Below, in pieces: positions 1-55,884 of a DNA stretch of 55,884 bases. The stretch is from Akkermansia muciniphila. Lineage in GTDB: Bacteria; Verrucomicrobiota; Verrucomicrobiia; Verrucomicrobiales; DEV007. Position 1 is the first letter of the stretch. The number at the start of each line of letters is the position of its first letter. Location of the stretch: contig CAMCXS010000036.1 of NCBI GenBank assembly GCA_945883495.1, positions 1 to 55,884 of the forward strand, given 5' to 3'. Under the pieces are notes generated by a model. It did not search any database. It had not been told where the DNA came from and worked only from the letters and a program-made list of their open reading frames with translations. The position numbers and the translations under genes are program-made.

Positions 1-86
1 TTGGGAACGCCGGGGAAAACGCGACGTCCGCCTCATTGGTGCTGGGATTCGGTTTGCGCCGATCGGGACGGCGGAGCAGCTGGAGC

Positions 87-659
87 TCAACGTTTGAGGA
101 CGGCTGTCCGCTCCGCGCTTTCCAATGCGCGCCACTCGCCTGGGTCCAAGGCGACGTCATCCAGCGTCAGGGCTCCGATGGCGTGGCGGACCAACCGCAG
201 GGTTGGGTGTCCCACGGCGGCGGTCATGCGGCGCACCTGCCGGTTCCGGCCTTCCGTGAGGACAAGAGCGATCCAGCAATCCGGAACGGACTTGCGGACG
301 CGAATCGGCGGATCGCGTGGGGGATAGTCCGGGTTATTGTCGAGCCGCCAGGCGCGGCAGGGAAGGGTGCGCTCGCCTTGAATCACGAGACCGGCGCGAA
401 GTCTTTCCAGGGATGCTTCGTCCGGGAGTCCTTCCACCTGAACGTAGTAAGTCCGAGGGTGTGCCTTTCCGGGCGTCAGGAGCTTGGCGTTCCAGGAGGG
501 TTCGTCGCTGAGCAGCAGCAAGCCCTCGGAATCGGCGTCGAGCCTTCCAATGGCGTAGACGTTCTTCGGGAAGCCAAACTCCGCCAGTGGGCGATTCGGA
601 GAGCCGTCCGGCGTGAAGCTGGAAAGGACTCGGTAGGGTTTGTGAAACGCGATCAGCAT
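87..659 (-). CDS. RluE-type 23S rRNA pseudouridine synthase
   Basis: A 190-residue pseudouridine synthase of the RsuA/RluB/E/F group, which isomerises specific uridines in rRNA. The start MLIAFHKPYRVL is the usual N-terminus of the short members that lack an S4 domain (RluE-like). The catalytic motif GRLDADSEGL is present with Asp41, and the late family motif EGRNRQVRRM is also visible. The frame stays open further upstream, but those residues are arginine-rich and unlike the family, so I use ATG at 659. That start sits 7 bases inside the end of the upstream mtfA-like gene, so the two are probably translationally coupled. The length matches RluE. The subfamily is likely; the exact target uridine is not shown by the sequence. 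Confidence 0.88.
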   Translation of the reverse strand: MLIAFHKPYRVLSSFTPDGSPNRPLAEFGFPKNVYAIGRLDADSEGLLLLSDEPSWNAKLLTPGKAHPRTYYVQVEGLPDEASLERLRAGLVIQGERTLPCRAWRLDNNPDYPPRDPPIRVRKSVPDCWIALVLTEGRNRQVRRMTAAVGHPTLRLVRHAIGALTLDDVALDPGEWRALESAERTAVLKR

Positions 660-1501
660 CTCTTCCAAGTGACGGGATCCAAGCCATAAAAGGCGGCGAG
701 CTCGGCGTAGAGATCGGGCATTTCCCGTTTCATTTCGCGCGGCCGCTCGAAGAAGCTTTCGGTGCTCACCGCGAAGAATTCGGCCGGGTCGGTGGCGCCG
801 TATTCGTCCAGAAGCGGATCTGCGCCCTGTTCCAAGTCGTCGATGAGGTCGTGGTAATGATCTCGAAAGACAGCCGACCACCGGGCCGCGTCCTCGGGAT
901 CGTCGAAGACCGGTGCGCCGTCGGGATCACCGCCGACTTGGTCGATCTGATGGGCGAACTCGTGGAAGACGACGTTCAATCCATCGTGATCTCCGGCGGC
1001 GCCACGCTTCACACTGTGCCAGGAGAGGATGACCGAGCCGCTGGTCCACGATTCGCCCAGCCGGATCTCACCTTCGTCTTCCCGAAGTGAGAAAATGCGG
1101 CGGACGCGATCGCGGAACGACCCCGGATAAACGAGAATGGAAACGAGATCCGGATAAAATTGATGCTCCTTCTCAGGGCGACCGACGAGGAGGAGCGCGG
1201 CCTGGGCGGCGATGAGCACGCGCATTTCGTCTGTGATTTCGGGGAGCCTCCCGCAGGCCTCGAATCGCTTTTCCGCGAGCAGGATGTGGATGTAACCGCC
1301 CAGACGCTGCCCGATTTCAGGTGGCAGGCGGTTGTAAAGCCGCCATTTCGCCGAAAGAAGGGCGCGCCACTCATCCGGCAAGGGGAAGGTCAGGAGCCTC
1401 TGCCGATTCCGGTGCCGTAGATGTCTCCGCAGCACGGGCAGCAGGGCAATGGCGCCCCCAGCCAAGCTGATGACGAGGATGATGATGCCGGAGCGATCCA
1501 C
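653..1501 (-). CDS. MtfA-like zinc-dependent peptidase (M90 family)
   Basis: A 282-residue protein with an N-terminal membrane segment (about residues 5-22) followed by a cytoplasmic M90/MtfA domain. The zinc motif H180-E-F-A-H184 is intact, and the later Glu-rich motif EFFAVSTESFFERP is characteristic of the family. Enterobacterial MtfA binds the Mlc repressor and has peptidase activity. Verrucomicrobiota are not known to use Mlc this way, so only the peptidase fold is safe to infer. The N-terminal anchor is an addition relative to soluble E. coli MtfA. It overlaps the downstream pseudouridine synthase by 7 bases and is the first gene of that pair. Confidence 0.85.
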   Translation of the reverse strand: MDRSGIIILVISLAGGAIALLPVLRRHLRHRNRQRLLTFPLPDEWRALLSAKWRLYNRLPPEIGQRLGGYIHILLAEKRFEACGRLPEITDEMRVLIAAQAALLLVGRPEKEHQFYPDLVSILVYPGSFRDRVRRIFSLREDEGEIRLGESWTSGSVILSWHSVKRGAAGDHDGLNVVFHEFAHQIDQVGGDPDGAPVFDDPEDAARWSAVFRDHYHDLIDDLEQGADPLLDEYGATDPAEFFAVSTESFFERPREMKREMPDLYAELAAFYGLDPVTWKRC

Positions 1502-1745
1502 AATGAGGTTGAAGCCGATCCAAACTCTGGGGAGTGCGGCCTGCCGTCAATCGCACAAGTTTGAGGATGGCAACCATAAGGCTGGCGATTGAAAAAGTCG
1601 CATCGGTGAATTCAACTAGGCGTGCGAATGGCATCGGGTAAGCTGGCGGCGAGCGTAGGCATCGAGGTTTCGCCGTTTCATGTCCGAATCCTAGCACTTT
1701 CCTTGACATTTCACATTCCTTAAGCGTTTTTGAGCCCAGATCCCG

Positions 1746-3173
1746 ATGATTGATCGTTCCGTCAGCGTTCTCATGGCTGCCGTCTTGCTTTTCGCGGGAT
1801 GCGCGGTGGGGCCTGATCCGCAGGTGCCCGCAGGGCCGGAGTTGGATGCGAAGTTTGCTGGGTCCAAGAGCGATGCACCGGGGCATCCGATTGATTTCCC
1901 GTGGTGGAAGCAGCTCGGGGATCCGGTGTTGGATGAATTGGTCGATGAAGTTCTGAGGCAGAACTATGACCTAGCGATCGCCGTGGAACGGATCCAAGAG
2001 GCGCGGGCGTTGCGGAGGGAAGCTCGGGCGGCATTGTTTCCCACCTTGGCCGGCCGGGCGGATTACACCGATGTGGGGATTAGTGAGACCCAGAATGCGG
2101 CCGTGAACCCGATCGCGGCCTTCGGGGGGGCGATTCCGAACCGCGCGGAGTCGTGGACCGTTGGATTCGATGCTTCCTGGGAGGTAGATCTGTTCGGAGG
2201 GAACCGGCGGCGCACCCAAGCAGCACGTTTCCGGGAAGAGGCTGAGACGGAACGAGCGCATGGCACGCGGCTCTCGTTGACGGCGGAAGTGCTCGATACC
2301 TACTTCACATTAGCCGGTCTCCGAGCCCAGCAGAATCGGATTCAGGAGAACGTAGCGCGGCAGCGGACTACGACGGAGATCGTGAGCAGGCTCTATCGGG
2401 AAGGGCTGCGCAGTGAACTCGATTTGCGGCGGGCGAATGCCCAACTGGCTTCAACGCAGGCGGCTGAGCCGACGGTGGGATCGTCAATCACCGGGCAGTT
2501 GCGGCGGTTGAGTTTGTTGTTGGGGCGGAGGCCTGGAGAGGTGGATGCCATCGCCTCTTCGTTCCGTGGGTTTCCGAAACGACTGCCGATCGCGCCCACC
2601 GGCTTGCCGGCTGAGTTGGTGATGCGACGACCAGACTTGCGGGAAGCTGAGAGAAATCTAGGCGCGGCGACGGCGGACATCGGGGTGGCGACGGCGGCTT
2701 TCTATCCCCGATTCATCCTGCTCGGAAGTCCAGAACTGACCTCAGGTTCCAGTGCGGATCTTTTCAATGTCAACAGTCTCGCGTGGCGCGCCGGACCGCG
2801 GATTGAGTGGTCTCTCTTCAATGGAGGAGCGAATAAGGCGGCGTTAGCAGCAGCGAACTCTCGGGAGCGGCAGGCCCTGCTGAACTTCGAGAAGGCGGTG
2901 CTCAATGCAGTAGGTGAAGTCGAATCCAACTTGGCGACCGTTCACGCGGAGGCGAGGAGGCTGCACTTCTTGGAGCGGGCGGCTCGGGAGACTCAGGCGA
3001 GCGTCGGTTTGGCGGAGACGTTGTATCGTGAAGGGTTGGAGGATCTCGTCTCGGTGTTGGTGGAAGAGGAGCGGCTGATTGCCACCGAGCTGGATGAGGT
3101 TTCGAGCCGTACAGCGTTGGTGTCCGCTTGGATTAGTTTGCACAAGGCTCTTGGAGGGGGCTGGAGTAATTAG
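1746..3173 (+). CDS. Outer-membrane efflux lipoprotein, NodT/OprM family
   Basis: A 475-residue TolC-like outer-membrane channel of the RND-type tripartite systems. The N-terminus is a lipoprotein signal ending in LFAGC, with the lipidated cysteine at about residue 19, followed by the AVGPDPQVP start typical of NodT proteins. The two outer-membrane-factor repeats are visible; the second begins near the RRPDLREAERNL motif. Length is normal. No membrane-fusion protein or RND pump is adjacent: the next gene is an L,D-transpeptidase and the upstream genes run the other way. It therefore either serves a pump encoded elsewhere or is an orphan. An ATG four bases downstream in another frame gives only a short shadow. 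Confidence 0.9.
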   Translation: MIDRSVSVLMAAVLLFAGCAVGPDPQVPAGPELDAKFAGSKSDAPGHPIDFPWWKQLGDPVLDELVDEVLRQNYDLAIAVERIQEARALRREARAALFPTLAGRADYTDVGISETQNAAVNPIAAFGGAIPNRAESWTVGFDASWEVDLFGGNRRRTQAARFREEAETERAHGTRLSLTAEVLDTYFTLAGLRAQQNRIQENVARQRTTTEIVSRLYREGLRSELDLRRANAQLASTQAAEPTVGSSITGQLRRLSLLLGRRPGEVDAIASSFRGFPKRLPIAPTGLPAELVMRRPDLREAERNLGAATADIGVATAAFYPRFILLGSPELTSGSSADLFNVNSLAWRAGPRIEWSLFNGGANKAALAAANSRERQALLNFEKAVLNAVGEVESNLATVHAEARRLHFLERAARETQASVGLAETLYREGLEDLVSVLVEEERLIATELDEVSSRTALVSAWISLHKALGGGWSN

Positions 3174-3238
3174 GACTTCTTAAATATCAAGTTTGCTTTA
3201 AACGACGAGAAAAGGATTCAGAATTTAGAAAATCCCGG

Positions 3239-3267
3239 TTGATCGACCTTCAGGTTATATGTATTAT
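3239..3267 (+). promoter_or_regulatory. Sigma70-like promoter of the L,D-transpeptidase gene
   Basis: TTGATC at 3239-3244 and TATTAT at 3262-3267 are separated by 17 bases, in a locally AT-rich stretch between two GC-rich genes, about 20 bases upstream of the ATG at 3290. Four and five of six positions match the E. coli consensus. This is a prediction only. Confidence 0.4.
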
Positions 3268-3289
3268 AAATACTATAACTTCTGATCAC

Positions 3290-4024
3290 ATGAATCGTTC
3301 TCTCCTTACTTGCTCCTTGGCCACCGCCTTCGCCGCCGTGGCTGCTCTACCCATCACCGCCGCTACGCCTTCCCCGGACACTTGCTTCGGGACGAACCGT
3401 GGTGGAGAGAAGACCGCACAGCGGCAGACCGTCGAGAAGCGCAAACAGGATAGCGCCACCACTCGCCGCTCCCGTTCAACGAAAGGATTCAGCTGGTTCT
3501 CCGCGAAGCAGGGGACGACGCCCAACTCCCGCAACAGTCGCAGCACGACGACATATCCCATCGTTTCTCATTTTGGAAACACCACGACAGTCAAGGTCAA
3601 TGGCGCGCAGCGTCCCGCGACCATTCACCACGATGTCTTGAGCAGCGGTAGTGCCTCCTCCAGCCAAGTGATCATCGATCTGGCTTCTCAGCGCGGCTAT
3701 CTGCTCATGAATGGTCGGGTCGCGATCGACACTCCGGTTTCCACCGCCGCCGCTGGCATGGTGACTCCTACCGGGACCTACACGATCACGGAAAAAGTCC
3801 GTAGTGGAAAGATGTCCACCATCTATCATTGCGCGATGCCGAACTGGATGCGGTTGGGCGGCACTTCATACGGGATGCATACCGGCTTTTTGCCTGGTTA
3901 CCCGGCTTCCCACGGTTGCGTCCGTCTGCCTGGATATGTGGCTCCCTACATTTTTGACCACACCCGTTCTGGCACCCGGGTGGCAATCCGCAGCACCTGG
4001 AGTGGCAATTGCGAAGAATTTTGA
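3290..4024 (+). CDS. Secreted L,D-transpeptidase (YkuD domain)
   Basis: A 244-residue exported protein. The signal peptide is about residues 1-24 (hydrophobic core ending LPITAA), followed by a basic Ser/Thr/Arg-rich low-complexity linker (about 30-95) and a C-terminal YkuD domain. The catalytic signature SHGCVRLP carries the nucleophile Cys210, preceded by MHTGF with the partner His. The family forms 3-3 peptidoglycan cross-links or attaches proteins to peptidoglycan. The frame is open 17 codons further upstream, but MNRSLL at 3290 gives a proper signal peptide and lies just downstream of a good promoter. It is transcribed alone and followed by a strong inverted repeat. Confidence 0.88.
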   Translation: MNRSLLTCSLATAFAAVAALPITAATPSPDTCFGTNRGGEKTAQRQTVEKRKQDSATTRRSRSTKGFSWFSAKQGTTPNSRNSRSTTTYPIVSHFGNTTTVKVNGAQRPATIHHDVLSSGSASSSQVIIDLASQRGYLLMNGRVAIDTPVSTAAAGMVTPTGTYTITEKVRSGKMSTIYHCAMPNWMRLGGTSYGMHTGFLPGYPASHGCVRLPGYVAPYIFDHTRSGTRVAIRSTWSGNCEEF

Positions 4025-4050
4025 TTCGTAAGTAAGAAGGTGCGTCTCCC

Positions 4051-4079
4051 AAGCCCGGATGCAGGCAGCATCCGGGCTT
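4051..4079. terminator. Perfect 12-bp inverted repeat between convergent genes
   Basis: A 12-bp stem (AAGCCCGGATGC) and its exact complement are separated by the 5-base loop AGGCA. It lies between the L,D-transpeptidase (plus, ends 4024) and the DJ-1-like gene (minus, ends 4103). On the plus strand it is followed by CACTTTTG, a short T-run. It probably works as a bidirectional terminator. Confidence 0.75.
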
Positions 4080-4102
4080 CACTTTTGTACAGAACGGCGG
4101 AC

Positions 4103-4669
4103 CTACGCTTTCATCGCGGCTTCAAGCATCTTGATCCAGGGGCCTACATATTGTCCGTTGTCATGGAACGTGCGGCCGGAGACGAGATTGCCGTCAATCA
4201 CACAAGGTTCGTTGACATAAATGCCGCCGCAGACTTCTAGGTCGAAACGGCATTTCGCGACGGTGGCCATGCGACGGCCGCGGACGCAATCGGCATAGGC
4301 GGGAATTTCCACCCCGTGGCAGACGGAGGCGACCGGTTTGTTTGCCGCGAAAAAGTGACGAGTGATTCGGACCAAGTCCTCGTCGTAGCGGATATATTCT
4401 GGTGCGCGGCCGCCGGAAAAAAGAATGCCGAGATATTCTTCCTCGCGAACCTCGGCGAAGGAGAGGTCCGCCTGGATTTGATAACCCTCCCATTCCCGGG
4501 TGATGGTCCAGCCGGGGCGAACTTCGTGCATGACCATTTGATACATGCGTTTCTCGGGGGCGATCACTACCGGACGGATGCCCGCCTCGATCAAGCGGTA
4601 AAAGGGATACAGCGTATCGACGGTCTCGGTGGCGTCGCCGACGACAATGAGGGCTTTGGGTTCAGACAT
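4103..4669 (-). CDS. DJ-1/PfpI family protein
   Basis: A 188-residue class I glutamine-amidotransferase-like fold. The nucleophile-elbow motif ASVCHG carries Cys117, with the expected upstream acidic residue. The N-terminus (KALIVVGDATETVDTLYP) and the GGRAPEY motif match the DJ-1/PfpI superfamily, which includes proteases, deglycases and chaperones. The reaction cannot be read from the sequence. It follows ftsY by 54 bases on the same strand and may be the last gene of the ribH-nusB-ftsY operon. The nearby inverted repeat at 4051-4079 would end the transcript. Confidence 0.85.
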   Translation of the reverse strand: MSEPKALIVVGDATETVDTLYPFYRLIEAGIRPVVIAPEKRMYQMVMHEVRPGWTITREWEGYQIQADLSFAEVREEEYLGILFSGGRAPEYIRYDEDLVRITRHFFAANKPVASVCHGVEIPAYADCVRGRRMATVAKCRFDLEVCGGIYVNEPCVIDGNLVSGRTFHDNGQYVGPWIKMLEAAMKA

Positions 4670-4723
4670 GGGCGCACCGTAGCCAAATCGGACGCTAGCG
4701 CCAGAAAAAGCCCAAGGACGCGT

Positions 4724-5572
4724 TCAGAGGAGATCTTCGACGAAGCGGTCGCGTTGGAAGCGATGGAGGTCGTCGGCCCCCTCGCCGGTTCCCACGAAGA
4801 GGGTGGGGATGCCAAGCTGGTGTTGGATCGCGACGGCCATGCCTCCTTTTCCGCTCCCATCGAGCTTGGTAATGATCAAGCCGGTGAGATTGAGAGCGGT
4901 GTGGAATTCGCGAGCTTGGGCCAACGCATTGGAACCGGTTGTGGCATCGACGACGATGAGGCGATCATGCGGAGCGGTGGCATCCTTTTTGCCTAGGGTG
5001 CGTTCGATCTTCTTGAGCTCCTCCATGAGGTTCGACCGGACATGGAGACGGCCAGCGGTGTCGCAAATGAGATGCGTGGCGCCCCTCTTGATGGCGGCTT
5101 CGTAGGCATCGTAACAGACGGCGCTGGGATCACCCTGATACTGGGTCTTAATCAGGGGAACGCCGATCCGAGTGGCCCAGTGATCCAGCTGCTCAATGGC
5201 GGCGGCGCGAAAGGTATCGGCAGCGGCCAAAACGACTTTGTGGCCCTCGCGCGTCAACAGATTGGCGAGCTTGGCGATCGAGGTGGTTTTGCCCGTGCCG
5301 TTCACGCCGGCGACGAGGACGACGCGGGGCGCTCCGGTATCGAGCGGACGAAGGGCTGGGTTGCGTCCTTCGGGGAGCACCGCAAGAACGCGGCGGCGGC
5401 ACTCGGCCATGACGTCCTCGGCTTTGAGGGTGCGGCCGAGATCGCGCAACTGCTTGATGATCTCCATCGTGAGCGGCACGCCGAGATCGGCGCTAATGAG
5501 GAGTTCCTCGAGGTCATCCCAATCGATGTCCCGGTTGGCGAAGCGTTTGAGGATGGCGTCGAAGAGTCCCAT
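4724..5572 (-). CDS. ftsY: Signal recognition particle receptor FtsY
   Basis: A 282-residue SRP GTPase that docks the ribosome-nascent chain-SRP complex at the membrane. The N domain is about residues 1-75 and the G domain 80-282. P-loop GVNGTGKTT is at 89-97, followed by the ADTFRAAA, DTAGR and TKLDGSGKGG motifs and the C-terminal GTGEGADDLHRF. There is no acidic A domain, so this is the short NG-only form. It lies 10 bases downstream of nusB in a ribH-nusB-ftsY operon. Confidence 0.96.
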   Translation of the reverse strand: MGLFDAILKRFANRDIDWDDLEELLISADLGVPLTMEIIKQLRDLGRTLKAEDVMAECRRRVLAVLPEGRNPALRPLDTGAPRVVLVAGVNGTGKTTSIAKLANLLTREGHKVVLAAADTFRAAAIEQLDHWATRIGVPLIKTQYQGDPSAVCYDAYEAAIKRGATHLICDTAGRLHVRSNLMEELKKIERTLGKKDATAPHDRLIVVDATTGSNALAQAREFHTALNLTGLIITKLDGSGKGGMAVAIQHQLGIPTLFVGTGEGADDLHRFQRDRFVEDLL

Positions 5573-5582
5573 GGCAGGCGAT

Positions 5583-6029
5583 TCAGCGATCGGGTTGTTC
5601 CGCAGGCTCCGGAGGGAGACCGTTCTTGCGAACTTGGTCGAGCACGCCGTTGACGAATCGGCCGGAATCCGGTGTTCCGAAGGCTTTGGCGATCTCGATC
5701 GCTTCGTTGATTACGACGGGAGCTGGCACGTCGGGGGCGAACAGCAGTTCGTAACTGGCAAGCCGGAGCAAGTTGCGATCTACGGCGGAGAGGCGGCTCA
5801 TCTCGAAGTTCTCCAGGCAGCGAGCGACGGCTTGGTCGATCTGCGGCAAATGAAGAAGCACGCCGTCGACGAGTTCTTCCGCGAATTTACGGCCTTCCGG
5901 TTTGGTGGTGCAGAGCTCCCAGAACGTGTCCCGGTTCTGGCCCTCGGCGAGCTGGTTCTCGATGTCGCTGGCGAACAAGAGTTGGAGAGCCGCTTCCCGG
6001 CCGCGGCGGCGAATATTGCCCATGGTCAA
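5583..6029 (-). CDS. nusB: Transcription antitermination protein NusB
   Basis: A 148-residue all-helical NusB. The start MGNIRRRGREAALQLLF follows two residues after the annotated ATG. The C-terminal motif AIEIAKAFGTPDSGRFVNGVLD is diagnostic. NusB binds boxA RNA with NusE (S10) to prevent premature termination in rRNA operons. It sits 11 bases after ribH and 10 bases before ftsY; the ribH-nusB pairing is common in bacteria. Confidence 0.96.
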   Translation of the reverse strand: MTMGNIRRRGREAALQLLFASDIENQLAEGQNRDTFWELCTTKPEGRKFAEELVDGVLLHLPQIDQAVARCLENFEMSRLSAVDRNLLRLASYELLFAPDVPAPVVINEAIEIAKAFGTPDSGRFVNGVLDQVRKNGLPPEPAEQPDR

Positions 6030-6040
6030 AGAAAGCCGAG

Positions 6041-6523
6041 TTACTTCCGGGGGTCGAGTTGGTGAAAAATGTCGGCCATCGCCGCGGCGGTCCGGGCAGC
6101 TTCCGCGCCCCGGTTGATGCGGGTTCCGAGGCAGCGCTCGCGGGCATCTTCCTCAGTATTGACCAGCAGCACTTCATGGATCACGGGGCAACGTCGTTCA
6201 ACGGCAATGTCTTGTAACGCGGTTGTCACGGATGATCCGACGAGATCCGCATGAGCCGTGGCCCCGCGGATGATGACGCCCAGCGCAATGACCGCCGAAA
6301 GCTCCCGGGTGTCGAGGACCTTGCTAACCGTCACGGGGATTTCGTAAGCCCCCGGCACGCGAAAGACAGGCACCTGCATCTTCGGGAAAATCGCTTCGAA
6401 CTCCGCCAACGCCGCAGTCAGCATTCCATCCACCATCTCCCGGTTGTAGGTGCTGGCCACGATCGCTATGGGGAAATCGGCGCGCGGCTTTTTGGGGCGA
6501 GGGTGGATTTCGACGAGGGCCAT
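6041..6523 (-). CDS. ribH: 6,7-dimethyl-8-ribityllumazine synthase
   Basis: A 160-residue lumazine synthase that condenses 3,4-dihydroxybutanone phosphate with the ribityl-aminouracil in riboflavin synthesis. The N-terminal IAIVASTYN motif, the central FRVPGAYEIPV motif and the catalytic-His region GVIIRGATAHADLV are all present. It is the first gene of the operon ribH-nusB-ftsY-(DJ-1). No FMN riboswitch was recognised in the short region upstream. Confidence 0.95.
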   Translation of the reverse strand: MALVEIHPRPKKPRADFPIAIVASTYNREMVDGMLTAALAEFEAIFPKMQVPVFRVPGAYEIPVTVSKVLDTRELSAVIALGVIIRGATAHADLVGSSVTTALQDIAVERRCPVIHEVLLVNTEEDARERCLGTRINRGAEAARTAAAMADIFHQLDPRK

Positions 6524-6697
6524 GGGATTGGACGAGCCGGGACAATGCCGGATCCCTGGCGAAAAGCAACCATGGGCAGAGGGTTTAGAGTTCCAAAAAT
6601 CGGCAAGGCGTCACCTTCGCAGGTTTGAGATGTTTTTCAAATTTGACGCTTGAACGACGTTTTGGCGCCTGTAGGGGTTGAACATTTGTCGCACCTT

Positions 6698-7924
6698 ATG
6701 GATTCCGCGCTCCACCCTTTGCTCAACCGAGCGCTCGCGATGTTGATCTTCTTGTCCGGGTGTGCTCTCGCGCAATCACTACCGGGGACTCCCGTCGATC
6801 CGGATTTGGTCATCCAAGAGCCTGCTGTCGATCTCGGGGCAAGGCTCAACGATCTCGGGCGCGTCCCGCTAAGTGGAGATCAGCCGTGGCTCCAGGAGCT
6901 TTGGTTGCTGGGCCGGTACCATGGTCAATACCACTGGTCCGAAGGAAGTAACGGCTCCGATGAGGACTATGAGACGCGCCGGGCGCGTTACGGATTCCAG
7001 GCGCGGATGTTTGATCGTTTGACCGTGCATGCCCAGATGATCAGCGGCAGCAACTTTGAGCCTTTTTATAATGGATTCACTGAACTTTGGCTTTCTTGGC
7101 AATTTGACCCACGCTTGAATCTCACTATCGGGCAGCAGAAGCATCGCTTCACACATGACCGGAACGCCTCCAGCCGGTACATCAACTACCTGGAGCGCGC
7201 TCAGCTGACCAACATGTTTCGGGCAGATTACACCCCTGCGATTAACCTTTCCGGGGAAATTGGCCGAGTCACCTATTATGCCGGACTCTTCTCCAATGCG
7301 ACTGGGCGGGATGTTGTGGCGTCCTTTACCGAGTTCAATTCCGGGTATTCACTGATCGGCGGTATGTATTACAAGCTGGGTAGTTTTCTAGGAATGGACA
7401 ACGCCCACCTCCACGTATCCGCCCTGGAGAGCGACGCGAACGACAACGCGACCAACCTTGATGTGTTCGACGAAGGGCTTTCTTCCGCGCTTGTCTTTAC
7501 AAAAGGGGCCGCATCGCTCATCACCGAAGTCACTGGCGGGTTCGGCAGTGACAATGGAAATGTCGCAGGGATCAACATTCAACCGGCCTATTTCTTGAGC
7601 GATCATCTGCAATTGGCTCTGCGATACCAACTAGCCGGCTCCGACGGCGAGCAAGGACTGGTCCCCCAAATGCGCTACGAAGCACCCGCCGGATTGCCCG
7701 CCGGGGACTTGTATCAGGCGGGATACGCCGGTGTAAATTACTACATCGCCCGGCATCGCCTGAAGGTCATGAGCGGTATCGAGTACGCGAGCCTCGGGGG
7801 CGAGGATGTCTGGACGGCTAGCACCATGTTTCGCTTCTACTTTGGACCGCACGCTGGAGCGGTGTTCCCCAACAACGACATTCTTCACGGGCATGGGCAC
7901 CACGACTTCTTGGGATCCGACTGA
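6698..7924 (+). CDS. OprO/OprP-type outer-membrane porin
   Basis: A 408-residue predicted beta-barrel. The signal peptide is about residues 1-26, with hydrophobic core LAMLIFLSGCALA and cleavage near ALA-Q. The rest is an alternating aromatic/polar barrel pattern (for example RARYGFQARMFDRLTVHAQ and GLFSNATGRD), ending in a short His-rich tail (HGHGHHDF). The pattern fits the phosphate-selective porin O/P family, which allows anion diffusion. The frame is open 16 codons upstream from TTG 6650; I chose ATG 6698 because it gives a cleaner signal peptide. The substrate is not predictable. The gene stands alone. Confidence 0.8.
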   Translation: MDSALHPLLNRALAMLIFLSGCALAQSLPGTPVDPDLVIQEPAVDLGARLNDLGRVPLSGDQPWLQELWLLGRYHGQYHWSEGSNGSDEDYETRRARYGFQARMFDRLTVHAQMISGSNFEPFYNGFTELWLSWQFDPRLNLTIGQQKHRFTHDRNASSRYINYLERAQLTNMFRADYTPAINLSGEIGRVTYYAGLFSNATGRDVVASFTEFNSGYSLIGGMYYKLGSFLGMDNAHLHVSALESDANDNATNLDVFDEGLSSALVFTKGAASLITEVTGGFGSDNGNVAGINIQPAYFLSDHLQLALRYQLAGSDGEQGLVPQMRYEAPAGLPAGDLYQAGYAGVNYYIARHRLKVMSGIEYASLGGEDVWTASTMFRFYFGPHAGAVFPNNDILHGHGHHDFLGSD

Positions 7925-7938
7925 GGGCAGCCGAAGGT

Positions 7939-8190
7939 CTATTTGCGGAAGAGAGTGTAGTGGTGAGCCACGGAACGGTTCCCAACTTCGTCTTTTGTGA
8001 CCCCGGGCACCGATGTGCGCACGTAATCCACAGTAGTGCGTTGTGGATCCACGGTCACTCGGAGATGACCGGAGCTGCCGAGAACCGTACCGGTATACTT
8101 GTAGTCTTCCGCGCTGCGAGTTCCCCCACTGGGGTGTCCCGGTTGGGGAACCTCTTGGTAAATCAATCCGTCGAGCTCTTCCTGGGCATG
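7939..8190 (-). pseudogene. C-terminal remnant of a calcineurin-like phosphoesterase
   Basis: The minus-strand frame ending at 7939 reads DGLIYQEVPQPG, then GSSGHLRVTVDPQRTTVDYVR and AHHYTLFRK before the stop. I recognise this pattern as the C-terminal tail of secreted metallophosphoesterases. No catalytic motifs (DxH, GDxxD, GNHD/E) are present, and upstream of about 8190 the frame turns into the antisense of a histidine kinase. Only the last roughly 83 residues of the gene survive here. The family call rests on memory of the tail, so it is moderately uncertain. Confidence 0.5.
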
Positions 8191-9397
8191 AGGTCTATCG
8201 TTCCCCCGGTTGGCCCAGCGATCTTGACGCGGAGACATTGCCGGCGCCTGGTCCCCTCGATCCTGGGACGGATCGGGAACTCGATCCAGTGACTCGGTTG
8301 CATCGCGCGCCGCCGCGTACGGGCGAGCCGTTGTCCCGGAACAATCCGCCGTTGCCCCGGTTGGTGCCGGTCTTTCTCACCCGCCGTGGGGGCGGGCAGG
8401 CTTGGCGGGTAGGCGTGATGGGGAATCCGCACGCTACGGTGGTGATGGCGGCAAATCTGAGTGGTCTGCACGCTGGGATGCGCGATTTGCGGGACGCGCT
8501 GGTCCTCGGGATTCCGATTCTGTTGGTAGCAGTGGCGGGTGGAAGTTGGCTGCTGGCCGGCCGCGCCTTGCGCCCATTGCATCTGCTGACGGCGGCGGTG
8601 GAATCGATCGATGCGCGAGGCCTGCACGAGCGGGTGCGAGAGCAGGGCTTCGACCCGGAGCTTCAACGGCTGATTGAGGTTTTCAATGCGACGCTGCAGC
8701 GATTGGAGGGGAGTTTCCGGCAGGCGAGCCGATTCACCGCGGATGCGGCGCACGAGTTGCTTACGCCGTTGACGGTTCTTCAGGGTGAGCTGGAGCAGGC
8801 GCTCCAAAAGTCGCTGCCAAGTGCCGGGGCTGAACCGGTCCGGGAGGTCATCTTGTTGGAAGAGGTGGAGCACCTGAAAGCAATTGTGGACAAGCTCTTG
8901 ATGCTCTCGCAAGCGGATGCGGGCCGATTACCGACTGAGGCGGAAGCGGTGAATCTGAGCGAGTTGGTGGAAGAAGTCGCCGCGGACTCCGAGATCTTGT
9001 CGGGCGGTAAGGTCTCGATTGAGAGGGAGATTGTCCCTGGCATCAACGTGCTGGCGGACCCGCTGTTGCTTCATCAGGTCCTGCAGAACTTGGCGACGAA
9101 CGCAATTCGATACAATCGGGCCGGCGGGGTGGCCCGCTTTGCGGTCGCCCGCCAAGAAGGAGCGGTGGTGGTGCGGGTGGCGAACACCGGGCCCGGCATT
9201 CCTATCGAAGCCCGGGAGAAGGTTTTTGAACGCTTCTACAGGGTCGACCCGCCCGGACGCGCACTCGGGGAGAGGGCGCGGGCCTGGGCCTGGCGCTCTC
9301 GCGGGAAATCGCTCGTGCTCACGGTGGCGACCTGCGACTGCTGGCGAACGAGGGCGAGTGGACGGAGTTTGAGCTGGCTCTTCCAGTAGATCGGTGA
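8191..9397 (+). pseudogene. Truncated, frameshifted sensor histidine kinase
   Basis: Remnant of a two-component sensor kinase. From about 8191 the frame encodes part of a periplasmic domain (VYRSPGWPSDLDAE), one transmembrane segment (ALVLGIPILLVAVAGGSWLL), HAMP, a HisKA domain (H-box AAHELLTPLTVLQ), and HATPase motifs (N-box QVLQNLATNAIRYN, G1 VANTGPGIP). The frame breaks near 9250: the expected GAGLGLALSREIARAHGG and the end WTEFELALPVDR continue in another frame to the TGA at 9395-9397. This fits loss of one base within GACCCGCCCGGACG. The first transmembrane segment, signal region and partner response regulator are missing. It could be a real decayed gene, or an assembly error combined with a base error. 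Confidence 0.8.
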
Positions 9398-9411
9398 AAA
9401 TCGCCAGGAAA

Positions 9412-9780
9412 TCACCGCGGCGCCCGGCCGAAGCCCCGGAGCAACAGCCATCCAAAGGCTTGCTCGGCGGTGATGCCGGAGGCTTTGGCACGATCCATCA
9501 GCCTCTGCGCTGCTTCTGGCGTGAACCAGATCGTTTGGGTCACATCGGGATTCACACTGGAAACGTCGTACGATCCACGTAGGGGATCGTCGTCTTCTTC
9601 CTCTTCGTCTTCGTCCTGCTCAAGAGCGCCGATCAGCATCCGGAAGTTGAAGGTGGCTCCGCCTGTCGGCTCGTCCTTCAAATCTTCTTCCAACTCCTCC
9701 AGCTCTTCCTCCGTGAGATCGAAGTCGAGATTTTTGATCGGGTTGCCGTTGATGTCGTCGTTCTGGTTCTCTGGTGACAT
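9412..9780 (-). CDS. Acidic small protein of unknown function
   Basis: A 122-residue protein that I do not recognise. The N-terminal two thirds are very acidic (LTEEELEELEEDLKDE and a run of D/E near residues 55-65). The last 45 residues are less charged: TIWFTPEAAQRLMDRAKASG then TAEQAFGWLLLRGFGR, which looks like a small helical unit. The acidic part could be disordered. Amino-acid order and codon use look coding, and no longer ORF competes. It ends 15 bases from the kinase remnant and is convergent with it. Confidence 0.6.
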   Translation of the reverse strand: MSPENQNDDINGNPIKNLDFDLTEEELEELEEDLKDEPTGGATFNFRMLIGALEQDEDEEEEDDDPLRGSYDVSSVNPDVTQTIWFTPEAAQRLMDRAKASGITAEQAFGWLLLRGFGRAPR

Positions 9781-10295
9781 AGGTCGTAAGAGTAGCTGAA
9801 TGAAGATGAAGGAAGCAGATGGCCGATACCCTTGGCCGGGCCATCTCCGGAAATTCGTTCACCCTTGCTGATTGTCAAAATGTGTGAGCAGGTGGCATGC
9901 CATGTCGCCCGCAGTGGGGGACCTTCTGATCTCAGACCCCCAGCCTTCGGAAGGCGCAAGCGAGCCTTCTGATCTCACACCCCCAGCCTTCGGAAGGCGC
10001 AGGCGAGCCTTCGGATCTCACACCCCCAGCCTTCGGAAGGTTCAGGCGAGCCTTCAACACTCCGGCCGATGGAGATTGCCTCACTGGTTTCTCCTTCCGG
10101 TGGCATCTTGCTTGGCGTGAGTCGCACACCCTCGAGCAGCTTTTCGTCTGGTCTTGCCAACGGCTGGTTCAAGAAGGCTTTTACCGCTCCGCAACCCCCG
10201 GCCATGCCGAGGAGTGTTCCACCATCTGCCCGGATTTCCCTTCCCAGGTCCGGTGAAGCTGTGCTGAACTCCGCAAGGAGGTGAGCCTGAGCAGC
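9781..10295. other. Intergenic region with tandem repeat
   Basis: This stretch lies upstream of the acidic-protein gene and downstream of the 1849-residue gene. Its only clear structure is the 43-bp tandem repeat described separately. I see no convincing coding frame; the short frames across the repeat simply read the repeat. Confidence 0.6.
9922..10050. repeat. Three-copy 43-bp tandem repeat with internal palindrome
   Basis: Units begin at 9922, 9965 and 10008 with an exact period of 43 bases and differ at only a few positions each. A fourth unit is truncated after CCTTC at 10051. Each unit contains GCCTTCGGAAGG, and copies 1 and 2 extend it to the near-palindrome GCCTTCGGAAGGC, able to form a small hairpin. 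There are no unique spacers, so it is not CRISPR-like. Confidence 0.9.
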
Positions 10296-13200
10296 CTAGT
10301 CTGGCCGCCCGGCAAACTTCGCTGCCCAATCCGCCATCCGATTCGAATCGAACGCGCCGTCCAGCGCCACGACCCGATATCGCAGCGTCAGGGGCTCGCC
10401 CGCTTTGAGGACGACCTCGCGCGACGTGGTGATGCAGGGGTTGATGACGCGGGCTCCGAGCGCGCAGTGCCACGCGGTCTCGGGATTGGCCGGGTGATTG
10501 AGGATGGCGGCGCTCACCGTGCCTTCGGGCAGTTCCATGGTGTAGCCGTACCAGGGGGAAGCGGGCCAGTTTGTTTCGCTCTTCCGGTAGACGGCGGAAG
10601 GAAGCTTGACGGGGCCGTCGGGGCCGTGAGCGGTGAGTTGGCCGTCATAGCGGACGGGAAGGGCGATGCCGCCCACGTTGCAATGCGTGAGGCGGTGATC
10701 CTTGATGGCGCGGAGCGTGTAGGTCAGATCGAGAATCGTGGCGAGTCCGTCCAGATGAGCAGTGGACTGGATGTCCTCGGTGACGAGCGCGGTGTCCTCG
10801 AAACGCCATTCGTTGGTCGCCTCGAAACTGGGTTGCGAGCCGGTAGCGGGACGGACGTCGAGGTTGACGACGGCGCTGCCTTTGATTGGACCGCCCCCTC
10901 CTCCCCAGAAATTCGCCTCCCGCACCCCGCGGGTATCGACATAACCGAAGAAAAGCCCGCGATAATACGGATGCGGTTTGGGAGCGAGGGCGGTGACGGG
11001 AATGCCGGATGGCGTGCGAATCGGATGAAAATAGGCGACGCTCGGAACGATGACGCCACTGTCTGGCAGCGGTTTGGTCTGGAAACGGATGACTTCTTGC
11101 GGCGTGGACCCAGTTGTTGTCAGGCTGACGGCATCGTCCAGCAGGTTGAGGCGCAAAGGACCGCTGACGGGTTGCGGGAACTTCGCGGCCATGGATGGGC
11201 TGACCGCAATCCGGTCGAGTCCGAAGACGAAGCCGTATTTGCCGATCTGGGCGTTAGGATTGGCGCCAACTGGCTCGATGAGGATCTGGAGCGGATTGCC
11301 GGCCGTCACCGCGACGTTTTGAAAAACCACCGGTGGTCCGAGACGAACGAAGCTGCTGCTGAAGAGATCGGCCTCCTGGACTTGATCACCGATGCGGACG
11401 CGGAAACGGCCGTAGTCCTTGGCCAACGTGGGGAAGAGCGTCACATCCTGCGTCCCGGCGGGAAGGTTCTCCAGCGTCAACGTGAGCGTGTGACCGAGCT
11501 GGACGCTGACCCAGAACAGCTGGGAGCCACCCGACCAAACGCCGTTCTTGAAGCCCGACATCTCTTGGCGACGCAAATCGCCGCCGGTGACTTTGGCGTG
11601 ATTCGGCCGGAGGCCCTCCGCTTCAATCTGGATGCCGGTTGCTGCGGGAGCCGGTGGCTTCACTTCGACCGAACTGCCGGGCAGCGGAACTTGGGCCGGG
11701 CTCGCGAGATACTTCACGAGGTCGGCGACTTGGTTGAGCGGCAAGGCGTCGAACAATCCGGGTGGCATGAGTGACATCGGCATCTCTTCGCGGCTCTTGA
11801 CCTCGGCTTTCTTCACCTGGGTCGTGGTGCCACCGGGGAGCGCAAGGGTCAGAAACTCCGGTGTTTCCTGTCGGATCATGCCGCTGATGACCGAACCGTT
11901 TTGCAGCGTGACCACGTTGAGCAGATAATCCCGGCCGACCACGGCGCTCGGAACCAGGACGTTCTCCAACACGTACGCGAGATTCGCGCGGTTCGAACCG
12001 GTCAGGTCTGGGCCGAGGGCGACTCCTTCCCCGAAGAGTTGATGACAGATGCCGCAAGTGGTCTGGAAAACCTGGCGGCCCCGCGAGGCGTCGGCTTGGG
12101 CGAGGACGCGGTCGTTGAGCTTCCCTTTCCAAGTCTCGATGGCGGCCGCCAATTGCTTGAGATCCACGGCGGCGGAGCTTCGCGTCCAATGCCTCTCGAT
12201 GATGGCGGTGATCTCCGGCCGGTCAAACCGGACGAATTGATCGAGCATCACGGGAGAAATCAGCGACGGCGCGAGCTTCTTGGAATCGAGGGCCTGAAGG
12301 AGGACCAGGGCGGTCTCGGGGCGCATCGCGAGGAGGTTGATCGCCTCGTTGCGCTGTTCCAGCGGAAAGCGGTCGATCCGCGAGACCAGGGCTGTGGCGG
12401 TTTCGGGGGTGGGCGAGGTCCGCAGGGCCTGGATGACGGCGGGCAAGAGGGCGGTTTCGTCGAGCAAACCACGTGCGAGGGTTCCAAGCTCGGGATCGGC
12501 GCCGGCCTGGAGCAGATTGATGGCTTGGAGGCGATTGGTGGTGCTGGCCTTGGCATCCCGGGCGACGGCGCGCCAGTGGGCGAAGAAATCGGCATCGCCG
12601 AACCGGGCACCGAGCGGCCGAAGCACATCGAGGACTTGGGGATCGGAAGCGGCGAGCGCTTCGCCTTTGGTCCGGGCTGCTTTCCAACCAGCGGGCGCGC
12701 TCACGGGCGGCAACGACTCCAGCGCGAGGAGAAGCTGCGTGGCGCGTTGGCGAAAAGCGGCGGCATCTGGCGCGGTGGCCAGCGAGGCCATCAGAGCTTC
12801 GCGGCCTGCGGGGAACAGCGCGGCGCGACGGGCGATGAAATCCCGCAGCGTGGGCCAGGCGGTGTTGTCACTCAGGGTCAAGGCGCGTGCCGGATCCGCC
12901 TCGACCAGCGGTTCGACGCCATACCAGGTGAGGAGCGGGATGTTGCGGTCATTCTGGTCGTTGACATGGCGAATCAGCGCCGAAGTCAGGTTCCAACGTT
13001 GTTCTACGGGGATGCGTTGGAGCAGCGAGGCCAGGTAGCGCCGCGTGACCATGGACGCTTCCTTCGCCGCCAGAGCTTCCAAGGCGGCCAAGGCTTGGGT
13101 CGATAAGGCGGACTTCGGTTCTCCGAGAAATTGGATGGCCCAACCGCGCACGAACTCGCTGGAGTCCGCGAGCCTGGCCAAGAGGTCCGCCTCGGCGAGC

Positions 13201-15845
13201 AAGCCGCATCGATGCGCGGTCCAGATGGCCCGCAAGCGGAGCCCATCGTCCGAGGCGTGGGCGGCTTCGAATTCGGCGAGCGCCTTTTTCACCGAAGCGG
13301 CGTCGATCTTTCCGGCGGCGGCGCGTTCCTGGAGGATGAGCTGGGCTTGGCGGGTCTGGAATCCGTTCGGATGGGCCAAGAGGCTGACCAAGGAGGAATC
13401 GGTCTCGGCACGTAGATCGAGCTTCACCCCCTGGGCGGCGCCGTGGCGGATCCTGTAAATCCGGCCGTTGCTCCGGTCCCAAATCTCGACGTCGCGGTGA
13501 TGGCAGGTCTGCTTGTCTTGCCAATCGGAGACGTAGAGCGCCCCGTCAGGACCTTGAATGACGCTGACGCCGATGAATTGCCTGTCCTGGGCGAGGGCGA
13601 AATCCGGAGCGTGCCGCGCGATGTGGCCCGAGCCCTCCCGTTCCAGGCGCTCGCGGACAAGCCGGTGACCGTGGAGATTGCTGAAAAAGAGATCGCCCCG
13701 GTAGGCGGCTGGGAATTGATCCGCTTGGTAAATCGCCAAGCCGCAATGCGCATGTCCGCCGCCGAGGGCCGAGGTGTCGGCGTTGAGCGACGGCGGTTGG
13801 TCGCGATTCGGTCCGTGGAAGGCGTTGTCGCTGACCCGGCCGACGAAGTGGCGGTGGTCGGCAATCGTTTCGATATCGTCGAACACGTAGGGATGGAAAT
13901 GCTGGCCGGCCTGGCGGGTGTAACGGCCTCCTTGGCTCACGTGATAGAGGTGGGGGACGACGCAAGCGGTGATGAAGGCATCGCCATGCGCGTCGAAATC
14001 GAGGCCCCAGGGATTGCTGGAGCCCTCCGCGAAGATTTCGAAGACGCGCCGCACCGGGTGAAACCGCCAAACCCCGGCGTTGAGACGCTGCCGCTCCTTG
14101 TCCGTGGCGCCGGGCTTGCCGATGTTGGATTGCGTGAAGACGCCATGGCAGCCGTAGAGCCAGCCGTCCGGGCCCCAGGTGAAGCTGTTCAAGGTCTCGT
14201 GGGTGTCTTGATACCCAAAGCCGTCGAGGAGGATCTCGGGGGCGGCGTCCGGGACATCGTCGGCGTTGCGGTCCGGGATATAAAGGAGATAAGGCGGCGC
14301 GCCGACGTACAACCCGCCAAAGCCAAGCTGGATGCCGCTGACGAGGTTGAGCCGGTCGGCGAACACCTTGCGGTCATCGAAGCTGCCGTCGCCATCCGTG
14401 TCCGTGAAGATGTGGATTCGATCTCGGCCCTGGCCTTCCGGGGCGCGCTGCGGATAGGTCTGGCCCTCCGCCACCCAGAGCCGTCCGCGGGCATCGAAGC
14501 ACATGGCGATCGGTTGAGTGATTTCCGGTTCACTGGCGATGAGATCGACCGAAAAGCCGTCTGGCACCACGAACTTGGCCAGCGCGTCCTTGGGAGAGAG
14601 TCCATTGGCGTATCCCTCTTGGGGGCGGCCGCCAGGGACTTTCCAGCGTTCTGCCGCGCCGGCGAGCGCTTCGGCTGTCTGGAAGTGGATGGCCAAGCCG
14701 CGCTTGTTCGCGCTGACGATCTCGGGCCTCTTGTCGCCGTTGAGGTCACCTACGGCCACGCCGACGCCGATGCCGCTGTCGTTGTCCACAAGATGGGGGA
14801 CGAACTCGACACCCTCGGCGGACTTTACCTTGCGGAACCAGTAGACGACCGGTTCCTGGTAGGCCCCGGCGTCGCGGCCGTTGTGGGCGAGCCAACGTTT
14901 GCCGGCGACGAAGTCATTGAGGCCATCGCCATCGATGTCCGCGAGCGCCAAGCCGTGGATTTCCCGGAAAGCGACTCCGTGGGGACTGTCGGTTGAGGAG
15001 GCACCGATGATGTCGTGGCGGGCGAACTTGCCTGGTTCGGATTGCTCGAACCAAGCGATGCCGGAGCCGTGGGCGTTCAGGGAGGTGATGAGATCCTGGT
15101 CGCCATCGGCATCGATGTCATCGACCAGGATCTGGGCGCCTCCGGTGCCGTAGGGGAGCAAGGCCCAACGATGTTCGGTCCAGGTTTCCCCAATGTCCGG
15201 CTGTTCGTACCAATAGGCCTTTTCGATGACGTCGAGGCGGCCGTCGCCATTGACATCGCCAACTCCGAGGCCGTGCCCCCAGGGCATTTCCGCGCGGCCG
15301 GTTTTGGAGATGGGGTGCCAAGTCCAAGGTTGGGTGACCTCCCGATTGGCGGTGTAGTAGCCGTAGGCCTTATCCCGGGAGCCTACGATTTCCGGAAGAC
15401 CGCCGGGAATCAGATCGATGAGTGTGGCGGCCTCATGGGAGAGCTGATCGACGATAGTGTGGACCGGCCAGAGTTGATCCGAAGCGACGCGGTCCGGGCC
15501 GGGATTCACGAAGAGGCGGACCTGCTTGCCGGGAAATCCGAAGACGACGATGTCCGAGCGGCCATCCCCGGTGAGGTCGCGCACGAAGGAGAAGAAATTG
15601 TCGGAATAGCCGATGGGTGAGACTTTCTCCCCAGCGGCGAAGCGGTGGCGCTGGGTGAACTCGGGGCCGGAAAACCAAAACGGGCCGTAGCTCAGGTCAG
15701 GCGCGCCATCGCCGTCGACATCACCGATGCCGGCCCCTTCGGCATGAAAGTCTGAGGTGAGGCGCCGGGAGTCCCAGGGCGGTGTGGCCCAGAGGAGGGA
15801 AGGGACTAGCGCAAGGATGAATAGGAGGATGTGGGGCCGGTTCAT
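10296..15845 (-). CDS. FG-GAP / PVC dehydrogenase / cytochrome c / PmoA-like fusion protein
   Basis: A secreted 1849-residue protein. Approximate domain order: signal peptide 1-20; FG-GAP/VCBS propeller repeats 35-390, with calcium-type loops such as DVDGDGAPD and DVNGDGRLD; PVC membrane-bound dehydrogenase-type beta-propeller 412-810 (FVVPDGFSVDLIASEP, then GPDGALYVSDWQD); helical HEAT-like region 830-1240; PVC heme-binding cytochrome c domain 1245-1390 with CGICH at 1264-1268; a carbohydrate-binding-like beta domain 1400-1560; and a C-terminal PmoA-like (DUF6807-type) domain to 1849, marked by PYYRGLFFGYVDTRG. The middle domains often occur together in PVC bacteria as sugar or polyol dehydrogenases passing electrons to heme. 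The substrate is unknown. The frame is continuous with no break over 5.5 kb. Confidence 0.85.
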   Translation of the reverse strand: MNRPHILLFILALVPSLLWATPPWDSRRLTSDFHAEGAGIGDVDGDGAPDLSYGPFWFSGPEFTQRHRFAAGEKVSPIGYSDNFFSFVRDLTGDGRSDIVVFGFPGKQVRLFVNPGPDRVASDQLWPVHTIVDQLSHEAATLIDLIPGGLPEIVGSRDKAYGYYTANREVTQPWTWHPISKTGRAEMPWGHGLGVGDVNGDGRLDVIEKAYWYEQPDIGETWTEHRWALLPYGTGGAQILVDDIDADGDQDLITSLNAHGSGIAWFEQSEPGKFARHDIIGASSTDSPHGVAFREIHGLALADIDGDGLNDFVAGKRWLAHNGRDAGAYQEPVVYWFRKVKSAEGVEFVPHLVDNDSGIGVGVAVGDLNGDKRPEIVSANKRGLAIHFQTAEALAGAAERWKVPGGRPQEGYANGLSPKDALAKFVVPDGFSVDLIASEPEITQPIAMCFDARGRLWVAEGQTYPQRAPEGQGRDRIHIFTDTDGDGSFDDRKVFADRLNLVSGIQLGFGGLYVGAPPYLLYIPDRNADDVPDAAPEILLDGFGYQDTHETLNSFTWGPDGWLYGCHGVFTQSNIGKPGATDKERQRLNAGVWRFHPVRRVFEIFAEGSSNPWGLDFDAHGDAFITACVVPHLYHVSQGGRYTRQAGQHFHPYVFDDIETIADHRHFVGRVSDNAFHGPNRDQPPSLNADTSALGGGHAHCGLAIYQADQFPAAYRGDLFFSNLHGHRLVRERLEREGSGHIARHAPDFALAQDRQFIGVSVIQGPDGALYVSDWQDKQTCHHRDVEIWDRSNGRIYRIRHGAAQGVKLDLRAETDSSLVSLLAHPNGFQTRQAQLILQERAAAGKIDAASVKKALAEFEAAHASDDGLRLRAIWTAHRCGLLAEADLLARLADSSEFVRGWAIQFLGEPKSALSTQALAALEALAAKEASMVTRRYLASLLQRIPVEQRWNLTSALIRHVNDQNDRNIPLLTWYGVEPLVEADPARALTLSDNTAWPTLRDFIARRAALFPAGREALMASLATAPDAAAFRQRATQLLLALESLPPVSAPAGWKAARTKGEALAASDPQVLDVLRPLGARFGDADFFAHWRAVARDAKASTTNRLQAINLLQAGADPELGTLARGLLDETALLPAVIQALRTSPTPETATALVSRIDRFPLEQRNEAINLLAMRPETALVLLQALDSKKLAPSLISPVMLDQFVRFDRPEITAIIERHWTRSSAAVDLKQLAAAIETWKGKLNDRVLAQADASRGRQVFQTTCGICHQLFGEGVALGPDLTGSNRANLAYVLENVLVPSAVVGRDYLLNVVTLQNGSVISGMIRQETPEFLTLALPGGTTTQVKKAEVKSREEMPMSLMPPGLFDALPLNQVADLVKYLASPAQVPLPGSSVEVKPPAPAATGIQIEAEGLRPNHAKVTGGDLRRQEMSGFKNGVWSGGSQLFWVSVQLGHTLTLTLENLPAGTQDVTLFPTLAKDYGRFRVRIGDQVQEADLFSSSFVRLGPPVVFQNVAVTAGNPLQILIEPVGANPNAQIGKYGFVFGLDRIAVSPSMAAKFPQPVSGPLRLNLLDDAVSLTTTGSTPQEVIRFQTKPLPDSGVIVPSVAYFHPIRTPSGIPVTALAPKPHPYYRGLFFGYVDTRGVREANFWGGGGGPIKGSAVVNLDVRPATGSQPSFEATNEWRFEDTALVTEDIQSTAHLDGLATILDLTYTLRAIKDHRLTHCNVGGIALPVRYDGQLTAHGPDGPVKLPSAVYRKSETNWPASPWYGYTMELPEGTVSAAILNHPANPETAWHCALGARVINPCITTSREVVLKAGEPLTLRYRVVALDGAFDSNRMADWAAKFAGRPD

Positions 15846-15925
15846 CGTCTTGCGAAATCTTGCCCGTGGGCGGGCCGATTCGGACTCTTGCGACGCGGAT
15901 CCGGCTGGAGTGGGCGCGGCTCGCT

Positions 15926-16984
15926 TCAGCCGTGGCCTAAATCCTTGAGAAGTGTGCGGAGACGCTGGAGTTCCTGCTCGGCGCTTTCTCGGAGGGACTG
16001 CTCTTGCTGCAAAAGGGCCTGCTGCTCCACGCGGAGGCGCTGCTCTTCCTCACGGAAGCGCTGTTCTTCCTCGCGGCGTCGCTGTTCTTCTTCACGGCGT
16101 CGCTGTTCTTCCTCACGGCGTCGCTGTTCTTCCTCACGGCGTCGCTGTTCTTCCTCGCGTCGTGTTTGCTCCTTGCGAAGGGCGTCGCGGGTGGCTTCCA
16201 GTTCCAGGTTCAGTTGTTCCTGTTCGAGCTGGTAGAGGTCTTCCAACGTCATGATCTGTTCCATTTCCTGACTCTCCTGCAATCGGTTGAGGGTCCGGAG
16301 CATGCGCTCCAGGACCGGATCAGTTTGACTCAACTCTTCCTCTACTGCAAGGCGATGGCTGTCGCCTTCGAGCTTGCGGCGTTGATCGAATACGGCAAGT
16401 AACCGCTCGAGCCGCCCTTCTGGGCGCGGACCAATCTTTGGGATTTGGACAAACAGCGCATCGTGAGTCAGCAATTCGATAAACTCCTGAGGCGCGCCTA
16501 CTGCGATCTCGTGTCCTGTCACCGCATCTTGATACCGCCGAGCGACTCGGATGGCCAGGGGGAGTTGCTCATCTAGACCGTGGCCTAAAAGGTAAATCGA
16601 GAGAATCGGCAGCGCAACTTTGCGCAGCCGCCCCTCAATGCGCAGCTCTTCGACGGCTTGATATCGCCTCCCGAGATAGTGGCGGAAACGAAGCGTGTTT
16701 CCTGGCAGCTTGGTCTTCTGGAGCTCAATAAGAACTTGGTAACGATCTCCGGCGCTGGTCTGGACGGTGGCACAAAAATCGAGCCGGAAGACTTTGAGCT
16801 CCCTGGTTTGCGGATCGCGATGGGCGTGCTCTTGAGCCAGCAGTTGCAGGTGGATCACATTCCGTTCGATCAGCACGGAAACCAAGCCCTTCGCCGTTTC
16901 GGTGTCCTCCATGAGGGCCTTGAAAACGGAGTCGTAAAGTGGATTGGCGATGATCAGCACTGGGTTCCCTATGGCCGGGAACAT
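15926..16984 (-). CDS. Rpn/PD-(D/E)XK nuclease-like protein with repeat coiled coil
   Basis: A 352-residue protein. Residues about 8-230 match the Rpn/PD-(D/E)XK transposase-like family: NPLYDSVFKALMED at the start and the active-site pattern VFRLDFCATVQ...YQVLIELQKTKL. The tail (about 250-352) is a highly charged predicted coiled coil with six heptads close to RREEEQR, encoded by 21-bp DNA repeats. Rpn proteins are DNA endonucleases linked to recombination or phage defence in enterobacteria. The frame is open well upstream, but those residues are low-complexity and antisense to the peptidase gene, so I start at MFPAIGNP (ATG, 16984). Function here is inferred from the fold only. Confidence 0.75.
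   Translation of the reverse strand: MFPAIGNPVLIIANPLYDSVFKALMEDTETAKGLVSVLIERNVIHLQLLAQEHAHRDPQTRELKVFRLDFCATVQTSAGDRYQVLIELQKTKLPGNTLRFRHYLGRRYQAVEELRIEGRLRKVALPILSIYLLGHGLDEQLPLAIRVARRYQDAVTGHEIAVGAPQEFIELLTHDALFVQIPKIGPRPEGRLERLLAVFDQRRKLEGDSHRLAVEEELSQTDPVLERMLRTLNRLQESQEMEQIMTLEDLYQLEQEQLNLELEATRDALRKEQTRREEEQRRREEEQRRREEEQRRREEEQRRREEEQRFREEEQRLRVEQQALLQQEQSLRESAEQELQRLRTLLKDLGHG
16039..16164. repeat. Six tandem 21-bp units inside a coiled-coil coding region
   Basis: Units of 21 bases, core GCTGTTCTTCCTC-CGGCGTC on the plus strand, run from 16039 to 16164. The middle copies (16081-16143) are nearly identical and the outer ones have diverged. Because 21 is a multiple of three, copy-number change adds or removes one heptad without a frameshift. 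Confidence 0.9.
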
Positions 16985-17080
16985 GGGCCTGCACAAGACG
17001 GAGTTTGCGCGTCGTAGGAGTTTGCCGCATGCTGTCAGGGCGCCAACGCTGCGCACAACAGAACTTCGTAGGACACGATC

Positions 17081-17971
17081 ATGCAGTGGAAAGGCAGAAG
17101 AGAGAGCGAGAATGTCGAGGACGCGCGTGGCCAAAGTGGCGGAGGCGGAGGCGGAGGCGGGGGCGGCATCGGCGCCGGAACGATCCTGACCTTGATCGGG
17201 CAGCGTTTCGGCTTGAAGGGAATTCTGATCGCGATCGTGTTGGCGGTGGTCGCCTTGAATCTGGGGATCATCTCCCCGGAGATGCTCGTTGATGGGGGCT
17301 CCTCGGCCCCGTCCGGGCCAGTGGAGATTACTCCGGAGGAGCAGGAGCGGTTCGACTTCGTCAAAGTGGTGCTCGCCGATACCGAGGATTGCTGGACCGA
17401 GGAATTTGCGCGGCGAGGAATTCGATATGAGCTGCCAAAGCTGGTCATTTATCGTGGCCGGATCGGCACTGGGTGTGGGGTAGGGAGCGCCTCGGCGGGG
17501 CCGTTCTATTGTCCGGCTGACCGGAAGGTTTACATCGATCTCGGCTTTTACGATGAGCTGGCGCGGACTTTCCGGTCTCCGGGAGACTTTGCTCAGGCCT
17601 ACGTGATCGCACACGAGATCGGGCATCATGTCCAAACTCTCTTGGGGACCACGAGCAAGGTGGCTGCCAAACGGGGCGGCCCCGAAGAGAATGAGTATTC
17701 CGTGCGTCTGGAGCTTCAGGCGGACTTCTATGCAGGCGTCTGGGCCGCTCACTCGCAGAAGTATCTTGATCCGGGTGATATCGAAGAAGCGATGCGCGCC
17801 GCGAATGCGATTGGCGACGACGCGATTCAGAAGAAAATGACCGGCCGCGTCATGCCCCACGCGTTCACCCACGGGACGTCCGAGCAAAGGATGCGCTGGT
17901 TCACCGCTGGGTTGCGGAGTGGGCGGATGGAAGATGGAGATACGTTCTCGGTTCCGTATGGGAAGTTGTAA
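17081..17971 (+). CDS. YpfJ-type neutral zinc metallopeptidase
   Basis: A 296-residue membrane-anchored protein of the Zn_peptidase (YpfJ/KPN_02809) family. It shows the conserved family start MQWKGRRESENVEDARG, a ten-glycine run, one transmembrane segment (about 48-65), then the catalytic domain with H178-E-I-G-H-H and the downstream ELQADFYAGVWA motif supplying the third zinc ligand. The C-terminal HGTSEQRMRWFTAG is also typical. GGA lies about ten bases before the ATG. Physiological substrates of this family are not established. It is a single gene, divergent from the Rpn-like gene. Confidence 0.9.
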   Translation: MQWKGRRESENVEDARGQSGGGGGGGGGGIGAGTILTLIGQRFGLKGILIAIVLAVVALNLGIISPEMLVDGGSSAPSGPVEITPEEQERFDFVKVVLADTEDCWTEEFARRGIRYELPKLVIYRGRIGTGCGVGSASAGPFYCPADRKVYIDLGFYDELARTFRSPGDFAQAYVIAHEIGHHVQTLLGTTSKVAAKRGGPEENEYSVRLELQADFYAGVWAAHSQKYLDPGDIEEAMRAANAIGDDAIQKKMTGRVMPHAFTHGTSEQRMRWFTAGLRSGRMEDGDTFSVPYGKL

Positions 17972-18090
17972 GCTGCGGGGCGGGCGGAATCCGGCATGAG
18001 GCAAGCGGCTTCTCCCGGGTAGGGCTCCGAGGATCGGTAAGCATCCAAGGATGAAAACGACCAAAGGCGTAGTTCTTTCTTCTCTTTCCA

Positions 18091-18630
18091 ATGAAAACCC
18101 AAAGTCTTCTTGCCGCCTTCATCGTCCTCTTCGTGGTCGCCAGCGTCACCCCGGTCCGCGCGGAGAATCCCGCCGACTTCACGGTTGAGTCGGCGCTCGA
18201 TTCCTCGAGATTCCAGCTGTCAAAGCATCGGGGCCAGATCGTGGTGCTGCATTTTCTCCTGAAAACGGAGTGTCCATATTGTCTCCGCTACACGCACGAC
18301 TACGCAGCCCTGGCGGAAACGACGCCTGGCGTCTTCCACATTTTCCTGAAGCCCGACAGCGATGCGGACATTGATGTTTGGGCATCGAAGCTCCGTAGCG
18401 ACGATTTGAAAGGCGTGCCGGTGATTTACCGGGATCCCAACGCCAAGCTCGCCGATGAGTTCGGGATTCCGGATGGCTACAAGTTTCACGGCCAAACCGT
18501 TCACTACCCGGCTCTGGTCGCTCTCGGTGCCGACGGAAAGGAACTGTTTCGCTACGTTGGCAAGAGCAATGCCGACCGCCTGAGCGTGGCTGCGTTCACG
18601 GCGAAGCTGGCCGAGGCGGTGAAGCAGTAG
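18091..18630 (+). CDS. Exported thioredoxin-fold protein
   Basis: A 179-residue protein with a signal peptide (residues 1-24, cleavage near VRA-E) and a thioredoxin/AhpC-TSA-like domain. The strand GQIVVLHFLLKTECPYC places a CPYC pair at residues 61-64, and the cis-Pro region is HYPALVAL. It probably acts as a periplasmic thiol-disulfide or peroxide-linked protein. The CPYC dipeptide is glutaredoxin-like rather than the TlpA type, so the redox direction is uncertain. It lies 119 bases after the peptidase on the same strand and converges with the double-TIR gene. Confidence 0.8.
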   Translation: MKTQSLLAAFIVLFVVASVTPVRAENPADFTVESALDSSRFQLSKHRGQIVVLHFLLKTECPYCLRYTHDYAALAETTPGVFHIFLKPDSDADIDVWASKLRSDDLKGVPVIYRDPNAKLADEFGIPDGYKFHGQTVHYPALVALGADGKELFRYVGKSNADRLSVAAFTAKLAEAVKQ

Positions 18631-18631
18631 T

Positions 18632-18651
18632 CCTGCCCGTTGCGCGGCAGG
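18632..18651. terminator. Small hairpin between convergent genes
   Basis: CCTGCC at 18632-18637 pairs with GGCAGG at 18646-18651, just after the stop of the thioredoxin-like gene. A second 7-bp stem (18663-18669 with 18677-18683) straddles the stop codon of the opposing gene. Neither has a T-run, so intrinsic termination is uncertain. Confidence 0.3.
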
Positions 18652-18669
18652 CGGTTCTGGGGCCGCGTT

Positions 18670-19587
18670 CTATGACAACGCGGAGGCGACCGCTTTGCCT
18701 CGTTCGTCCGGAGGCGTGTCATTGAGTCTGAGCCATTGGACGCTGGCGAAGAAATACTCGAAGTCTTCGGGAACGGGGGCTTCTTCGAGGAAGATAGGGA
18801 GGATTTTGCGTTTGTATCGATCCGCCAGGTAGACTTCCCGCTTCACGTGATCACTCTCGAAGGCGGCGGGGGAGCACATCACGGCCACGCTGTTGACCGC
18901 CTTGATGGCGCGGACGATTTCTCCGGCCCAGCTTTCGCCGGCGTGGATTTCCTTGGTATCGACCCAAATCCGCTGTCCCTGGGCGGTCAACTCCTCGCAA
19001 ATGGGGTGGACCACGGCGGAGTCGCGTCGGGCGTAGGAGACGAATAGCGTGGGCGTGGCCTCCGGCTCCGCCTTGGCGGCTTCCATCGGCTCCGGGGCGA
19101 CGGCACCTTGGCTCGGTTTCGGGCGGGAACCGAAGCGTGGGAACCAACTCCAACCGGTCTTCTTGGCTGCTGGGGCTGGGGCTGGGGCTTGGGGGGGGAG
19201 AGGGGCCGCAGGCGGCTGTGGGGCGGCGTTGGAACGGATCCGCTGGGCGACCTCTGGCCAAGCGACGGCTTCTCGCTGAGTCTCGAAGGTGGCATCAATG
19301 AAGGGTAAGTCCCGCAACCCAACGGGTGCAAAGTGTGGATCCAGCTGGACTAAGGTGAGCCGGCCATCGGCCCAGGCGTCCAGGGCGCGTTGCTCAAAGG
19401 CGAGACGATGGGGGCAAAAGGGCGAGTTCTTGGACCAGAGCGCGACCACGCAATCGGAAGCGAGGCGTGGGTGGAAGCCATTGTCCGCAGTCTCGAGAAC
19501 GACCTGGAAGCGTTGATTCTCCAGGAAGCGCTGGAGCGACTGCGCCGTTTCGAGATCGGCGCTGGAGTGGGCGAGATAAACCGTCAT
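18670..19587 (-). CDS. Double TIR-domain protein
   Basis: A 305-residue cytoplasmic protein with two TIR-like domains joined by a Pro/Ala-rich linker. TIR1 is about 1-120 (VYLAHSSADLETAQSLQRFL, then DCVVALWSKNSP) with Glu65 at the position of the catalytic glutamate. The linker spans 121-180. TIR2 is 181-305 (LFVSYARRDS, then ESWAGEIVRAIKAVNSVAVMCSP) with Glu251 in KREVYLADR as the likely catalytic residue. Bacterial TIR domains often cleave NAD+ in antiphage defence, or act in signalling or protein contacts. No cyclase, SIR2, STING, Argonaute or ThsA partner lies next to it, so no known defence system can be assigned. Confidence 0.85.
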   Translation of the reverse strand: MTVYLAHSSADLETAQSLQRFLENQRFQVVLETADNGFHPRLASDCVVALWSKNSPFCPHRLAFEQRALDAWADGRLTLVQLDPHFAPVGLRDLPFIDATFETQREAVAWPEVAQRIRSNAAPQPPAAPLPPQAPAPAPAAKKTGWSWFPRFGSRPKPSQGAVAPEPMEAAKAEPEATPTLFVSYARRDSAVVHPICEELTAQGQRIWVDTKEIHAGESWAGEIVRAIKAVNSVAVMCSPAAFESDHVKREVYLADRYKRKILPIFLEEAPVPEDFEYFFASVQWLRLNDTPPDERGKAVASALS

Positions 19588-19769
19588 GGGATTGCGGGGA
19601 GAAGCAAACGACTCCCTATCAGAGCCGCGAGGCCGTTAGGAGTCAAGGGCGTGAGGAGGTGCGCGGCGAATTCGACGACCCCGCGGATGCGCAAACCCTG
19701 GTCTTCGGGGCCGATGACCTTGCCTGGCAAGATTCCCCCCTCTATGGCCGTGTCACCGACTGCTTCGCC

Positions 19770-21338
19770 ATGATTCGCCCCGCCCTTTCCCTCACCGTCC
19801 TCCTACTGACCTCCCTCCACGCCGATTGGCCCCAATGGCGCGGGCCGGGGCGGGATGGGGTGGTGCCGAATGCCAAGCTGCCGGATTCTTGGCCCGAGGG
19901 ATTCGTCCCCGCCAAAGTCTGGGAGTCGTCGGCGATCCCGTCGGACCATTACGGCGGTCACGGGAGCCCGGTGATTGCGGGCGGGAGGGTGTTCCTCACC
20001 CTGGTCTGGCATCGCGATGTTCCGACGAACACACGCATCCTCACGAATCGCATCTACAGTGACATGGGGGCGCGGACGACGAATTTCTCCCCGGAGCTGC
20101 GCGCCAAGTTTGAGACCGATCGACTTAACCTCAGTCCCCGTCTTCGCGGCAAGGCACTCGACGAGTGGATCAAGACCTGGATGGAGACGAACATGGACGA
20201 CAAGCAGAAGCTCATGCTCGATGGCTGGATCCAACAACGGTTCAAGCTCGGCAAAACCGCGATCCCACTCGACGACTTCGACCGCATCAAGCCGGTCGTC
20301 GATAAGGAATTCGAGAACGTCGAAGCCCTGCGCGCTTGGGTGGCGGCGCAGACTTGGAGCGATCCCGCGACCGCCGACAAAGTGCTCGCCGCCGTGCCGA
20401 ACACCAAGGTCGCCGGCAAAGATGCCGCCGTTTGCTTTGATCTGAAGGACGGCAAAGAGCTTTGGCGGTTCGAGGCGGAAGGTCATGCGGCTGGCCGGGT
20501 GGCCTCGGTGACGCCGGCGGTGGTGGTGGATAAGGTTTACACGGTCCTGAGCACCAAGGTGTATTGCTTCGAGGCCGCGACCGGCAAGGTGGTTTGGACG
20601 GCCCCGGTGAGCACGAAGCGGGGAATCGCCTTTTCGCCGTTGGTGGTCGATGGCCTCCTCATTGTCGATGCCGGACAACTCTGCGCACTCGATGCCGCCA
20701 CCGGTTCGTTGGTTTGGAAAAACGGCGAGTTCAAGGTCGGCAACGGATCGCCGGTGCCGTGGAAAGATCTCATTCTGTGCAATGCGGAGAATCGGGAACT
20801 GATGGGCATCGAGACCGCCACCGGCACGGTCCGTTGGAAACAGCCGGGCGGGGGAGCCTCGACTCCGGTGGTCGCCGGCGATGTCTGCCTGGCGCTCGGC
20901 AAGGCCGAAGGCCACAATCTCAGCGCCTTCCAGCTTTCCAAAGAAGGCGCCCGGCCGCTCTGGAGCAAGGGTTTCGTGGCGCGTCGTTACGACGCCAGTC
21001 CGGTGATTCACAACGGCGTGGCCTATCACCTGGGGAGCAATCGCCACCTTTGCACCGACCTGCAAACCGGGGAAACGAAGTGGGAGGTGGAGCGTTCTTC
21101 GGATCTCTCGTCGCCGTTGGTCGCCGGGGACCGGTTGCTGGTTTATGAAAACAACGGCGGCTTTCTGGCCATGATCGCCGCAGATCCGGCGGGCCATCGC
21201 ATTCTCGGCCGGGCCAAAGTCGGTGGTCTCGGCTGCGCGACGCCGGCGCTCCACGAAAACCTCGCCGTGATCCGCACCAAGGACCGGCTCGTCTGTTACG
21301 ATCTCACCCAACCCGTTTCAACCAACCCCGTTCCATGA
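19770..21338 (+). CDS. Secreted PQQ-like beta-propeller protein
   Basis: A 522-residue protein with a short signal peptide (MIRPALSLTVLLLTSLHA) and the start DWPQWRGPGRDGV, very common in PVC-group PQQ-like propeller proteins. Blades are marked by repeats such as DLKDGKELWRFEAEG, AATGKVVWTAPV, AATGSLVWKNGE and ETATGTVRWKQPG. An inserted helical segment (about 95-215) interrupts the first blade, containing MDDKQKLMLDGWIQQRFK. No complete quinoprotein dehydrogenase active site is visible, so a scaffold or binding role is as likely as catalysis. I start at 19770 because the 101 upstream codons in frame are not protein-like. The stop overlaps the start of the beta-helix gene (ATGA). Confidence 0.85.
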   Translation: MIRPALSLTVLLLTSLHADWPQWRGPGRDGVVPNAKLPDSWPEGFVPAKVWESSAIPSDHYGGHGSPVIAGGRVFLTLVWHRDVPTNTRILTNRIYSDMGARTTNFSPELRAKFETDRLNLSPRLRGKALDEWIKTWMETNMDDKQKLMLDGWIQQRFKLGKTAIPLDDFDRIKPVVDKEFENVEALRAWVAAQTWSDPATADKVLAAVPNTKVAGKDAAVCFDLKDGKELWRFEAEGHAAGRVASVTPAVVVDKVYTVLSTKVYCFEAATGKVVWTAPVSTKRGIAFSPLVVDGLLIVDAGQLCALDAATGSLVWKNGEFKVGNGSPVPWKDLILCNAENRELMGIETATGTVRWKQPGGGASTPVVAGDVCLALGKAEGHNLSAFQLSKEGARPLWSKGFVARRYDASPVIHNGVAYHLGSNRHLCTDLQTGETKWEVERSSDLSSPLVAGDRLLVYENNGGFLAMIAADPAGHRILGRAKVGGLGCATPALHENLAVIRTKDRLVCYDLTQPVSTNPVP

Positions 21339-22750
21339 GTCGAGTCCGCGATTTTGGCGCCGCCGGAGATGGCGTGGCCGATGACACCGAAGCCCTCACC
21401 CATGTCCTCCGCAGTGGGGACGGCGTCTTGGAGTTGAGCCGGGGTGTTTACCGGATCACCCGGACCATTGAGGTCGACTTGCAGCGGATCAACCGGACGG
21501 GGATCGATGGCCGTCACGGCACGGCGACGATCGTCATGGCGGGACCGGGACCGGCGTTTCGCTTCGTAGGCACGCACGGCGGTTCGGCGGCACCGGACAG
21601 CTTCAAGCCGGAAGTCTGGGAGCGGCAACGGATGCCGCAGATCAGCAATCTCGAAATCCGCGGGGAGCATCCCGAGGCGGATGGGATTGAATTGACCGGG
21701 ACGATGGAAGCGACCTTCAGCGGCCTCTTGCTGCGCGAGCTGCGGCACGGGATCCGGCTGGTGAAGCGCAATCGCAACGTGCTCATCACCGGTTGCCACA
21801 TCTTCCACAACACCGGGATCGGCGTGTTCTGCGATGGAGTAAACCTCCATCAGTTCAACATCACGGGGAACCACATCAGCTACAACCGGCTCGGCGGAAT
21901 CCGCATTGAGCGGTCGGAAGTGCGCAACCTCCAGATCACCGGAAACGACATCGAGTACAACAACTTCAAGTCGTTTCCGACCGGTGGGTTCGATCCCGCG
22001 GAGCCGACGGCGGAGATTTACTTCGATTGCCGCGAGAAGACCGGCGACGTGCCCTCGCCCTCGATCCGGGAGTTCACCATCGCTTCCAACACGATCCAGG
22101 CGACGCACTCGCCGAACGGTTGCAACATCCGCATCATCGGTCCAGATCCGACCGGAGTGTTGCAAATCGGAATGGCCGCGATCACGGGGAATCTGATTGG
22201 CAATCAGGCCACGAACCTGCACCTGACCGCCTGCCGGGGCATCGCCATCAGCGGGAACCACATTTACGGCGGCTACCGGCACAACGTGCGCATGCAAGGT
22301 TGCGACGACATGACGCTCACCGGGAACCTATTCGGCCACAACTACTGGGTGCCGGGCCGGCAGATCGACAACAACCTCTATTTGGAAGATTGCAGCGACT
22401 GCGTGCTCCAAGGGCTCCAAGTCCGGGGCGCGCCGGAAGGGAAAACGACGTGGACGGAAGATTGGGCGGGCGGCTCGCCTCGGGTCCATGAAGCGTTGCT
22501 TGAGTTGAATCGCTGCCGGCGGATCGTGCTCGATGGCTGCCAGTTCCGCGATCCGTGCCCGGTCGGCGTGCAGGCAGTCGATTGTTCGGACGTGACGGTG
22601 ACGGGATGCCAACTGCACGATACCCGGGAGCAATCGCTGACCCGCGCGGCGGTGGTTTGGAAAGGCACGGGAACGGGCAATCTGATGGCGGCCAACCGCT
22701 TGACGGCGCCAGTTGAACGGGAGCCGGGCTGCCAAGTGGACGGCATCTGA
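21335..22750 (+). CDS. Right-handed beta-helix (pectate-lyase-like) protein
   Basis: A 471-residue protein. Residues 1-100 match the pectate-lyase-superfamily N-terminal motif ([22 protein letters not shown]). The rest is a parallel beta-helix with many NxITGNxI rungs, for example [13 protein letters not shown] and [12 protein letters not shown]. Such folds bind or cleave polysaccharides; I cannot identify a catalytic set. No signal peptide is visible at the ATG, unlike its neighbour. It is translationally coupled to the PQQ-like gene by a 4-base ATGA overlap, so the two products are probably made together and may act on the same polymer. The missing signal makes its location unclear. Confidence 0.8.
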
Positions 22751-22868
22751 GCCCGTTCTACGGAGGCTCGCTACGGGCTTTGTGGAAAATTCGCGGATGA
22801 CAAGGCCAAAAGGCCGGTTACTATGCGCGGCGCAATCACAAAGACGCAAAAAACCGATACCCCACACC

Positions 22869-25565
22869 ATGGCGAAATACGTTTACTTTTTCTCTCCCAC
22901 CGGCGCTGACGGCGATGGCAAGCAGAAAGCTTTGCTCGGCGGCAAGGGAGCCAACCTCGCGGAAATGTGCCGGATCGGCCTCCCGGTGCCTCCAGGATTC
23001 ACCGTTTCCACCGAGGTCTGCACCCACTTCTACGCGAACGGCCGGAGCTACCCAGAAGAATTGCAAGGCCAAGTCCGCGAGGCCATTGCCCGCTTGGAAA
23101 CCGAGCTCGGCAAGAAGTTCGGCAGTGTCGACAACCCGCTTCTCCTTTCCGTCCGTTCCGGCGCTCGCGACTCGATGCCTGGGATGATGGACACGATCCT
23201 CAACCTCGGGATCAACGACCAAGCCGTCGAAGGCATCGCCCGGAGCACCGGCAACGCCCGCTTCGCTTGGGATTCCTATCGCCGTTTCATCCAGATGTAT
23301 GGCGACGTCGTCATGGGCGTGCAAACCCGTGAAGGCGAGCACCACGAGCCGTTCGACGCCGTGATGCACGAACTCAAGGGAGAAGTCGGTGTCCACGAAG
23401 ACATCAACCTCACCGTCGAGCACCTGCAAGAACTCGTGAAGCGCTTCAAGGCGCTCATCAAGAGCCGCACCGGCAACGAATTCCCGGAAGACGCTTGGGC
23501 CCAGCTTTGGGGCTCGATCGGCGCCGTGTTCGGTTCCTGGATGAACGACCGCGCCATGGTTTACCGCCGCAAGTACAACATCCCGCACGAGTGGGGCACC
23601 GCGGTGAACGTCCAGGCCATGGTCTTCGGGAACACCGGCGAAACCTCCGGAACCGGCGTCGCCTTCACCCGCGACCCCGCGAACGGCCAGAAGGTTTACT
23701 ACGGCGAATACCTGGTGAACGCCCAAGGTGAAGACGTCGTGGCCGGGATTCGCACGCCGAATCACATCAGCCAGATGGCGAGCGATCTCCCCGAGCCGTA
23801 TGCGCAGCTCACCGAAGTGTTCCAAAAGCTGGAGAAACACTTCAAGGACGTGCAAGACGTCGAGTTCACCGTCGAGCACGGCAAACTCTTCATGCTCCAG
23901 ACCCGGAACGGCAAGCGCACCGGTCTGGCAGCCATCAACATCGCCGTCGACATGGTCGAAGAAGGTCTCATCACCGAGGAAGACGCCATCAAGCGCATCC
24001 CGGCGGATGACTTGAGCCACGTGCTGGCTCCGATCTTTGATCGCACCGCGGAAGCGAACGCTCGTTGCATCGGCAAGGGACTTCCCGCCGGTCCGGGTGC
24101 CGCCACCGGTCGCATCTACTTCAACGCCGTCGACGCTGTGACCGCCGCGGATCGTGGTGAGGACGTGGTGCTCGTCCGCGTGGAAACCTCTCCGGAAGAC
24201 CTTCGTGGGATGATTGTGGCCAAGGGCATTCTCACCTCGCGGGGTGGAGTTTCCTCCCACGCTGCGCTCGTGGCCCGTCAGATGGGCAAAATCTGCGTCT
24301 GCGGCGCGACCGAAGTGGTCATCGACTACCATCACAAGACCGTGACGGCCGACGACGTGACCCTTAAGGAAGGCGATTACATCTCGATCAACGGCACCAC
24401 CGGCCAAATCTTCGCCGGCCAGATCGCCACCGCACCTTCGGAAATCATCCAAGTGCTCGTCGACAAGACACTCGATCCTTCCGCCTCGCCGCTTTACGCG
24501 AAATGGCAGAAGCTCATGAGCTGGGTGGACGCTCGCCGCACCCTCGGGGTTCGCACCAACTCGGATGACCCCGAGCAGGTCCGCCGTGCCATCGGATTCG
24601 GAGCTGAGGGGATCGGCCTTACCCGGACGGAACACATGTTCTTCGAAGGGGACCGGATCGATGCCGTCCGCGAGATGATCTTGGCGGAAACCAAAGAGGC
24701 TCGTGAGCACGCCCTGGCCAAGCTTCTTCCCTATCAGCGGGAAGACTTCACCGGGATCTTCGAAGCCCTCCAAGGCCGTCCCGCGACCATCCGTCTCCTC
24801 GATCCTCCGCTTCACGAGTTCATCGGCACGATGACTCCGGAGCAGATCAGCGCGTTGGCTTCGACCATCGGCCTGACCCCGGAGCGCATCAGCGATCGGA
24901 TTCATCAGCTGCACGAAGCGAACCCGATGCTCGGCCACCGCGGTTGCCGTCTCGGGATCGTTTACCCGGAAATCACCAAGATGCAGGCCCGCGCCATCTT
25001 CGAAGCGGCGGCCGACGTTAAGTCCCGTGGCATCGACGTGCATCCGGAAGTCATGGTCCCGCTCGTCGGCTTCAAGAAGGAGCTCGATCTCCAAGTGGAG
25101 CTGATCCACGACGTGGCTGCCGAAGTGCAGAAGTCTCGTGGCGTTGAGTTCGCTTACCTCGTGGGCACGATGATCGAAATCCCACGCGCCGCACTCACGG
25201 CCGATGAGATCGCCGCGTCCGCGCAGTTCTTCAGCTTCGGCACGAACGACCTGACGCAAACGACGCTCGGCATGAGCCGGGACGACAGTGCTGGCTTCCT
25301 CGGTGCTTACCAAGAAGCCGACATCCTGGCGAAGAACCCGTTCGCGACCATCGACCAAACTGGCGTCGGTCAGCTGATCAAGATCGCCGTCGAGAAGGGC
25401 AAAGCCGCTCGTCCGGGCATCAAGCTCGGCATCTGCGGTGAGCACGGTGGCGATCCGGAGTCGGTGAAGTTCTGTCACCGCGTCGGTCTCAACTACGTGA
25501 GCTGCAGTCCGTTCCGGATTCCCATCGCTCGCCTCGCGGCGGCGCAAGCGGCGCTGGAAGGCTGA
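22869..25565 (+). CDS. ppdK: Pyruvate, phosphate dikinase
   Basis: An 898-residue enzyme interconverting pyruvate + ATP + Pi and phosphoenolpyruvate + AMP + PPi. The N-terminal ATP-grasp start is [23 protein letters not shown]. The swivelling phosphohistidine domain has GGVSSHAAL with His464, and the C-terminal TIM-barrel has GICGEHGG with Cys856. Length is normal for the bacterial enzyme. The upstream in-frame codons from 22713 overlap the beta-helix gene and are not family-like, so I use ATG 22869. A long open frame of 903 codons on the opposite strand is an antisense artefact of GC-rich third positions. A strong terminator follows. Confidence 0.96.
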
Positions 25566-25585
25566 AGCCAGCTAGAGTGATCTCA

Positions 25586-25617
25586 GGGGACGGGCAGCGA
25601 TGTCCGTCCCCTTTTTT
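25586..25617 (+). terminator. Rho-independent terminator of ppdK
   Basis: The 8-bp stem GGGGACGG (25586-25593) pairs perfectly with CCGTCCCC (25604-25611) and is followed by six T residues. It starts 20 bases after the ppdK stop. The T-run abuts the stop codon of the convergent phosphoesterase gene. Confidence 0.9.
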
Positions 25618-26419
25618 ATTTCGACTCGTTGAGGAGTGTCAGCACGGTGATCTCTGGCCGGGCGCCCCATCGGACGTGCAGGTGGCCAGTGCCGAGCCCA
25701 CGGTTCACATAAAGCTGGCAATTGCCGCGCTGGTAATGCCCCCGAACATACCGTCTGCCAAGCCGGGGGAGCAGGGGAGAGCCGATCAGAGGCAGCATGA
25801 CCTGCCCTCCATGCGTGTGTCCAGAAAGCTGCAGGGCCGCATTGGGATGTTGCGCTGTATGGACGAAGACGTCCGGCTCGTGGCAGAGTACGATGGCGCG
25901 CTCTCCGGGCACACATTGGTCGAGGAGCTCGAACCGTGGGCAGCGGTAGGTCGGTGAATCAAAGGCTGCGATGGCGAGACTTCCGCCCGCAATGGCAATC
26001 CGGTGGAATCGATTGCGCAGCAGTTGGATGCCGTCATCTCGCAACGCCTCTTCCACGACTTCAGGTCCAGTGAGGTGATCGTGATTTCCTAGAATCGCGA
26101 AGCGTGCTTGGGCGGGTTGAATCTCCGCGAGAATCGAGGTCAGTTCCCGGATTCGGCTGGCGTCGTGCGAGGCGAAGTCCCCGAGGAAAAAAACCAGATC
26201 GCAATCTTGTCGACTGACTGCGTCGGCGCACTCCTGAAAATAGCTGGCTTCGCACAGAGGGTCATAATGGAAGTCCGCCAAGAGAGCGATCCGGATTCGA
26301 GCTGGCGCGGCGGGGCCAAGGCACAGCGTGAGAGTCGAGCGCGCGATTTCGACTTGGTGACGCTCGCCAATCCAGCGGTCGGAGGCTTGACGCAGTAGAG
26401 ACTGCCACGACCTAGGCAT
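25616..26419 (-). CDS. Calcineurin-like metallophosphoesterase (YkuE-like)
   Basis: A 267-residue phosphoesterase with the complete dimetal motif set: LADFHYD (DxH), FFLGDFASH (GD), ILGNHDH (GNHD), LCHEP and SGHTHGGQ. The arrangement and C-terminal RRYVRGHYQRG...LYVNRGLGTG match the YkuE/YaeI group, which includes UDP-2,3-diacylglucosamine-type and phosphodiesterase activities. No clear transmembrane anchor remains after choosing ATG 26419. The frame is open to 26620, with no family-like residues in that extension. The substrate is not determined by the sequence. It is convergent with ppdK. Confidence 0.88.
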   Translation of the reverse strand: MPRSWQSLLRQASDRWIGERHQVEIARSTLTLCLGPAAPARIRIALLADFHYDPLCEASYFQECADAVSRQDCDLVFFLGDFASHDASRIRELTSILAEIQPAQARFAILGNHDHLTGPEVVEEALRDDGIQLLRNRFHRIAIAGGSLAIAAFDSPTYRCPRFELLDQCVPGERAIVLCHEPDVFVHTAQHPNAALQLSGHTHGGQVMLPLIGSPLLPRLGRRYVRGHYQRGNCQLYVNRGLGTGHLHVRWGARPEITVLTLLNESK

Positions 26420-26653
26420 CACCGCAGTGATGCGTGAGCCGATGCCCCTGGCGACGGGCAGGGGGTAGGGTAGATCGCGGGTGCTCACCAGGCAGCTTCG
26501 CGTTTCAGGGACGAGTTTCAAGCGAAGGACGCATGATAGCGATCTGCGTGCCAAAAATGGGCAGCCAACGTGTCGAAATCGTTGCTTTGCTTCGTTTGAG
26601 CGATTGACAACGTCAGGCAAGCTGATTGTTGGTTTCTCGAAACCTCAAATCCT

Positions 26654-29600
26654 ATGAGAAGAATCAGCACCTCGCTCATCCTCGATGAACATCGGGGCGC
26701 CTGTCCCAGAAGAGGTAAATGGGTCGGCTGTTGGATCGGTCTGCTCCTTCCTGTTTGGCTGGGATGTTTGGTGGCTTCCGCAACCGGCATGGATACGGGC
26801 ACTATCTTTTTTAGCGAGTACATCGAGGGATCGACCGGGAACAACAAAGCCTTGGAGATCTTCAACAACTCGGGGGCCGAGGTCGATCTGAGCGACTTTC
26901 GGGTTGAGATTTACCGAAACGGTGCGGCCACTGCGTCGGCCACCATTCTTCTTAGCGGGACCATGGCGGTGGATGGCGTCTTGGTGATCGCTCATGGGGA
27001 TGCGGATTCCGCCGTGCAGGTAAAGACCGACCTCTCCAACAACAACATCAATCACAACGGCGATGACGCCTACGTGCTGCGACAAATTAGCAGCAACGCG
27101 ATTTTTGATCTGTTTGGCGTGGTGGGCACGGATCCGGGTACGGGGTGGATAGACGGGAGCGTATCCACTGTGGATGCGACGCTGCGCCGAAGATCCTCCG
27201 TAATGGTGGGAAACCCGAATGGCTTCAGCCCAATTGAAACGCTGGGTTTGGAGTGGGAAGCCTATCCTGATTCCAACTACGATGGGCTTGGTTCCCATTC
27301 CGTCGGAGTTCCCGTATCGGTCACTTTGGCCGGCTTGAGTAGCCAGCCTGAGTCTCCGCTAACACCCGGATTTAACGATGTCGTGCTTGCTGGCTTCCAG
27401 CTGACCGCGAGCGCGGCGATCGATTTCACGGCGGTCGCGGTTTCAGCCTCCGGAACCGCGGAATCGACCGACCTGTCCTCGGTGCGGATTTTCCGCGACG
27501 ACAACGGGAATGGACTGATTGATGGATCCGAAGGTGAGGTTTCCGAGGGGCCGGTGGCGTTCCAATCTTCCATGGTGTTTTCGGGATTGACCGACCAACG
27601 AGGTCTTACCGGTGTCCGGTCCTATTTGGTGGTGGCCGACATCGCCGTTGCCGCCACGGCGGGCCGCACGGTTACGATCCGCCTTGATGCCGCCGGTTTG
27701 ACGACTACCGCCGCGACGCAGACGGGAACAGCGACAGGGGCGGTGCGGACGATTGAGGCTTCCGTGCCGGTGGATGTGGTCATCAATGAAGTGGATTACG
27801 ATCAGGTAGGCGCTGATACCGCGGAGTTCATTGAACTCTTTAACAGAGGAACAGCCGACGTCGATCTGAGCCGCTTTGCCTTGCACCTGGTCGATAGCGG
27901 AGGCGGGGCTCCCTATCGCACCCTTCCGCTCAGTGGTGCCATTCCCGCAGGGGGCTTTTTTGTGGTGGGTAACGTGCCTGGAGCCGACTTGGATCCCAGC
28001 CTAGATCAAGACCTGATTCAGAACGGCCCCGATGATGGAATCGTCTTGATGAACGGAACCAGCACCGTTGATGCAGTGGGCTACGAGGGAAGCGGCTCGG
28101 CGGTGGCGGAGGGGAGCGCAACGAACCTTGGCGACAGCAATACAGTGGAAAACCTGTCCCTGAGCCGAATCCCGAATGGAACAGATACAAATGACAACAG
28201 TGCGGACTTCAACCTAGCCACGGCGACCCCCAAGGGATCAAATACTCCGGGCCAACCCGACCTGACGATCCAGCTCCGTGGAACTGGGACGGGAACCACC
28301 GGATTCCAATTTACGTATTCGATTCTGGTGAGTAACGTTGGGACGGCTTCGGCTGTCGGTGTCGTTGCGGAGTTTACGCTGCCGACCGGTCTGACCTACG
28401 TCGGCGTTTCGGGTTCGAATGGTTTTACCGGGGTGCACTCCGCCGGTAAGGTCACGATAAGCGGGGCGCTGCTGGACGCGGGAGAGAGCGCTCTCCTCAC
28501 CATCCCCGTGGTGCCTCCGGTGGCCGGGACCTACACGGCTCCGGCTGGGGCGGCCGTCGCTGATCCCACGAATACAATTGCGGAAGCAAGCGAAGCGAAT
28601 AACGCGACATCGACGGATCTTATTACCGTGGTAACGGATCCGCCGCCAAACTCGGCCATCATGACAGGCCGGTCTCCGCAGGCCGCCGGGGAATTGATTG
28701 CGGGTTCGACCGATGTGGTCTTGGCTGGATTTCGGGTGACGACGAATGCAGCACTCGATTTGACTGGGGTGACGGTGACTTTGGAGGAGACGGCAACTGC
28801 TGCGGATCTCGAGGCCTTTCGGATCTTCGCCGATGAGAATGATGACGGAGTGATCAATGGAGGCGATGCCAACGTCTCTGACACATTGCCTTTCGCAACA
28901 TCGCTCTCTTTTAGCCTCACGGGACAAACGATCCCGTCCGCCACCCGGAGTTACTTGATCGTAGCAAATGTGGTGTTTACCGCGACTGCGGGCCGCTCGG
29001 TGGCGGCCAGCGTCTTGCCCGGGGCTTTTGCGACCAGCGCCGGAATCCGCAGCGGCGGGATGACCAGCGCCTCCCGGACAATCTCCGCAGGCATCGCGCC
29101 TCGCTTCGTGACCCAGCCAGCAGGGACGACGATTTTCAACGGAGAAACGGCCACCCTATCCGTGTCCGTCACCGGCACTCTGACGCCAAGCCTTCAATGG
29201 TTTCAGGGAACCACTGGCATCACCTCCAATCCGATCTCCGGTGCGAACGGAACCTCGTTTACCACGCCAGCCCTGTCGGCGACCACGAATTATTGGGTGC
29301 GGGCGACGAACGCGGCAGGGATCGTGAACAGCAATACGGCGAAAGTTACAGTTATCGAGATCCCAGACGCGCGGCTCAGCAACTTGGCGTTGAGCGACGG
29401 CAGTCTCGATCCTCTGTTCTCGTCGGATGAGCTTTTCTATAGCCTGAGCGTGCCCGGCTCCGTCTCGCAAGTCACCCTAACGCCGACCTCGGTTCAGAGT
29501 GCGTCCGCCATCCGAGTGAACAGTGAGACGGTAGCGTCGGGAAGCGCCAGTGCGCCCATCCCGCTGTCATTCGGGAACAACCTGATTTTCGTCGTGGTCA

Positions 29601-32600
29601 CCCAGGAGACTATCTCTCAGACCTACGCCATCACGGTCTTCCGGCGCAGCAACAATGCGACGCTCAGTGGTCTGGCGCTTTCGGCGGGGAGTCTCACCCC
29701 GGGATTCGACTCAGGAATCGCGGACTATACGGCATTCGTTCCATTTTCCACCACCTGGGTTGCGGTTACGCCGATCACGGAGAACACCGCAGCCTCCGTA
29801 ACCGTGAATGGCATTCCTTCGCGGTCGGGAGTGGCGAGCGCTCCGGTGGTCCTGAAGGTGGGGGCCAACCCGGTCACCGTGAACGTGACATCTCAGGATG
29901 GAACTGCGGAGAGGGAATACCGGGTGGTTGTGAATCGTCACGCGGACAGCAGCTTGTCGGCGTTGCTCCTGAGCCAAGGGAACCTCAGCCCCGTTTTCGC
30001 GCCGGGGACGCTGAACTACGAGGTGACGGTTCCTTTTCCAACTGCCAGTTTGACCCTCACGCCCAGCGCTTCAAGTTCCGCGGCCACGATCCGAGTCGCA
30101 AATGAACCGGTGTTGTCGGGAGCAGTAAGCGCCGCTCTTCCGTTGGAGCCAGGGGTTAACCCGATTGCGATTGAGGTGAGCGGGGAGGACGGGGCGGCCA
30201 CGGTTTATCACCTGTCGGTGCGGCGGTTGGCGAATCCGGCGTTGGCCAATCTGGATCTATTCGGGGCTGAAATCGAACCCAGCTTTGATCCAGAGATCAC
30301 CGACTACAGTCTGTCGGTGCCCTCCACGGTGACTGAGCTGCGGGTCAGGCCAACTGCGGTGGACCCCAACGGCACGATCACGGTGAACGGCTCTTCGGTC
30401 GTCTCAGGAAGCGAGAGCCAGGCGATTCTGCTTAGCGGTGGTGCCAATAGGATTGAAGTGGTCTCGATCGCCCGTGATGGGTTGGCCAGCCGCGTCTACC
30501 ACATCGACGTGCAGCGCAACGGATCAGAAATTGAGGTCAGCGCTGGAGACCGCGCCCTGAACCATGGCTCATCGATCTTTGACGTCGGTGGCACTCTGCC
30601 CGGCCGGACGGTATCCAAGGTCCTCACCATTCGCAACCTGGGCCAGGAGGCCTTGACCGGAGTGTCCGCCGAAATTACTGGAGATTCCCGATTCCGCGCG
30701 GAATTGGAGTTCGACACGGTGGAACCCGGGACGAGCACGAAGCTGACGGTGAGCTTCCAACCGTTTGATCGCTCCGAGTCATCGGCAACGCTAGCGATCT
30801 TGAGCTCCGACGAAGACGAGAGCCCCTATGTCATCACCGTAACGGGCTCCGGCGATCCGAGAGCGGCTAAGCCGGTGGTAGCGCCTGAGAAGGAGGCTCA
30901 GGCAGTGAGTGCCGTTGGTGCGACTTGGGAACGCGGGTTCGCCGGCGTCTACGATGGCCTGATTTGGGCTCAGGGAGATGCCCCGGCTCTGCTTGGCGCG
31001 GTGACGCGGGTGGTAATCTCTACCCCGGCGGGAGGGGCCCTGCATCCGGCCATCTCTGGCGTGATCGAGTTCAAGGGACGAGTTGAGGCCTTCAAGGGCA
31101 CGTTCCGCTCTGGAGGTCAATTCGAGACCTCGGTCGTGGCCTCGGATGGTTCAATCCTGGGGATTTCGCTTCAGCTGATGAAATCGACCGAGGGCGGCGC
31201 TTTCCTGCTGCGGGGCTCGGCTTCGTTGCTTCCGCAGGGGGGACGGCGGATTCTAGGCGTGGTGGATCTTCCGCAAGCGCCTTACAAGGACCGGGGCCCT
31301 CGGGCGCCTGGCGAGCGTGTAGGCCGATACACAGTGGTGCTTCCTAGCGAATCCGCATGGAACGAGAATGCGCCTGGTGGTGACGGTTGGGCGTTGGTGA
31401 CCGTAAACCGCGCCGGAGTCTTCGATTTGACGGGCGTAATGGGGGATGGCGTGCGCTTCACGGAGACAGGCTATTTGTCAGCGAAAGGTGAAGTCTCGAT
31501 TTTCCGGAACCTGTATGCGTCAGTACCGGAGCGTGGTCGTATCGGCGGGAAACTGATTTTCCGAGAGCAGCCTGGAATCAGCGATTTCGACGGGCGTTTG
31601 CGCTGGACGAAGTTTGGGGATCAGAAGGAGGGACAAGATCTGGGCGGGTTTGACCTTATGGTGTGGGCCGTCGGAGCTCGGTACACCGCTCCAAGGCCGG
31701 GCGCGCGGATGTTGCCGGGGTTGGCAGATCACCATTACAACGCGGAGTGGACGCTAATCGGTCCCACTGCGCCGTTTGGGGATGGCGACTCTGGCAACCG
31801 GGCGCTCTCTTGGCTCGGGAACCATCGGTTGCTCCATTTCGGACCGGAGCAACTTCGCGGAGGCGGCACTCCTTCCACCGGAAAGGTGGAGGGCAGCTTT
31901 CGCGGTCAAACTGGGCCGAAACGGGTCGATTTCTCAGGCGTCGCGCTTCAAAAGCAGGGAATCGCCGCCGGACTCTTTGTGAATGAGGGCCTTACCGGAG
32001 CGCTTCGCATCCTTGCGGACACGAAGTTCCCGTATCCTGGCAGTGAATCTTTGGATCCGCCCACTCGCGTAGAAAGCACGGCTCCATGGGTCAACCCCTC
32101 CGAAACAGCCGTTACGTTTTCAGCGGCCGCGGCGGGGAACTACTCCGGGATTCTCACCCAGAATGGTGACATCGCCGGGGCTCTTGAGGAGGTGACCGTT
32201 ACTGTCGGCGGACAAGTGAGCGGCACGCTTTGGATCCATGGCCGCCGTCAGTCCTTCAAGGGGAGCCTCGGAGGAGTCCTGACTGCATCGCCCGGCACGG
32301 CCATCAACCTGCAACTCATGATGTCTGCTGGTGGCTACGCACTCGACGGTGCCGTGATCACTGGAGGTGGAAGCTTCGACGTCGACGCCCAACAGCACAT
32401 CGCTTTCTCTGCCTCAAGCCCGGCTCCGCATGCTGGCGCTTACACGATCGTAGTGCGGGCACCGGACGGAGTGAAGCCTGAGTCGGCTCCGGGCGGCGAC
32501 GGTTACGGGGCGCTGGTGGTGAGCGGGCGGGGACTTTGTACCGGCACGTTGCACTTAGCCGATGGGACGACGGTGACGTTTGGTGGAAGTCCTGGTCGAG

Positions 32601-33172
32601 GCGTGAGCACTCAGACAGAATGGGCTTTCCATCGAGGGCTGTATGGAAAAACCCCGCGTGGCTACGTAGCGGGCAAGATTGTCTTCCGCGAGGTCGATGG
32701 AGTGAGCGATCTGGACGGAGAGTGGAGGTGGGTGAAGGATCCGGGGGCTCCTCCTGTTCGCAGTTATCCTTCAGGCTTTGACCTTGAAGTCAAAGTGGTG
32801 GGGAGCCGCTACGCCGTTCCCGCGGCGGGAGTTCGCGCCATGGACGGTCTGGCTGAAGCGGAGCAGAACATTTGGTGCCGATGGTCGGGCGTGGATCTAT
32901 CTACTTCGCCAGAACTTACGCTGATCGACTTGAACCGGACCGGGACTTGGACCGCCGCGAATCGGCTCGTTTGCTACGGTCCCGAGGCTGTCAGTGTTCG
33001 ATTCAATCCCCGCACGGGTCTTCTCACGGGCACTGCAGTGGATAAGGCTCGCGGCATCAACCTCGGCTTCGGCGCCGCTCTCCTCCAAAAACAGGATTTG
33101 CTGGGAGGAAGTTATCGTGTTGGCGGCAAGGCGGGGCTCTTTGTCATTGAGTCGCGGAACCCAGCTCCATGA
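26654..33172 (+). CDS. Giant modular surface protein (lamin-tail, CARDB, cadherin-like repeats)
   Basis: A 2172-residue exported protein. The signal region is about 22-48 and contains LGC, so it may be lipidated. Approximate order: lamin-tail-like domain 50-150; beta module with loop DDNGNGLIDG 219-370; second lamin-tail domain 372-480; CARDB-like domain 534-640; a second copy of the loop module (DENDDGVINGGD) 666-814; Ig-like domain 815-905; four cadherin-like beta-sandwich repeats 905-1290, each opening with a motif like LSNLALSDGSL; a choice-of-anchor/ASPM-like domain 1291-1400; and a large C-terminal module present twice (about 1426-1805 and 1810-2172; compare GKLIFREQPGISDFDGRLRW with GKIVFREVDGVSDLDGEWRW). 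It is probably an extracellular adhesin or matrix protein; no enzyme motif was seen. It stands alone, with no obvious sorting partner. Confidence 0.8.
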   Translation: MRRISTSLILDEHRGACPRRGKWVGCWIGLLLPVWLGCLVASATGMDTGTIFFSEYIEGSTGNNKALEIFNNSGAEVDLSDFRVEIYRNGAATASATILLSGTMAVDGVLVIAHGDADSAVQVKTDLSNNNINHNGDDAYVLRQISSNAIFDLFGVVGTDPGTGWIDGSVSTVDATLRRRSSVMVGNPNGFSPIETLGLEWEAYPDSNYDGLGSHSVGVPVSVTLAGLSSQPESPLTPGFNDVVLAGFQLTASAAIDFTAVAVSASGTAESTDLSSVRIFRDDNGNGLIDGSEGEVSEGPVAFQSSMVFSGLTDQRGLTGVRSYLVVADIAVAATAGRTVTIRLDAAGLTTTAATQTGTATGAVRTIEASVPVDVVINEVDYDQVGADTAEFIELFNRGTADVDLSRFALHLVDSGGGAPYRTLPLSGAIPAGGFFVVGNVPGADLDPSLDQDLIQNGPDDGIVLMNGTSTVDAVGYEGSGSAVAEGSATNLGDSNTVENLSLSRIPNGTDTNDNSADFNLATATPKGSNTPGQPDLTIQLRGTGTGTTGFQFTYSILVSNVGTASAVGVVAEFTLPTGLTYVGVSGSNGFTGVHSAGKVTISGALLDAGESALLTIPVVPPVAGTYTAPAGAAVADPTNTIAEASEANNATSTDLITVVTDPPPNSAIMTGRSPQAAGELIAGSTDVVLAGFRVTTNAALDLTGVTVTLEETATAADLEAFRIFADENDDGVINGGDANVSDTLPFATSLSFSLTGQTIPSATRSYLIVANVVFTATAGRSVAASVLPGAFATSAGIRSGGMTSASRTISAGIAPRFVTQPAGTTIFNGETATLSVSVTGTLTPSLQWFQGTTGITSNPISGANGTSFTTPALSATTNYWVRATNAAGIVNSNTAKVTVIEIPDARLSNLALSDGSLDPLFSSDELFYSLSVPGSVSQVTLTPTSVQSASAIRVNSETVASGSASAPIPLSFGNNLIFVVVTQETISQTYAITVFRRSNNATLSGLALSAGSLTPGFDSGIADYTAFVPFSTTWVAVTPITENTAASVTVNGIPSRSGVASAPVVLKVGANPVTVNVTSQDGTAEREYRVVVNRHADSSLSALLLSQGNLSPVFAPGTLNYEVTVPFPTASLTLTPSASSSAATIRVANEPVLSGAVSAALPLEPGVNPIAIEVSGEDGAATVYHLSVRRLANPALANLDLFGAEIEPSFDPEITDYSLSVPSTVTELRVRPTAVDPNGTITVNGSSVVSGSESQAILLSGGANRIEVVSIARDGLASRVYHIDVQRNGSEIEVSAGDRALNHGSSIFDVGGTLPGRTVSKVLTIRNLGQEALTGVSAEITGDSRFRAELEFDTVEPGTSTKLTVSFQPFDRSESSATLAILSSDEDESPYVITVTGSGDPRAAKPVVAPEKEAQAVSAVGATWERGFAGVYDGLIWAQGDAPALLGAVTRVVISTPAGGALHPAISGVIEFKGRVEAFKGTFRSGGQFETSVVASDGSILGISLQLMKSTEGGAFLLRGSASLLPQGGRRILGVVDLPQAPYKDRGPRAPGERVGRYTVVLPSESAWNENAPGGDGWALVTVNRAGVFDLTGVMGDGVRFTETGYLSAKGEVSIFRNLYASVPERGRIGGKLIFREQPGISDFDGRLRWTKFGDQKEGQDLGGFDLMVWAVGARYTAPRPGARMLPGLADHHYNAEWTLIGPTAPFGDGDSGNRALSWLGNHRLLHFGPEQLRGGGTPSTGKVEGSFRGQTGPKRVDFSGVALQKQGIAAGLFVNEGLTGALRILADTKFPYPGSESLDPPTRVESTAPWVNPSETAVTFSAAAAGNYSGILTQNGDIAGALEEVTVTVGGQVSGTLWIHGRRQSFKGSLGGVLTASPGTAINLQLMMSAGGYALDGAVITGGGSFDVDAQQHIAFSASSPAPHAGAYTIVVRAPDGVKPESAPGGDGYGALVVSGRGLCTGTLHLADGTTVTFGGSPGRGVSTQTEWAFHRGLYGKTPRGYVAGKIVFREVDGVSDLDGEWRWVKDPGAPPVRSYPSGFDLEVKVVGSRYAVPAAGVRAMDGLAEAEQNIWCRWSGVDLSTSPELTLIDLNRTGTWTAANRLVCYGPEAVSVRFNPRTGLLTGTAVDKARGINLGFGAALLQKQDLLGGSYRVGGKAGLFVIESRNPAP

Positions 33173-33229
33173 CGGGCGCAGTCATTGCTTGAGGTTGGCC
33201 AGGTCCGGCGGATGGTCCGCCCGGTCAAC

Positions 33230-33916
33230 ATGTCCGTCTCCAGCTCCTCGACTCCCGCACTCCCTGGTATTCGCGACGCGATCTTAGCAACGTTGCGGCA
33301 GAATCGCTGGGCCTGCCTGGGACTGAACGTTGCCGTGATCGGCTTGGTGATGAGCTACTATCGCTGGCCTGCGATGAGCGAGCTTTGGGAGGCAGTGGGT
33401 CACGTGAAGACAAAGTGGTCCTACGCCTTTTCCGCGATTTCGACGATGGTGGCCGCCGTGGTTCTACCGGCGCTGGTGCAACGAGCCATGGGGGTGGAAC
33501 CCGGACCCGGCCAAGCGCGCCGCTTGGCATGGTCCGCGGTGTACTGGGCCTACCGGGGCATGGAGATCGACTGGTTCTATCGCATGCAAGGCGAGCTTTT
33601 TGGCACTGGGACGGATTGGCAGACGGTGGGCATCAAGCTGGCCGTGGATCAGTTCATCTACAGCGCGATTTGGGCGGTGCCGTCTTATTTGATTTTTGTG
33701 CGCTGGGTGGAGCACCGCGGCTTGAAGCAGGCGCTGGCCACGATGGATCGAAGGTTTTGGACGCACACCTATTGGTCGGTGCTGTTCACCAACTGGCTGG
33801 TTTGGCTGCCAGCGGTCTCCCTGGTTTACAGCTTGCCGCCAGCCCTTCAGTTTCCGCTATTCTCGTTGATCCTGAGTTTTTACATCCTCTTGATCACGGT
33901 TCTGGTGAAAGCTTGA
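33230..33916 (+). CDS. Multi-pass membrane protein, possibly Mpv17-like
   Basis: A 228-residue protein with about four to five predicted membrane segments (GLNVAVIGLVMSYY; AISTMVAAVVLPALV; FIYSAIWAVPSYLIF; VLFTNWLVWLPAVSLVY; LFSLILSFYILLITVLV). KLAVDQFIYSAIW and YWSVLFTNWLVWLPA recall the DQ and W-xNWxVWP motifs of the Mpv17/PMP22 family, but the match is partial and I cannot confirm it. The frame opens earlier (TTG 33185, ATG 33212); ATG 33230 is chosen as the most protein-like start. It lies 33 bases before the RtcB-like gene on the same strand, so the two may be cotranscribed. Confidence 0.6.
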   Translation: MSVSSSSTPALPGIRDAILATLRQNRWACLGLNVAVIGLVMSYYRWPAMSELWEAVGHVKTKWSYAFSAISTMVAAVVLPALVQRAMGVEPGPGQARRLAWSAVYWAYRGMEIDWFYRMQGELFGTGTDWQTVGIKLAVDQFIYSAIWAVPSYLIFVRWVEHRGLKQALATMDRRFWTHTYWSVLFTNWLVWLPAVSLVYSLPPALQFPLFSLILSFYILLITVLVKA

Positions 33917-33949
33917 CAGGATACGAACTAACCCAGATTTTGGCTGTCC

Positions 33950-35542
33950 ATGCCTATCCTCAACGGCAACGACCTCCTTGAGGCCGGTTGGCGCCCTGGG
34001 CCCGAGATTGGCCGGGCTCTCGCCGTCGCGGCGGAGTATGAGCGCAAAGGGATCACGGATCCGAAGTATTTGCTGAAGCTCGTCGCTAAGCAGGTGCCTC
34101 CATCCGCGCCGAAGGCGGAGATGCGTGGCACGGCAGCGCCATTGGCCGAGGCCATCGAAGCCTCATGCGAAGTCACGGCGGAAAACGTGAAAAACGTCCG
34201 CCGCCACATGACCGAGTTGCTTCGCGTGCCGGTGATTGAGCGCGGGGCGATCATGCCGGACGCCTGTCCTGCCGGAGCGGCGTTGGGCACGATTCCCGTG
34301 GGCGGTGCCATCGCGGTGCGCAACGCCATCATTCCCTCCGCCCACAGTGCGGACATCTGCTGCTCAATGTATGCCACGTTCTTCCAATCCGGGAAGGACG
34401 TGAAGGAATTGCTCGACGATCTTATGGCTTCGACGCGGTTTGGCGTTGGTGGGAGAAAAGCCGAGGAGATCGTGCCGCATCCGGTCGTCGATGAACCGGT
34501 CTGGGGAAATCCGTTTCTCTCTGGTCTCCAGGAAAGCGCCCGGGTCCACATCGCCGATCAGGGGGACGGGAACCATTTTGCCTACTTGGGACACGTTGAG
34601 TTTGGACCGGACGACTTGGTGAAATTGGAAACTGCCGGGAAGGCAGAGTTGGCGGCGCGGATGCGATCAGCCTCTGTGTCGGGAGAGCGATTCGAGGGCT
34701 TGGCGCTGGTGACGCATCACGGCTCCCGCGCGCTTGGGGCCAAGGTCTATGCCCGAGGCCAGAAAGCCGCGACCAAGCACACCAACCGCGTAGCTCAGGG
34801 CATCCCGGACTGCGCGCACTGGCTCGATTACAGCGAGTCCGACGGCCAGTCCTATTGGGAGGCGTTGCAATACGTGAGCCGCTGGACCTTGGCGAATCAC
34901 CAGAGCATCCACCGGCGCTTCGTAGAACGCAGCGGTGCCAACGCGGTTTGTGAGTTTGGGAACGAGCACAACTTCGTCTGGAAGCGTGGCGACCTTTTCC
35001 TGCACGGCAAGGGGGCGACGCCTGCTTGGAAGGGGGAGGACCGTCATCCGGCCTTGGGCTTGATCCCACTCAACATGGCGGAGCCCATCTTGATGGTTCT
35101 GGGCAGCGACAACGCCGATTACCTTTCGTTCGCCCCTCATGGAGCGGGACGCAATGTCTCCCGGAGTGCGACGCTGCGGGCGTTTCGCAAGGAGGATGGC
35201 AGTTTGGACGAGCGGCGTGTCCAAGCGGAAATCGCTCGTCGAACCGCCGGATTGGATATTCGCTGGTGGTATGGCCGGCCTGATCTCAGCGAAAGTCCAG
35301 TGGGCTACAAGAACGCGGCCGAGGTGAAGGCGCAGATCGCGCGATTTGGCCTAGCGGAGATCGTGACCGAAATCAGGCCGCTCGGCTGTATCATGGCCGG
35401 GGACATGGGTACGCCGCCTTGGCTGCGCCGGGAGGAGCAACTCACACCGAAGCAGCTCCGGCAAATCGAGCACCGGGCAGACCGGCGCAAGACCCGGCAA
35501 CGGCTGAGTCACGACCGTGGCGAGGACGACGGGGATGTGTAA
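33950..35542 (+). CDS. RtcB-like RNA ligase family protein
   Basis: A 530-residue protein of the RtcB family, which joins 2',3'-cyclic-phosphate or 3'-phosphate RNA ends to 5'-OH ends with Mn2+ and GTP. The metal motif reads SADICCSMYA, with the key Asp and Cys kept where DIGCGM is usual. The GDGNHF (Asn-His), HHGSR, EHNFVW and HGKGATPA motifs follow. The guanylylated-His motif is PHGAGRNVSR. All expected ligands seem present, so it may be active, but it is longer than and diverged from E. coli RtcB and better described as an RtcB homologue. Archease and RtcA are not next to it. Confidence 0.85.
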   Translation: MPILNGNDLLEAGWRPGPEIGRALAVAAEYERKGITDPKYLLKLVAKQVPPSAPKAEMRGTAAPLAEAIEASCEVTAENVKNVRRHMTELLRVPVIERGAIMPDACPAGAALGTIPVGGAIAVRNAIIPSAHSADICCSMYATFFQSGKDVKELLDDLMASTRFGVGGRKAEEIVPHPVVDEPVWGNPFLSGLQESARVHIADQGDGNHFAYLGHVEFGPDDLVKLETAGKAELAARMRSASVSGERFEGLALVTHHGSRALGAKVYARGQKAATKHTNRVAQGIPDCAHWLDYSESDGQSYWEALQYVSRWTLANHQSIHRRFVERSGANAVCEFGNEHNFVWKRGDLFLHGKGATPAWKGEDRHPALGLIPLNMAEPILMVLGSDNADYLSFAPHGAGRNVSRSATLRAFRKEDGSLDERRVQAEIARRTAGLDIRWWYGRPDLSESPVGYKNAAEVKAQIARFGLAEIVTEIRPLGCIMAGDMGTPPWLRREEQLTPKQLRQIEHRADRRKTRQRLSHDRGEDDGDV

Positions 35543-35764
35543 CGGGGCTGGCTCCAATCAGCGATGCTTTTGTCGGACGCGTAGCTGCTGGGTGGATTGA
35601 AGTCCAAATCGCCAGATGAACCTGGCGCCTAGCGTCTCGTAGTTGGCAAACTGGCTCTTCGTCTCTGAAAGTTGGCAGTTGATCTCCGTAGCCCTAGAAA
35701 CTGCTCAAGAAGACGGCGGCTCGCGAATGGCGAACCGCTGTCCTTCGAGAGGGTAGTGGAAAGA

Positions 35765-38700
35765 TCAGCCGACCATGCTATCCCGCTCCCACTCGCGAGT
35801 TCCGAACTCGGCCGCCTTGGCGTCGCTGATGCGGTAACGGTGCATCTGGAGCTGCGCCGGCTTGAAGCCTTGTTGGGCGAGGAATTGGTAGTGGGCCAGC
35901 ACGTCTTCGGGCGTCACTTCGCCGAGGGTGGGCTTCACGTCTTTGGTCATGCCGGTAAGCAGGCTGACGACGATACATCCCGTGATCTCGTTCGGTTGAC
36001 GACCCGCGAGCATCGACATGGCACGAGTATCGAAACTGTCGGCCAGCTCTTGCGAAGCCGTCGGCAGGTAGATCGTTTCCTTGATGGTGCCCTTGGCGTG
36101 GTGCAGTTCGCCACCGGTGGTGAAGAGGATATCGCCCTCGGACTCCAAGCGGCGCACCGCTTCGTGGAGGCGGAACGAGCTAGGGAAGCTGTAATCGACC
36201 ACGATGGTGCCTGGCGCGAGACGGCCGATGTCGAGAATGCCAGGAATGCTGGTGGTTCCGACGATGAACGACGCTTCGTAGACCGGGGCTGGAATTCCTC
36301 CGCCATTCGGATGGATGGAGATCTTGCCCTTGAAACCACGCTTCACGATCTCGTCACGGATCGCGCTGAGCGCGGCTTCCTTCATGTAGGGATCTGCCAG
36401 GAGGATTTCACGCGGCTGCGGGAGCACCTCAAGCGCCAGACGAAGGGCTGCCTTGCCGATCGATTTGAGGCCGATGAAGGCGACGGTTTCGTTGGCGAAC
36501 TTGCGGCCGGTCTTCTCAAGCGTTCCTTCGATCGTTTTGATGATGGTCGCCGTCCGGGTGGCATCGCCGGTGGTGATGGCGGGCAGCTTCTTGCGGCCCT
36601 TGATCCAATCGGTGACACGCACGCCGTCGTCCGTGGCGCTGGGCAGCATGCCGGTCAGCGAGACGGTCTTGGCACCCATGCGGCCTGCCATTTCCAGGGC
36701 GAGGACCATGGAACGTTGCAATCCAGCTTCGTCCTTGAACAGGTCGAGCTCGAACATCGGCAGCACGATCAAACCGATCTTGCCCGACGGAAGCTCGTAA
36801 ACGCTCGACAAGCGCGGTTGGTGGCGGAACCAGCGGGCGATCAACTCGTCCCGGCTCAAGCCACTGACGGCGACGAAGGCATCGGGGATACAGGCCAAAG
36901 CAACGGCGCTGATTTTCGGAAGGGCATCGCCCTCCTCGACGAACTCAAGCTCGATGTGGCCGCTGGCCGCGATGGCGTCGAGGTCAACCTCGGCACCGGG
37001 CAAACCGGCTTCCAAGTCTTCCCGATCCTCGGTGCGATGCAGGTAATCGGCGAGTTGCTCGATGGTCGGATAGCGGAGGAACGCTTCCACCGGGATCTGC
37101 CGGTTGAACGCTTCCGAGGCGTGCGCCAGGATCCGCACCGCGAGCAGGGAATCCCCGCCCATTTCGAAGAAGTTGTCACGAATGCCGACTTTGGCTCCGA
37201 ACGCTTCCTCGAAGATGTCCGAGAGAAGATATTCGCTGGCGGTGGTTGGAGCCACGTAGGCGGTCTCCAATCCGGAGCGATCAATCTTCGGCGCCGGAAG
37301 ACGCTTGCGATCGACCTTGCGGTTCGGCGTGAGCGGGAAGGAATCAACGATGCTGTAGAACGCCGGCCGCATGCTTTCGGGCAAACGCTCCGCGAGGTGG
37401 GCGCGCAGGTCGGAAATCAACCCTTCGGACGGTCCATCAGGAATGATGTAGGCGACCAAGTTCGGTCCACCCGGGAGATCATCGCGCTTGGCGACGACCG
37501 CTTGGCGGACGCGGCTGTGGGCGAAGAGGTGAGCTTCGATGTCGTCGAGCTCCATCCGGACACCACGCAGCTTGATCTGGAAGTCGGCGCGGCCGAGGCA
37601 TTCCAAGTTTCCATCGCGGTTCCAACGGGCCAAGTCGCCCGTCTTGTAGACCCGCTCGGTCTTGCCGTTCGGCAATTCCACCTGGATGAACTTCTCGGAG
37701 GTGAGCGCCGGTTGGTTGTGATAACCGCGAGCCAAGCCATCGCCGCCGATGAAGAGATCACCGACAAATCCGGCCGGGACAGGCATGAGGTGCTCGTCCA
37801 GGAGGTAAATCGTGGTGTTCGCGATCGGTTTGCCGATGTGGATCGTGCCGGTGCCCGGAGCAACTCGGGTGCAGGTGGACCAAACGGTGGTTTCGGTCGG
37901 TCCGTAGAGGTTCCAGAGCTCCTTGCAGGCGGGCAACAGCTGATCCGCCAGGCGACGGGTGAGCGGTTCACCACCCGAGAAGATCCGGAGGTCTTGTTTC
38001 CCGTTCCAACCGCCGTCGAGCAACATCTGCCAGGTGGCCGGAGTGGCCTGCATGACGGTGATGTCGAACTCGTCGAGCATGTGGCCGAGGTGACGGCCGT
38101 CCTTGACTTCATCCCGGCTGGCGATGACGCACTCGGCTCCGGTGAGCAGCGGGAGGTAGATCTCAAGCAGGGAGATGTCGAAGCTCAGGGTCGTGACCGC
38201 GAGCAGGCGGTCGTTCGCGTTGAGCCCGGGAGTTTCCCGCATCGAGCAGAGGAAGTTCACCGCCGCTTGATGAGAGATTTCGACGCCCTTCGGCACGCCC
38301 GTGGAACCGGAGGTGTAGATGATGTAAGCGAGGGACTCGGGACGGAGCCCCTTGACCACCGGACCGCTGTCTGTCGCTTCGACTTCTTCGAGGCAGATGA
38401 TCTTCCAATCGCCCTTCGGCAGGCTCTTGACGAGGCGGCGTTGCGTGACCAGAACCTTCGGTTTGGCGTCCGCCAGCATCATTTCCAAGCGTTGCGCCGG
38501 GAACTCGGGGTCCATCGGGACGTAGCAACCGCCGGACTTGAGGATACCGAGCGTGCCGACCACCATGTCGCAGGAGCGATCCGCGAGCAGAGCGATCGGT
38601 TGATCGGGCCCGGCACCTGCCTCGGCCAAAAGTTGGGCCAGACCGTCCGCCTTGCGGTCAAGTTGGTTGAAGGTGAGGGTATCCCCACCGCAACGAACCG

Positions 38701-41700
38701 CGATTTTGTCGGGCGTGGCCACGACTTGTTCGGCGACGAGGTCGTGAAGCAATTCGTTTCCGGGGTAGTCGGCCTCGGTGGCGTTCCAGCTTTCCAGGAT
38801 TCGGGTCTGCTCGGTGGACGTGAGCAGGTTGATCGCGGAAAGCGGCTTGGCCGGATCCGCGGTGACTTCCCGGAGAATTTGGGCGTAGAGGTCGTTCAGC
38901 GCCGAGATCGTCTCCTTGTCGAAGAGATCGGCGTTGTATTGCCAGCAACCGTAGAGTTGGCCACCGGCTTCTTCGACCACCAGGGTGATCTCGAATTGCG
39001 CCTGGCGCAGGGTGAGATCGACCGTTTCGACGGTCATGTCGCCGATGTGGAACTTGTGTCCGCCTTGGCCGATGAGGAACACGGCGATGCCTTGCTCATC
39101 CATGCCGGGAATCCGCTCCATGGAGAAGGAAACCTGGAAGACCGGGGAACGGCTCGGGTCACGCGGGACGTGGAGTTGGTCAACGAGCTTGGACAGCGGA
39201 TAGTGCTGGTTCTCCAAGGCACCGATGACGTTCCGGCCGGTGGCGGCGAGGAACTCGCGGAAGCTGATCTCGCCCGAAACTTGGCTGCGAACCGGAACGG
39301 GGTTGATGAAGTAGCCCACCACGTTGTGGAGCTCGGACTGATTCCGTCCGGCCAGCGGCACGCCGACGATGAGATCGTCCTGCTTGCAATAGCGGTGGAG
39401 CAACAGATCGAACGCCGAGAGCAGAGCAGAGAACAGGGTGACGTTCTCGGTTTCCGCCAGTTTGATGACGGCTTGGGTGAGCTTCTTGTCGAGCTTGAAG
39501 CCGTGAGCGCCACCGTTGAAGGTTTGCACCGGCGGACGCGGACGATCCGTGGGCAGGTCGAGCACGAGAGGCGCGGCTTCGAGATGGCCCTTCCAGTAGT
39601 CGAGCATCCGGGCGCCGGACTCTCCTGCGAGGTGGACTTGCTCCCAGTTGATGAAATCGTGGTAGCGAGTTTCCACCGTGTCCCACTCGGGCAAACGGCC
39701 GACGCGACGGGAGAAATAACTCTCGATGAGGTCGCGCATCACCAACGTCACCGACCACGCATCCGAGATGATGTGGTGGATCGACAGGAGGGCGATGTGG
39801 GCGTTGTCGGCGGTGCGGAAGAGTTCCAGGCGGACGACCGGACCGTTCTCGAGATTGAACGGCTGGTTCGCGTGTTGCATGACCAGCTGCTTGATCTCGG
39901 TCTCGGAAAGGTTCGTGGCGTCGTGTTCGCGGAAATCGACGGTGCGGCCCTTGCGGATCCGTTGCACTGGCGTGCCGTTGACCGTGTGGAAGGTGACGTC
40001 GAGCATCGGGTGACGCTCGAAGAGTCCCTTGAAGGCCTCTTGCATGGTCGGGATATCGACCAGCGGCGTGATCTTGGAGCTGAACACCAAATTGTAGGCC
40101 GGTGATTGCGGCGCCAATTGGTGGAGGAACCAGAGGGCCTTCTGACCTTCGGTGAGCGGGAACTCGGTGCGATCTTGTCCAGAGACCTCGAACGGAGGCA
40201 GCGCTGCCGTGGGCACTCCCGGACGGGTGGTTCCATCGGCGTCGGCCAATTCGTCGCCAGCGCTAGCCAGCAGCGATTCGAGAATCGGAACGGAGAGTTC
40301 GCGAACGTTGGGTCCGTTGAGAACGGCGCCCATCGGCACGGAAATGCCAAGTTGCGATTCGACCCGGTTCATGAGCTCGATCGCCATGAGGGAATCGAGA
40401 CCGAGTTGGTTCAGCGGAACGTCTTTGTTAATCTTGGAAACGTCGGTTCCGAAGACACCGGCGACTTGCTCCGCCAGGAAGTTCTCCATGAGACCCTGAC
40501 GGGCGTCAGCGGCGGCGTTGATGATTTGGCTGCGGATCGCGCCACCTTCGCCTTCGCCATCTTGGCCGACGACGCAGGAGTAGGTCTTGGAGGCGATCAA
40601 TGCGGCAAAGCGCGATAGCGAGCTCCAATCAATCCGGGAAGCGGCCAAGTTGGAGACGTCCCGAATCATGAAGCGGCGGAAGACGCTGAGCGTTTCGCGC
40701 ATGTCGTAGGTCGAGAGACCGAGAAGTTCGAGGTATTGCTCGGTCTTCTCGTTGCGCTCGACGAATCCGGCGCCCTTGAGCGCGCCCCAGTTGAAGGTGA
40801 GCGCGGGCAGACCCAATGCACGGCGATGCTGGGCAATGCCATCGAGGAAGGCGTTGCCGGCGTTGTAGTTCGACTGCCGGACCGCTCCCATCACCGCGGA
40901 GAATGAGGAGAAGCAGACAAACAGATCGAGCGGGATGTCCAACGTGAGGTGGTGGAGAATCCAGGCTCCGAGCATCTTCGGATGGACGACGCGATCGAAG
41001 CCTTCCTCATCGAGGTCGATGATGTCGAGGTCGTTGATAACCATGGCGCCATGCACCACACCGGCGAGCGGCGCGGGACCAGCTTGGATCGAGGCCACGA
41101 TCTGGCGCATGGCCCCGGGATCGATCACGCTGGCGCGAGCGTCGGTGACGCTGATCCCTTGGGCGCGCATGGCTTCGATTTCGGAAGCGGCGGGCTCCTT
41201 CGGACCACTCCGGGAGACGAGGCAAAGGTGGCGTGCGCCGTTGCGGCTCATCCACTTGGCCAACTCGAAGCCGAAGCCACCAGCTCCGCCCGTGATCAAG
41301 TAGGTGCGGTCCGAACGGAACAAGAACCCTTCCTGGCTGCAAGGCGCGACCTTGATGGACGGGACGTCGAAGCTGAGGACGTTCTTTCCAACGTGTTTGC
41401 CCTGAGCCATGTAGCGGAAGGCATCGACCACTTCCGTGATCGGGAACACCCGGTGCGGCAGAGCTTGATAGGTCTTGGCGAACAGGTGACCTTCGAGCTC
41501 ACGCATCATGGATGCGATGAAGGCTGGTTTGGACTCTAGGTGCTGGGCCAAATCGACCACGAAATAGGAGATGTTATTCTTCAACATCTCGAGGCCGAAC
41601 TTCGAGTTGTTGTAGACGTCGATCTTACCGATTTCGATGAACCGGCCGAAGCGGCGCAAACAGGCGAAGCTCTTCGGAATGAAATCGCCGGCCAGCGAGT

Positions 41701-44700
41701 TGAGCACGCAATCGATGCCCTCGCCGTTGGTGATCCGCATGATCTCGTCGGCGAAGTCGAGTGTCCGCGAGTTCATGACGTGATGCACGCCCATGTCGCG
41801 GAGCAACTGGCGCTTCTCGTCGCTTCCCGCGGTGGAGAAGATCTCCAGACCGAGGTGTTGCGCGATTTGGATCGCGGCTTGCCCGACCCCACCGGTGCCG
41901 GCGTGGATCAGGACGCGCTCGCCCTTCTCCATCCGTGCGAGGTGGACCAACGCGTAATGGCTGGTCAGGAAGACGGTCGGCAGCGTGGCCGCTTCTTCAA
42001 AGCTGAGGTGATCTGGTTTCCGGAACACCACGTCGCGGTGGACGGTGGCGTAGCTGCGGAACGCGTAGGGCGCCATGCCGACGACGTTGTCGCCCGGCTT
42101 GAGGTCAGTAACTCCTTCGCCGACGCGAACCACGGTTCCGGAAACGTCGTCACCGAACCAGCGGATATCGACCGGGTTACCGGGATACATGCCGAGCGCC
42201 TTCATGACGTCCCGGAAGTTGATACCGCCCGCCTTGACGAGGATTTCGATCTCGCCCGGACCGGGATCGATCCGCGGGGTGATGTTGAGCGACAAGTTTT
42301 GCAGGACGCCCGGCTTGTCGATTTCCAGTCGATAGGGCAGCACGCTGCCGTCTGGGAGAATCGCTTCGGTCCGGCGGAGCGGAACTTCTTCCGCTTTGAC
42401 GCGGTGGAGCCGGTTGACGTGACGGACCTGGCCGCGATAGGCGACTTCGAATTCGCTGTCCGGCTTGAGGATCTCCGCCGCCAAATCGTCGGCTTCGAAG
42501 CCGGTGATCGAAGCGTCGAGATCGACGGTGGTGATCGGCCAATCTGGATGTTCGTTGTTCGCCACCCGGCAGAAACCGGTCAGCGGAGCGGTGCTGATGC
42601 AGTGGAGCGGCTCTCCAGCGATCGAAATGCGACCACGGGTCACGACGTAGAGGCGAGGAGCCGGGCTCGGCTTCACCTGATACATTGCGTGAACCAGGAC
42701 GCGGAGTGAATGCGTGCCGTGAGCCTGGACATCCCGCAGTTGTTCGAGCGAGATGTCAGTCCCGGGATCATCCAGCGTCCAACCGTGAACCAAAGTGGTG
42801 GTGCGGTGACCGGCTGTCGCGAGTTCTTGGAAGAGCTGGACCCAGTCTTCCTTGACGCCCGGGTTGACCACGTAGCCTTTGCCCTTGGCGGCGAACGCAT
42901 GGCCGGGTTCCACGGTGACGACTTTGCGGCCGGATGCTTCGAGGAGAGTGCCGAGTTTGGCATCCTCGCTCTTCGCCTTGAGCCAAAGAACGGTTTCGGG
43001 CGAGGCCGGTTCCTCCTGCGTGCCGACGGGTTCCGCCGCTTGCGCCTTGGGAGCGCGCGCTAGGAAGACCGCTTGTTGGCATTCGTTGCTGCGTTCCGAG
43101 CTGACGAAGAAGTCGGCGTCCCGGAAGCCCATTTCCTGGAGCAAACTGATCCAGCGTTCCCGCGGGAGCAGGGCGGAGTTCGGGCGCAGGTCGGTGTCTG
43201 AGTAATACCACCAGCCTTTGAGCAGGCCGAAGACGTTGTTCAGGGTGACCCGCTCATTGGTGACCTCCAGGAACATGAGAACGCCTTCCGGAGCGAGGCA
43301 CGACTGAAGATTCGTCAGGGTGTTCTTCAGATCGGAAGTGGCGTGAATCACGTTCGTCGCCAGGATCAAATCGAAGCCGCCGTTGGGTATGCCCTGAGCC
43401 GAGGGATTCTTTTCAATGTCGAAGGTGGCGTAATCGACGAATGGGTAGTCCGCGAATTGCCGCTTCGCGTCCGCGAGGAACGCCGGGCTCGTGTCGGTAA
43501 AGGTGTATTCCGCCCGATGCGCCGGTAGCATCGGCAGAACGGCACGGGTCAGGGAGCCAGTTCCGGCTCCGACTTCGAGGATGCGGAGGTCGCGACGTGC
43601 GGGAAGCCCAGCGATGAGCTGTTGAATCGCGATGCCGATCAACTCGTTGTTCGCCGGGAAGTCTCCGCCTTGGCGGTAGAACGTCGTCAGAGCATCGATC
43701 GATTTGCCGCCGGGGAAAAGCAGTTCCACAGGATCCGCATCGCCGGTGAGGACGTCGGCCAAAACGGGACCAGTGACGAGTTGCAGTTCAGCCTCGCTGG
43801 CGAACTGCGGATACTCGGCGATGAGCGCTTCGAGGTCTTCGAGAACATCGACGTGAACGGGTTGCTTGACGACCTTCCAGCTTTCGCTGCCGTTTGACTT
43901 CAACCAGCCCGCCGCCGCCAGGGTGTCGAGATGGGCGTTGGTAAGCCTGCGATGGGTAGCTTGGATGCCAAGCGAGCTGATGAAATCATCCAGCTCAATC
44001 GTTTGGCCTGGGGCTGGCGACCAACCCAACTTGAGGAAGGCGTTGATGACGAACTGCTCGACCGCCATGTCGAGACGCGTTTCGAAACCTTCGTAGTAGA
44101 GATTCAGGCCGTGGTTCTTGTAGACGGCTGGCATCGCTGTCCGCACCTCTTTGATCACGTTCGCGATCGGCTTGAAGGCGACTTCGCGTTCCGTGCGGCT
44201 ACCCTTCAGGCGACGTGCTTCCCAGCGGAATTGATAGAACGAGTTGTCGAGTTCCTCTTCCTTCTCATCCTTCTGATCCACGCGATCGACGCGGAAATCG
44301 ACGATCTCCGCGATCTGCCGGCCTTCCTCGGTGAACACGCGGACGTTGGAAATCAGCGACTCGCCATCGTCGAAGTGGATGATGGTGTGAGCCCACAGCT
44401 TGGTCGGAATCGGCTCTTCGAAAATTCGGATGCGGCCGACCGACGCAGGCAGATAGAAGTAATCTGACCCTTTGGCGTCGTCAGGCACTACCTGGGCGCC
44501 CTTCACTCCGTGGAAGAGAGCGTCGAGCACGGCCGGATGGAATCGGTAGCCCTTGAGATCTGACTGAACCGGAGCGGGCACGATGATTTCCGCCAGGGAT
44601 TCGTGCGGGCGGCGCCAGACGTTCTCCAGATGCTGGAAGTTGGGGCCAAACTGATAGCCGGCGTCGAGATAATCCTTATAATAGGCATCATGGTCGAAGT

Positions 44701-47700
44701 GCTTGACCATGCGGGCCTTGATCTCCTCGAAATTCGCTTGGGCGGGAACGGGATGTCCTAGTTTGCGCAAGCGGCCCTGAGCGTTCAGCTCCCACTCCTT
44801 CAGACTGTTCTTCGATGCGTTGCTGTAGACGTAGAACGTCCGATCGCCCTCGTCGAAGACGACGCGGATGGTCGGGATCTTGGACTCGCTGACGAAAAGC
44901 GCCTTTTTGGCTTCCAGCTCTTCCACGCAGTAGTCTTCACCGGGGTAAAGCTCGCGACAGAGCGCCAGGCCGATTTCCCCGTATCCAGAGGCCGGGAAGA
45001 TGATGGAGTCCCAGAAGCGGTGATCATCCAAGTAAGGGAAGAGCCGCGGATCGAGGTAGAACTCGTAGGTCGGCTTGGTGGCGCCGATGCGGATTCCAAG
45101 CAGCGGATGCACGCTGGGACTGCACCGGACGTGCGTGCCTTCCTCGGACTCAAGCCAAAAGCGCTCCTTGTTCCAGGGATAAGAAGGCTGAGGAACGAAA
45201 ACGCCGGCGGCTTGGTTGACGGACCGCCAATCGATCTCACGGCCATGCAGGTGCAGGCGCGAGAGGTTTCCGAGCATCTCGTCGATCTCGACGGTTTTCC
45301 GGGCCAAGGAATGGAAGACGGCGCCTTTGCGCTTGAGCTCTTGAAGGCACTCGTTGATCGGGCCCTGCAAAGCGGGGTGGGGGCCGATCTCCAAGAACAG
45401 CCGTTCGCCACCGCGGATCAGATTCATCACGGCCGGGGCGAAGAGGACCGCCTCCCGGACGTTACGCCACCAATAATGAGCATCGAGCTCTTCCCCGCGC
45501 ATCACGCCGCCGGTGACGGTCGAGATGTAGGGAATCGTCGTGGGACGCGGACGGATATCGCTGAGGACTTCCAACAGCTCGTCCTTGATGGGCGCCATTT
45601 GGAAGGTGTGGAACGCGTAGTTGATGCGGAGAATCCGGACGAACTTGCCGGCTGCTTCCAGCTTGGCGGCGAGTTCTTCCAGAGGGACGCGATCCCCAGC
45701 CAAGGTAACGAGCGTTGGACTGTTCACCACCGCGACTTCGATCACGCCCTCGTAGCCCACAAGCCATTCGCGAGCTTCGCTTTCGCTGAGTCCGACGGCA
45801 TACATCCGGCCTTTGTTGCCATCGCCACCGGTTTGCTCCTGCAAACGGGAACGATGCACGATGACCTTGACGGCATCCGACAACGTGTAGGCGCCAGCGG
45901 CATAGGCGGCGGCGACTTCACCAACGGAGTGACCGACGACCTTGTGCGGGACGACGCCCCAGCTCTTCCAGAGTTCCGTGAGGGCAACTTGGAGGGCGAA
46001 GATCGCTGGTTGCGCGATGTAGGTGCGGTTGATGTTCGAATCCTTCTCGTTCGCCTTGGTCATCTCCTCGAGGAGCGACCAGTCGGCCAGCTTGCGGACT
46101 TCGGCGTCAATCTCCTCAATGGTGCGGCGGAAAACGGGCTCCGATTGGAGCAATTCTTGCCCCATCTTCCACCACTGGGCGCCTTGCCCGGTGTAGACGA
46201 AAACTGTCGGATGCGATTCGTCGGCGGCCGTGCCGTAGTGAACTCCCGGAACGTCGTCGTGCCCTTTGGCGACGTGACGGAGTTTCTCGCGAAGCTCCGC
46301 GACATTGTGCCCGATGACGACGGCGCGCTTGTCGTGATGCTCCTTGCGGGCACCGGCGGAGTAGCAGACCTCGGCGAGATCGAGCGATTCGTCCTCAAGG
46401 AAGCGGCGGTAGCGGTCGGCGTAGGCACGGAGTACGTGTTCGTCCTTTCCGGAGATGGGGAGGACAAGGGGTCGGGCCGCGACTTCGGCTGGCTTCGCAA
46501 CGGGTGCCGCCTGGGGTGGGGCTTCGAGAACGATGTGGGCGTTGGTGCCGCCGAAACCGAACGAGTTCACGGAAGCGACGGGCGGCTGACCGTCTGGAGT
46601 CTTGAGGGGAGTGAGCTCGGTGACGACCTTGAGCTTGAGGCCGTCGAAGTCGATGTTCGGATTGGGCCGCTTGAAGTTGAGGTTCGGAGGAACCATGCCC
46701 TTGTGCAGGACAAGCGCGGCTTTGACCATGCCGGCAGCTCCGGAACCGGATTCGAGGTGTCCGATGTTCGTCTTCACCGAACCAATGAGGCACTTGTTCT
46801 TCTTATCCCGTCCCTGGGAGAGAATGTTCCCGAGCGCGTTGGTCTCGATCGGGTCACCGACCGGAGTCCCGGTGCCGTGCGCTTCCATGTAGGTGACGCG
46901 GGAAGGAGGGAAACCGGCTTGGTGATACGCCTCGACCAACATGGCCGCTTGGGTTTCTTGGCCCGGCACGGTCATGGACGAGGTATGGCCGTCCTGATTG
47001 ATCACGGCGGCGCGCACCGTGGCGTAAATCCGGTCACCGTTGGCCAAAGCCTTGGAGAGCGGCAAAATCATCATCATGCCGGCGCCTTCACCTCGGACAT
47101 AACCGTTGGCGCGGTCGTCGAAGGCGAAGCATTGCCCGCTCGGCGAAAGCATGGTGGCTTTCGAGAAACCGATGGAGGTATCGGGCGTCAGCAAGGCATT
47201 GACACCGCCGACCAGAGCGTAGTCGATCTCACCGGACCAGAGATCTTTGCAGCCCAAGTTGATCGCGACCAAGGCGGAGGAACAGGCCGTGTCCACGGAC
47301 ATTGCTGGTCCTTTGAGGTCGAGCAAATAGGCGATCCGGTTGGAAGCGATCGATAGCGTGGCGCCAGAGTTGGTGTGGACATCGACCTCCTCCGGGCTGG
47401 TCATTTGGACCTGCGCGTAGTCATTTGACGCAATTCCGACGTACACCCCGGTGCGGGTGCCCGCGAGCTTGGAGGGACGATAACCGGCATTCTCAATGGC
47501 TTCCCAGGCGCACTCGAGGAGCCACCGTTGCTGAGGGTCCATGCGGAGGGCTTCCCGTGGAGAGATTCCCCAGAACTGAGCGTCGAACTGATCCAGGTTG
47601 TCGATGAAGCCACCCCACTTGGTGTGCATTTTCCTCGGGATCGAGGTGTCCGGGTGATAAAAACGCTCGCGATTCCACCGGTTGGCCGGGATCTCGACGA

Positions 47701-47830
47701 TGCCCGAACGGCCCTCTTTTAAAAGTTTCCAGAAGGATTCGGTGTCATCGACACCTCCAGGAAAGCGACAACCAATTCCAACGATAGCCAATGGCTCCCG
47801 CTGGGAGGACCCGTTCCGATTCGTATCCAT
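35765..47830 (-). CDS. Hybrid PKS-NRPS megasynthase with AAR-like terminal reductase
   Basis: One uninterrupted 4021-residue multidomain enzyme. Order with key residues: KS 14-440 (DTACSSA, Cys183; EAHGTGT; KTNIGHLE); AT 540-860 (GHSVGE, Ser635; YAFH 738-741); DH 908-1180 (His937, Asp1103; the usual Gly after HxxxG is Asp); C-methyltransferase 1330-1590 (LEVGAGTGS near 1419); structural pseudo-KR about 1610-1810; ER 1843-2150 (HAGTGGVG from 1976); KR 2170-2400 (TGGAGGFG from 2180, Tyr2322); ACP (LGLDSL, Ser2480); condensation 2557-3000 (HHIISD from 2685); adenylation 3020-3520 (YTSGSTG from 3172); PCP (GGDSL, Ser3561); then a domain of about 400 residues resembling cyanobacterial acyl-ACP reductase (TTGDAT near 3753, VAFIGLKSIGK from 3783, Cys3952). 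The order up to the ACP matches iterative highly reducing synthases. The start at ATG 47830 directly precedes KS; an upstream in-frame ATG is less likely. Confidence 0.93.
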   Translation of the reverse strand: MDTNRNGSSQREPLAIVGIGCRFPGGVDDTESFWKLLKEGRSGIVEIPANRWNRERFYHPDTSIPRKMHTKWGGFIDNLDQFDAQFWGISPREALRMDPQQRWLLECAWEAIENAGYRPSKLAGTRTGVYVGIASNDYAQVQMTSPEEVDVHTNSGATLSIASNRIAYLLDLKGPAMSVDTACSSALVAINLGCKDLWSGEIDYALVGGVNALLTPDTSIGFSKATMLSPSGQCFAFDDRANGYVRGEGAGMMMILPLSKALANGDRIYATVRAAVINQDGHTSSMTVPGQETQAAMLVEAYHQAGFPPSRVTYMEAHGTGTPVGDPIETNALGNILSQGRDKKNKCLIGSVKTNIGHLESGSGAAGMVKAALVLHKGMVPPNLNFKRPNPNIDFDGLKLKVVTELTPLKTPDGQPPVASVNSFGFGGTNAHIVLEAPPQAAPVAKPAEVAARPLVLPISGKDEHVLRAYADRYRRFLEDESLDLAEVCYSAGARKEHHDKRAVVIGHNVAELREKLRHVAKGHDDVPGVHYGTAADESHPTVFVYTGQGAQWWKMGQELLQSEPVFRRTIEEIDAEVRKLADWSLLEEMTKANEKDSNINRTYIAQPAIFALQVALTELWKSWGVVPHKVVGHSVGEVAAAYAAGAYTLSDAVKVIVHRSRLQEQTGGDGNKGRMYAVGLSESEAREWLVGYEGVIEVAVVNSPTLVTLAGDRVPLEELAAKLEAAGKFVRILRINYAFHTFQMAPIKDELLEVLSDIRPRPTTIPYISTVTGGVMRGEELDAHYWWRNVREAVLFAPAVMNLIRGGERLFLEIGPHPALQGPINECLQELKRKGAVFHSLARKTVEIDEMLGNLSRLHLHGREIDWRSVNQAAGVFVPQPSYPWNKERFWLESEEGTHVRCSPSVHPLLGIRIGATKPTYEFYLDPRLFPYLDDHRFWDSIIFPASGYGEIGLALCRELYPGEDYCVEELEAKKALFVSESKIPTIRVVFDEGDRTFYVYSNASKNSLKEWELNAQGRLRKLGHPVPAQANFEEIKARMVKHFDHDAYYKDYLDAGYQFGPNFQHLENVWRRPHESLAEIIVPAPVQSDLKGYRFHPAVLDALFHGVKGAQVVPDDAKGSDYFYLPASVGRIRIFEEPIPTKLWAHTIIHFDDGESLISNVRVFTEEGRQIAEIVDFRVDRVDQKDEKEEELDNSFYQFRWEARRLKGSRTEREVAFKPIANVIKEVRTAMPAVYKNHGLNLYYEGFETRLDMAVEQFVINAFLKLGWSPAPGQTIELDDFISSLGIQATHRRLTNAHLDTLAAAGWLKSNGSESWKVVKQPVHVDVLEDLEALIAEYPQFASEAELQLVTGPVLADVLTGDADPVELLFPGGKSIDALTTFYRQGGDFPANNELIGIAIQQLIAGLPARRDLRILEVGAGTGSLTRAVLPMLPAHRAEYTFTDTSPAFLADAKRQFADYPFVDYATFDIEKNPSAQGIPNGGFDLILATNVIHATSDLKNTLTNLQSCLAPEGVLMFLEVTNERVTLNNVFGLLKGWWYYSDTDLRPNSALLPRERWISLLQEMGFRDADFFVSSERSNECQQAVFLARAPKAQAAEPVGTQEEPASPETVLWLKAKSEDAKLGTLLEASGRKVVTVEPGHAFAAKGKGYVVNPGVKEDWVQLFQELATAGHRTTTLVHGWTLDDPGTDISLEQLRDVQAHGTHSLRVLVHAMYQVKPSPAPRLYVVTRGRISIAGEPLHCISTAPLTGFCRVANNEHPDWPITTVDLDASITGFEADDLAAEILKPDSEFEVAYRGQVRHVNRLHRVKAEEVPLRRTEAILPDGSVLPYRLEIDKPGVLQNLSLNITPRIDPGPGEIEILVKAGGINFRDVMKALGMYPGNPVDIRWFGDDVSGTVVRVGEGVTDLKPGDNVVGMAPYAFRSYATVHRDVVFRKPDHLSFEEAATLPTVFLTSHYALVHLARMEKGERVLIHAGTGGVGQAAIQIAQHLGLEIFSTAGSDEKRQLLRDMGVHHVMNSRTLDFADEIMRITNGEGIDCVLNSLAGDFIPKSFACLRRFGRFIEIGKIDVYNNSKFGLEMLKNNISYFVVDLAQHLESKPAFIASMMRELEGHLFAKTYQALPHRVFPITEVVDAFRYMAQGKHVGKNVLSFDVPSIKVAPCSQEGFLFRSDRTYLITGGAGGFGFELAKWMSRNGARHLCLVSRSGPKEPAASEIEAMRAQGISVTDARASVIDPGAMRQIVASIQAGPAPLAGVVHGAMVINDLDIIDLDEEGFDRVVHPKMLGAWILHHLTLDIPLDLFVCFSSFSAVMGAVRQSNYNAGNAFLDGIAQHRRALGLPALTFNWGALKGAGFVERNEKTEQYLELLGLSTYDMRETLSVFRRFMIRDVSNLAASRIDWSSLSRFAALIASKTYSCVVGQDGEGEGGAIRSQIINAAADARQGLMENFLAEQVAGVFGTDVSKINKDVPLNQLGLDSLMAIELMNRVESQLGISVPMGAVLNGPNVRELSVPILESLLASAGDELADADGTTRPGVPTAALPPFEVSGQDRTEFPLTEGQKALWFLHQLAPQSPAYNLVFSSKITPLVDIPTMQEAFKGLFERHPMLDVTFHTVNGTPVQRIRKGRTVDFREHDATNLSETEIKQLVMQHANQPFNLENGPVVRLELFRTADNAHIALLSIHHIISDAWSVTLVMRDLIESYFSRRVGRLPEWDTVETRYHDFINWEQVHLAGESGARMLDYWKGHLEAAPLVLDLPTDRPRPPVQTFNGGAHGFKLDKKLTQAVIKLAETENVTLFSALLSAFDLLLHRYCKQDDLIVGVPLAGRNQSELHNVVGYFINPVPVRSQVSGEISFREFLAATGRNVIGALENQHYPLSKLVDQLHVPRDPSRSPVFQVSFSMERIPGMDEQGIAVFLIGQGGHKFHIGDMTVETVDLTLRQAQFEITLVVEEAGGQLYGCWQYNADLFDKETISALNDLYAQILREVTADPAKPLSAINLLTSTEQTRILESWNATEADYPGNELLHDLVAEQVVATPDKIAVRCGGDTLTFNQLDRKADGLAQLLAEAGAGPDQPIALLADRSCDMVVGTLGILKSGGCYVPMDPEFPAQRLEMMLADAKPKVLVTQRRLVKSLPKGDWKIICLEEVEATDSGPVVKGLRPESLAYIIYTSGSTGVPKGVEISHQAAVNFLCSMRETPGLNANDRLLAVTTLSFDISLLEIYLPLLTGAECVIASRDEVKDGRHLGHMLDEFDITVMQATPATWQMLLDGGWNGKQDLRIFSGGEPLTRRLADQLLPACKELWNLYGPTETTVWSTCTRVAPGTGTIHIGKPIANTTIYLLDEHLMPVPAGFVGDLFIGGDGLARGYHNQPALTSEKFIQVELPNGKTERVYKTGDLARWNRDGNLECLGRADFQIKLRGVRMELDDIEAHLFAHSRVRQAVVAKRDDLPGGPNLVAYIIPDGPSEGLISDLRAHLAERLPESMRPAFYSIVDSFPLTPNRKVDRKRLPAPKIDRSGLETAYVAPTTASEYLLSDIFEEAFGAKVGIRDNFFEMGGDSLLAVRILAHASEAFNRQIPVEAFLRYPTIEQLADYLHRTEDREDLEAGLPGAEVDLDAIAASGHIELEFVEEGDALPKISAVALACIPDAFVAVSGLSRDELIARWFRHQPRLSSVYELPSGKIGLIVLPMFELDLFKDEAGLQRSMVLALEMAGRMGAKTVSLTGMLPSATDDGVRVTDWIKGRKKLPAITTGDATRTATIIKTIEGTLEKTGRKFANETVAFIGLKSIGKAALRLALEVLPQPREILLADPYMKEAALSAIRDEIVKRGFKGKISIHPNGGGIPAPVYEASFIVGTTSIPGILDIGRLAPGTIVVDYSFPSSFRLHEAVRRLESEGDILFTTGGELHHAKGTIKETIYLPTASQELADSFDTRAMSMLAGRQPNEITGCIVVSLLTGMTKDVKPTLGEVTPEDVLAHYQFLAQQGFKPAQLQMHRYRISDAKAAEFGTREWERDSMVG

Positions 47831-48143
47831 GCGTGCAGCTTGCAGATCTAATTCCTTACGTCCCCAACAACCTAGGGCCGGACCGGTGCCTACGGAGTTC
47901 AACCCTTTGGCCCCGGGGTGTCGGACTTACACGGGGTTTTCCGGTGGAGTCAAATTTGAAAATCTACCCGTCGCCAGTCGCCGGTGTTCGGCGGACTCCA
48001 GGTTCTTGAGGTGACAAGGGAGAACGAACATGATTCTGGGAATCAAAAGAAATTCCGGAATCACTCAAATATCGCCGTTCAAAAATGAGCGTTTCTTTGC
48101 ATTTCCGTGTTGGTCTGAACGTCTAATCGAGCGATCTTTTCTT
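47831..48143. promoter_or_regulatory. Divergent intergenic region upstream of the megasynthase
   Basis: This 313-base gap separates the minus-strand megasynthase from the plus-strand small-protein gene and must hold both promoters. It becomes AT-richer toward 48000-48140. I found no convincing -35/-10 pair or operator-like inverted repeat, so specific sites are not claimed. Confidence 0.4.
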
Positions 48144-48536
48144 ATGAATGAAGACTCAAAATCGACCTCCGGGAGCGCTTCTGAACACGTAGGAGATCGC
48201 GGCGGGAAATCCGTCGAAAAGTTGCGCGAGGTCATTCAAGATGCCTGGCAACGGGGGGCAGAGGAAGCTCGCGCCGCCGCCGATCAAGCCGCGCCTCGAG
48301 CCCGAGAAGTCCTGATCGAGGTCCTCAATGATCTTTCTTATAGTCTTTCCTTCGGAGCTTCCTTCGCTTCAACCTTGGCGCGGGACTTGGTCTCGGAGGA
48401 AGTCAAAGAATCGCGGAGCCGCGGCAGCGAGGCCGGGACGAGAGCCGCCCAGGAGGTTCTATCTAAAATGAATCCACCTCGGCCCGAACCTCCCGGGGCG
48501 GAGCCGGGAGGAGCCATGGGCGGGGGTGCCGCCTAA
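48144..48536 (+). CDS. Small amphipathic helical protein of unknown function
   Basis: A 130-residue protein that I do not recognise. Residues 20-110 form long charged amphipathic helices (SVEKLREVIQDAWQRGAEEA; AREVLIEVLNDLSYSLSFG; TLARDLVSEEVKES), reminiscent of apolipoprotein- or YtxH-like membrane-surface proteins. The tail is Pro/Gly/Ala-rich. No signal peptide is visible. The frame is open from 48030, but ATG 48144 gives a better coding pattern. Its last four bases overlap the end of the convergent NagB/PIG-L gene. It is divergent from the megasynthase; a functional link is only possible. Confidence 0.65.
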   Translation: MNEDSKSTSGSASEHVGDRGGKSVEKLREVIQDAWQRGAEEARAAADQAAPRAREVLIEVLNDLSYSLSFGASFASTLARDLVSEEVKESRSRGSEAGTRAAQEVLSKMNPPRPEPPGAEPGGAMGGGAA

Positions 48537-50443
48537 TGGGGCCGTGGATTACGAAGCATCTGAAATGATTCGATGGCCTCATATTCGGCCATCCCCAGGG
48601 AATCGTAATTGGTTGCGTTGGTCCTGTTCAGAGACGCGGCCTCCCATTCATCCTGCCGAATGGATTGAAATTTCCGAATCGCGTTGATCTTGCGCTCCAG
48701 TTGGATGGGGCTCAGAGGGACGGCCATATCAATTTCATGATCGGCCAGTGGCTTCTCCTTGCCTCTGTAGAGCCAGACCCTGCATTGGCTGAACCAAGGG
48801 CGATTTTCGTCCCGCGACCATGCTTCAAGAAGAGCTCGGAAGCAGAGGGCCTGAAGGGAGCTGGGGTCCGCTACGTCACCGGTGGTAAAGATCTGATGGG
48901 GGCGCAATTCGGCGAGGACGGATGCCGTAGCGGTAATGTCGTTCTCTCCCAGGTTGAAGCGGCGATAGCGGCCATCTTCGTAAAACGGAAGATCAAGAAA
49001 CCGGATCTTGATCTCATTAAGGCTGCATGCCTCGGCGGCGTCCCGAGCTTCGCCACGGAGAATCAATCCTTTCAGGTGGCGTACGGGAGCCGGGTCGATT
49101 CCAAACTCGCCCTTCTGGTCGAGGAGCCCTTGGATCGTGCGGGCATACGACTGTTGTTCCGGCCATGCTTGGCTGCCGGTGGCGATATCTTCGAGGATGG
49201 TGGCGAATTTCCGGGCTTCCATATCAGCCACCCGTAGATTGCCTGAGGTTTGGCAAATCAGGGTCACGTCGTGTCCTTGCTGCACCAAGCGCTCCAGCGT
49301 GCCCCCCATCGCCACGACGGCATCTTGAGGTTCAGGGCTGAAGACGACCACTCGTTTGTGTATAGGGATCGCTCGCTCGGGCCGATACGAGTCGTCCGCA
49401 CCGGGCTTACCTCCAGGCCAGCCTGTAATGGTGTGTTGGAGTTGATTGAACACTCCGATGTTCACGTCGTAGGCTCCTCCGTGCTCCGCGAGTACGTCCG
49501 CCATGCCGTTCTCGTTGTAGTCTTCGTCGATCAGCTTTAGCACGGGTTTTTTGATCTTACGCGCCAGCCAAACAACCGCTTTGCGCATCATCGCAGGAGA
49601 CCAAGTAACCGGGCCAACCAGCCAAGGGCATCGATTCCGGGTCAAGCAGGTGGCCGCCGTCTCGTCCACGACAAATGTCGCGTTCTCATGGTGCTGCAGA
49701 AAGCTGGCGGAAATGATGTCGGTCACTGGGCCTTCCACCGCTTGGGACACAATCTCCGCTTTGTTCTCGCCCCAAGCCATCAGGACCACGCGGCGAGCTC
49801 TCATGATGGTGCCCACGCCCATCGTGATTGCAAAGCGGGGGACGTTGGCCTCGCCCAGGAAGTCCGCAGCGGCATCACGCCGCGTCAGTCGATCCAAGGC
49901 GATCATGCGCGTCGGCGAGTCGATCGCGGAGCCAGGCTCGTTGAACCCGATGTGGCCGGTCCGGCCGATGCCAAGGATCTGAAGGTCGATGCCGCCGTGC
50001 TGTTCGATACACCGCTCGTAGTCCTGGCAATAGTCGTAGACCGCGTCGATGTCGATCGTGCCATCCGGGATGTGGATTTGATCCGCAGGAAGATCCACAT
50101 GATCGAAAAGCTGATCATGCATGAAGCGGAAGTAGCTCTCCGGGTGATCGCGACGCAGACCGTGATACTCATCGAGGTTGAAGGTCACGACGTTGCGAAA
50201 ACTCAATCCCTCTTCGCGGTGGAGCCGGATCAATTCGCGGTAGAAGGGAACAGGGGTAGAGCCCGTGGCGAGACCCATGACAAATGGATTCTCTTTCGTC
50301 GCCTCCCGGATCAGGACGGATGCTTCTTGCGCCAGCTGGCGGCTTGGGTGAATGGAATCGGAGAACTCCACCGTCCGGATGCGTTCGAAACGCTCCCGGG
50401 CTGTGGGGCGCCGATCCCCGGAATCGAGGATGCTCGTGGCCAC
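48533..50443 (-). CDS. Glucosamine-6-phosphate deaminase / PIG-L-like fusion
   Basis: A 636-residue two-domain protein. The N-terminal half is a NagB-type deaminase/isomerase (GLATGSTPVPFY; NLDEYHGL; GIGRTGHIGFNEPG), converting glucosamine-6-phosphate to fructose-6-phosphate and ammonia. The C-terminal half has the PIG-L/LmbE fold, but its first metal motif reads SPEPQD (369-374) where HPDD is expected, so zinc-dependent deacetylase activity is doubtful. Fusions of this type occur in several phyla and are usually called NagB-like. I start at GTG 50443 because GAGGAT lies about 8 bases upstream; the frame remains open to TTG 50488. It likely takes part in amino-sugar recycling or catabolism. 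No nagA or transporter is adjacent. Confidence 0.85.
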   Translation of the reverse strand: MATSILDSGDRRPTARERFERIRTVEFSDSIHPSRQLAQEASVLIREATKENPFVMGLATGSTPVPFYRELIRLHREEGLSFRNVVTFNLDEYHGLRRDHPESYFRFMHDQLFDHVDLPADQIHIPDGTIDIDAVYDYCQDYERCIEQHGGIDLQILGIGRTGHIGFNEPGSAIDSPTRMIALDRLTRRDAAADFLGEANVPRFAITMGVGTIMRARRVVLMAWGENKAEIVSQAVEGPVTDIISASFLQHHENATFVVDETAATCLTRNRCPWLVGPVTWSPAMMRKAVVWLARKIKKPVLKLIDEDYNENGMADVLAEHGGAYDVNIGVFNQLQHTITGWPGGKPGADDSYRPERAIPIHKRVVVFSPEPQDAVVAMGGTLERLVQQGHDVTLICQTSGNLRVADMEARKFATILEDIATGSQAWPEQQSYARTIQGLLDQKGEFGIDPAPVRHLKGLILRGEARDAAEACSLNEIKIRFLDLPFYEDGRYRRFNLGENDITATASVLAELRPHQIFTTGDVADPSSLQALCFRALLEAWSRDENRPWFSQCRVWLYRGKEKPLADHEIDMAVPLSPIQLERKINAIRKFQSIRQDEWEAASLNRTNATNYDSLGMAEYEAIESFQMLRNPRPH

Positions 50444-50571
50444 GGGACGATCCTCGCATCGGGCGCGACGGGACTCAAGCAGGAGCAATGCGGAGGGGCG
50501 GAGCGAAGTCCCTCCGCCGGGTTGCGGGCTACGGCTTGAAGCGAGCAGTTCTTAAAAAGGTGAAATTAAGT

Positions 50572-50600
50572 TTGCAAAAAAGGGGGCAAAAATTTAAAAG
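50572..50600 (+). promoter_or_regulatory. Possible promoter of the secretin gene
   Basis: TTGCAA at 50572-50577 and TAAAAG at 50595-50600 are 17 bases apart, in the AT-rich gap before the secretin gene. Each matches four of six consensus positions, so this is weak. Confidence 0.25.
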
Positions 50601-50660
50601 AGCGCTTCAGGGGGATCCTATCCTTCTGCCACGCGCTGCTGTTTCAACATTTCTCTTTCC

Positions 50661-53249
50661 ATGATCCGTCTCGCTGCGAACCTAGGAAATTGGCAGGTAT
50701 GCCAAAAAACCTGCCACCGACTCTTTTTGGCAGCCTCTTTCGGGGCCCTGCTCTTCGATTCGTTCGCCCAGGACGTTCCAGAGGCGGCCCGCAAAGCAGT
50801 TGCTCGGCGTCAAGAAATGGTCGCCAAAGCGGACGAGGCCGCTCTCCGGGGCCAGAGGCTACTCGCTGACAAAGATTACGCAGGGTCGGTGAGCGAATTG
50901 AAAAAAGCGCTCGATTTGCTTCCAGATGCCCCAGTCGTCGAGTCGCGGCGAGTTGAATATACCCAGCAATTCGCGGATGCCAGCGTGCTGCTTGCTCGTC
51001 AGCGTGCCGAGGAGGGCCAATACACCGAGGCCATCCAAATTATCGAGGCGGTCCTAGACCCTGCGGTGGATCCCGAGAACATCGAGGCGCGTCGGCTCTT
51101 GGAGGACCTAAATGATCCTGAAATCTATCCACAGGCGATCACCCCGGAGCACATCGCTCGTGTCAAACGCGTCGAGACCGCGCTAAAGGAAGCCGCTAGC
51201 CATATTCGTATCGGTGACTATGACGGGGCTGAGAAACGCTACCACGAAGCTCTGAACTACGACCGCTACAATTCCGCCGCACGCCGCGGCCTTGAGGACG
51301 TTGAGCAACACCGTCGGCTCTACTACAAAACGGCTTACGACCAGACCCGTTCCACATTCCTGCGGCAAGTTGAGTCGCAGTGGGAAATGACCGTTCCGAG
51401 ATTCTCGCTGGACCGTCCAGGTGAGGCAAGTGGTCCCACGCGCACCCAGGACGGTATCGATTATATCACCGAGAAACTAAAAAACATCGTCATTCCTGAG
51501 ATTGAGTTTCAAGACACCCCATTCAGCGATGCGATCGAGTTCCTTCGCGAGAAGAGCCGTGAGCTAGACGACATGGAGCCGGATCCGGCTCGCAAGGGGG
51601 TGAACATCATTATCCGAACGGCCGGAGCATCCGGTGGCGGAGGAAGTGCGCCGGTGGCGTCGGCTGGTGGTCTTGGAGGGTTCGATGACCCAACGGGAGG
51701 CGCGGCGGCACTTTCTGGGGGCGATGCGTCCTCAACACTTATTAACCTGAAGCTCAGCCGTGTTCCTTTGGTTGAAGCATTGCGGTATGTGACGGAATTA
51801 GCGCGGTTGAAGTATAAGGTGGAGGCTCATGCGGTGGTGATTATCCCGCTGACCGAGCAGAATGCAGACCTGTTCACTCAGGTTTTCCGGGTTCCTCCTT
51901 CCTTCCTTACCGCTGGCGGCGGTGATGGAGGGGGTGGTGCATCACTGGCTGGCGATCCTTTCGCTAGCCTAGGATCCTCTCCCGGCGGAGCTACGACCTC
52001 CCTCACTCCAAAACGAAATGCCAAGGAAGTCTTGGAAGGCGTTGGGGTGACCTTCCCTCAGGACAGTAGCGCCATCTACAACGCGACGAACAGTCAATTG
52101 ATCGTCCGCAACACGCAGGCCAACCTCGATCTCGTCGAGGCTTACGTGGACTCTCTGAGGGAAGATGTGCAGAAGCAGATCTTTATCAGCTCGAAGTTTG
52201 TCGAAATCGGCCAGGACAATGACGATACTTTCGGATTCGACTGGCTGCTTGGAAAATCTAACGTCCCTGGGACGAATCGTGTATTCACTGGCGGCGGAAC
52301 GATCGGCAGTACCCGTAGTGAACAGCAGGCACAGGATTGGTCGTTCGTTGAACCCATCAGTCAACAGGCTTTCGGGGGTGACCCGCTGACGTCAGGGCTG
52401 CGAAGCGGTTCTCTTGCGATCAATGGGAATACGATCGATTCTCTTTTGACCAATACGATCGCGGGTCAATCGGCGCTCGCTCCCGCCGTCCTCTCCATGG
52501 CGGGAGTATTCACGGACCCCCAATTCCAGGTCGTCCTTCGTGCCATTAACCAAAGCAAAGGCGTGGATTTGATGTCCGCCCCCAGTGTGGTCGCTCGTAG
52601 CGGACAGCTAGCGAAACTCGAGGTGATTCGCGAATTCATTTACCCGACTGAGTATGACCCGCCGGAGATTCCCGATCAGTTTGGTGCTATCGGGAACAAC
52701 CAGGGCAACTTGGGTGTAGCCGCTTCCGTCTCCTCCTTTCCGGTGACTCCGGCGAACCCAACCGCATTCGAAACTCGGAACGTTGGCGTCACGCTCCAAG
52801 CGACCCCAACGATCGGGCCTGATGGCTTCACGATCGACCTTCGTCTTGAGCCCGAGGTTGTTGAGTTCGAGGGATTCATCAACTACGGCAGTCCCATCTT
52901 CACCGGGGGCACCGCTGCCGGTCAGCCGGTCCAAGTACTCCTTACAGAGAACCGCATCGAGATGCCGGTGTTTGCCAGACGTGCGGTATCGACGGATGTA
53001 ACAATCTGGGACGGCCAGACTGTTGCCGTCGGTGGTTTGATCCGGGAGGACATTCAACACGTGGAAGACAAGCTCCCGATCCTGGGGGACCTTCCGGTGG
53101 CCGGGTTTCTGTTCCGCAGCAAAGCGGAAGTGCACAGCAAGCGCAACCTCACCATCTTTGTCACCGCCCGACTGATTGACCCTTCAGGTTCTCCCATCAA
53201 TGAGAGCGTGGACGAGCCGCTCACGCCCATAAAGTTGCCCGGGTCGTGA
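50661..53249 (+). CDS. Amuc_1098-type type IV pilus secretin
   Basis: An 862-residue outer-membrane secretin. Features in order: signal peptide ending near FAQD (about 38); TPR-like helical region 50-215 (for example RIGDYDGAEKRYHEALNYD); an N-domain opening with VIPEIEFQDTPFSDAIEFL near 280; glycine-rich linkers near 315-350 and 410-435; and a C-terminal secretin domain (VQKQIFISSKFVEIGQ; DLMSAPSVVARSGQ; GQTVAVGGLIREDIQ; KLPILGDLPVAGFLF). The layout matches the Amuc_1098 family of Verrucomicrobiota, thought to be the outer-membrane channel of a type IV pilus-like machine. In Akkermansia the gene sits with other pilus genes; here the neighbours are nagB-like and coaE-rho, so it is isolated within the window. 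Confidence 0.88.
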   Translation: MIRLAANLGNWQVCQKTCHRLFLAASFGALLFDSFAQDVPEAARKAVARRQEMVAKADEAALRGQRLLADKDYAGSVSELKKALDLLPDAPVVESRRVEYTQQFADASVLLARQRAEEGQYTEAIQIIEAVLDPAVDPENIEARRLLEDLNDPEIYPQAITPEHIARVKRVETALKEAASHIRIGDYDGAEKRYHEALNYDRYNSAARRGLEDVEQHRRLYYKTAYDQTRSTFLRQVESQWEMTVPRFSLDRPGEASGPTRTQDGIDYITEKLKNIVIPEIEFQDTPFSDAIEFLREKSRELDDMEPDPARKGVNIIIRTAGASGGGGSAPVASAGGLGGFDDPTGGAAALSGGDASSTLINLKLSRVPLVEALRYVTELARLKYKVEAHAVVIIPLTEQNADLFTQVFRVPPSFLTAGGGDGGGGASLAGDPFASLGSSPGGATTSLTPKRNAKEVLEGVGVTFPQDSSAIYNATNSQLIVRNTQANLDLVEAYVDSLREDVQKQIFISSKFVEIGQDNDDTFGFDWLLGKSNVPGTNRVFTGGGTIGSTRSEQQAQDWSFVEPISQQAFGGDPLTSGLRSGSLAINGNTIDSLLTNTIAGQSALAPAVLSMAGVFTDPQFQVVLRAINQSKGVDLMSAPSVVARSGQLAKLEVIREFIYPTEYDPPEIPDQFGAIGNNQGNLGVAASVSSFPVTPANPTAFETRNVGVTLQATPTIGPDGFTIDLRLEPEVVEFEGFINYGSPIFTGGTAAGQPVQVLLTENRIEMPVFARRAVSTDVTIWDGQTVAVGGLIREDIQHVEDKLPILGDLPVAGFLFRSKAEVHSKRNLTIFVTARLIDPSGSPINESVDEPLTPIKLPGS

Positions 53250-53308
53250 ACGGTTTGCGGAACTGAGTTTAGGCCCGCTCGGCATGGGTGCTGCGGGGTG
53301 ACCTTCAT

Positions 53309-53337
53309 GGCGGCTGTTCCTTTACCGGACAGCCGCC
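53309..53337. terminator. Strong hairpin between secretin and coaE
   Basis: GGCGGCTGT at 53309-53317 pairs perfectly with ACAGCCGCC at 53329-53337, with an additional CC/GG pair inside. No T-run follows. It may end the secretin transcript with Rho, protect its 3' end, or lower read-through to coaE. Confidence 0.5.
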
Positions 53338-53363
53338 TACGCATTATGCACTAGTTAGGTAGG

Positions 53364-53957
53364 ATGAAAGTGATCGCCATTACCGGCGGAATTGCGAGCG
53401 GCAAGTCAGCCGTCGCCCAGGCGTTGGCTGAGGCGCTGCTGTGTCCCTGGTGCAGCTGCGATCAACTTGTTCACCGGCTCTTGTCGGCTCCCGAAGTGGT
53501 GGCAGAGATCGAAGCAAGCTTTCCCGGAGTGGTCTCCGTCGAAGGGGGGCTTGATCGGGGGGCGCTTGCTGGGATTGTCTTTTCTTCTTCAGACCGACGG
53601 CTCAAGCTGGAGTCAATCGTTCATCCCCGGGTTCTCCGGGCGGTGGAGGAGTGGATTGCGATCAACGCCACAGCTGCCGCGATGGGAGTTGTTGAGGTTC
53701 CTTTGCTGTATGAAGTTGATTTTCCGATCAAACGAGACGTTGATATCGTCGTAGCCTGCTCCGAGCGAAATCAGATCCGTCGATTGGCCCTGCGTAAGAC
53801 AGACAGTGGGCGGGCTGTTGACCGGATTGGCGCACAAATGCCAATGGCAGAGAAGATTTCGCGAGCCCAGGTCGTAATCTGGAACGATGGGAGTCTTGGG
53901 ACGCTAAACCGGCTAGTGGCTTTGGCTGCTCGCGGGATTCATCAGAAGTTGCAATGA
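53364..53957 (+). CDS. coaE: Dephospho-CoA kinase
   Basis: A 197-residue kinase for the last step of coenzyme A synthesis. The P-loop GGIASGKS is at residues 8-15, followed by SCDQLVHRLL (adenylate-kinase-like substrate site), IVHPRVLRAVEEW and VEVPLLYEVDF, all family motifs. Length is normal. Its last bases overlap the rho start (ATGA), so the two are translationally coupled. The pair coaE-rho occurs in many bacteria. Confidence 0.95.
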   Translation: MKVIAITGGIASGKSAVAQALAEALLCPWCSCDQLVHRLLSAPEVVAEIEASFPGVVSVEGGLDRGALAGIVFSSSDRRLKLESIVHPRVLRAVEEWIAINATAAAMGVVEVPLLYEVDFPIKRDVDIVVACSERNQIRRLALRKTDSGRAVDRIGAQMPMAEKISRAQVVIWNDGSLGTLNRLVALAARGIHQKLQ

Positions 53958-55399
53958 GTAATGATTCACCCGAAGAGCCGGCGAGGGCGAGCGGAGACGA
54001 GGAATCCGCTTCGGTCGCTACGGTCACCGCCGAGCAAGTAGAAAGCTGTGATCAGAATGATTCCTCTGATCACAGTGCCTCCGGCGAAGCGGCCGCGCCG
54101 TCCGCACCTGTTCGCAGAAAGGTGGAGGTCCCCGCAATAGTAGATCTGAATGCGATGCATCGTAGGCCCCTTGCCGAGTTACATCGTGAAGCGATCAAAG
54201 CGGAGCTACGAGTGGCGGGTATCCGCTCCAAGCATCAGTTGATCTTTGAATTGGTGTCCTTCTACGGTCGATATGGGAGCCGGATTGAAGCGGAGGGCGT
54301 GTTGGAACACGATGGAAACAACCACGGTTTCCTGCGTTGGCCGGAGTTTAGCTTCGCACCACTTCCCGATGATCTCTACGTTCCCACACATTTGATCCGG
54401 AAGTTTGGATTGCGCTCTGGGAATTTGCTCCGCTGCACCGTGAGGGGGGCCCGGGACAAGGAGAAATTTGCCGCTGTGGATGAAGTCCTCTCGGTGGAAG
54501 GAGTTCCCGTGGAGGAGTGGACAGCTCCAAAGCCGTTCGACAAGCTCACTGCCCTCTTTCCGCAGGAGCGGATCATCCTCGAACATCCGAAGGGAAGTTC
54601 GGTCTCTTCGAGGATCGTGGACCTGATTGCTCCGTTGGGCAAGGGGCAGCGTGGCTTGATTGTCGCTCCGCCTCGGGGCGGCAAAACCCTGCTGCTCAAG
54701 GAGATTGCACGGTCGATCCGAGCGAATCACCCAGAGATTGAGCTGATCGTGTTGTTGTTGGATGAGCGTCCAGAGGAAGTCACCGACTTCCGCGAAGCGG
54801 TTGATGTGCCGGTGTTCAGTTCCACTTTCGATGAACCATCCCGGCGCCACATCCAGGTCTCTGAAATGGTGGCTCAGCGTGCCAAGCGGTTGGTGGAGAT
54901 GGGAAGAGATGTTGTCATCCTTCTTGATAGTTTGACCCGATTGGCGCGGGGGCACAACCAAGCCCAAGGCGGAACTCCGGCGGCGGGCCGCACGATGTCA
55001 GGTGGCCTGGGATCGAAAGCTCTTGAGAAACCCCGTAAGTTCTTCGGTGCGGCCAGGAACGTCGAGGAGGGCGGCAGTTTGACGATTCTCGCCACAGCAT
55101 TGATAGAGACCGAGAACCGAATGGACGAAGTAATCTTCGAGGAGTTTAAAGGGACGGGAAACATGGAGATCGCTCTAGATCGCGAAATGGTGGAAAAGCG
55201 GATATTCCCAGCGATCCACTTGAATCGCTCGGGCACTCGGAATGACGAGAAGCTGTATCATCCTGATGAATTCCGCCGTGTGACCATCCTCCGGCGTGAA
55301 CTTTCCAAGCTGCCTGCCGTTGAGGCGATGGAGGTGCTGATCCGTAACGTGAAGCACACGGGATCCAACGCGGAACTGCTCCTGAAGGGCTTACGCTAA
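53954..55399 (+). CDS. rho: Transcription termination factor Rho
   Basis: A 481-residue hexameric RNA helicase. An N-terminal acidic, poorly conserved stretch (about 1-50) precedes the Rho N-terminal and cold-shock RNA-binding domains (LHREAIKAELRVAGI; GFLRWPEFSF; YVPTHLIRKFGLRSGN). The ATPase core has P-loop APPRGGKT, Walker B VVILLDSLTRLARG, and the Q- and R-loop region GGLGSKALEKPRKFFGAARN. The C-terminal MEVLIRNVKHTGSNAELL is typical. It starts inside the coaE stop (ATGA) and is followed closely by an RNase D frame. Confidence 0.97.
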   Translation: MSNDSPEEPARASGDEESASVATVTAEQVESCDQNDSSDHSASGEAAAPSAPVRRKVEVPAIVDLNAMHRRPLAELHREAIKAELRVAGIRSKHQLIFELVSFYGRYGSRIEAEGVLEHDGNNHGFLRWPEFSFAPLPDDLYVPTHLIRKFGLRSGNLLRCTVRGARDKEKFAAVDEVLSVEGVPVEEWTAPKPFDKLTALFPQERIILEHPKGSSVSSRIVDLIAPLGKGQRGLIVAPPRGGKTLLLKEIARSIRANHPEIELIVLLLDERPEEVTDFREAVDVPVFSSTFDEPSRRHIQVSEMVAQRAKRLVEMGRDVVILLDSLTRLARGHNQAQGGTPAAGRTMSGGLGSKALEKPRKFFGAARNVEEGGSLTILATALIETENRMDEVIFEEFKGTGNMEIALDREMVEKRIFPAIHLNRSGTRNDEKLYHPDEFRRVTILRRELSKLPAVEAMEVLIRNVKHTGSNAELLLKGLR

Positions 55400-55400
55400 A

Positions 55401-55884
55401 CTGATTCACCTTTTCCCGCCTATTTCCGAGCAGCAGGCCAGCCACCCGCCGTTACGCGCCGAGGAGTTGTTCATCGCTTCTCCTGCGGAGCTGGATCGTC
55501 TTCTCATCAGACTGGAGGCAGAGGGGGCAGCCCGGTGTGGTTTGGATACCGAGGCGGATAGCCTTCACTCATACAGGGAGAAGCTTTGTCTTGTTCAGCT
55601 CTGTTGTGGCGATCTCTTGGCGGTGATCGATCCGCTTAGAATTGACGAAGCAACTTTCGCCAGATTTGTCGAATTCTTACGTCATCGTGAGGTTTGGTTT
55701 CATGGTGCGGATTTTGACATGACTTTGCTTCTTCGGACCTATGGATTCCTTCCGAATCGCATCCTGGATACACAGATCGCCTCTAGGCTGATCGGTCATG
55801 AGCGGTTCGGTTTAGCAAACCTCATTGAAGATTACTTCGGAGTCACCCTTTCGAAGTCATCGCAGAAAGCAGATTGGGGAAGTC
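55401..55884 (+). CDS. Ribonuclease D, N-terminal part (cut by window end)
   Basis: The frame runs open to the last base of the window. It reads DTEADSLHSYREKLCLVQLC, with the Asp and Glu of exonuclease motif I, then WFHGADFDMTLLLRTYG with the motif II Asp, and LANLIEDYFGVTLSKS. This is the DEDD 3'-5' exonuclease fold of RNase D, which trims tRNA and other small RNAs. Motif III and the HRDC domain lie beyond the edge. The start is uncertain: no ATG is in frame after the rho stop. TTG at 55467 (MFIASPAEL...) would fit the family N-terminus, or initiation is upstream near 55401. Confidence 0.85.
   Translation, partial: MIHLFPPISEQQASHPPLRAEELFIASPAELDRLLIRLEAEGAARCGLDTEADSLHSYREKLCLVQLCCGDLLAVIDPLRIDEATFARFVEFLRHREVWFHGADFDMTLLLRTYGFLPNRILDTQIASRLIGHERFGLANLIEDYFGVTLSKSSQKADWGS

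Follow-up and report, generated by a model that had tools for sequence, protein, structure and literature searches.

Fungal highly reducing (HR) PKS-NRPS hybrids, represented here by PsoA and, for the PKS part, by LovB, release their products through an SDR reductase or a Dieckmann cyclase domain. Two further points of reference are the cyanobacterial acyl-ACP reductases, which are stand-alone enzymes, and the polycyclic tetramate macrolactam (PTM) synthases, whose adenylation code is of the ornithine type. The latter are bacterial monomodular iterative systems that, as set out in the accessible portion of one report, unite one PKS module and one NRPS module in the architecture KS-AT-DH-KR-ACP-C-A-PCP-TE (PMC10308959). 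The same portion describes an uncharacterised monomodular clade of 379 KSs, with RefSeq relatives in Verrucomicrobia and other groups, whose architecture is called PTM-like. As for chain release, a domain of the vatiamide and hectoramide synthetases, related to the TAD of the carmabin pathway, is presented in the available part of its description as putatively offloading via terminal amidation, with mechanism and enzymology unstudied at that date (PMC10949194).

The gene described here lies on the minus strand of the window (the whole stretch of 55,884 nucleotides analysed) as a single uninterrupted ORF, 35765..47902, of 4045 aa counted from a TTG start. Its first ATG is residue 25, at window position 47830, which agrees with the end coordinate of an earlier note on this DNA and gives a megasynthase gene at 35765..47830 encoding 4,021 aa. 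Two relatives with KSs 96 and 94% identical come from contigs of named Verrucomicrobia MAGs, and the window genome is therefore Verrucomicrobial. Pfam and motif scans yield the domain order KS-AT-DH-cMT-psiKR-ER-KR-ACP-C-A-PCP-release, all on the minus strand. The ketosynthase with its C-terminal extension (46316..47797; residues 36-529; PF00109, PF02801, PF16197) carries DTACSS, EAHGTGT and KTNIGH, and the acyltransferase (45245..46204; residues 567-886; PF00698), which we guess to be of malonyl type, carries GHSVG and YAFH. In the dehydratase (44267..45109; residues 932-1212; PF21089, PF14765) the histidine is kept in DHRFWDSIIFP, where Asp stands at the Gly position of the textbook motif HxxxGxxxxP; this Asp is present in all eight motif variants among the 30 rows of the family alignment. 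The C-methyltransferase region (43103..44185; PF08242 at residues 1442-1542) has LEVGAGTG, conserved as LE(V/I)GAGTG in 30/30 rows, and is followed by a pre-ER region (42413..42985; PF21394 at residues 1657-1800) that we read as a structural pseudo-KR, a label of our own; it is the least conserved part of the gene, with the highest dN/dS of 12 segments in both window pairs. Beyond it lie the enoylreductase (41363..42325; residues 1881-2176; PF08240, PF00107, PF13602; HAGTGGVG), the ketoreductase (40583..41320; residues 2200-2376; PF08659; GGAGGFG and YNAGN) and the acyl carrier protein (40268..40495; residues 2476-2537; PF00550; LGLDS). The NRPS module comprises a condensation domain (38798..40180; residues 2579-3035; PF00668; HHIISDAWS), an adenylation domain (37298..38740; residues 3057-3529; PF00501, PF13193; TSGSTG, YGPTE and YKTGD) and a peptidyl carrier protein (37028..37255; PF00550, E 3e-14; GGDS), which Pfam places immediately before a TAD-type release domain (35768..36940). 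One intact bacterial ORF with a complete beta-processing set (DH, cMT, ER and KR), as the earlier note had described it, is thus confirmed by Pfam and motifs.

This architecture differs from that of the PTM synthases in having a cMT and an ER and an adenylation code that is not of the ornithine type, and no TE family was found in the C-terminal part. The PTM architecture is therefore not matched, and we rejected this assignment. A PTM-type synthase would agree with the published PTM-like reading of a monomodular clade that reaches Verrucomicrobia, as given in the part of the source available (PMC10308959), but in view of the added domains and the different C-terminus we find it barely credible.

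The PKS module also stands alone, as had been claimed. The contig holds one KS, and no other copy of the gene's PKS or NRPS segments was detected at E 1e-4, with a positive control run, in the remaining window or beside the gene in 29 relatives, whose flanks mostly extend about 4 kb a side (46/58 sides at least 3,500 bp, 5 below 1,000 bp); within those flanks, neighbouring genes supply no further modules. Among the 20 of 105 listed window ORFs covered by the Pfam scan, the neighbours are outer-membrane efflux, DUF7133, PPDK, lamin-tail, RtcB-like, GlcN isomerase/PIG-L, secretin, CoaE and Rho proteins. Upstream lie two genes that we interpret as encoding malate dehydrogenase and 4-alpha-glucanotransferase; either one is found again in 15 relatives. 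The window further encodes a TIR-domain protein (PF13676; 18670-19587, minus strand).

Like the fungal HR-PKS-NRPS hybrids, the window gene is a single gene with a single NRPS module, and the KS-AT-DH, MT, KR-ACP and C-A-PCP segments of PsoA align with it in the same order. The likeness to fungal enzymes proposed in the earlier note therefore stands for the domain order within one protein; a fungal origin is not supported by the KS scores or by the TAD-type end, which takes the place of an SDR reductase or Dieckmann cyclase. Nor is the PKS order diagnostic of fungi, since KS-AT-DH-MT-ER-KR-ACP also occurs in a cyanobacterial (Gloeocapsa) multi-PKS locus and in a Paraburkholderia capsule-locus PKS. 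Single-KS bit scores against the PDB were 462 for CurL, 456 for PikA1 and 386-393 for MAS, compared with 346 for LovB and 327 for PsoA; the top PDB row, 7zma, is a sum of two KSs (347 + 335). The best PDB matches of the KS, ER and MT include curacin enzymes, which we take to be modular.

Two KS trees were compared, the first with 50 rows (14/30 orthologue rows) and the second with 48 rows (9/30), the latter also without L081, 7zma, L092_2, L093_3 and L090_3; LovB and PsoA were the only two fungal rows. In both trees the orthologue KSs form one clade, sister to a shorter PKS of the family (100/97 and 89/99), and LovB and PsoA pair by themselves at 100/100. The modular rows were themselves unresolved in the first tree, where fungal, Verrucomicrobial and Deinococcus HR-PKSs formed a clade (88/94) that was not retained as such in the second. 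There, a modular clade is recovered that excludes the KS (98/98); the KS shares an unresolved set with the fungal pair and with PKSs of Deinococcus, of Bacteroidota and of the proteobacterial capsule type. AU tests, for clades chosen after the first tree was known, rejected neither a fungal sister relation (p-AU 0.206) nor a union of the KS with the modular clade (p 0.342). A fungal origin, or a recent HR-PKS-NRPS ancestor in common with fungal enzymes, could draw on that first p-value, on the PsoA alignment and on the clade of the first tree. We consider it very improbable, given that bacterial KSs score higher, that LovB and PsoA keep to a pair of their own apart from the window KS, that release is of the TAD type, and that the GC and codon use of the gene resemble those of 13 other window genes (codon r 0.915). 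The GC and codon comparison with neighbours suggested in the earlier note thus finds the gene ordinary, and recent transfer into the window was discarded on this comparison with 13 window genes only.

On iterative versus modular use the KS evidence leaves room for iteration but is not firm: the grouping with modular synthases that would have contradicted the earlier note did not appear in the second tree, although such a union was not rejected. It is conceivable that the PKS module, instead of truly iterating, extends a fatty acyl starter by one or two rounds only, in the manner of modular lipopeptide systems, and both the AU result and the curacin matches are compatible with this. We nevertheless judge it unlikely, as the sole AMP-binding domain in the protein is that of the NRPS module, no other PKS or NRPS segment was matched in the window or in the relatives' flanks, and the KS lies outside the modular clade. 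We infer, instead, that the PKS module is used iteratively.

The final 391 aa of the protein matched no Pfam family up to E 0.1; they match solved structures at E 9e-66 (phmmer). A model built from 30 family sequences (pLDDT 89) has as its closest structure the entry 'TAD from Carmabin Biosynthetic Pathway' (Z about 50, 35% identity) and as its second closest a cyanobacterial acyl-ACP reductase, which shares the predicted fold (Z about 29) but only 19-20% identity. No paper on the TAD structure was found in the literature searched. Cys3976, invariant in 30/30 rows, aligns with a cysteine that is shown bonded to dephospho-CoA in 9e56 (Cys2238, in a numbering that we derived from the alignment). 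The domain thus resembles the TADs of the carmabin, vatiamide and hectoramide synthetases in its C-terminal position after the PCP, in its fold and in the aligned cysteine, whereas here it is fused to a lone HR-PKS in a Verrucomicrobial host and its motifs are altered. TTGH of the carmabin, Pantoea and two Streptomyces sequences is replaced by TTGD (28/30 rows) or TTGN (2/30), and (V/I)DDS of the same four TAD-type relatives by VDYS (30/30), it being our own reading of these four sequences that TTGH and DDS define the family. In addition, the second glycine of GxGxxG (window 36455-36472, residues 3811-3816), present in 25/30 rows, is Lys in the three genomes of the window's genus. Consequently, amidation is not simply transferable from known TADs, and we assign the release domain to the TAD type by sequence and predicted fold, not by chemistry.

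A sulfotransferase, such as the one described below, requires a hydroxyl or an amine. This requirement would suit a reductase of the acyl-ACP reductase or PigE type, whose product would be an aldehyde or, if reduced further, an alcohol open to sulfation by the sulfotransferase. The shared acyl-ACP reductase fold, a weak similarity to PigE (E 1.8e-7) and the departure of TTGD and VDYS from other TAD-type sequences point the same way, as does the available part of an account in which the N-terminal domain of PigE is described as a thioester reductase with homology to acyl-ACP reductase (PMC8341465). A reductase is a realistic possibility, yet we lean against it because the carmabin TAD is by far the nearest structure and the second glycine of the nucleotide motif has been lost in the window's genus. 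TAD-type domains outside the phylum were seen via plasmid records only (3 records). In a Streptomyces plasmid NRPS/PKS (L081:9243-21020), which has one KS, two C domains and two AMP-binding domains, the last ~400 aa form a TAD-type domain with 29% identity and the aligned cysteine.

The nine code positions of the adenylation domain read DILQISLVW in the window gene and DILQICLVW in 20/30 rows, varying over the 30 rows as D-I-(L/M)-Q-(I/V/L/A)-(C/S)-(L/M)-V-W. In the accessible part of one source the glycine code is listed as DILQLGMIWK (PMC12283262), from which the C/S at position 301 departs; glycine as the substrate is a tentative guess from the code, which a PDB search with the A domain did not decide either way. 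Considering the domains and motifs, the predicted release fold, conservation across the family, purifying selection and the co-occurrence of a sulfotransferase, we regard it as fairly probable that the gene encodes a monomodular bacterial HR-PKS with one NRPS module and TAD-type release, working iteratively on a reduced, possibly branched N-acyl amino-acid derivative that is probably sulfated. By established PKS and NRPS chemistry, from which iteration, release and sulfation are extrapolated, the PKS module would be used several times with malonyl-CoA and with KR, DH and ER processing, and some rounds would be methylated by the cMT, to leave an acyl chain that is reduced and possibly branched. 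Condensation by the C domain would couple this chain to the amino acid that the A domain loads, a small one in keeping with its glycine-like code. The TAD-like domain may then take the chain onto Cys3976 and release it, probably as a primary amide (an N-acyl amino-acid amide), with an aldehyde or alcohol as the alternative, and a dedicated sulfotransferase would probably sulfate a hydroxyl. The fuller proposal is that a single gene, together with one sulfotransferase, supplies this family with a branched N-acyl amino-acid amide (or amino alcohol) in sulfated form, as a constitutive, lineage-typical lipid, and that the TAD-derived domain, with its own active-site signature, has a release chemistry unlike that of cyanobacterial TADs; taken in all its parts, this is speculative and rather unlikely.

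Of 189 genomes of the order searched with the KS, 109 gave matches. Among the matches listed, the window's family outside its own genus shows a group of KSs with 68-76% identity that mostly belong to frames of around 4,000 aa; in many other genomes of the order the frames are close to 2,600 aa and the KSs 50-55% identical. All 12 segments are present by blastp in 29/29 full-length relatives, which were picked because their frame is about 4,000 aa. Over the gene, dN/dS is 0.044 and 0.053 against two same-genus relatives; a pair from another genus gives 0.119. Given the value of 0.044 and the retention of all segments in the full-length relatives, the gene is not a chance arrangement. The survey of Verrucomicrobiota genomes that the earlier note had recommended found the TAD, by profile search, in 50/74 genomes of the family (34/41 good ones, 11/18 genera; 24/74 without it), and in 0/386 other sampled genomes of the phylum by single-sequence and profile searches. 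We take this sample to have included none of the other members of the window's family, and for this reason all 74 family genomes were searched.

The TAD is accompanied across the family by a sulfotransferase (PF13469 by Pfam for L043 and L062). This gene lies 3 bp downstream of the megasynthase gene in loci L062, L067, L068 and L069 and 18 bp downstream in L043, and is divergent to it in L044, so that the fetched loci represent three genera with the downstream and one with the divergent arrangement. Over the 74 family genomes, 48 have both TAD and sulfotransferase, 2 the TAD alone (G523, 81% complete; G534, 52%), 2 the sulfotransferase alone (G532, G544) and 22 neither (Fisher 1.9e-14), with related genomes treated as independent and the sulfotransferase chosen for the test after it had been noticed next to the gene. 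The association persists when the five linked genera are excluded (38/2/2/15, p 7.6e-10) and at genus level (p 0.0004; 0.0047 without the linked genera). Among genomes at least 90% complete (n=43), the sulfotransferase is present in 35/35 with the TAD and in 1/8 without it. By coordinates, it adjoins the gene in 10/48 genomes with both (five genera) and lies apart in 38/48, some of them on broken contigs; the window genome has one PF13469 gene, the tracked sulfotransferase, on another contig. Comparison genes tracked the TAD far less well (GDSL hydrolase 42/8/12/12, p 0.004) or not significantly (porin, p 0.29), and DUF7133, present in 74/74 family genomes, was of no use for comparison. The GDSL hydrolase was rejected as a partner on these counts, although it stands directly downstream in 12/29 fetched loci. 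In 5/18 fetched sulfotransferase loci (L141, L144, L145, L153, L154) the unlinked sulfotransferase adjoins a gene that we read as LpxB-like, a neighbour that hints at an envelope-lipid role. Given this neighbour and its unlinked position, the sulfotransferase may serve another lipid. Two further, distinct HR-PKS genes of the family likewise have a sulfotransferase close by, with one ORF intervening in L071 and directly adjacent in L078.

Several other bacterial clusters share parts of this architecture. The single-module HR-PKSs of the Paraburkholderia capsule locus, of Deinococcus plasmids and of Verrucomicrobia (about 2,600 aa) have the HR-PKS domain set (order from Pfam for L125 and L083) and KSs 51-54% identical to that of the window gene; unlike it, they carry no NRPS module in the same protein, and Deinococcus QL22 has one in separate genes. 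The Deinococcus plasmids (L083, L084) carry a split analogue, in which a single-module HR-PKS is accompanied by condensation, thioester reductase, aminotransferase and PPTase functions on genes of their own; in L083 there is also an adenylation domain that comes with a nitroreductase domain. Verrucomicrobia have another recurring PKS cluster (L073, L074, L077; also L075, L076), in which an HR-PKS of 2,445-2,585 aa precedes a condensation-domain protein that stands on its own (by Pfam in L073 only); in L073, L074 and L077 we also read one gene as desaturase-like and a divergent one as asparagine-synthase-like. The window genome itself encodes a second PKS-NRPS (L070, G000:C6:22500-38000) of 3,286 aa, with a class III aminotransferase between the AT and C domains, which adjoins a gene that we read as PPTase-like.

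Since a monomodular Verrucomicrobial KS clade is already in print, in the portion of the source available (PMC10308959), the window gene does not found a new category; by comparison of architectures, it is set apart by its cMT, ER and release domain, and these differences make it a variant. No printed description of a gene of this type with cMT, ER and TAD-type release was found in the open-licence literature. The layout of fungal HR-PKS-NRPS enzymes thus exists as a conserved bacterial gene, TAD-type release extends beyond cyanobacteria with altered motifs, and the prediction made here differs from the published PTM reading of Verrucomicrobial monomodular PKSs. The gene offers a one-gene path to a reduced lipoamino product that can be put to the test, and its occurrence across most members of a single Verrucomicrobial family suggests a lipid of the lineage rather than an occasional antibiotic.
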